Position numbers and translations under genes: made by a program. This document shows positions 1-32,245 of a stretch of 32,245 nucleotides of DNA, piece after piece. Each line of letters begins with the position of its first letter. The first letter of the stretch is position 1. The stretch is from Candidatus Uhrbacteria bacterium. Lineage in GTDB: Bacteria; Patescibacteriota; Patescibacteriia; UBA9934. Under the pieces are notes generated by a model. The model saw only the letters and a program-made list of their open reading frames with translations. It did not search any database and had not been told where the DNA came from. The stretch spans positions 1-32,245 of the forward strand of contig CALRGY010000014.1 in assembly GCA_943358395.1 (NCBI GenBank), in the 5' to 3' direction.

Positions 1-1
1 T

Positions 2-136
2 GTCAAACTTGAGAAAATGAAGATCAAGACCGGACTCAATCACTTTGCGCTGAAGGCGAAGCTGTATGTGAGCGCGCTTCGTTCAAGTATGGATGAACTC
101 ACGCAATTGAAGAAACTGCGGGTAAGGGCTGCGTAA
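2..136 (+). CDS. C-terminal fragment of a truncated CDS of unknown function (…VKLEKMKIKTGLNHFALKAKLYVSALRSSMDELTQLKKLRVRAA*)
   Basis: Open frame from the window edge to TAA at 134-136; product not recognisable. Confidence 0.4.
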   Translation, partial: VKLEKMKIKTGLNHFALKAKLYVSALRSSMDELTQLKKLRVRAA

Positions 137-260
137 GGTGAGTTAAGAAATCTTTGCGCATAAAATTCGTAGTTAGGTATGTTCATTATACCTTGATACG
201 GAGAGAACGAGCCTATTTTTTGGGGAAAACGTTTCTGCACCAGTACGATCATTGACCGAG

Positions 261-280
261 GTGTTACACCAGTGTTACAC
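261..280. promoter_or_regulatory. Tandem palindromic operator candidate GTGTTACAC-CA-GTGTTACAC
   Basis: Two identical 9-bp odd palindromes 9 bp upstream of the antitoxin ATG. Confidence 0.5.
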
Positions 281-289
281 TTTTGGCAT

Positions 290-514
290 ATGCCAACAAC
301 AAAAGCCAGAATTAATCTTACTGTTCCCGCTGATACGAATGAATTCCTTATTGCTTTAGCGAAACGGGATAATACGAGTATTTCCGCGAAAGTGATGGAG
401 CTTATTGAGATTGCCTTGGATATTGAGGAAGACAAGGTATTGGGCAAGCTCGCGGAGGAACGACTCGCAGATAATCCACAATGGGTTTCTCATGACGAGG
501 CGTGGAGTCTATGA
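290..514 (+). CDS. RelB/RHH-type antitoxin
   Basis: Short RHH-like protein (KARINLTVPADTNEFLIALAKRDNTSISAKVMELIEIAL) with ATGA overlap to a RelE-like toxin; ATG at 290 preferred over the GTG at 272. Confidence 0.75.
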   Translation: MPTTKARINLTVPADTNEFLIALAKRDNTSISAKVMELIEIALDIEEDKVLGKLAEERLADNPQWVSHDEAWSL

Positions 515-792
515 GTTTTCACGTTGAATATGACCCGCTCGTGAAATCGAAAGACATTCCAAAACTTGATTCCGTTATAAAGGGAAGGATTAGGAAAAGT
601 ATTGTGAACAAGCTTGTTGAGCGACCAGAAGTATTTGGCGTTGCTCTTCGTGAAAATTTGAAAGGGATTTGGAAGCTTCGGGTGGGAGACTATCGAGTGC
701 TTTTCGTTATTCAAGAGAATACTGTAAAGATTCTTATCATTGAACATCGATCGTTGGTGTATAAGGCTGTTCTTCAACGATTCGGTATATAA
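511..792 (+). CDS. RelE/ParE-family toxin
   Basis: LKGIWKLRVGDYRVLFVIQENTVKILIIEHRSLVYK matches the RelE family core; overlaps the antitoxin stop. Confidence 0.85.
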   Translation: MSFHVEYDPLVKSKDIPKLDSVIKGRIRKSIVNKLVERPEVFGVALRENLKGIWKLRVGDYRVLFVIQENTVKILIIEHRSLVYKAVLQRFGI

Positions 793-812
793 AGGGGTAT
801 ACTCTTTTGTAT

Positions 813-1745
813 ATGGCGAAGGCATTGCAAACGTTGATGAGGGAGTTTTGTGAGTATTTGGAAATTGAGCGGGGGAGGAGCGATAAGACGACGAAGAATT
901 ATCATTTTTATTTGCATCGGTTTGCGGAATGGGCAGAGTGGCCGAATCCTGGGGAGATTACGCTGGAAATGGTGCGGAAGTATCGGCTGTACTTGAATCG
1001 TGATGTTGCGGGTCGAGATGAAGAATCGTTGCAGAAGAACACGCAGAACTACCATTTGATTGCGTTGCGAGCGTTTTTGAAATATTTAGCAAAGCGCGAC
1101 ATTCACACGCTGTCTGCAGATAAAATTGAGCTCGCAAAACAAGGATCGCGGCATGTGACGTTTTTAGAACCAGAGGAGCTTACTCGTTTCCTCACTGGGC
1201 CCGATAGCGATGATTCGTTGGTGGGATTGCGCGACAAAGCGATTCTTGAACTTCTCTTTTCCACTGGTCTTCGAGTCTCTGAGTGTGCTGGGCTTCGGAT
1301 TGATCAGGTGAATTTGAAGCGCGATGAGTTCACGGTGAAAGGGAAAGGCAGTAAACACCGCGTTGTTTTTCTTGCCGATGACGCACGAAGGGCATTAAAA
1401 GCCTACGCCGATCGCCGGCGCGATGTTTCTGAATATCTTTTTGTCCGCCACGATCGCGCCCGGCACAATGTTGAGGCCCCTGCCCCACTCACCCCACGAT
1501 CCGTTCAGCGCATCGTCGACCGCTATGCCCGCCTCGCAGGAATTACCAAAGCGGTCACCCCGCACACGCTTCGTCACACCTTTGCTACCGATCTTTTACG
1601 CAACGGCGCAGACATTCGATCCGTACAATCGCTGCTTGGTCATGAGTCGATTACGACGACGCAGGTATATACGCACATTACAGACAAAGAGCTGAAACGA
1701 GTGCATCAACAATTTCACGGGAAGAAACCGGAAAAGGGACTGTAG
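813..1745 (+). CDS. xerC/xerD-like: Tyrosine recombinase XerC/XerD-like
   Basis: N-terminal SAM-like domain and catalytic motifs: STGLRVSECAGLR, HTLRHTFATDLLRNGADIRSVQSLLGHESITTTQVYTH. Confidence 0.92.
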   Translation: MAKALQTLMREFCEYLEIERGRSDKTTKNYHFYLHRFAEWAEWPNPGEITLEMVRKYRLYLNRDVAGRDEESLQKNTQNYHLIALRAFLKYLAKRDIHTLSADKIELAKQGSRHVTFLEPEELTRFLTGPDSDDSLVGLRDKAILELLFSTGLRVSECAGLRIDQVNLKRDEFTVKGKGSKHRVVFLADDARRALKAYADRRRDVSEYLFVRHDRARHNVEAPAPLTPRSVQRIVDRYARLAGITKAVTPHTLRHTFATDLLRNGADIRSVQSLLGHESITTTQVYTHITDKELKRVHQQFHGKKPEKGL

Positions 1746-1748
1746 ATT

Positions 1749-3203
1749 TCACGACAGTATTGTTACCGTTCCCTTTTGCGCATCAACTTCAACAGTGTCT
1801 CCATCTTTGAGAAGATGTGTTGCAACTTTTGTGCCCACAAGGCACGGGACATTGAGTTCCCGAGAGACAATGGCGGCGTGGGAGGTGAGACCTCCAGTGT
1901 CGGTGAGAATTGCGGAGGCGATTTTCATGACAAAGATATATTCTGGGCTCGTCATTGGTGCGACAAGAATTTCTCCCGGTTGGAATTCGTGTGATTGATT
2001 TGGGTCAAGGAGCACGCGCACCACTCCACGCACCGGCTCTCCGTTCCCTGCGCACGCAACGATGCCAGTAAAGTCTTGAGTTTCTTTGGCGACGTTTTCG
2101 GAAAGGTAGTGGTTCCATGCTTCAGTGACGTCATCGGTGGAAAGTGTTGTGATATTGATTGCGTATGATGTTGGGGCGTGAAAAAGAATTGACGTGGCGT
2201 GCCCGGTGTTACGATATGTACAGTGTTTTTTGTGCATACGTGAGAATACGAAGGATTCGATTTCTCGGAAATCGTGATTGAGTAATGTTTCGTAATCATA
2301 TCCAAAGCGTTCCGCGACATGTTTGAGGAGAATGTCTTTATAGTGGAGCGTTTGGAAGATGTATTTCTTACGTTCGTCTTGCCATTCAATCGCCATACGC
2401 AGCACGTCGGCGATTTTTACGACTGCAGGCGAAATGCTATAGCGAGCGATGAGCTCAGCTTTCTTTGCTTTGACCCCGGCGATACGTCGCTTTTGATGTT
2501 CATGTATGCCTTTTGATAATTCTTTTTTCCGGTCAACAAAGAATTGCACGGGAAGTATTTGCGAGCCAGCATAGCTATTTTTGAGCCAGTAATACTTCTG
2601 TTGATGCGTTTCGTAATTTTCCGTTTCCGAGAGATCGATTTCTTCTTCTTGATAAAACGAAAGCTCTTCCGGGGCAGTAAAGATTTCCATGGCGCTTGCT
2701 AGAGTTTTTGCATCGGGGATCGATGAGCTCAGTGCATCTTTCAGCAATTGATCGGAGCCGTAATTTCCAAATTCTGCGGCGATGGTTGGAATCCAAAAGC
2801 GCATCGTTGCCTCAAAGAATTCATTCCAGAATGCGTAAAATTCCTCGTCGGATAGCGCGGAGAGATTCGTGATCTCGATTTTGCGTTGCACGCGGTGCTG
2901 CTCTTGTACTGCGCCTCTCCATTCCTCAATGAGCGAGAGACGGATGCTGTCGTTCATCATGATGTTCTGAAAAATCGCCTTGCATGCAGCATGAAATGGA
3001 GCGAGTTCCTGAACGTATAAAAACCTTCCTTGATGAAATAACAGTAAGGCATTCGGAATGCGTGTATCAGGGAAACGCTGCGCAAATCGCGTAAAGCACG
3101 CCTCGTTAAATTCGGACATGTAAAAGAACCTTCCCGGAACCGGACCCCAGCGAAGGAGCTCTTTTGCGGGATCGATCGGTGAAATATTTTTCATACACGT
3201 CAT
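1749..3203 (-). CDS. PEP-utilizing enzyme mobile (swivelling His) domain protein
   Basis: C-terminus GEILVAPMTSPEYIFVMKIASAILTDTGGLTSHAAIVSRELNVPCLVGT; no ATP-grasp motif seen in the N-terminal part. Confidence 0.8.
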   Translation of the reverse strand: MTCMKNISPIDPAKELLRWGPVPGRFFYMSEFNEACFTRFAQRFPDTRIPNALLLFHQGRFLYVQELAPFHAACKAIFQNIMMNDSIRLSLIEEWRGAVQEQHRVQRKIEITNLSALSDEEFYAFWNEFFEATMRFWIPTIAAEFGNYGSDQLLKDALSSSIPDAKTLASAMEIFTAPEELSFYQEEEIDLSETENYETHQQKYYWLKNSYAGSQILPVQFFVDRKKELSKGIHEHQKRRIAGVKAKKAELIARYSISPAVVKIADVLRMAIEWQDERKKYIFQTLHYKDILLKHVAERFGYDYETLLNHDFREIESFVFSRMHKKHCTYRNTGHATSILFHAPTSYAINITTLSTDDVTEAWNHYLSENVAKETQDFTGIVACAGNGEPVRGVVRVLLDPNQSHEFQPGEILVAPMTSPEYIFVMKIASAILTDTGGLTSHAAIVSRELNVPCLVGTKVATHLLKDGDTVEVDAQKGTVTILS

Positions 3204-3249
3204 TTTTTCTTTGCAGAACGGTCGATGCGCATCAACCTCTCTGCAAGGC

Positions 3250-3278
3250 GGCGATCTGAGAGTAAACGTCAGATCGCC
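3250..3278. other. Intergenic hairpin GGCGATCTGA-(9)-TCAGATCGCC
   Basis: Perfect 10-bp stem between two minus-strand genes, no T-run. Confidence 0.5.
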
Positions 3279-3309
3279 AGCGGTTATCGATATGTGAAGA
3301 ACTTGTGGG

Positions 3310-3894
3310 TTACGCCGCTGGAACCTTCAGCGGACAGGGGAGGAGCGTGGAGGAAATAATCCTCCATCCGTTCCCATCATCGGCGAGCTCGTATTTCACG
3401 ATGTCCGCCAACCCGATCGGAGGAAGATTCTCGATCGCTGCCAGACCGACCAGCGGCGAGTGATTGCACACGAGCACTGATCCTCCGGTGTGCTTCTCCG
3501 CCATTTCCTTCATCGCCGTAACGATTCCTTCCGTGATCGTTCCCGCCTCCTTCCAGTTGGCGTGCCACTCCTCCGTGGTTCCGTATTCCCCGAGGAGTTT
3601 GTCGATTCGCATCGACTCCTCGAGGTACTCGGGAGAGGAGAGATGACCGACGAAGAAGGCCGGATGCCTCACGATTTCTCGAGTGTCAGCGGAGTTGTTG
3701 CGGTGGCTCCGGATGTGTTCCGCCGCCTGCATAGTGCGATTCATGTCGCTGCAGTACACGCCATCGAAGGTGATCTGGGCGAGGTACATGTCGGCGCTGG
3801 CAGCGAGCTGCTCGAGGCCGAAGGCCGTGTTGGCGTCGCCAGACTTCTGACCGTGGCGCATCAGGAAGATGGTGACGGTGCGAATGGAGTTCAT
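3310..3894 (-). CDS. Histidine phosphatase (phosphoglycerate mutase-like) family protein
   Basis: TIFLMRHGQKSGD N-terminal RHG motif; second His in VLVCNHSPLVG. Confidence 0.8.
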   Translation of the reverse strand: MNSIRTVTIFLMRHGQKSGDANTAFGLEQLAASADMYLAQITFDGVYCSDMNRTMQAAEHIRSHRNNSADTREIVRHPAFFVGHLSSPEYLEESMRIDKLLGEYGTTEEWHANWKEAGTITEGIVTAMKEMAEKHTGGSVLVCNHSPLVGLAAIENLPPIGLADIVKYELADDGNGWRIISSTLLPCPLKVPAA

Positions 3895-4071
3895 TGGGTA
3901 ACCTCGGACGATGTTGGCTTTGTCTTTGGCGTGTTGGGAGAATTCCCTACGTCACCTCGACCGAGGAGAATAGCATAAGTATACAGTAATATCAAGCTAT
4001 GTATAATTAGAACTATATGATGTATAATATGGATATACAACGAAAATCCAAATATCGTGCAAAAGCGTATG

Positions 4072-4848
4072 AATTCTGAAAATGAGGTGACGCAAAATCT
4101 GTACAGTGCGTTGCAGGAGCTCGGGACAACGGAGAGTGAGGCGAATCTGTATGTGACGTCGTTGGCGCTGGGGCCGTCGTCGATTGTGGCGTTGGCAGAG
4201 CATCTCAATATGCCACGTCCGAATGTGTACAAGGTGATTGCGGGCTTAGAAAAGTACGGATTCGCAAAGTTTTCTGAACGAAAGCGGCATGCGCGCACGT
4301 TTGTGGTGGAGCCGCCAACGGTGGTGCTGCAAAAATTGCGTGAAAAGCGGGAGGCTGTTGCCAGGCTTGATCAAACGTTGGTCGGCGCCATGCCGGACTT
4401 GTTAGCAATGTATCACCAAGGCGAAACGCCCACGCGGGTAAAGGTTTTTGATGGAAAAGAGCAATGGTTGAAGTTGTTTTTTCAAACGCTGGAAGAGGCG
4501 AAGGGCACCATGAGCTTTTTTGGTTCCGCCGATGCGTTTATTGGCATGATTTCGTGGGAGGTTGAGAATGAGTGGATTAAGGAGCGCATGAAAAAGAATA
4601 TTCACATCAATGTGTTGCTCACCCCAGGGAACGATGCGTTTACCTTAAATACAAATGATGCCCAGGAAATGCGCACCACGCGGCTTTTTAAGGGCACGCC
4701 AATGGTGACGGGCTTTATGCTTTACGCAAACAAGGTGATTCTTTGGCAGCCAAAAGCTCCCCTTGCCATGCTTATTGAAGATGAATACATCGTCCAAATG
4801 CTGAACAGTATTTTTGCGAGTCTGTGGGCAGGAGCGAAGGAAGAGTAG
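4072..4848 (+). CDS. TrmB-family transcriptional regulator
   Basis: N-terminal wHTH (LGTTESEANLYVTSLALGPSSIVALAEHLNMPRPNVYKVIAGLEKYGFA) plus TrmB-like C-terminal domain; ORF may start at 4057. Confidence 0.75.
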   Translation, partial: NSENEVTQNLYSALQELGTTESEANLYVTSLALGPSSIVALAEHLNMPRPNVYKVIAGLEKYGFAKFSERKRHARTFVVEPPTVVLQKLREKREAVARLDQTLVGAMPDLLAMYHQGETPTRVKVFDGKEQWLKLFFQTLEEAKGTMSFFGSADAFIGMISWEVENEWIKERMKKNIHINVLLTPGNDAFTLNTNDAQEMRTTRLFKGTPMVTGFMLYANKVILWQPKAPLAMLIEDEYIVQMLNSIFASLWAGAKEE

Positions 4849-4981
4849 ATATCGATCGCTATTTTCCCATTCCCTCTTCTGCTCCAATCGCCCGCCGTCT
4901 TTTACGCGTTTCCGGAGTTTCTACCGGTTTCGGACTTTTGAGCCAATCGAAGAGTTTCATATTGCAAAATCGTATCACAAC

Positions 4982-5010
4982 AAAACATCCTCCGGCTTGG
5001 AGGATGTTTT
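4982..5010. terminator. Bidirectional terminator candidate AAAACATCCTCC-GGCTT-GGAGGATGTTTT
   Basis: 12-bp stem flanked by A/T runs, downstream of the TrmB gene. Confidence 0.7.
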
Positions 5011-5107
5011 ATGGGGCGACTAGCGGGGCTTGAGTAAAGAGTTTCGTGGACGGGATATGTTTTGTAGTTCAGGGCTAAATATCTGGAAACCAGGTACTTG
5101 GCTCTGA

Positions 5108-5144
5108 GCGCGAGGAGAGACGAGTGTTGTCTCAATCCTCGCGC
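5108..5144. other. Long two-part hairpin (GCGCGAGGA-GAGAC-loop-GTCTC-AA-TCCTCGCGC)
   Basis: 9 bp + 5 bp stem in the convergent intergenic region. Confidence 0.55.
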
Positions 5145-5188
5145 CGTGCTGATTGTTTTTTTTGCGAACCAGCTCCGCGACCGGATCC

Positions 5189-5548
5189 TTAATGTCGGCG
5201 AGGCCGAATCTCCTTCCGCGCGAAGTCAACGAGTTCTTTGCTCGTCATCTTCGACACGAACGTCGGCTGATCGGTGTAGAAAAACCAACGTTCCTCTACG
5301 CCTCGAACTTCGATCAGACCGGAGATGACCTTGGCGTTGCCATTCAAGCCAGCGCGAAGCCCATCGATCCTGACCACTCTCCCGCAGTCGAGAATTCCGT
5401 TCAGATTTCTTTGTTTGAAAATCGGAGGACTCTCGATTGCTAGTACTCCGGTGACGTCTTCATGCCCTCCCGCATGGTGACGGGAAATGCACGTCACGTT
5501 GTACTCGCCGCCGATCCAACAGGTCATGTCAAATGAATCCCTAAACAT
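5189..5548 (-). CDS. Hypothetical protein (119 aa)
   Basis: Strong SD (AGGAGG) upstream of the minus-strand ATG; divergent from a TrmB gene. Confidence 0.6.
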   Translation of the reverse strand: MFRDSFDMTCWIGGEYNVTCISRHHAGGHEDVTGVLAIESPPIFKQRNLNGILDCGRVVRIDGLRAGLNGNAKVISGLIEVRGVEERWFFYTDQPTFVSKMTSKELVDFARKEIRPRRH

Positions 5549-5678
5549 CTCGACCTCCTAATTCATGTTAATCGAGTGCGTTGGGCGGGATTGCCCTTCG
5601 TTACCTCGACAGAACACGATATCATATTTATAAGTTATATTCAATAACAGTATAATGATATATCGTGTGTATAGCTCT

Positions 5679-5695
5679 TATTTACATTGTAAATA
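5679..5695. promoter_or_regulatory. 17-bp palindrome TATTTACA-T-TGTAAATA, candidate operator
   Basis: Perfect 8-1-8 palindrome in the divergent promoter region upstream of the TrmB ATG at 5729. Confidence 0.5.
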
Positions 5696-5728
5696 TTGTT
5701 ATATACACTGTTCGCATATATAACAACT

Positions 5729-6475
5729 ATGGCAATTCCTTTTCAAAACGTGTTGCAGAAGCTCGGATTTTCGGAAGAAGAGGCTTTGCTCTATGTGGCG
5801 AACACGGAGCTGGGAGAGGCGCCGGCGAGCACTATTGCCAAGAAAACAGGCATGAATCGCTCCACGACCTATGTGTATTTAAAGGCTATGGAGCAAAAAG
5901 GATTGGTTGGCTCAACAGAAGTGAATGGCACGCAACTGTTTTATGCCAAAGATCCAGAAATCGTTTTAAAACACGCGGAACAGTCGGTGAGTGAATTGCG
6001 CAAAGCATTGCCAGATTTTCGAGCGCTGAACGGACGAACCAGCGCAAAACAACCCCGAGTGCAATACTTTCCTGGCATTGGTGGTATCAAAACTGTGCTC
6101 GAAGACACGCTCACCGCCAAAGAAACCGTGCTGACGTTTGGCGATGCCGACATGATCGTCGCCAACCTTACAGAATACTACGACGATTACATCCATCGAC
6201 GCGTTGCAGCTGGAGTTCGCACGCGCGCCGTATTAATTGCGGGAACCGTCGGTGAACGTTTTCTCGACACCAGCCATGACGAACTCCGCGAGGTTCGCCT
6301 TGTCCCCCAAGCCTTCGCCATGCCAAACGAAGTGAAAATCTACGACGGTAAAGTTGCCATTATGTCGCACAAAGCTCCCTACGGCGGTATTCTCCTCCAC
6401 GACCACGCCATTTACGAGACTCAAAAGTCGATTTTCGCCATGGCGTGGGAATTCGCAAAGCCGAAGGACGAGTAA
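5729..6475 (+). CDS. TrmB-family transcriptional regulator (paralog of 4072..4848)
   Basis: wHTH (LGFSEEEALLYVANTELGEAPASTIAKKTGMNRSTTYVYLKAMEQKGLV) plus C-terminal effector domain. Confidence 0.78.
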   Translation: MAIPFQNVLQKLGFSEEEALLYVANTELGEAPASTIAKKTGMNRSTTYVYLKAMEQKGLVGSTEVNGTQLFYAKDPEIVLKHAEQSVSELRKALPDFRALNGRTSAKQPRVQYFPGIGGIKTVLEDTLTAKETVLTFGDADMIVANLTEYYDDYIHRRVAAGVRTRAVLIAGTVGERFLDTSHDELREVRLVPQAFAMPNEVKIYDGKVAIMSHKAPYGGILLHDHAIYETQKSIFAMAWEFAKPKDE

Positions 6476-6508
6476 GGTGAAGAAACAGCGAGCTGGACGT
6501 TTATGCTC

Positions 6509-6532
6509 TTAGCGCCTTAGCGCCTTAGTGCC
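6509..6532. repeat. Short tandem repeat TTAGCGCC x3 (last copy TTAGTGCC)
   Basis: Three consecutive 8-bp units. Confidence 0.7.
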
Positions 6533-6643
6533 ATCGGAGACTGTCGCATGTTTCTTATCATTGAGGGCGCTGATGCACTTCGTAACGAACTTACGTTACT
6601 GATAAACGAAGAAGTAAAAAATTCTTTACAAAGATTATTAGCA

Positions 6644-6671
6644 AAAACCCTCGAAATACATCGAGGGTTTT
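6644..6671. terminator. Terminator hairpin AAAACCCTCGA-AATACA-TCGAGGGTTTT downstream of tRNA-His
   Basis: 11-bp stem with A/T tails. Confidence 0.75.
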
Positions 6672-6674
6672 CAC

Positions 6675-6750
6675 TGGGGTGCCTAGAGGGAATCGGACCC
6701 TCGTAGCCGGGACCACAACCCGGTGCACTAACCACTGTGCTATAGGCACC
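6675..6750 (-). tRNA. tRNA-His(GTG) with encoded CCA
   Basis: Reverse complement GGTGCCTATAGCACAGTGG...TTGTGGT...GGTCCGATTCCCTCTAGGCACCCCA-type cloverleaf; 8-bp acceptor including G-1:C73. Confidence 0.95.
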
Positions 6751-6801
6751 ATACTTGTGTAACGGAGGAAAGAATATCAATAATTTTGCGGTATTGCAAC
6801 T

Positions 6802-7272
6802 TTAGAATGTTTTGCGATTGTGCTCAAGATAATGGCAATTTCGACAAAGCCACTTGAGATTTGTCACGACGTTATTCTTTCTGTTTTGATCGATATGATG
6901 AACGACGAGAACGCGTACATCCGTTATTCCACAATTTGAGCATATTGCTGCAATACTATTTCTGAACATGATGTTCCGATATACGGATTCCCCACCCCGC
7001 CAGTTAAAGTGCTTTTCCCCAAATGACCATAGTGTATTTTTCCAGCGAGCGAAACATGCCTTGTTACAGAAAAATTTTCCGTCTTTGGATTTCTTCTGTT
7101 GGCCCGGTGTTCGATATAGCGATTCTTTGCACGTGCTGCAGGGATAGAGTTTTCCCGTTTTCATCCCCAAATATTTGCAGACATTTGAGCAATAATCACC
7201 CCAGCCTTTGTTGATACGATGTTCTTTGTCTTGGAAGGGCTTCGTGCAAATTTTGCATGAAAGATTTTTCAT
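6802..7272 (-). CDS. HNH endonuclease with N-terminal zinc-finger-like Cys pairs
   Basis: CxxC pairs (CKICTKPF, CSTCKE, CSNCG) and HNH core VVHHIDQNRKNNVVTNLKWLCRNCHYLEH. Confidence 0.8.
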   Translation of the reverse strand: MKNLSCKICTKPFQDKEHRINKGWGDYCSNVCKYLGMKTGKLYPCSTCKESLYRTPGQQKKSKDGKFFCNKACFARWKNTLWSFGEKHFNWRGGESVYRNIMFRNSIAAICSNCGITDVRVLVVHHIDQNRKNNVVTNLKWLCRNCHYLEHNRKTF

Positions 7273-7299
7273 GAGGAGATACTTACCTTCTTCAAAGAC

Positions 7300-7376
7300 T
7301 GGTGCCCTGAGGTGGAATCGAACCACCGACCTTGGGCTTAGAAGTCCCCTGCTCTATCCAACTGAGCTATCAGGGC
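7300..7376 (-). tRNA. tRNA-Arg(TCT) with encoded CCA
   Basis: GCCCTGATAGCTCAGTTGGATAGAGCAGGGGACTTCTAAGCCCAAGGTCGGTGGTTCGATTCCACCTCAGGGCACCA on the reverse strand. Confidence 0.93.
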
Positions 7377-7468
7377 ACGAGTCTTTGAAAAATGCACAAG
7401 AATACTAGCAAATTTTTCTCTTTTTGGGAAATGGATTTTTGAGGTTTTTTCGCATACACTGGGGCAAT

Positions 7469-10102
7469 ATGAGTATTGGAACAAAGACCTTTTTAATTTT
7501 GGACGGCAATGCGCTTTTGCACCGAGCGTGGCATGCGGTTCCGCCGTTGACGACGCAAGATGGGCGTGTGGTGAATGCGGTGTATGGCTTTGCGGTGGTT
7601 ATTGAGAAAATGCGGGGGGAGTTGAAGCCGGATTTTATGGCAGTTGCCTGGGATTTGCCTGGTGGGACGTTTCGCCATGAAGAATATGCGCCGTATAAAG
7701 CACAGCGTGAGAAAAAGGCGCAAGAATTATATGATCAGATTCCGATGATTCAGGAGCTGTTGAAACCGTACGGAATTCCATCGCTTTCAGTACCCGGATT
7801 TGAAGGTGATGATATTTTAGGCACGATAAGTGCAATGAATGAGGCGGATGGAATAAAGACGTTGATTGTGACCGGCGATCTTGATGCGCTTCAGCTTGTT
7901 TCACCGATGACGCATGTCGTCTTCTTTGTGAAAGGATTGTCACAAACTAAACTGTACGATATTGCTGCGGTGAAAGAACGATACGGTCTTGTTCCCGGTC
8001 AATTGATCGACTACAAAACACTTGTTGGCGATACGTCGGATAATCTTCCTGGGATTCGTGGAATCGGTGAGAAGGGTGCGGTCGAACTCATCAATACGTA
8101 CAAGACGGTCGACGGGATCTTCGACGCAATGAAGCGCGGCGATCTTCCAGAGAAGTTCGTAAAGAAGTTTGAGGATCAAGAAGCGCACGCTGCACAGATG
8201 AAGCGGATGGTTACGGTGGTGTGCGATGTTCCGCTCAAAGGATTCGTAAGGGATGATGCAAAGACGCGCCCACCGAACCTTGACGAGCTTCTTCCGATCC
8301 TCCGTGGTTTCGAATTTAAGACGTTGTTAAAGAAGTATGAAGGTAAGGATGAAAAGATAGGTCGTGAAGAGCCGATCCCAAAGGCGGTCGTTTCATTGAA
8401 AGTTCCGTCCAAACGACATGCTTCTCTTCCCTCTGGCTCATTGGAGGATCTCGTCCTTGATCGCATCGGTATTGTTGTTCAACCGAAAGAGAAGGATCTT
8501 TTTGGCGGATCGATTGCGAGTATTGCAATCACCGATGGTAGGAGCGTGGTTTCGATGCATGATCCTGTAATCGATGATTTGAAAAAGATTTTTCGTATCA
8601 TCGGAAAGGCGAAAACGATGGTCGCGCATGATGTGAAGGCAATACTGCACATTCTTGATGATCTTGGAATCGATCTTGGGGATCTATTGCGATGCTCATT
8701 TTTCGATACCCAGGTTGCGGCATATCTTTTAGCATCGGGTGATCGAGAATTTGCGTATCGAGATATTGTGCAGTCGACACTTGGGGCATCGATATCGGTG
8801 GACGCATCCGCACAAGAGATGATCGGGGCGCTTCTGCCGCTCGCAACGGCGCTTGATCGGAAATTGGATGATGAGGGAATGAAAGCGCTTGCATGTGACA
8901 TTGAAATGCCGTTGATTTCCGTATTGTTTCACATGGAAAAGAATGGGTTCGCTGTTGACGTGAAGCATCTTGCAACACTTTCTCGTACGTTCGATGATCG
9001 GTTACAGGAACTCACGATTGCGATTCATCGTGATGCGGGGCGAGAGTTTAACATCAATTCCCCATCGCAGCTTGCTGACGTGCTTTTTATCGACCTTGCT
9101 CTTGCAACGAAAGGCATCAAAAAAACAAAGAGTGGCTTTTCAACGGCGGCACCGGAGCTGGAAAAGATCGCGGATCTGCACCCTATCGTTGGAAAGATTT
9201 CTGAGTACCGTGAATTGGCGAAACTGAAGGGCACGTATGCGGATACGTTGCCAAAATTAGTTCAAGCAGATGGAAGAATTCATGCGCGTTTTAATCAGTG
9301 TGTTGCAGCAACGGGCCGCTTGTCTGGATCCGATCCGAATTTGCAGAACATTCCTATTCGTTCAGATCTTGGACGAGAAATTCGTAAAGCGTTTATTGCT
9401 ACACCGGGATATGTGTTGTTGAGCGCTGATTATTCACAAATTGAGCTTCGTCTTGCAGCCGCTCTTTCTCAAGATCGATCATTTATTGATGCTTTTCACG
9501 ATGGCGCGGATATTCATAAAAGAACTGCTGCGGAAATGTGGAGCATCGATGAGATAGATGTTACAAAGGAGCAGCGTTATGCGGCGAAAGCAATTAACTT
9601 TGGTATTTTATATGGCATTGGTGCTCGAGCATTGGCGAAAAGCGCGAATGTCCGTTTTGAAGAGGCGAAAGATTTTATTGATCGGTATTTCATTGCACAT
9701 CCTGGTATTCGGTCATACCTCGACGCGACAAAGCTTCAGGTACATGCTGACGGTTTCGTGACGTCCCTTTTTGGCCGTCGTCGATATTTGCCCGAAATTC
9801 ATTCCGGTATGCCTCAGCTTGTTGCTTCTGCAGAGCGCATGGCGATTAATATGCCAATTCAAGCCACGCAAGCTGATATTATTAAAATGGCAATGATTCG
9901 TGTAGCAGACTATCTTCGTACGGCAGACATTAATGCGCGAATGATTGCTCAAGTCCATGATGAATTGGTGTTTGAGGTGAAGCGATCGGATGCGGAAGAG
10001 CTCGAGAAGAACGTTCGCGCGCTTATGGGATCTGTTGCACAATTCGACGTTCCGCTTGTGGTTGATGTTGCGACTGCTGATTCTTGGGGTGACATGGACT
10101 AG
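7469..10102 (+). CDS. polA: DNA polymerase I
   Basis: 5' nuclease domain (GDTSDNLPGIRGIGEKGA) and family A polymerase motifs (SADYSQIELRLAA, YAAKAINFGILYGIGA, QVHDELVFEV). Confidence 0.97.
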   Translation: MSIGTKTFLILDGNALLHRAWHAVPPLTTQDGRVVNAVYGFAVVIEKMRGELKPDFMAVAWDLPGGTFRHEEYAPYKAQREKKAQELYDQIPMIQELLKPYGIPSLSVPGFEGDDILGTISAMNEADGIKTLIVTGDLDALQLVSPMTHVVFFVKGLSQTKLYDIAAVKERYGLVPGQLIDYKTLVGDTSDNLPGIRGIGEKGAVELINTYKTVDGIFDAMKRGDLPEKFVKKFEDQEAHAAQMKRMVTVVCDVPLKGFVRDDAKTRPPNLDELLPILRGFEFKTLLKKYEGKDEKIGREEPIPKAVVSLKVPSKRHASLPSGSLEDLVLDRIGIVVQPKEKDLFGGSIASIAITDGRSVVSMHDPVIDDLKKIFRIIGKAKTMVAHDVKAILHILDDLGIDLGDLLRCSFFDTQVAAYLLASGDREFAYRDIVQSTLGASISVDASAQEMIGALLPLATALDRKLDDEGMKALACDIEMPLISVLFHMEKNGFAVDVKHLATLSRTFDDRLQELTIAIHRDAGREFNINSPSQLADVLFIDLALATKGIKKTKSGFSTAAPELEKIADLHPIVGKISEYRELAKLKGTYADTLPKLVQADGRIHARFNQCVAATGRLSGSDPNLQNIPIRSDLGREIRKAFIATPGYVLLSADYSQIELRLAAALSQDRSFIDAFHDGADIHKRTAAEMWSIDEIDVTKEQRYAAKAINFGILYGIGARALAKSANVRFEEAKDFIDRYFIAHPGIRSYLDATKLQVHADGFVTSLFGRRRYLPEIHSGMPQLVASAERMAINMPIQATQADIIKMAMIRVADYLRTADINARMIAQVHDELVFEVKRSDAEELEKNVRALMGSVAQFDVPLVVDVATADSWGDMD

Positions 10103-10104
10103 CT

Positions 10105-11091
10105 ATGATTGTATTGGTGTATGGTGACGACGCGTTTCGGGTTGCAATGCGTACGCGAGATTTGATCGAGAAGTTTGCGTTGAAATTCGATCCCGCACGA
10201 ATGAACATCGATACCTTTGTTTGTGTAAAGAAAAACGATTCCGTTTTGCCCCGTATAACGGATGCTGTGATGGCATCACCATTTCTTACCACAAAGAGAA
10301 TGGTGTGCGCTGAAGGCATGTTTTCGACAATAACAACGAAACCGGATGCTGAACCGTGGATTGCGATGCTTGGACGCGTTCCAGAATCGACTATTCTTGT
10401 GGTGAGCGACAGTGCGCCACAGGAAAAAGTAGAGAAAACGGAAGTATGGAAGAGGGTTTCTGGCATGCCTGACGTGCATATATACCCATTCCCTCTTCTT
10501 TCTGGCGCAGCACTTCACACATGGGTTATCGATCGAGCAAAAGTACACGGGGCAATAATGGTTCCTGCCGCGGCCTCTGCCCTTGTGAGTCGTGCTGGAA
10601 ATGATTCTTGGCGACTAGAGACGGATATTGCGAAGCTTGCAGCCTATGCTGGGGGCGCCCCCGTTTCTGAAGCGATGATCGATGCTGTGGTTTCTCGAGA
10701 GTATCGGGAAGATATTTTCGCCTTTATGGATGCGATGAGCGCCGATCGTGCCCCTTTCGCATTACAGAGGTTGCATCAGGAGCGTATGGGCGGAGCAGAT
10801 GAATTTGCGCTGTTTGGTATGCTGGTGCGGCAAATTCGACTTCTTGTGCAGGTGCGTGCGCTGTGTGATGAGCGTGGGAATGTTGGGAAGCAAGATGTTG
10901 CTGATGCACTAGGGCTCCACCCATTTGTGGCGCAGAAGGTGCTTAGTGAGGCTCGGCGTCGATCACTGACGTGTATGCGGGAATGGCATAGTCTGGCGGC
11001 AGATTTAGACGGTGCAATGAAACGGGGCCTTGCGGCTAGTGTGGCAGTGGATCGATTGGTTGCTGCAATGCTCAGCGTTGAAAATGCTTGA
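10105..11091 (+). CDS. holA: DNA polymerase III subunit delta
   Basis: HolA-like N-terminus (IVLVYGDDAFRVAMRTRDLIEKF) and C-terminal region (LHPFVAQKVLSEARR); location directly before rpsT. Confidence 0.85.
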   Translation: MIVLVYGDDAFRVAMRTRDLIEKFALKFDPARMNIDTFVCVKKNDSVLPRITDAVMASPFLTTKRMVCAEGMFSTITTKPDAEPWIAMLGRVPESTILVVSDSAPQEKVEKTEVWKRVSGMPDVHIYPFPLLSGAALHTWVIDRAKVHGAIMVPAAASALVSRAGNDSWRLETDIAKLAAYAGGAPVSEAMIDAVVSREYREDIFAFMDAMSADRAPFALQRLHQERMGGADEFALFGMLVRQIRLLVQVRALCDERGNVGKQDVADALGLHPFVAQKVLSEARRRSLTCMREWHSLAADLDGAMKRGLAASVAVDRLVAAMLSVENA

Positions 11092-11150
11092 CCATTTCGT
11101 GATACTTCGCTAACATTGGCGTATTCTTATTGGAATGTTTGTAGTTTTTT

Positions 11151-11453
11151 ATGCCAAATCTTCGAAATGCAAAGAAAGCGTTGTCACAGAGCCGTGTTCG
11201 TGCGGTGCGCAACGCAAACGTAAAAGGTCACATTGATACTATGCGCCGTGCATTTCGCAAGCTTTTAGAAGCAGGAAAGATCGAAGATGCACAGAAGTTG
11301 GTGCGTGAATTAGATCAGGCGATGGACAAAGCGGTTACCAAACACGTCTTCAAGGCAAACACCGCGGCACGAGTAAAGTCACGAACTATGCTTGCGCTCA
11401 ATAAAGCGGCAGCAGCTCCCAAAAAAGTCGTGGCTCCAAAGAAGGCTAAGTAA
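11151..11453 (+). CDS. rpsT: 30S ribosomal protein S20
   Basis: MPNLRNAKKALSQSRVRAVRNANVKG... HVFKANTAARVKSR. Confidence 0.95.
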   Translation: MPNLRNAKKALSQSRVRAVRNANVKGHIDTMRRAFRKLLEAGKIEDAQKLVRELDQAMDKAVTKHVFKANTAARVKSRTMLALNKAAAAPKKVVAPKKAK

Positions 11454-11460
11454 CTCAATC

Positions 11461-11498
11461 AAAAATCACCCGACGAATTATCGAAGGGTGATTTTTTT
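11461..11498 (+). terminator. Rho-independent terminator after rpsT
   Basis: AAAAATCACCC...GGGTGATTTTTTT. Confidence 0.8.
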
Positions 11499-11511
11499 GT
11501 TGCAGGGATGT

Positions 11512-12627
11512 TTACTCGAGCGACGGTCGTTCGATCGTTGGCATTTCGATGAGGTCTTCTGTTGGGCCGTCCGTCAATTTCACCACATCTTTACTCATCT
11601 TTTTCAGCTCATTGCTCGAGAAATTATATTGGTTTACCACAGTGCTCACTGCATTTCCTAGCTTGCCGTGATATTCCGCGTACGTTCGAAAATGCTTCCC
11701 AAGGTCAGCGACTCGCTTGATGATGTCTTGAGCCTTTTCTTCAATTTTCATTGCGTGGAGGGCCTGGAGAACGGTTTGAAGATATGCGAGGAATGAGGTT
11801 GGCGAAACAATAATGACGTGATATTTGCTTGCTGCGCGCTGAATGAGATTTTCGTTATCCTCTTGTGTGGAGCCTATTTTATTCACTAAGAGATCGTAAT
11901 AAATCGCTTCGTGTGGAATGAACATGAAGGCGAAATCCATAGTGCCTTTGCTTGGTTGAATGTATTTTGATGTCTCAAGGATGCGATTTTTTAGATCGTT
12001 AATGAACAGTTTCTCTAATCGTTCTCGCTCCGTTCCGTCGTCGGTCTCCGAAATGCGATTATAATTTTCGAGTGAAAACTTTGAATCGATGGGAATGATT
12101 TTGTCTTTTACGAACACGACGGCATCCGGAATGAGGTCTTTATCGTTTTCATCCTTCCCTAATCGATACTGCATGGCGTAACTTCCCGGCTCCATGGCAT
12201 TCTTCAAGAGCGTCTCCAGGTAATATTCTCCCAGAATTCCTCGATGCTTTGGATTTTTAAGAATATCTTGCAAATTTCTGAGTTGCGATGAGAAGTCGAG
12301 AACTTGTTTGTTGGTTGCGTCGAGAGTTGCGAGCTTTGTTGTGACTTCTTGGATGATGCGAGACGTTTGTTCGAATTGAACTTGAATAGTTTTATTGGAA
12401 CGATCAAGACCGGTGTTGAGCTGATCGTTCACACGATCGAGCTTTGTTTGCACTTCCTGACGTTGCTCGGTTGTTGCTCGCAATAATTCCTCGCGAATAC
12501 GAGATATTTCGGTAAGAAGATTTTGCGACGCAACAGAATCACTTCCATTGCGTTTTTGAAATAAGAAGAGTGTTCCTATTACTGCCCCGAATCCAATAAT
12601 GAGGATAATAGCGGTGGTTGTGTCCAT
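11512..12627 (-). CDS. rmuC: DNA recombination protein RmuC
   Basis: N-terminal TM, coiled coil, RmuC core (HRGILGEYYLETLLKNAM…IPIDSKFSLENYNR…FMFIPHEAIYYDLL). Confidence 0.93.
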   Translation of the reverse strand: MDTTTAIILIIGFGAVIGTLFLFQKRNGSDSVASQNLLTEISRIREELLRATTEQRQEVQTKLDRVNDQLNTGLDRSNKTIQVQFEQTSRIIQEVTTKLATLDATNKQVLDFSSQLRNLQDILKNPKHRGILGEYYLETLLKNAMEPGSYAMQYRLGKDENDKDLIPDAVVFVKDKIIPIDSKFSLENYNRISETDDGTERERLEKLFINDLKNRILETSKYIQPSKGTMDFAFMFIPHEAIYYDLLVNKIGSTQEDNENLIQRAASKYHVIIVSPTSFLAYLQTVLQALHAMKIEEKAQDIIKRVADLGKHFRTYAEYHGKLGNAVSTVVNQYNFSSNELKKMSKDVVKLTDGPTEDLIEMPTIERPSLE

Positions 12628-12736
12628 AGGTTTTATTGACGCGATAATGTTGCGATACGTATACTCTTCTTGTGCTGGTGCAGTATATCACAAGGGAGAT
12701 ATATATTTTGCGACACATGTTGGTATTGGTGAGTGA

Positions 12737-12917
12737 TAGGACTTTCTCATTTTAGACCAGTTTCGATAAAGATAGAGGAAGTCATCTGAGACGTACGTAA
12801 TGGTACGTTCACCCCGCTTCTCGCGAGAAGCGGGGTGAACGATTTTCCGATGATCTGAGTCACGTCGTTCGTGAACGACGTGATGAATCGAAAATGGGCA
12901 AAAGGAGGAAAGAATAA
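12737..12917. repeat. TIR/hairpin repeat element copy A
   Basis: Starts TAGGACTTTCTCATTTTAGACCAGTTTCG; degenerate right end CGAAAATGGGCAAAAGGAGGAAAGAATA; internal perfect 36-bp palindrome. Confidence 0.8.
12806..12841. repeat. Perfect 36-bp palindrome CGTTCACCCCGCTTCTCG|CGAGAAGCGGGGTGAACG
   Basis: 18-bp arms, no spacer, no mismatch. Confidence 0.95.
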
Positions 12918-12928
12918 GTGATCATTTT

Positions 12929-13005
12929 GACCTCGTAGCTCAACTGGATAGAGCAGGTCCGTCCTAAGGACAAGGTTGCAGGTTCAACTCCCGCCGAGGT
13001 CACCA
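12929..13005 (+). tRNA. tRNA-Arg(CCT) with encoded CCA
   Basis: GACCTCGTAGCTCAACTGGATAGAGCAGGTCCGTCCTAAGGACAAGGTTGCAGGTTCAACTCCCGCCGAGGTCACCA. Confidence 0.93.
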
Positions 13006-13007
13006 GA

Positions 13008-13027
13008 ATTGTTTCACGTGAAACAAT
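13008..13027. promoter_or_regulatory. parS: parS-like site 1
   Basis: ATTGTTTCACGTGAAACAAT contains the known parS consensus TGTTTCACGTGAAACA. Confidence 0.9.
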
Positions 13028-13074
13028 CGTTCGTGTTTAAGATAGTTTGTCTCATTTTTTTAGGTTAGAAATAG

Positions 13075-13199
13075 TAGGACTTTCTCATTTGAGGCTATTT
13101 TCGGTGAACCAGGAGGAAATGTCGTGAGACGTACTTAACGGTACGTTGAACGACTTTCCGACGCAGTGAGTCGAAAAGAGACCAAATGGGAAAGTCCTA
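13075..13199. repeat. TIR/hairpin repeat element copy B
   Basis: TAGGACTTTCTCATTTG...CAAATGGGAAAGTCCTA with inner hairpin ACGTAC-TTAACG-GTACGT. Confidence 0.85.
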
Positions 13200-13202
13200 A
13201 CT

Positions 13203-13278
13203 GGGCCTGTAGCTCAGTTGGTAGAGCGCTGCATTCGCATTGCAGAGGTCAGCGGTTCGAATCCGCTCAGGTCCACCA
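13203..13278 (+). tRNA. tRNA-Ala(CGC) with encoded CCA
   Basis: GGGCCTGTAGCTCAGTTGGTAGAGCGCTGCATTCGCATTGCAG...CAGGTCCACCA; G3:U70 pair present. Confidence 0.95.
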
Positions 13279-13306
13279 AAAAACACCGAATTATCGGTGT
13301 TTTTTA
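13278..13306 (+). terminator. Terminator after tRNA-Ala
   Basis: AAAAAACACCGA-ATTA-TCGGTGTTTTTT. Confidence 0.8.
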
Positions 13307-13307
13307 A

Positions 13308-13434
13308 TAGGACTTCCTCATTTTGCCCATTTTCGGCTTACTTCCTCGACGTGATCGACGGTGTACCAAGAAGTACACCTTGACGATCCCGTCATCGTTG
13401 CGCACCGAAACTGGTCGAAAATGAGAAAGTCCTA
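13308..13434. repeat. TIR/hairpin repeat element copy C, inverted relative to A
   Basis: TAGGACTTCCTCATTTTGCCCATTTTCGG...CCGAAACTGGTCGAAAATGAGAAAGTCCTA; inner hairpin GGTGTAC-CAAGAA-GTACACC. Confidence 0.85.
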
Positions 13435-13567
13435 TTATTTTAAGAATCTATTTCTCGGTCGGAGTGGTTATCGAATAGATATAATCGATTCTTCCCATCC
13501 TTTTCTTGGTTTAGAATGTGATTGAGCTATATATTCGATCATGGTGGCGCGATAACGGTGCCTCATA

Positions 13568-13587
13568 ATTGTTTCACGTGAAACAAT
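13568..13587. promoter_or_regulatory. parS: parS-like site 2
   Basis: ATTGTTTCACGTGAAACAAT, identical to site 1. Confidence 0.9.
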
Positions 13588-13948
13588 CTCATCAGAATTG
13601 ATCTTTTTATGCTGTATTCCATCGGTTTTAATGAAATAGACGCATTCGATCTTTCCTCGTTAGGATTATTGTGGCTTTAATAGTTTTTAGTTATCACGAA
13701 AACATGAGCTCGATGCGATATTTTCCATTTTTTTGATTGTTGTGAGTGTAGCAAGAGAACTTGCTTCGAAGTCTTTTTAGATGAAAACATTTTCTCATGA
13801 TATTGAGGGGTGATTACACTCTCGATGCTCATCGAAGATGAGAAGTTTCCTTAAAAATGATCGTCATAGTGACTCCGACGCCAATTAATAGTCTCATTTT
13901 AGATTGATTTGAGGAAAGATTCTTGATTCATGGGGCACGAATCACTAG

Positions 13949-13968
13949 ATTGTTTCACGTGAAACAAT
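13949..13968. promoter_or_regulatory. parS: parS-like site 3
   Basis: ATTGTTTCACGTGAAACAAT, identical to site 1. Confidence 0.9.
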
Positions 13969-14088
13969 TCATTACGAACGAGGGCATGTTGATAAGCATC
14001 GATTCTCAACGCATTATATGTCAACGCTAGTCTATACATATTCTAAAAACATAACAATTTACGGTCTATCAACACACTTATCCCTTAC

Positions 14089-14097
14089 TTATCCACA
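14089..14097 (+). promoter_or_regulatory. DnaA box candidate TTATCCACA
   Basis: Exact DnaA box consensus with near matches TTATCAACA (rc, 13987-13995) and TTATCCCTT (14078-14086). Confidence 0.45.
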
Positions 14098-14171
14098 TTT
14101 TTTCAAAGTTAGCCAAATTTTCGCCTTCATCATGACGACTTTTAGTGTTCAATGTGGTAAAATAGGGGCAT

Positions 14172-15092
14172 ATGATTCGTTGGATAAAATCAACATTATC
14201 GCTAATATTAGCCATAATATCAATTTTTCAATCGAATGTTGCTTTAGCGGCGATGTCTTCGACGAATTATCAGATCCAGTGGGATGAGTTTTCTGCAGGC
14301 GGAGGCAATAGCTCTTCGGCATCCTATACTGTTCGCGATAGCACCGCTGGTTCTGGGGCTGATTCACGATCTTCGTCCGCAAGCTATCGTATCGATCAAG
14401 GCTTTCGCGCCGGTGTGTATGATCAGGTAGTGGACTTCACTCCATACGTTCAGGATAGAAGTACACAGGTTGCTGCCACGGCATTTAGTTCAAATATCGT
14501 TACCGTCACAACTGCGGCAGGCTTTGCAGTGAGCGATTGGCTCATCATTGTTCAAGACGAAGGCGCCTCGCAGGTTGCGGCAATGGGGCAGATTTCGGGT
14601 ATTTCCGGCACAGACATCACTATTCGATCATCGTATTCGGGGAGCACACCAACGATTGATGGCTCCAATGACCAGGTGTATCGCATGTCACCTACTGCAA
14701 CAAATGCGCTAGGAACACTCTCTTCATCGATAGTGACGACGCAGATTATCGGCTGGGTTGCTTCCGCAGACGTTTCCCAAGGCTTTGGTGTATATGCGTT
14801 TGTCGATGATGATTTCCAGGTGGATTCCAACACCATCGCCGGTGTTGCAGATGGATCAGTAACAGCTGGAGACAGCGAATACGGCGCCCGTGCATCAGAT
14901 TCCACTCTTGCGACGTCCACCTTCGACACGCAAGACACCGCATTCACCACCACTCCCGCTCTTGTTGGAAGCACTTCGGCGTCATCGTTCACAAACAGCG
15001 GATTTATTACACTCAAAGCAGCAGTCTCCAGCGGGCAGGCCGGTGGAAACTATACACAAACGCTGACCACGATTTTTGTAGGGGATTATTAA
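14172..15092 (+). CDS. Secreted/surface protein of unknown function
   Basis: N-terminal signal peptide (IKSTLSLILAIISIFQSNVALAA) followed by a Ser/Thr/Gly-rich extracellular-type sequence. Confidence 0.7.
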   Translation: MIRWIKSTLSLILAIISIFQSNVALAAMSSTNYQIQWDEFSAGGGNSSSASYTVRDSTAGSGADSRSSSASYRIDQGFRAGVYDQVVDFTPYVQDRSTQVAATAFSSNIVTVTTAAGFAVSDWLIIVQDEGASQVAAMGQISGISGTDITIRSSYSGSTPTIDGSNDQVYRMSPTATNALGTLSSSIVTTQIIGWVASADVSQGFGVYAFVDDDFQVDSNTIAGVADGSVTAGDSEYGARASDSTLATSTFDTQDTAFTTTPALVGSTSASSFTNSGFITLKAAVSSGQAGGNYTQTLTTIFVGDY

Positions 15093-15147
15093 TGGTGTTT
15101 TTTTAACGATCGACGAAGATTTTACAAATAGAAGATTTCATTACTCC

Positions 15148-16164
15148 TTAGTCTCCAGCTTTTAACGCAACGAGTTGTTGAATTATTTCGTCAGGTTTTC
15201 GGTAGCCAATGGCTGCCCGTGGTCGCCCATTCAGTTGACGTTGCACACGTTTGATCTCTTTCGTTGAAACGGTGCGGAAGTCGGTGCCCTTTGGAAAATA
15301 CTGACGGATAAGTCCGTTGGTATTTTCGTTTGTGCCACGCTCCCATGGACTTCCCGGATGAGCGAAATATACCTTCATTCCGGTCGCTACCGTAAACTTT
15401 TTATGGTCGCTCATTTCTTTCCCCTGGTCGTACGTGAGGGACTTCGTGAATTCTTTTGGTAACGTACGCATTGCTTTGACGTATGCCTTACGCACTGATA
15501 CTGCATCTTTGGCTTTGAGTGGCACCATGATGGTGTATCTCGTCGTCCGCTCGACAAGTGTTCCCATTGCGGACTGCTTGTATTTTCCCATGATGAGGTC
15601 GCCCTCCCAATGTCCTGGCACTGTGCGCTCTGCAACCTCTGCCGGGCGCTCCTCAATGGATAGCATATCTGCGATCTTTCCTCGCATTTCGGTCGCTTTA
15701 CTCATCTTCGTTTTTCGTTTTCTTCGGTACTTCCGTTCCTGACGGAGACCTTTAATGAGCTCTGCTTTGAGGGAACCTCGTGGCAACACATAAATGTATT
15801 GGTAGATGGTTTCTGGAGACAGATGCATATCTTGCCTTCCAGGATACGTGCTCCGGAGTGTTTTGGCGATCTGATTTGGCGACCAACGGTTCATGAGACC
15901 TGAGATGACCTCAGCGAGGAGTGCCGGATTCTGCGTCAATTTTCGTCGACCAAACTTCCGAGATGCGGCTTTACGCTGTGCCCGACGCGTCGCCAAATTC
16001 GCTCGATATCCGGAGATGCCGCCATTCTTGCTAACCTCCTGAGAAATGGTGCTCGTTGATCTGCCGATTCTGCCGGCAATGGCGGTCATGGATTCGCCGG
16101 AGGCTAATCCTCGACTTATTTCTTCTCGGTCAATATTTGTTAGCCGAACGTAGGATTCTGGCAT
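15148..16164 (-). CDS. IS30-family transposase
   Basis: IS30 HTH (MTAIAGRIGRSTSTISQEVSKNG), DDE core (GHWEGDLIMGK; LTYDQGKEM; HPGSPWERGTNENTNGLIRQYFPKGTDF). Confidence 0.95.
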   Translation of the reverse strand: MPESYVRLTNIDREEISRGLASGESMTAIAGRIGRSTSTISQEVSKNGGISGYRANLATRRAQRKAASRKFGRRKLTQNPALLAEVISGLMNRWSPNQIAKTLRSTYPGRQDMHLSPETIYQYIYVLPRGSLKAELIKGLRQERKYRRKRKTKMSKATEMRGKIADMLSIEERPAEVAERTVPGHWEGDLIMGKYKQSAMGTLVERTTRYTIMVPLKAKDAVSVRKAYVKAMRTLPKEFTKSLTYDQGKEMSDHKKFTVATGMKVYFAHPGSPWERGTNENTNGLIRQYFPKGTDFRTVSTKEIKRVQRQLNGRPRAAIGYRKPDEIIQQLVALKAGD

Positions 16165-16202
16165 ACGAGTAGGAGTCTACTCGTTGCGTTAGATTCTGGA
16201 GA
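15152..16202 (-). mobile_element. IS30-family insertion sequence (approximate ends)
   Basis: Imperfect TIRs TCTCCAG(N4)TAACGCAACGAGT at 15152-15175 and, inverted, at 16179-16202, bracketing the transposase. Confidence 0.75.
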
Positions 16203-16253
16203 GGAAGTCATATTTCGAAAACATAATCTGATCATTTCGGGTACAATGTTCTC

Positions 16254-17114
16254 ATGCTTACGTTTTTACGCTGCACCGTCTTCCATCTCATCATCGGTTC
16301 TTTGATGATTGTTTCCCTTTTCCCCTCAACTCTTCTCGCTGCCGCAGTTCCCTCGGTTCGAGATGTGGTGGTGATGCCTGGAGAATCGGCGAGTATTGAA
16401 ATTCCCGTAGAAAATCAGAAGACGGTTTCGGTGGATGTTGCGTTACAGCTTTTTTCGGCGGAAATTGTGAGTGGGGAGGAGCAGCCGATGATACAAGAGC
16501 TTGATGCGGGTATTGCGGGGTGGGTTTCGCTTTCAACAGGATCGATGATACTTGCAGGAGGAGAACAGGATGTGATGGTGGTTACGGTGCATCCACCTGC
16601 CGATGCGCAGCCGCAGTCTTTTATTCTTGCGTTGGTTGCAACAGAAATCATCGAAGGCGATATTGCGCTTGTTCATGGCGCAGCAACGTTGATTTTTGTA
16701 ACGGTTGGTGATGTGCCAACGTCTGCACAATGTGTGGATTTTGTGCGTAACACCGATGATGGTGCCACGCTCACGCTGATGAATACTGGAAGCGGTATAC
16801 TGTATGCCAACGGAGCCGTTGTGCTTCGTGGAATGTTTGGGATTCGGTTTGGCACAACGCCGATGAATCCAATGGGTCATCGCATCGCAGCGAATCAAAC
16901 TCGTTCTTGGACTGTTTCATTGCCTGCAATTCCATGGTGGGCATTTGGTGCACTGCATTACAGCATCGACGATGAACAGATCGCTGATGATGGATGCGAC
17001 TCGATTGCCATCGGAACGCGATGGCTGCCGATCGTGGGCATCGGTGTAGCGTTTATCACGATATTCATGTTGGGATTCGGAATCCTTCGACGAGTTTCTC
17101 ATTCGGCGATCTGA
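16254..17114 (+). CDS. Secreted membrane-anchored protein of unknown function
   Basis: Signal peptide, Ig-like beta-rich region (MPGESASIEIPVENQ), C-terminal TM (WLPIVGIGVAFITIFMLGFGILRR). Confidence 0.7.
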   Translation: MLTFLRCTVFHLIIGSLMIVSLFPSTLLAAAVPSVRDVVVMPGESASIEIPVENQKTVSVDVALQLFSAEIVSGEEQPMIQELDAGIAGWVSLSTGSMILAGGEQDVMVVTVHPPADAQPQSFILALVATEIIEGDIALVHGAATLIFVTVGDVPTSAQCVDFVRNTDDGATLTLMNTGSGILYANGAVVLRGMFGIRFGTTPMNPMGHRIAANQTRSWTVSLPAIPWWAFGALHYSIDDEQIADDGCDSIAIGTRWLPIVGIGVAFITIFMLGFGILRRVSHSAI

Positions 17115-17136
17115 TTGAGGAATAACCTCACCCATA

Positions 17137-17221
17137 CCCTCTCCTTCGTAAGGAGAGGGATAGCACATCCGGATTCGTGACGCATCTGATCGTGATCTCT
17201 CCCTCCTTACGAAGGAGGGAG
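17137..17221. repeat. Pair of inverted palindromic repeats (R2 family)
   Basis: CCCTCTCCTTCGTAAGGAGAGGG (17137-17159) and CTCCCTCCTTACGAAGGAGGGAG (17199-17221). Confidence 0.8.
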
Positions 17222-17260
17222 TCGGAGGGAGGTCTAAACACGAGCGTGATTCATTTCCCA

Positions 17261-19246
17261 ATGACTCGACTTCACCAAAAACTTTCTTCCCTTCCCCTCA
17301 TCGCTCTCGCGATCTTTTTTCCGTTGATCACGTTTGCGGCAACATTTACCGACGTGACGGATCAGGTTTCCACGACGCAGGTTTCCGTGGGATCGAACCA
17401 CAAATTCATTCTTACGCTTGCAGATGCGATGAGCGAAGGCGAGACGATGACCATTACATTCCCAACCGGATTTGTATTAACATCGATCACCGAAGACGAT
17501 GTTGATATTGCAGATGATGGCGTGGATCTTTTAACCGCGGCAGATTGTACCGGCTCAGAAGCGGCATCGGTGGCAGTGTCCGGTCAAATCGTAACCATGA
17601 CCATTTGTGCGGGTGATGGGGGCGCGATCGCAACAAGTAGCGTTGTGAACATCGAAATTGGAACTAATGCTTCAGCATCCGGGAGTGGCACGCAGCGCAT
17701 CACGAATCCTTCCGTGGCAACGTCGTGGTTTGTGAATATTGCGGGGACAAGCGGAAATTCAGGATCGGTGTTGCTTGCAACGAGTACGAACGGCGGTGCA
17801 TCGGTAAGCGCAACGGTTCCGGGACCTTCGAGTGGCGGAGGATGCGGCGGCTGCGGATCTCCGTCGCCGGATCCGGATCCGGAACCAGAGCCGGAGCCAG
17901 AACCCGATCCCGATCCCGAGCCTGAACCCGAGCCTGAACCTGAGCCAGATCCGGAATCGGATCCTGATCCTGTTGTGGGTGATACGGATGATGATGTTCC
18001 ACCAACAGAAGATCCCGGTTCATCGCCGTCCAGCCCCAGTGAAACGCCAGTGAGCGATTCAGGCGACCCATCGATTCCCGATGAAGTCGGTGGTGGTTCA
18101 TCGGTTCCAGATCCGATCATCGAGGGAGGGATTGATGTTCCTACAGATGAAGGCTCGCCAATACTGCCGGAATCGCCGGGGGATGATGCCGGTACCGTTG
18201 TTTCGATTCCCGAGGAATCATCGAAACCCGTTGTGAAACCGAATACATCCTCTCCGATTGTAACGATCGCGAATGATGTTTCTGGAGCAATCGAAGAGAT
18301 TCGTGCGTCGTCACTTGCAGAACAGATTGCTGCGATCGCTCTGCCTATCGCGGCAATTGCAGCAGCATCGACAATCATCGTACTCGCATCGTCGTTCAAT
18401 TTGTTCTCGTACCTTCAATTTCTCTTTACGTCGCCGTTGATGTTTATTGCGCGCAGAAAGCGAAAGGCATTCGGGGTGGTGTACAACGCTATCACGAAAG
18501 TCCCTATCGATCTTGCGACGGTACGTCTATACGATGCGGCGACGAATCGATTGGTGCGATCGATGGTGACGGATGCGCATGGGCAATATTTCTTTCTTGC
18601 TATGCCGGGGCAATATCGCCTTGTTGTCGCAAAGCATGGGCTGACATTTCCGAGCGCATATTTGCGGGACGTGAAAGATGATGGGGCGTATTTGGATGTG
18701 TATAGCGGGCAGATTATCGAGGTGACGGAAGCGAATGCCAGCATTACGGCGAATATTCCACTCGATCCTGCAGAAGGTGTGCCGCGCACTGCACGAGGGT
18801 TGCGGTGGTACCGGTTCTTGCGCAGGTTCCAGTTTGGTTTTTCATTGTCTGGCGTGCTTCTTTCTTTCGGTGTGTGGTTTGTCGCACCGTCGATGGTGAC
18901 GATGATGCTTGCTGTTGCGCAGGTGATAACATTCCTGCTGTTCTGGCGGTTGGCAGTGCCGCGGGCACCGCACGGCTGGGGTATTGTTTCAGATACATCA
19001 ACGCGTCGCCCTGTGGGCAACGCTGTCGTGAGATTGTTCGAACCGAAGTATAATAAACTTGTTGAAACAGCACTCACCGACGCACGGGGCAGATATAGTT
19101 TCTTGGTAGGGCCCAACGAGTACATTGTACGGACGGATAAAGATGGGTACGACGAGCACACAGTGCGCCCCATCGACTACAGGCAACGCACGGAGCCCGA
19201 GGCGCTTGCTATCGACGTTCCGTTGCAGCCGAAAAAGCTACTATGA
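17261..19246 (+). CDS. Surface protein with Asp/Glu-Pro repeat, TM segments and two carboxypeptidase-regulatory-like (CarboxypepD_reg) domains
   Basis: Signal peptide; GGGCGGCGSPSPDPDPEPEPEPEPDPDPEPEP linker; GVVYNAITKVPIDLATVRLYDAATNRLV and GIVSDTSTRRPVGNAVVRLFEPKYNKLV. Confidence 0.75.
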   Translation: MTRLHQKLSSLPLIALAIFFPLITFAATFTDVTDQVSTTQVSVGSNHKFILTLADAMSEGETMTITFPTGFVLTSITEDDVDIADDGVDLLTAADCTGSEAASVAVSGQIVTMTICAGDGGAIATSSVVNIEIGTNASASGSGTQRITNPSVATSWFVNIAGTSGNSGSVLLATSTNGGASVSATVPGPSSGGGCGGCGSPSPDPDPEPEPEPEPDPDPEPEPEPEPEPDPESDPDPVVGDTDDDVPPTEDPGSSPSSPSETPVSDSGDPSIPDEVGGGSSVPDPIIEGGIDVPTDEGSPILPESPGDDAGTVVSIPEESSKPVVKPNTSSPIVTIANDVSGAIEEIRASSLAEQIAAIALPIAAIAAASTIIVLASSFNLFSYLQFLFTSPLMFIARRKRKAFGVVYNAITKVPIDLATVRLYDAATNRLVRSMVTDAHGQYFFLAMPGQYRLVVAKHGLTFPSAYLRDVKDDGAYLDVYSGQIIEVTEANASITANIPLDPAEGVPRTARGLRWYRFLRRFQFGFSLSGVLLSFGVWFVAPSMVTMMLAVAQVITFLLFWRLAVPRAPHGWGIVSDTSTRRPVGNAVVRLFEPKYNKLVETALTDARGRYSFLVGPNEYIVRTDKDGYDEHTVRPIDYRQRTEPEALAIDVPLQPKKLL

Positions 19247-22200
19247 GGAAGGAGGAGGGAAGAAAAGGCTATGGTATTTCACTCGCACGGCGTTTTTTTG
19301 CGAGCGTTATTTTTGCATGTGTTTTGGTGGGAACAGGGTACACGGGGTTAATACAGGTTCGTGCCGCAGCAACGCCGCCACGCATTGTGATGTATCAAGG
19401 GCGACTATTAAATAGCAACGGTGTTCCTGTTTCGGATACGACGGCATCGATTTCGTTTGCGCTGTACGATGCATCGAGCGGCGGAACCTGTTTATGGTCG
19501 AATAATTCTGCGACGTGTGCTTCGGTTGCCGCACGAACAGTCACGCTGACATCGGGATTATTCTCTGAGGCGCTTGGTGATACTGCGGCTGCTACGCCAT
19601 ATGCCGCAATTGCTGCGACGGTTTTTGCAGATAATGCCTCCGTGTACCTTGAAGTCATCGTGAATGGTGAAACGTTGACTCCTCGAAAAGCAATGCTTGC
19701 TGCGCCGTATGCCATGAACGCCGATGCACTCGACGGCTACACCACGACTCTCGCGGGAGCGACCTCGGCAATGGTTCCCGTTTTTACCGCGAACGGCAAT
19801 TTGGTGATTACCGGTTCGCCACAGAGTACAGCAACGACCGATGCCGTATTGCTGGTGAATCCCGATACTGCCGTCACAGCAACGAATGAAAAATTACTTT
19901 CTCTTGCGGTGAGCGGAACGGCGAAGTTTACTCTCGATGCTGAGGGAGATGGAACATTTGCGGGTTCAATTGGGGTGAACGGCGGAACTATCGCCTCTTC
20001 TATTGCGTTAGCGATTACTTCCGGTGGTGATTTGAGTTTGAATCCTGGTGGGTCCGGTTTAGTTTCTATCACAACGGGTGACGATTTTACGGTGGGTGCC
20101 GCAACCCTTGTCGCACCATTCAGTGTGGATGTTTCACTCGCGACGATTCGTTTTGGTAGTGGCAGTAGCGCAGATCCCATTCTGAATTTTTACGCGAGTG
20201 ATTCATCGACATCTGCACAGATCGCGTATGGTCTTACGGATACCTTTGCGGTTACCGGTGGAAATTGGTCGTTGACGGGTTTGGGTACATTACCAACCAC
20301 GAGTAGCGGATCATCGGTGTCATCATTGACGACAACAACGCTGAGTGGCACGTCATCGAATAATCTTGCAGCATTAACGATGTACGGATCGTCATCATCG
20401 ATGACGTATTCTGCTATTGAGGGATCGGGAACGACGTCGCACCAAGTGAATGCCGGGCAAAATTCGCTCACAATCTCTGGGGCAACGTCGGTGTTAACGT
20501 ACGGGAATGCCGTGAAGGGAACGCTCACGAATACTGCAACGAATGCATCGTTGATAGAATCTGGCGGCTACTTGTCCGGCGTGACCGGCGTTGCTACGCA
20601 TAACGCGAGCCTTACCACCTTGAGCGATATTCGTGGTGTGTACGGCGAAGTTGCCGCAGCGAATGGTACGGTTACGAATGCGTATGCCGTTTCTGGACAG
20701 TTTTCCGTGACGTCGGGATCGATTACGAATGCCTACGCGGTGTACGGTAAGGGCACCACAGTTGGAACAAATCGATACGGTGTGTATGGCGAAGCGTCTG
20801 GGGGAACGAATAATTATGGTGGCTATTTTACGGGGGGAGCAGTGCAGATTGATGCGGATACCTCTGCGGATATTGCAACCATCGCTTTGACGGCTGGAGA
20901 GCTTTATGTTGCCGGCGACCTTGAATCGCGGGGAAGTACACTCCTTGGTGATGCCACAAGTTCAAGCCCAACGTTTACCTTCTCATCCGCAAAAACATCC
21001 GGTGATTTAGGGTCGTTTGTGTTTGATGGCATGCAATCTGGCAATGGTTTTACGGTGTCGCGCGCCAATGCTGGGGGCACCGATGTGACGGGAACTATTT
21101 TCCGCGTATTGCAGAATGATGTTGGCGCAGGATCGACGGCAACCGCCGCATCGATTACGCAGCTTGGAGCAGGATCGGCGATCGGACTCTTGATTACACA
21201 AGCGACCACGAGCGCGCATAGCGGCGCAAGTACCGGCGCAAATGCACTCGTGATTGATACCCAAGAAAATGGAAGTTCCGACGATGCGATTATTTTACGC
21301 TCCGATTCTAATGCAGATGGCACTGGTCTTGATATGGAGTTCCGCGTTACTACCGCTGGCGATGCATATGCTGATGGAGCATTTACTGGTGGTGGTGCTG
21401 ACTTTGCTGAATATTTTCCCACGAAAGATGCTGCGCTTACCGATGAACAGCTGGTGTGTCAGGATTATGCGGTTGCGAAAAGCGTAAAGCGATGTGAGGC
21501 AGGGAACACCCAGATCGTTGGTGTGATTTCTACAAATCCTGCGTTTATTGGAAACAATATCGGCGACGGCACAGAGGATTTGCGGGGTAATGCGAAGTAT
21601 CGATTGGTGGGTTTAACCGGGCAGGTGGATACGAAGGTGAGTACAAGTGATGGCGCAATTGCTGTTGGTGATCCAATTTCCGCATCGTCGACGATGGCAG
21701 GATATGGCGCAAAGGCGCATGGGCCGGTACGGATTGTGGGCTTTGCATTGCAAGCGCTGTCTGGCGGGGTTGGCACGATTCGTGTCCTTGTAAGTCCGCA
21801 GTGGTATGGCGGCGATGTGCTCACCGCGACCGGAGGTGCCACGCAGGTGGCAGGCAGTTTCGCGATTGCTGCAACAACCCTGGCGACCGCATCATCGGTA
21901 ACCGTGGATTCCGGCACATTGATGCTTCGCGGATCTGCATGGAGTGGTAATGCGGCGGAAACAATCGGAATGCAGCTCAAGACCGCAGTGAGTGCCGTGG
22001 ATGATTATCGTCTTTCGGTGATGAATACTGCAGGAACCGAAGTTGCCTCTGTGGGGAATTCTGGAGACTTCGCGATTGCTGGCAGACTCTATCCTTCAGA
22101 TCGGGGCGCGACACAACGAACGAAATATCTGTATTACGATGGATCAGTTGGTTCTGGTGGTGACATGATGCGTACGAATGCTGCAGGTTGGGCAGCAGGA

Positions 22201-23505
22201 TCGTATGACTTTGCGGAAATGTTCCCGTCTGCCGACGTATTGCTGCCTGGTGAAATTGTCGTGTTTGGCGATGCGAGCGAACATGTGAAGCGATCGTTGG
22301 GCGAGCCGTACAGTCGCACCATTGCCGGAATTGTTTCTACGCGCCCCGGATTTTTGGCAGGTGAGAATCGTGCGGATCATTATCCTATTGCGCTTGCTGG
22401 GCGTGTGCCAACATTGGTCTCCACGGAAAACGGCGCAATCAACATCGGCGATCCACTGACAACATCAACACATCCCGGCTATGCCATGAAGGCAACGGAA
22501 CCTGGACCGATTGTGGGCTATGCCGCACAAGCATTCGAAGGATTGATGGGAACGGTGATCGTCTATGTGAATGTTTCATATTACGCCGGTGCACCGGTGA
22601 AGCAGGGTGCGGGTGCAGAAAACACCGTTTCCCATCTTTCTGCAGATATTCAAGCGTTTGATACCACGGGTGTGCTGAACTTTAACGGTGGTCAGCTTCT
22701 CGCGATTGGTTCCATGGCAGGAATCGATGGCGTGTGGCGTTTAGAGAATGATGGCGATTTCATTACGTCTGGTCGGCTCATCGAATTAGTGCGGTCGGTT
22801 GAGGGTACCGATGTTGAAACGTATGTTGCGGCAACATTGCAGAAAACGGTGCAGCTTTCCGGTACGGTTGTACTCAACAATGGTCGCGCCGAGGTGACGT
22901 TTGCAGACATCGATGCAACATTTACCAGTATCATCGATACAGCCCCAACCTATCGCGCACTTATCACACCGTACGGAGCAACCGGTGCACTCTTCGTCAC
23001 CGATCGCACGGTGAACGGATTCGCTATCGTTGAATCTGGTGCAGCGTCTTCCGGCGTTTCTGTGGATTGGTTCGTGATTGCGACGCGGAGGGATTACGCG
23101 GAGGTGAATGCGGTTCCGGTTGAAGTGCCGTTGGTGAGCAATTCGGTCGAAACCCCTTCGGAGTTCTCGACCCCCTCCGACTCCCCCTTGGCAGGGGGAG
23201 AGGTCGCGACGGATGAGGTCACTCCGTCATCGGATCCGGTGAGTGAATCGATTTCCGATCCTGCACCGGTCTCTGATCCTGAACCGATTTCCGAACCTGC
23301 ATCATCGGATTCTGCTTCTTCGACTTCAGCTCCCTCCGACTCCTCGTCCCTTTCTCACTCCCCCATAAATGGGGGAGAGGTCGCGAGCAATGAAAGCGCT
23401 CCGTCATCGGATTCGGTGAGCGTTGATGCTGCGCCTGCGCCGTCCGCCGACTCAGCCCCATCCGGATCTTCCGATGCTCCTTCGAGTGAGTCAGTGTCAT
23501 CCTGA
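19243..23505 (+). CDS. Large tail-fibre/surface-like protein with two peptidase G2-like (IMCp-like) modules and a Ser/Pro-rich C-terminus
   Basis: PRIVMYQGRLLNSNGVPVSD...; ADFAEYFPTKDAALTDEQLV...GVISTNPAFIG and YDFAEMFPSADVLLPGEIV...GIVSTRPGFLAG; ATGA overlap with the upstream gene. Confidence 0.75.
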   Translation: MRKEEGRKGYGISLARRFFASVIFACVLVGTGYTGLIQVRAAATPPRIVMYQGRLLNSNGVPVSDTTASISFALYDASSGGTCLWSNNSATCASVAARTVTLTSGLFSEALGDTAAATPYAAIAATVFADNASVYLEVIVNGETLTPRKAMLAAPYAMNADALDGYTTTLAGATSAMVPVFTANGNLVITGSPQSTATTDAVLLVNPDTAVTATNEKLLSLAVSGTAKFTLDAEGDGTFAGSIGVNGGTIASSIALAITSGGDLSLNPGGSGLVSITTGDDFTVGAATLVAPFSVDVSLATIRFGSGSSADPILNFYASDSSTSAQIAYGLTDTFAVTGGNWSLTGLGTLPTTSSGSSVSSLTTTTLSGTSSNNLAALTMYGSSSSMTYSAIEGSGTTSHQVNAGQNSLTISGATSVLTYGNAVKGTLTNTATNASLIESGGYLSGVTGVATHNASLTTLSDIRGVYGEVAAANGTVTNAYAVSGQFSVTSGSITNAYAVYGKGTTVGTNRYGVYGEASGGTNNYGGYFTGGAVQIDADTSADIATIALTAGELYVAGDLESRGSTLLGDATSSSPTFTFSSAKTSGDLGSFVFDGMQSGNGFTVSRANAGGTDVTGTIFRVLQNDVGAGSTATAASITQLGAGSAIGLLITQATTSAHSGASTGANALVIDTQENGSSDDAIILRSDSNADGTGLDMEFRVTTAGDAYADGAFTGGGADFAEYFPTKDAALTDEQLVCQDYAVAKSVKRCEAGNTQIVGVISTNPAFIGNNIGDGTEDLRGNAKYRLVGLTGQVDTKVSTSDGAIAVGDPISASSTMAGYGAKAHGPVRIVGFALQALSGGVGTIRVLVSPQWYGGDVLTATGGATQVAGSFAIAATTLATASSVTVDSGTLMLRGSAWSGNAAETIGMQLKTAVSAVDDYRLSVMNTAGTEVASVGNSGDFAIAGRLYPSDRGATQRTKYLYYDGSVGSGGDMMRTNAAGWAAGSYDFAEMFPSADVLLPGEIVVFGDASEHVKRSLGEPYSRTIAGIVSTRPGFLAGENRADHYPIALAGRVPTLVSTENGAINIGDPLTTSTHPGYAMKATEPGPIVGYAAQAFEGLMGTVIVYVNVSYYAGAPVKQGAGAENTVSHLSADIQAFDTTGVLNFNGGQLLAIGSMAGIDGVWRLENDGDFITSGRLIELVRSVEGTDVETYVAATLQKTVQLSGTVVLNNGRAEVTFADIDATFTSIIDTAPTYRALITPYGATGALFVTDRTVNGFAIVESGAASSGVSVDWFVIATRRDYAEVNAVPVEVPLVSNSVETPSEFSTPSDSPLAGGEVATDEVTPSSDPVSESISDPAPVSDPEPISEPASSDSASSTSAPSDSSSLSHSPINGGEVASNESAPSSDSVSVDAAPAPSADSAPSGSSDAPSSESVSS
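23181..23200. repeat. R2 palindrome CTCCCCCTTGGCAGGGGGAG within CDS
   Basis: 7-bp perfect arms; flanks match other R2 copies (CCCCTCCGA...AGGTCGCGA). Confidence 0.85.
23358..23377. repeat. R2 palindrome CTCCCCCATAAATGGGGGAG within CDS
   Basis: Same repeat family, flanked by AGGTCGCGA. Confidence 0.85.
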
Positions 23506-23560
23506 GGCTTTGCCGACCTGTCCCCACGAAGCTTTAGCGAAGTGGGAAAGATCTCTCGTT
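23496..23560. repeat. R3 half-element GTCATCCTGAGGCTTTGCCGACCTGTCCCCACGAAGC...
   Basis: Near-identical to the left half of 27289-27407. Confidence 0.85.
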
Positions 23561-23575
23561 GATTAAGAACTTTCT

Positions 23576-25891
23576 ATGATTTTCGATTCTGAGCGCATCC
23601 TTCGTTTTATCGTTCGGTTTGGTTTTCAGCTCTTAGTTTTCGTCACACCGATCCTCGCGTTGCCCTGGACGGTAGACGCACTCGACGTCAATAAACAAAT
23701 GTTTTTTTTCGGCATTGTCGCAATCATGGTGATTGCGTGGCTTGCGGAGGCGTTGTTTGCGCGGCGGATGACGGTGAAGCCGAGCGTGTTATGGGTTCCA
23801 TTCGTGGCATTTCTTGTATGTGTAGGCATTTCCGCTGGGCTTTCGCATGAGCCGTATACGAGCGTGCTTGGGCAAACGAATCAGGAATATACGAGTGCAA
23901 TAACGATTGCGTTGATGATTGGTATGGCGTGCGTGGGCGCGCATGTGCTTGATGCGCGTGCGCAGTATAAAGTGCTTGTTGCCGCGATGATTGGTGCTGC
24001 AGTTGCGGGTGTGTGTTCAGCGGCAGCTTTTTTTGGCATGACGTTTGGCACGTTGCCAACGAATCTTATCGGTACACCCAACGCGCTCCTTGTGTACCTT
24101 TTAGCGATGACGTTGCTTGGCGCTGGCATGATGATTACCGCAACAGCATCGCATCGTAAACACGAGCGTGTTGTGGTTGCGGGTGCAACAATCGTCACGA
24201 CGCTCGCAACAATCGCTGGATTACTCGCAGTAGACTATGCAGTGCTTTGGGGATTAGCACTCTTCGGAAGCGTCGTACTCTTTGCTCTTTCTGCAACGCG
24301 ATCTGAATTGTTTTCGCGCCCTACCCGATACATTGCGCCCATGATGCTGTGCGTGGCATCGCTGTTTTTCCTTGTTCTTCCCAGTGCATTACCAAGCCCA
24401 TTCCCCTCCGAGGTTGCACTGAATACCCGAACCACATGGAGTATTGCCGCGGAATCGATGAAAATCGGTGCATGGGCATTTGGTACTGGTCCTGGAACAT
24501 TTTCGATGGTATTCACGCAGCATCATGGCGCCGATCTGAATACATCGGCATTTTGGGACACCCGGTTTGATCGTGGTTCCTCGGCGATACTCACCATGCT
24601 GCCGACCGTGGGAATATTCGCCGTTCTTGCACTCGTTGTTGCCCTCATTCTTCTTGTCGTTTTTGCCTTGCGTCACGTGCTTCGTCATTCATCCGTGGAA
24701 ACACTTCCAATCATGACGGCGTGGAGCGTTTTGACTGCAGCGCTCTTCGTTTATCCGCAGAATTTTACGCTGACCTTGATGTTTTGGGTGTTTACGATGT
24801 TGGTGCTGCGCACAATATTGCCCCAAGGAAAACTGTTGGACTTTGAACGCTCGCCGCGCATGGGCTTTGCAGCGGCATTTGCGTTTGTGCTGTGTGGCAT
24901 GCTGTTTCTTACCGTCACCTTTGCTGGAATTTCGCGGTATCGTGCGGAGATTGCGTTTGCACAAGCGGTTACTATCGATGCACAAGGCGGGAACGTTGAT
25001 GACGTGATCGCGTTGCTTGACGATGCAGCAACCGCGAATCGATGGAGTGACGTGTATTACCGGAATCTTGGCAGCGCGCTGCTTCAAAAGGTGCTTACGG
25101 TTGCACAGCGCGCAGATGCCGATCCTACGGTGGTGAAATCTCTCATTGGCGCTGCGGTGAATGCGGGTGTACGCGCCACAGAGCTTGGGCCAACGAATGT
25201 CATCAATTGGGAAGTACGGGGCGATATTTATCGAAATGTTTCTCCGTTAATTTCCGATGCTGCGGCATTTGCGATTGCCTCCTACGATAAGGCGATTGCG
25301 TTAGCGCCGAATAATCCAAAATATGCCGTGAGCAGTGCGCGTGCATATTTAGCACTTGCGGATACATTGGCGCCGGTAGCAAAGGGCGACGATGCTGCCG
25401 CTGCTACAACAGCGAAAATTGCGCAAGACGACGCACTGCAGCATGCGCACGATGCCTTGATGCACGCCATTACGTTGAAATCGGACTACGCCGAGGCACG
25501 ATACTTTTTAGCCTTCGTACAAGAACGGCAGAACAAGCTCGCAGAAGCCGTGGCAAGCATGGAAATAGTGCGCGCCTCTGCGCCCCGCGATGTTGGCGTA
25601 GGTTTGCAGCTCGCGCTGCTGTATCTTCGCCAAGGCAAGCAAGACAACGCGCAACGCGAGCTAGAACGCATTATCGCCATCGCTCCAAATTTCGCAAACG
25701 CCCATTGGTATCTTGCATCGATTTTTGAACAAAAGAACGACATCGACGAAGCCGTGATCGAGCTGGAAACCATCATGAAGCTTGATCCAAAGAATGAAAC
25801 GGTGCAGAAAAAGATTAATGCGTTGAAGGCAGGAAAGACGCCTATTGCTCCGATTCCTGAGCCGTTGCCGGAGAGTGAAGTGAGTCCGTAG
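23576..25891 (+). CDS. Multi-spanning membrane protein with C-terminal TPR repeats (O-antigen ligase/Wzy-like)
   Basis: About a dozen hydrophobic segments, then TPR-like repeats (AEARYFLAFVQERQNKLAEAVASME…ANAHWYLASIFEQKNDIDEAVIELE). Confidence 0.7.
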   Translation: MIFDSERILRFIVRFGFQLLVFVTPILALPWTVDALDVNKQMFFFGIVAIMVIAWLAEALFARRMTVKPSVLWVPFVAFLVCVGISAGLSHEPYTSVLGQTNQEYTSAITIALMIGMACVGAHVLDARAQYKVLVAAMIGAAVAGVCSAAAFFGMTFGTLPTNLIGTPNALLVYLLAMTLLGAGMMITATASHRKHERVVVAGATIVTTLATIAGLLAVDYAVLWGLALFGSVVLFALSATRSELFSRPTRYIAPMMLCVASLFFLVLPSALPSPFPSEVALNTRTTWSIAAESMKIGAWAFGTGPGTFSMVFTQHHGADLNTSAFWDTRFDRGSSAILTMLPTVGIFAVLALVVALILLVVFALRHVLRHSSVETLPIMTAWSVLTAALFVYPQNFTLTLMFWVFTMLVLRTILPQGKLLDFERSPRMGFAAAFAFVLCGMLFLTVTFAGISRYRAEIAFAQAVTIDAQGGNVDDVIALLDDAATANRWSDVYYRNLGSALLQKVLTVAQRADADPTVVKSLIGAAVNAGVRATELGPTNVINWEVRGDIYRNVSPLISDAAAFAIASYDKAIALAPNNPKYAVSSARAYLALADTLAPVAKGDDAAAATTAKIAQDDALQHAHDALMHAITLKSDYAEARYFLAFVQERQNKLAEAVASMEIVRASAPRDVGVGLQLALLYLRQGKQDNAQRELERIIAIAPNFANAHWYLASIFEQKNDIDEAVIELETIMKLDPKNETVQKKINALKAGKTPIAPIPEPLPESEVSP

Positions 25892-25901
25892 CCCCCTCCA
25901 A

Positions 25902-25972
25902 CTCCCCCATAAATGGGGGAGAGTATCGAGGAGATGAATCTTGACGTGAACTTCCCCCCATTTATGGGGGGA
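25902..25972. repeat. Inverted pair of R2 palindromes between convergent genes
   Basis: CTCCCCCATAAATGGGGGAG (25902-25921) and TCCCCCCATTTATGGGGGGA (25953-25972). Confidence 0.85.
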
Positions 25973-25992
25973 TTAGAGGGGGGTTCCGAAAC

Positions 25993-26022
25993 TAAAAGCA
26001 CCCCCAGTTTCCCGGAGGTGCC
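25993..26022 (-). terminator. Terminator for the 26046..27158 gene
   Basis: Reverse strand GGCACCTCC...GGGGGTGCTTTT. Confidence 0.6.
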
Positions 26023-26045
26023 TCGTCGTCACGCGTCGTTGGGAG

Positions 26046-27158
26046 CTAGAAGCTCCCGGTCACCGTAACGCTGTCGCCACTGAAGGCGACGGAAGTTTTT
26101 TGGTGGCTGCCCGCCAGCAGCCACCAAGTCCCCCCGCCCACCAATCCGATGCCCGCGGATCCGAGCCCGATCGCGAGATTTCGATTTTTTTTGAAGCTGG
26201 ACGTGGCGGCGCCTAGCTCCTTCTGGCTGCATCCCTCGGTAGCGCACCGAGCCAAAACCCGGTGGGGTTCCACGGCGCGGACGGCAAAGATGCCACCCAC
26301 GCCGAGACCGATCCCGCCTGCGCCGATGAGGGCGGAGGCGGGAGTTTTCGAGGGGAGCTTCCAGTTTTTTCCCACCGCCGAAGGCGGAGTGGTGGGTGGC
26401 GGGGCTGGGGGCAGGATCAGCGCCCCGCCGGGGAGGAAGAGTCTCCCCCAGTTCTGGTACCACCTGTCCTCGTCCCCCGATCTCGAAATTCCCAGATCAA
26501 GGTGGCGGGCAGCGACCTTGACGCCGTCTTTATAAAAAGAGCCGAGGGTGATCATTCCCCCTTGGCTCTTTTCAATCGTTTCGGCGGCCGCAACGATCAA
26601 GCCTCCTGGGGCGGTAAAGCTTTCAATTCCGGTTGATATTGCCATGGCATCCGGCAAAATGCCGGATTCTGGGATATCGTTGGCGGTCGGACCGAAGGAG
26701 TTCCGGGAGGAATCGAGCAGAACGAAGAAACTTTTCGCCAGAGGCTTCATCGCTTTTTGGAGTTCTGCGAACGAGAGCGGTCCCGCCTTCGTTCCCAACT
26801 GCTCCATGTTTTGATCTCCCCCGATTCCGGGGCACTCGAGGGAGACGAATGCCAGGTCGGCAGGGACCTCGCCGACCTCCGCCGTCAGGTCGGTGAAGAC
26901 TTTAATCACCTCCTCAGGACCTGCGCCCTCCGCCACGACGAGGGTGCCGATGTCCGACCTGGTTTCGAGGACTTTTTCGAGTTTTTTGCTCTCCGATTCC
27001 GGACTCGGAGAGCAGTTGATGATCACGGCGATGATGCCTTGTCCACCGTTGTCGCGGATGACCCTCACAGCCGCTTCCGGCGGGGCGGGTTCCACCGCGA
27101 AGGCGGTGGGGGTGAGGGTGGAGAGGATCGCGAGGATGATGAAAAGAGCCAGTTGCAT
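26046..27158 (-). CDS. Secreted caspase-like (degenerate C14 fold) protein with two glycine-rich TM segments
   Basis: Signal peptide MQLALFIILAILSTLTPTAFA; caspase-like order of segments with AKSFFVLLDSSRNSFG at the Cys-motif position; C-terminal CATEGC between Gly-rich helices; SD AGAGGT upstream of 27158. Confidence 0.5.
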   Translation of the reverse strand: MQLALFIILAILSTLTPTAFAVEPAPPEAAVRVIRDNGGQGIIAVIINCSPSPESESKKLEKVLETRSDIGTLVVAEGAGPEEVIKVFTDLTAEVGEVPADLAFVSLECPGIGGDQNMEQLGTKAGPLSFAELQKAMKPLAKSFFVLLDSSRNSFGPTANDIPESGILPDAMAISTGIESFTAPGGLIVAAAETIEKSQGGMITLGSFYKDGVKVAARHLDLGISRSGDEDRWYQNWGRLFLPGGALILPPAPPPTTPPSAVGKNWKLPSKTPASALIGAGGIGLGVGGIFAVRAVEPHRVLARCATEGCSQKELGAATSSFKKNRNLAIGLGSAGIGLVGGGTWWLLAGSHQKTSVAFSGDSVTVTGSF

Positions 27159-27288
27159 TTTGACCTCTGAAAGTGAATTTTTTGCGAACGTTTCTCCCTT
27201 CCGGGAGGGGTAAAAATAGCGAATATTTGCGGAAAAGTCAATGGAAATGTAAAATGGGGGCGATGAATATTGGTGGGATGCGGTATCT

Positions 27289-27407
27289 GTCATCCTGAGG
27301 CTTCGCCGACCTGTCCCCACGAAGCTTTAGCGGAGTGGGAAGGATCTTTCGTAGACTTGTTGGTTCTAGCAAATCTGTGGGAGATCCTTCACTACGTTCA
27401 GGATGAC
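27289..27407. repeat. R3 full inverted-repeat element GTCATCCTGA...TCAGGATGAC
   Basis: Terminal 10-bp inverted repeats, inner AAGGATCTTTC / GAGATCCTTC arms. Confidence 0.9.
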
Positions 27408-27435
27408 GGATTATTTGAGAAACATCATCTATTTT

Positions 27436-28512
27436 ATGCTCAATGTAGGAATTGTTGGTTTGCCTAATGTTGGGAAGTCCACGTTATTTACTGCGTTAAC
27501 CAAGAAACAGGTGGATTGTGCGAATTTTCCGTTTTGTACTATTGAGCCGAATGTGGGGACGGTTTCGGTGCCGGATGAGCGGATTGCGGTGTTGGCGGCG
27601 ATTTCTGGAACCGCGAAGCTTATTCCTACGGCGATTGAGTTTGTCGATATCGCCGGTCTCGTCAAAGGCGCGCACAAGGGTGAGGGCTTGGGGAACAAGT
27701 TTTTGGCGAATATCCGCGAAACTGACATGATTGTGCATGTGGTGCGGGCGTTTCCAGATCCAAATGTGGTGCACGTCGATGGCAGTATCGACCCAAAGCG
27801 CGATGTTGAAGTGATCGAGCTCGAGCTTGCCATGGCAGATTTAACGACCGTCGAAAAAATGTTGGCAACGGTAACGGGGAAGATGAAGTCTGGGAAGAAT
27901 GCAGATTTGGTGGCGCAGGCATCGGCGTTGGAGAAGTTGCAAGCAGCGTTGGTAAAAGGGGAGTTGGCGCGATCGGTGGAGTTTACGGATGACGAGGCGT
28001 TGTTTATGAAAACGATGTCGCTGTTAACGGCAAAGCCAATTTTGTACGTTGTGAATGTGGATGAGGCTGATGCGACGCGAGCAGATTGGGTTTCGCCATT
28101 GGGACCAACGCGCATGGCAATTCCGATTTCAGTGAAGATCGAGGCAGAGATTGCAGGGTTGTCGGGTGAAGACGCGAAAGTGTTTCTTGCCGATCTTGGG
28201 CTGAAAGAATCCGGGCTCGATAAAGTCATTCGTGAGTGCTACACGCTATTGAACTTGGCGACGTATTTCACCACTGGTGTACAAGAAACACGGGCGTGGA
28301 CGATTAATGTCGGCATGAAAGCACCACAAGCCGCGGCAGTGATTCACACAGATTTTGAAAAGAATTTTATTCGCGCAGAAGTGATTGCGTATACGGATTT
28401 TGTGGCATGCAACGGCGAGGCCGGTGCGCGAGATACAGGAAAATTACGAATCGAAGGGAAGGAGTATAGTGTGAAGGATGGCGATGTGTGCCATTTCAGG
28501 GTGAACGTTTAA
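27436..28512 (+). CDS. ychF: Redox-regulated ATPase YchF (Obg-family)
   Basis: MLNVGIVGLPNVGKSTLFTALTKKQVDCANFPFCTIEPNVGTVSVPDERI. Confidence 0.97.
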   Translation: MLNVGIVGLPNVGKSTLFTALTKKQVDCANFPFCTIEPNVGTVSVPDERIAVLAAISGTAKLIPTAIEFVDIAGLVKGAHKGEGLGNKFLANIRETDMIVHVVRAFPDPNVVHVDGSIDPKRDVEVIELELAMADLTTVEKMLATVTGKMKSGKNADLVAQASALEKLQAALVKGELARSVEFTDDEALFMKTMSLLTAKPILYVVNVDEADATRADWVSPLGPTRMAIPISVKIEAEIAGLSGEDAKVFLADLGLKESGLDKVIRECYTLLNLATYFTTGVQETRAWTINVGMKAPQAAAVIHTDFEKNFIRAEVIAYTDFVACNGEAGARDTGKLRIEGKEYSVKDGDVCHFRVNV

Positions 28513-28521
28513 TCTGATCCT

Positions 28522-28866
28522 ATGAGCAACTCCATTGTCATGAGACTCGATAGAAAGGCGTTTGACCGGATGAAGGACGGGAAGACATTATGGGAGATTC
28601 GGTTGAATGATGAGAAGCGGAAGGGTGTGAGCGTGGGGGATGAGATTGTGTTCATGCGAAGGCCGGAGCTTGAGGAGCGATTGCCGATGATTGTGGAGGA
28701 GAAGGTTCCGTTTCTGAATGTACAACGCATTCTTGATCACATCGCGCTCTCCGAAATCGGTGAATACGCCACGGAACTTGAATTCATTCAGAGCTTGATG
28801 GCGCATTACACGCCGGGGGAGATGGTAGAAAAGGGATTGATCGCATTCAAGGTACGCAAGGTATAA
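28522..28866 (+). CDS. ASCH domain-containing protein
   Basis: LDRKAFDRMKDGKTLWEIRLNDEKRKGVSVGDEIVFMRRPE pattern. Confidence 0.7.
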   Translation: MSNSIVMRLDRKAFDRMKDGKTLWEIRLNDEKRKGVSVGDEIVFMRRPELEERLPMIVEEKVPFLNVQRILDHIALSEIGEYATELEFIQSLMAHYTPGEMVEKGLIAFKVRKV

Positions 28867-28867
28867 C

Positions 28868-28898
28868 AAAAATACCGAGGTCCCTCCTCGGTATTTTT
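28868..28898. terminator. Bidirectional terminator AAAAATACCGAGG-TCCCT-CCTCGGTATTTTT
   Basis: 13-bp stem with T-run, between convergent genes. Confidence 0.85.
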
Positions 28899-29005
28899 GT
28901 TTATCACTTTGCGATGAATCGCCAGAGCCTTCTGCCGACCAGTTGCCCGTCGTGGCGGTAAATGACGGGTTCGTATGGGAGTGGGGAATGCGTGTAGCCC
29001 AAGGG

Positions 29006-30085
29006 TTAGAGGATCGTACGTGCGTCGAAGGCAATGTCTTTGCCGTCAAAGGTGTGAACGGGTGCGGCGATGAGAAGTGTTGCGCCGGGCTTGAGGCTCG
29101 GGAGTAATGCAGAAAATGCTTCGTGGTACAGGTTTGCGACGTACGCAATGGCGTCGTCCACCTCTCGATGCGTTTCTGTTCCTTTACGTGGTCGGCCAAG
29201 ATACGTTTCGGTAACAACGGCATCGATGGAGTGTGGCTTGAGATGTTCGCTTACCGTTTGTGCAGAGTTGGGAAAAAGCTGGAATGACGGCATCGGCATG
29301 CCTTGATTGCGCACCCATTCAAGATTTTCTTTGGTATCTGCCGTTGCCTCCGCATTAATGTCGCTACCGATGAGGGATTTTGCGCCAAGGAGTGCGGCTT
29401 CCATGAGAATAGTTCCAGAGCCACAAAACGGGTCGAATACGGTGGATTGTGCTGTATCAATCCCCGCAAGATTCACCATCATGCGTGCCAGCTTTGGTGG
29501 CAACATCCCTTGCTTGGCATTGCGGCGTGGGCGGCCAAAGTCGCGCCCAGCCCATGCGTCGACATCTTGCACGGCAACGGTTTTGCCGATGAGAATTTCT
29601 GTTGTGCCAACAAAGAAACAATATTCTGCGCCGCGTTCTAAAAGATGATTTTTGGTAATGACGACAGATGACAGCGTTGGCGACGAAGAAATAACGTATC
29701 GTGCTGGGTGGTTTGCCGCTTGCAGCTCCGATTTTATTTCCATCCCAAGCTTTGAAGCATCACGGCGCGCGCGTTCTGTTCCGCTATTATTTCCAAAATT
29801 ATAGACGCTCGTACCGAAATGAATTTTGCCTTCTGCTGATTCGGTTAAAAGATCGTTGACGAGGAATGCGGCAAGATCGGCATGGTTCCAGCTTGGCATC
29901 GCGCCGATGATCACTCCAATCTTTTGAATGCCCCCAAGTTTTGCATTGAGCGCCTCCAAGTTTTCACTCATGTCATCAAAAATCGCGACATCATGATGCG
30001 TTGCAGAAGGTTTCTGACCAGTAACCACGGCGATCTCAGACAGTGAAAGTGTAGGGTGGCTGCCAAGAATGGTGAAGATTTGCAT
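29006..30085 (-). CDS. Trm11/TrmG10-like RNA methyltransferase
   Basis: DWAGRDFGRPRRNAKQGMLPPKLARMMVNLAG…VFDPFCGSGTILMEAALLGAKSLIGSDIN; VVTETYLGRP motif. Confidence 0.8.
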   Translation of the reverse strand: MQIFTILGSHPTLSLSEIAVVTGQKPSATHHDVAIFDDMSENLEALNAKLGGIQKIGVIIGAMPSWNHADLAAFLVNDLLTESAEGKIHFGTSVYNFGNNSGTERARRDASKLGMEIKSELQAANHPARYVISSSPTLSSVVITKNHLLERGAEYCFFVGTTEILIGKTVAVQDVDAWAGRDFGRPRRNAKQGMLPPKLARMMVNLAGIDTAQSTVFDPFCGSGTILMEAALLGAKSLIGSDINAEATADTKENLEWVRNQGMPMPSFQLFPNSAQTVSEHLKPHSIDAVVTETYLGRPRKGTETHREVDDAIAYVANLYHEAFSALLPSLKPGATLLIAAPVHTFDGKDIAFDARTIL

Positions 30086-30130
30086 ATAGGGATGGTCTGA
30101 ATCGTACCACGAGACTCATCATTGAGTACC

Positions 30131-30150
30131 CTCCCCCTGCAAAGGGGGAG
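30131..30150. repeat. R2 palindrome CTCCCCCTGCAAAGGGGGAG
   Basis: 7-bp arms, flanked by GGAGGGGGTCGTGA. Confidence 0.8.
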
Positions 30151-30175
30151 TTAGGAGGGGGTCGTGAAAGCTAAA

Positions 30176-30213
30176 GGGCGGCCCAGGGAGATTTCTCTTC
30201 TCCCCAAGCCGCC
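30176..30213 (-). terminator. Terminator candidate for the kinase gene
   Basis: Reverse strand GGGCGGCTTGGGGAG...CTCCCTGGGCCGCCCTTT. Confidence 0.55.
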
Positions 30214-30223
30214 CCCGTTGTCA

Positions 30224-32008
30224 CTACTCGATGGTCGTCGTCACCACCGAGCTTTTCGCCTTGTCCCCGCCGACAAGGCGAACGTCGACGTAGCAGCGAA
30301 CCCAGGATCCGAACGTGGCAATTGCCACGACGTTTCCCCGGCTCGCCATTCCCTCGTTTTGGAGGGGCTTTTTCTGCCATGCCCCTCCTTCTTTCTCCGC
30401 GATTTCTCCTCGGCAGAACAGTGTTCGAGACTGCTCTGTCGCACCTTCCGGGATCAAAATCGTGGCAGCGATTTTGATCTCGTCTCCTACCCCAACCTCT
30501 CGGGTATAGGAGGTGATTTTCACCGTCATCTCCGAAACCGTTTCCGGCTTCGGGGCTTCGGTTACCACCGGCGTGGCGACGACCTTTTCGGTAACCGGTG
30601 CTTTTACCGCCACCGGCTTTGGATCCGCCTTTAGAGGCTTTTCGGATTTTTTTGCCGCAGGAGCGACTTTGGTCTTCTCGACCGATGCCACTACCTTCGG
30701 CAATTCCTCCGCCTTTACCTTTTCTTGCTTCACCTCCACCGGCGGTGGCTGCTCCGGCGCCGCCGCCTCAGCCACGGGCGCCGGTGTTTCCACCGGCTCC
30801 GTCACCACCACCTCCAGCACCTCGGGTTTCCCCGAAGGCCAGAAGGCGGTGACCACCATGACGCCTCCCAGAAACATCATCCCCACCGCCAGGAGGATGG
30901 CGATGAAGGCGAACGGCATTTTTTTCGCCGGCGGTGGCGCGGTCACCACCGGCGTTGTTCGCGGAGCAGGAGCCGGGGGAGGCTCCTCCGGGAGATCTTC
31001 CTCTTCCTCCCCGGAGAGTGACTCTGGGAAGTCGGGGACCATCGTTAACGGATTGCCCACGGCTGCCGCCGGGTCATCCGGCTCGGGGTGCGGTACCCAC
31101 GGAATCTGATCCTGGGGAACCAGTTTCTCGGCCGCCTCTACGGCGGCGAGCATGTCCTCGGCGGAGGCATACCGATCTCCGACTTTTTTATTTGTCGCTT
31201 TTCGGGCGATTTCTTTTAAGATTTCGTTCCGAATTTTTTCCAGCCATTTTTCCCGATCCCTTTCCTCGCTAATTCCCAAAAATGGTTCGGTGGGCGGAGG
31301 CGCTCCTCCCATTTCGCCAGTGATAATCCCCAAAGCGTACACATCCGTCGCTTCGGAGATTTTTCCGCCGACCCACTGCTCGGGAGGCATGTGGGTCATT
31401 GTTCCCATGACCGTTCCATCCCTGGTTTTATTGGGATCCGTTTCCATACGGGCGATCCCAAAATCTGCGATCACCGGAGTCCCGTCCTTTTTAATCAGGA
31501 TGTTTTCCGGTTTGATGTCCCGGTGTAGGATTCCGATTCGGTGTGCGGCACGAAGGCCGCAAAGCACCCCCTTAAGGATTCTGAGAGCCTCCGCGGGAGA
31601 AAGAACCCCTCCGTAAATGAGTTTTTGAAGGGTAACTCCCCCGTCAATGAATTCCATGACGATAGCGGGTACCCCGTGCACGGTTACAAAAAAATGTCGC
31701 GTCCCCACGACATTGATCTCTTTTGCGAGAGCACTTCCGGCGCGCGCTTCGGTTATAAACCGCCTTACCCCGATTTTTTTCGCCACATCGGGGTGAAGGA
31801 ACTTGATCGCCACCTGAATTTCGAGATTACAATCTTTCGCCCTCCAAACTTCGCCGAAGGATCCCGATCCGATCCTCTGCTCGAGCCGAAAGCTCTCGAG
31901 GACGGTGCCGATTTCGAAGCCCCGGGTTTCATTGGTCTCAGTCGTCATTGTTGACTCCGTGGTGCTCATCGGCACCGGTGGTGTTTTTTTGGGAAAAAGC
32001 GTTTTCAC
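30224..32008 (-). CDS. Membrane-anchored Ser/Thr protein kinase with extracellular C-terminal domain
   Basis: IGSGSFGEVWRAKD, VAIKFL, HRDIKPENILIK, ADFGIAR, PPEQW; TM KKMPFAFIAILLAVGMMFLGGVMVVTAF; Pro/Ala/Glu-rich linker; start could be 31969. Confidence 0.9.
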   Translation of the reverse strand: MKTLFPKKTPPVPMSTTESTMTTETNETRGFEIGTVLESFRLEQRIGSGSFGEVWRAKDCNLEIQVAIKFLHPDVAKKIGVRRFITEARAGSALAKEINVVGTRHFFVTVHGVPAIVMEFIDGGVTLQKLIYGGVLSPAEALRILKGVLCGLRAAHRIGILHRDIKPENILIKKDGTPVIADFGIARMETDPNKTRDGTVMGTMTHMPPEQWVGGKISEATDVYALGIITGEMGGAPPPTEPFLGISEERDREKWLEKIRNEILKEIARKATNKKVGDRYASAEDMLAAVEAAEKLVPQDQIPWVPHPEPDDPAAAVGNPLTMVPDFPESLSGEEEEDLPEEPPPAPAPRTTPVVTAPPPAKKMPFAFIAILLAVGMMFLGGVMVVTAFWPSGKPEVLEVVVTEPVETPAPVAEAAAPEQPPPVEVKQEKVKAEELPKVVASVEKTKVAPAAKKSEKPLKADPKPVAVKAPVTEKVVATPVVTEAPKPETVSEMTVKITSYTREVGVGDEIKIAATILIPEGATEQSRTLFCRGEIAEKEGGAWQKKPLQNEGMASRGNVVAIATFGSWVRCYVDVRLVGGDKAKSSVVTTTIE

Positions 32009-32039
32009 CCTGCAATTATTGATGATTATTGCGGGTGAA
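32004..32039. promoter_or_regulatory. Imperfect inverted repeat TTCACCC-T-GCAAT...ATTGC-GGGTGAA in the divergent intergenic region
   Basis: 12-bp arms with a one-base bulge at the kinase 5' end. Confidence 0.45.
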
Positions 32040-32176
32040 TGGCTGAGGTTAGCACTTTTTTGGTTTGACGTAAAGCCCTGGGTTCGCTATTGTTTACGCA
32101 CTTATTCTTGTCCATAACCCATTGGGTTCCCCAAAAGGATGCCGATTTCGGCAGAGTTGAGGGGCGAGCACGCGCT

Positions 32177-32245
32177 ATGATTTACGAAATCATGTCCATT
32201 ATTCCGCCAAAGTACTCAGAATCTGAGATTGACGGCGTTACGAAA
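32177..32245 (+). CDS. rpsF: N-terminus of probable 30S ribosomal protein S6 (truncated by window end)
   Basis: MIYEIMSIIPPKYSESEIDGVTK resembles the S6 N-terminus (YEI..I..P..SE.EI). Confidence 0.55.
   Translation, partial: MIYEIMSIIPPKYSESEIDGVTK

Follow-up and report, generated by a model that had tools for sequence, protein, structure and literature searches.

What are the three short repeats that stand interleaved with two tRNA genes and a parS palindrome in the window, that is, in the whole analysed stretch of 32,245 nt from a 912-kb genome of Candidatus Uhrbacteria (Patescibacteria; below, the home genome), and what keeps them there? With a probability that we put at roughly 45%, they belong to an ERIC-like structured mobile element whose copies next to stable-RNA genes are retained as hairpins for the punctuation or processing of transcripts. 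The layout proposed in an earlier sequence-only reading (repeats A, B and C with their hairpins, two tRNAs, parS and a terminator) was borne out at every position (Table 1). The termini, which that reading held to be shared by all three repeats, need a correction for A, whose right end has decayed to AAAAGGAGGAAAGAATA, and the 180-nt length of A results from two extra hairpins in the loops of a 125-nt unit. C is indeed inverted relative to A: it lies on the minus strand, so that B and C both aim their right ends at tRNA-Ala. None of the elements encodes a protein, as far as we could see, and all three fold far better than their dinucleotide shuffles (z of -6.9 for A, -8.7 for B and -8.9 for C).

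Table 1. Features of the locus, in window coordinates
Feature	Position	Strand	Remark
Target duplication of element A, left copy	12732..12736		AGTGA, 5 bp; from sequence
Element A	12737..12916	+	125-nt unit made longer by two hairpin insertions; decayed right end; 12 nt before tRNA-Arg(CCT), sense
Extra hairpin within element A	about 12806..12841	+	CCCCGC..GCGGGG type, shared with other copies
Second extra hairpin within element A	about 12860..12883	+	TCACGTCGTTCGTGAACGACGTGA
Target duplication of element A, right copy	12917..12921		AGTGA, 5 bp; from sequence
tRNA-Arg(CCT)	12929..13005	+	
parS palindrome	13008..13027		ATTGTTTCACGTGAAACAAT; neighbour, outside the element
Element B	13075..13199	+	canonical unit of 125 nt; 3 nt separate its right end from tRNA-Ala(CGC), sense
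Apical core of element B	13126..13149	+	GA, CGTAC (13130-13134), 6-nt loop, GTACG (13141-13145), GA
tRNA-Ala(CGC)	13203..13278	+	between the inward-pointing right ends of elements B and C
Intrinsic terminator of tRNA-Ala	13278..13305	+	inverted repeat with T tract
Element C	13308..13434	-	127 nt, antisense to tRNA-Ala; right end toward the tRNA 3' end, beyond the terminator

Several other features of the window should be recorded in their own right. The palindrome of Table 1 fits the known parS consensus; two further parS sites stand at 13568-13587 and about 13949-13968, and this cluster, many more such palindromes being present in the congener G001, suggests an origin-proximal ParB region. 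An IS30-like element with an HTH_38 and rve transposase occupies 15147-16207, its terminal repeats (15147-15175 and 16179-16207) being imperfect and unlike the TAGGACTT ends discussed below. A second repeat, GTCATCCTGAGGCTTCGCCGACCTGTCCCCACGAAGCTTTAGCG.., is found twice (23495-23562 and 27288-27355) and sits also inside one hairpin-element copy (L116, about 2387-2520).

A, B and C belong to a real repeat family, as had been supposed. Searching the home genome at the DNA level turned up dozens of hairpin-element copies, and a covariance model built from 24 of them, the kind of check that the sequence-only reading had proposed, found about 118 distinct elements after removal of opposite-strand duplicates, spread over 27 of the 28 contigs. 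Close sequence analysis covered the stretches around elements and tRNA genes. The model also matched in relatives: 34 genomes of a relatives set of 40 (home genome counted) gave matches, as did, under stricter filters, 19 of 240 genomes of a class-wide sample, other families among them; the named records carrying the element pattern are largely Candidatus Uhrbacteria. A second subtype, with CTAGGAG..CGACAACG loops, flanks tRNAs on both sides (L074, L080, L175, L176, L180, L181); the model used gave it poor scores, and the true element counts are probably higher. The impression of a new family also stands, as no Rfam family covers the elements: at the gathering score the hits in the searched loci were to tRNA, tmRNA and rRNA only (at the window locus, to the tRNAs only), and a relaxed threshold gave no credible match to the elements. 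Viral contigs (searched with two patterns) and phage and plasmid collections held no element match, and no description was found in the literature searched, so the hairpin family seems to be undescribed.

The lineage with TAGGACTT ends is mobile. Among the 118 own copies 13 have an exact 5-bp flank match (0.3 expected; at most 2 in 300 shuffles), flanks match at this length and at no other, and almost all copies with such duplications are TAGGACTT-ended. Relatives repeat the picture, with exact 5-bp duplications around 8 of 23 TAGGACTT-ended copies (0.42 expected; at most 4 in 1000 shuffles), two of the 8 coming from another family of the class. An empty site was found as well: the copy at C23:1185, beside an NYN-domain gene, is absent at the same place in the congeners G002 and G004. 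Their sequence is TATTTA-TCTGCGGC, and that of the home genome is ATTTA-element-ACTTA-CTGCGGC. The elements thus display several generic features of MITEs (short, non-coding, with inverted ends in the mobile lineage, target duplication, and filled and empty sites), and the earlier description of them as MITE-like proved apt. The NYN-domain gene itself (LabA/DUF88-like, judged by eye; L014, 534-1573) lies between two inward-facing copies, both absent in congeners; gene and copies were considered as a meaningful unit and rejected as such, since the two copies are each bordered by a full or near duplication of their own and so are separate insertions.

Insertion and loss are seen inside the elements too. 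Extra hairpins, flanked by the short repeats TGA, CAAG or TGAG, occupy recurrent loop positions in diverged backbones, and short forms of 59-68 nt lack the interior, the apical core included, and still have exact 5-bp duplications. An identical 32-nt palindrome, GTATGAAGTAAGCGCTTCGCTTTACTTCATAC, recurs with CAAG or TGAG repeats in the same loop of about ten strongly diverged backbones (L027, L030, L131, L133-L135 and others of 152-180 nt) and is possibly a still smaller mobile palindrome. As for an autonomous parent, no matching end pairs at transposon distance were seen in five genomes, nor any longer unit with such ends, and no transposase with matching ends was seen among their end pairs or at solitary ends; the solitary ends in C6 and C18 turned out to be leftovers, which either adjoin an FtsW/RodA-like gene or are split by another repeat. 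The Y1_Tnp domain (PF01797) gave 0 matches in the home genome (G000), the richest in elements.

Copies near other tRNAs, which the sequence-only reading had advised to look for, are numerous and strictly oriented. In the home genome an element lies within 60 nt of 24 of the 47 tRNAs, and a pairing search added one more tRNA-adjacent element on each side. Within 10 nt of these 47 tRNAs there are 22 right ends and 0 left ends, 0.06 of each being expected if placement is uniform over the whole genome; confining the elements to intergenic DNA would raise this expectation roughly tenfold, by our estimate, and leaves the conclusion unchanged. The independent genome G004 shows 20 right ends against 1 left end (0.04 expected), the element with this single left end having its right end toward a different tRNA, and the same placement is found in distant genera. 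Most tRNA-adjacent elements stand 5' of the gene in sense, and seven tRNAs have an antisense one on their 3' side, at most 60 nt away; on this side the far end of several elements reads, on the tRNA strand, as CGGTGTTTTG or similar, which is terminator-like. Other stable RNAs are bordered likewise: one element of the home genome abuts the tmRNA 3' end and another the 23S rRNA 3' end, and in G039 an element precedes the 5' end of 23S rRNA by 16 nt. Dispersed copies have no orientation bias relative to neighbouring protein genes, which rules against a cis-acting mRNA element for most of them and leaves these without an evident role of this kind.

A promoter-like site is present just upstream of 22 of 27 bare tRNAs; of 20 element-bearing tRNAs only 2 have such a site within the element next to them, and to the left of 5'-side elements promoters show no more than a weak enrichment (4 of 19). 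Judged from these sequence signals, it would be logical to suggest that an element may be cotranscribed with its tRNA as a part of the precursor. An own promoter for every copy was also considered and rejected, the early excess of -10-like boxes being lost in a two-box test.

The tRNA-Arg(CCT)/tRNA-Ala(CGC) pair lies beside rmuC, an arrangement conserved in many relatives, and here turnover of the elements goes together with constrained evolution in place. Elements stand at all four tRNA ends in G003; in G004 the model finds three, and a fourth is recognisable by eye; G002 has one, with a plain terminator in place of the 3'-Ala element of G003 and G004; G001 has zero elements at this locus and many parS sites. 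Since elements come and go in this way at orthologous tRNAs, any function must be dispensable. At the 3' end of tRNA-Ala, G003 and G004 have orthologous elements, between which compensatory changes are seen, ATGGC/GCCAT to GCGGC/GCCGC and CAAA/TTTG to CGAA/TTCG.

Position and orientation might also come from the act of insertion, with no host function at all, if the enzyme that moves the elements is directed to stable-RNA gene ends and invariably sets the right end toward the gene; Tn7-like elements, which target their sites, offer an analogy. Such targeting would agree with the strict orientation, with gaps of 0-8 nt on either side of the gene, with tRNA gene ends that are near-symmetric owing to the acceptor stem, with the turnover at orthologous tRNAs, and with A itself, which lies next to tRNA-Arg and has an exact 5-bp duplication. 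However, nearly all other tRNA-adjacent copies are devoid of duplications and of TAGGACTT ends, the duplication-flanked copies lie mostly in ordinary intergenic DNA, and compensatory change in orthologous tRNA-adjacent copies is unexpected of neutral relics. A wider form, with any hairpin or stem base as the target, failed, as right ends of dispersed copies are not enriched there. We regard targeted insertion as unlikely.

The structure of the elements bears on the remaining alternatives. A unit is mostly 121-129 nt long (near 125), also across the class, and folds end to end as one long hairpin. In the 24 own copies 97.4% of cells are paired, against 34-50% in slid-structure controls, 16 of 47 pairs have changed on both sides, and the covariation was reached by 0 of 500 shuffles; 29 diverse, mostly tRNA-adjacent copies from many genomes gave a covariation score of 0.607 against 0.182 when shuffled, and in their basal stem all 15 pairs have changed on both sides with 88% still paired. 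Covariation in both sets upholds the earlier suggestion that structure is selected. The fixed part is the apex, GA-CGTAC-loop-GTACG-GA, which is also the part best conserved across the order (13126-13149 in element B). Among 68 equal-length own copies there are 323 G-T cells against 58 A-C, and the tandem G-A positions are nearly invariant; in 119 of 120 copies, tRNA-antisense ones included, the given strand has the more stable fold (in the largest class, on average about -63 kcal/mol against -49 for the other strand). One strand is selected, polarity alone being common to RNA and single-stranded DNA, and we infer RNA as the selected form. The tandem G-A loops might have arisen as footprints of nested hairpin insertions, since direct TGA repeats flank the inserted hairpins; that the loops persist across the order speaks for selection and is compatible with such an origin.

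This selection could serve the movement of the element only, the structure acting as single-stranded DNA (or RNA) whose apical core is recognised and which is cut at a fixed distance, to no benefit of the host. A length fixed at 121-129 nt across the class, a free basal sequence under a conserved form, and polarity in all copies regardless of location are what such a mechanism would produce. Against it, copies without mobile ends still evolve in place by compensation, the 59-68 nt forms that have no apical core possess exact 5-bp duplications (though the deletion may postdate insertion), and a Y1 transposase gene was not found in the element-richest genome; we hold it for somewhat more doubtful than targeted insertion. 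It is very improbable that the elements are ordinary MITEs with unselected structure, their pairing being left from one ancestral inverted repeat or from replication-based correction of a quasi-palindrome: most published bacterial MITEs do form long stem-loops as transcripts (PMC2229807), yet arm correction would wipe out G-A loops and G-T pairs, which both persist in fixed places on one strand, and the tRNA placement rule stays unexplained. The chromosome-organising, parS-linked repeat that the sequence-only reading also envisaged has the three parS sites of the window locus in its favour and is refuted as a general rule by about 118 copies over 27 of the 28 contigs. Against it stand also G001, rich in parS and element-free at the locus, and the element-bearing tRNAs examined, most of which have no parS noted alongside; the link is local, and this explanation has practically no chance.

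The explanation that we prefer, an ERIC-like mobile element whose copies at stable-RNA genes are kept as hairpins, would operate as follows. The family consists of short non-coding MITE-like units; those of the TAGGACTT-ended lineage duplicate 5 bp of target and would be moved in trans by a putative enzyme. On one strand each unit specifies a long hairpin, about 125 nt in length, that contains tandem G-A internal loops and has GA-CGUAC-loop-GUACG-GA as its conserved apical core. Where a unit adjoins the mature end of a tRNA, tmRNA or 23S rRNA gene, selection would retain it: 5' of a tRNA the hairpin lies in the sense strand and is probably a part of the precursor, and 3' of it in antisense, where its outer stem often reads like a terminator of the gene itself. 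A transcript entering a stable-RNA gene from either side would then meet the element in its well-folding orientation, and for this reason the likeliest role would be that of a punctuation or processing hairpin, the apical core being bound and the transcript cut or ended at the hairpin base. A processing factor is our guess. Against a processing role it should be said that 3'-side copies have their good fold on the tRNA-antisense strand, and a precursor role alone leaves this unexplained.

One may even suggest, as a bold and rather improbable extension, that Patescibacteria possess a class-wide, structure-based system for labelling the mature termini of stable-RNA genes, in which a host factor would bind the GA-CGUAC..GUACG-GA apex, measure a fixed helix length and cut or end transcripts at the base, and the mobile lineage of the hairpin would supply new copies. 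In any case, for structured mobile repeats, as far as we found, no strictly oriented location almost in contact with tRNA, tmRNA and rRNA ends has been reported; such repeats are known from a few cultivated bacteria, and their spread over a whole candidate-phyla class is, to the same extent, new. The family offers a concrete case of how a selfish repeat joins stable-RNA transcription units and how reduced genomes mature their tRNAs.

Among known systems, REP/REPIN sequences with their RAYT (Y1 transposase) are likewise dispersed intergenic hairpins; they differ in the five-bp target duplications seen here, and identity with REP/RAYT was rejected, as Y1_Tnp was not matched in the genome with about 118 elements. 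The family appears to work rather like the structured bacterial MITEs reviewed in PMC2229807 and PMC10969869, ERIC above all, a likeness drawn from published descriptions. YPAL/RU-2 of Yersinia, which inserts near dyad symmetry, makes duplications of 3 to 26 bp and is without terminal inverted repeats (PMC2229807), is also a structured mobile repeat with target duplications, whereas the present elements have a fixed 5 bp and TAGGACTT ends. Correia/NEMIS of Neisseria, whose transcripts fold and are cut by RNase III at the terminal repeats (PMC2229807, PMC10969869), are small elements with terminal inverted repeats in short and long forms, as here, but no sequence relation to them was seen, and they have another target rule and phylum. 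ERIC/IRU of enterobacteria, 127 bp long, in 30 to several hundred copies per genome and with an orientation-dependent effect on transcripts in Yersinia (PMC2229807, PMC10969869), resembles our family in length, in its intergenic MITE-like dispersal and in the long stem-loop with end-to-end pairing; the present family is set apart from it by the TAGGACTT ends, the 5-bp duplications, the apical GA-CGTAC..GTACG-GA core, another phylum, and orientation-locked placement at stable-RNA genes.

Follow-up and report, generated by a model that had tools for sequence, protein, structure and literature searches.

Three identical parS-type palindromes very probably mark the chromosomal centromere of a Candidatus Uhrbacteria bacterium and lie beside conserved DnaA boxes

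Three copies of one palindrome, clustered within less than 1 kb of DNA of a Candidatus Uhrbacteria bacterium, very probably serve a ParABS system as its chromosomal centromere (parS). The 16-mer core TGTTTCACGTGAAACA is found by exact scan at positions 13010-13025, 13570-13585, and 13951-13966 of the window (the whole 32,245-nucleotide stretch analysed), in each case as part of the exact 20-mer ATTGTTTCACGTGAAACAAT (13008-13027, 13568-13587, and 13949-13968), so the first-pass annotation, which had reported an identical 20-mer beginning at 13008, 13568, and 13949, was right at all three positions. The sites and their landmarks are as follows.

11512..12627, minus strand: rmuC, which borders the interval on the left, conserved in relatives
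12929..13005, plus strand: tRNA-Arg(CCT) (ARAGORN), landmark of the interval, conserved in relatives
13008..13027, no strand assigned: putative parS site 1, a perfect 20-bp palindrome with the exact 16-mer core; cluster conserved in the genus
13203..13278, plus strand: tRNA-Ala(CGC) (ARAGORN), landmark in many relatives
13568..13587, no strand assigned: putative parS site 2, with the exact 16-mer core
13949..13968, no strand assigned: putative parS site 3, its 16-bp core aligning in 5/5 genus members
13987..13995, minus strand: DnaA-box-like TTATCAACA, invariant in 5/5 genus members and at a distance of 102-103 bp from the exact box
14018..14039, no strand assigned: imperfect copy of the conserved palindrome whose family form is TTGTCTACGCTAGCGTAGACAA, flanked by parS and the exact DnaA box
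14089..14097, plus strand: exact DnaA box TTATCCACA; 25/25 homologous intervals have such an exact box
14172..15092, plus strand: putative exported protein without a Pfam match, right border of the interval, conserved

The clustering of the sites is far above the chance level. With up to three mismatches to the 16-mer allowed, four matches were observed in the window vs. a mean of 0.19 in window shuffles, and no shuffle reached four. In the entire 912-kb genome (28 contigs), the 16-mer occurs exactly three times, always within the same 1 kb of the gap; in addition, a single match with two mismatches resides on a different contig, and the control (the pattern read backwards) gave one match. The genome-wide search proposed in the first-pass annotation therefore returned a single cluster of three exact copies, not scattered sites. 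The DNA around them had been described as non-coding; it is indeed free of protein genes at 12628-14171 but harbors two tRNA genes, and hence lacks coding sequence only as far as proteins are concerned. No known RNAs beyond tRNA-Arg(CCT) and tRNA-Ala(CGC) were found in this gap. Site 1 does begin just past tRNA-Arg(CCT), with two bases between the gene end (as placed by ARAGORN) and the palindrome, an adjacency that is incidental.

As had been observed earlier, parA, parB, and dnaA are all missing from the window; the ParB homolog expected elsewhere in the genome is present on contig C10. This ParB (302 aa) scores 178.6 bits, above the TIGR00180 cut-off, and according to the list of open reading frames, the gene of a 261-aa ParA lies directly upstream; the two form one operon. 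ParA is a deviant Walker ATPase whose best family scores do not reach the curated cut-offs set for the named equivalogs. The nearest solved relatives of ParB by sequence are Spo0J/ParB structures, and the protein contains the motif GERRLR (GERRxR being expected for ParB) together with a helix-turn-helix (HTH). An SMC-type protein is encoded on contig C7 (each of its two head halves matches TIGR02168 but stays under the whole-family cut-off), and the DnaA gene on contig C4. By analogy with the family, ParB dimers would load on the parS sites and slide with CTP over the nearby DNA; the ParB–parS complex would be moved by ParA and would recruit SMC, so that the origin region would be segregated first.

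The cluster is conserved beyond the source genome. All five genus genomes possess one cluster each, comprising 3, 3, 10, 3, and 2 exact sites within 1 kb, always in the order RmuC / tRNA-Arg(CCT) / parS / putative exported-protein gene. The 10 sites of relative G002 are irregularly spaced and have unrelated flanks; lacking a common flanking sequence, they are not simple duplications, and it seems that they are maintained by selection and not by tandem copying. The same interval can be recognized across the whole family as well as in further families of the order, and exact parS is present in families f1-f4 (e.g., in the interval of G011, G013, G054, G055, G065, G066, G068, and others). Overall, the presence of ParB and ParA in the genome, the single unscattered cluster, and its same place in the relatives uphold the parS identity suggested in the first-pass annotation.

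Downstream of site 3, the genus has a block in common that is made up of minus-strand TTATCAACA, a palindrome centred on CTAG, and the exact box TTATCCACA. An exact DnaA box was recovered in 25/25 intervals, whereas 200 dinucleotide shuffles gave 0.3 such intervals on average and never more than 3; the 25 intervals come from related genomes and hence are not independent. Since exact boxes are kept in the gap of every relative examined, it is tentatively proposed that DnaA binds beside the centromere, where it may couple partition or a neighboring promoter to the replication status, a reading which we place just short of an even call.

It could be argued that the gap itself, combining parS with DnaA boxes, is the replication origin and that dnaA is merely near. 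The conserved boxes in a long, AT-richer gap are in line with this reading, as is G006, on whose contig the DnaA boxes are most densely clustered in the gap. Still, GC skew is equally negative on either side of the gap in G003 and G001, where it changes sign at dnaA, not at the parS cluster, and no skew switch was found at the gap. The upstream region of dnaA holds 3-4 DnaA boxes in what we read as the classic rpmH-rnpA-dnaA layout. An origin located in the gap is hence improbable, and on the strength of GC skew it was rejected for the genus; this evidence rests on the relatives' contigs taken as stretches, and the skew of G005, G006, and G012 is harder to read. A second DnaA-box cluster is situated after the gene downstream of pnp (e.g., G005:C5:45112-45557 (locus L152) and L177:2980-3430). 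Its two or three exact boxes are arranged in a fixed way, and on contigs that span both, the cluster is 8-15 kb distant from dnaA; it is a possible alternative origin in the genera with less clear skew.

parS is normally found in an origin-proximal position (PMC7333895). In G001 and G003, two relatives of the same genus, dnaA resides on the same contig as the parS cluster, at a distance of 23 kb and 25 kb, respectively; with the skew switch equally far away, the cluster is origin-proximal, as usual. The earlier description of the cluster as separate from the usual par/dnaA locus thus holds for parAB, which is elsewhere, but not for dnaA. In the source genome, dnaA is found at 5.2 kb on contig C4; by synteny, this contig starts ~10 kb past the window's left end, the one that faces dnaA; contig C14 stops short of dnaA, and synteny suggests a parS–dnaA distance near 29 kb. 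Accordingly, the likely replication origin is put some 25-30 kb away from the cluster, and most of the window displays a positive skew, which agrees with replication from left to right.

The centromere reading must also be weighed against a Noc-type (nucleoid occlusion) function of the palindromes or their role as a transcription-factor operator. The sites do lie upstream of a gene, and the best NCBIfam score of the ParB belongs to a nucleoid occlusion model, but at 213.6 vs. the 315-bit cut-off. The palindrome has the sequence of parS, and the sites are few and clustered, with a copy number of 2 to 10. Noc is characterized by glutamine at position 173, lysines at 179/184, and arginine at 201, whereas in Caulobacter ParB, R173 is a parS-reading residue and position 201 is an invariant glycine in ParB orthologs (PMC7383237). 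When the Caulobacter numbering is transferred to the Uhrbacteria proteins through alignment with solved relatives, the ParB in question has arginine at the position equivalent to R173 and lacks the two Noc lysines (179/184) and the Noc arginine (201). The Noc or operator reading is very improbable. Position 201 is serine in 18 or 19 of 19 aligned Uhrbacteria ParBs (ParB loci L005, L054-L071), vs. the reported glycine, a point against the centromere reading. Variants of the SHAR motif (SAGR/SQAK) were encountered in the ParBs of G015, G016, and G022.

The gap also harbors a ~125-bp hairpin element with the ends TAGGACTTTCTCATTT, at 12737-12915, 13075-13199, and 13308-13434 of the window; the fold of the copy at 13075 is much more stable than that of its shuffles (z -7.7), and another copy occurs directly upstream of parA (C10:25331-25455). 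Its ends number 108 (53 + 55) in the 912-kb genome vs. 0-1 for the control, implying roughly 50 copies genome-wide. The notion that the palindromes are mobile repeats carried with this element, three copies of which lie among them, is already refuted by the copy numbers (~50 vs. three) and is further opposed by G001-G003, which possess parS clusters but no element ends in the gap. An IS30-type transposase gene is present at window positions 15148-16164, between two genes that adjoin in G001-G004, and hence is probably a recent insertion in the source genome. It was considered as a parent of the 125-bp element and rejected, a simple scan having revealed no terminal repeats around it.

The probable chromosomal centromere is not preserved in this place by all relatives. 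In G006, G007, G009, G019, and the genus of G014-G018, the interval is kept without any parS-like site at up to three mismatches, the intervals of G009 and G017 having been seen only in part; the parS-less gap is represented by loci L118-L122 (G014-G018), L114 (G006), L115 (G007), and L123 (G019). ParB was confirmed in the parS-less G006, G015, G016, G018, and G019; in several relatives the gap, the DnaA box, and ParB are kept and recognizable parS is gone. Possession of parS in the gap is hence not shared family-wide, which speaks against the centromere reading as a general one; the site may have drifted, it may have moved elsewhere, or ParB acts in another way in these relatives. In the ParB of G015 and G016, SAGR replaces SHAR in the DNA-binding region. 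When a replacement palindrome was sought in these relatives, no parS-like candidate that is repeated came up; the CTAG palindrome alone was found, and the parS-bearing genomes have it too.

The CTAG palindrome, TTGTCTACGCTAGCGTAGACAA (~20 bp, up to three mismatches), was detected in 21/23 family genomes, usually in 1-3 places. Family-wide, it is almost confined to three locations (per-place counts were tallied by hand from match tables): the parS gap (19 of the 21 genomes having it), the vicinity of the DnaA-box cluster near dnaA (300-440 bp from the boxes between pnp and dksA-lspA, in 11 genomes), and the promoter region shared by a small HTH_17 gene and a divergently oriented ECF sigma factor gene (10 genomes). 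At the same threshold, only the gap copy was found in the source genome. An exact scan of 85,462 genomes returned eight records, six titled Uhrbacteria and two titled only 'bacterium'. The copies beyond pnp sit inside a coding frame (L172:3054, L177:2980, and others). From the position of the palindrome upstream of the HTH_17 gene, one can guess that the HTH_17 protein binds it. The gap might then be a composite centromere and replication-control locus, where the HTH_17 protein, autoregulated via the palindrome, would bind beside the two origin-proximal DnaA-box clusters of the gap and of pnp/dksA-lspA, tying DnaA activity to centromere function; such a circuit is rather unlikely, and if true, it would be a control of replication and partition not described before in Patescibacteria.

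The Uhrbacteria centromere resembles the systems of Bacillus subtilis (Spo0J/Soj) and Caulobacter (ParAB) in its consensus parS, the parAB operon, SMC, and an origin-proximal cluster of few sites. Unlike in these bacteria, the parAB of the source genome adjoins neither dnaA nor parS, the ParB has a serine at position 201, and some relatives lack recognizable parS. According to PMC6399470, partition in Caulobacter is DnaA-triggered, with DnaA boxes in the parS region (Mera et al. 2014), and by this precedent a DnaA–centromere coupling is plausible. As in Caulobacter, DnaA boxes adjoin parS and the pair is origin-proximal; in contrast, the Uhrbacteria lineage is unrelated, the gene neighborhood is another one, there is an extra conserved palindrome, and the DnaA box persists in relatives without parS. 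A centromere within a replication-control locus is also known from rctA/parS2 of Vibrio cholerae chromosome 2, where, unlike in the Uhrbacteria gap, the initiator is RctB and not DnaA (PMC6399470); homology is not implied.

In the open literature, no paper joining parS, ParB, and Patescibacteria was found, nor any on parS in CPR bacteria. The parS cluster appears to be an ordinary and well-supported one in a poorly studied lineage, and the palindrome circuit represents a lead only. Overall, the findings suggest that ultra-small Patescibacteria of the Uhrbacteria lineage keep a complete canonical ParABS centromere, in a fixed place order-wide. The DnaA boxes and the palindrome in the gap make the DnaA–centromere link testable outside Caulobacter, and the ParB-bearing relatives without recognizable parS offer natural cases for finding out which DNA ParB recognizes once the consensus site has been lost.
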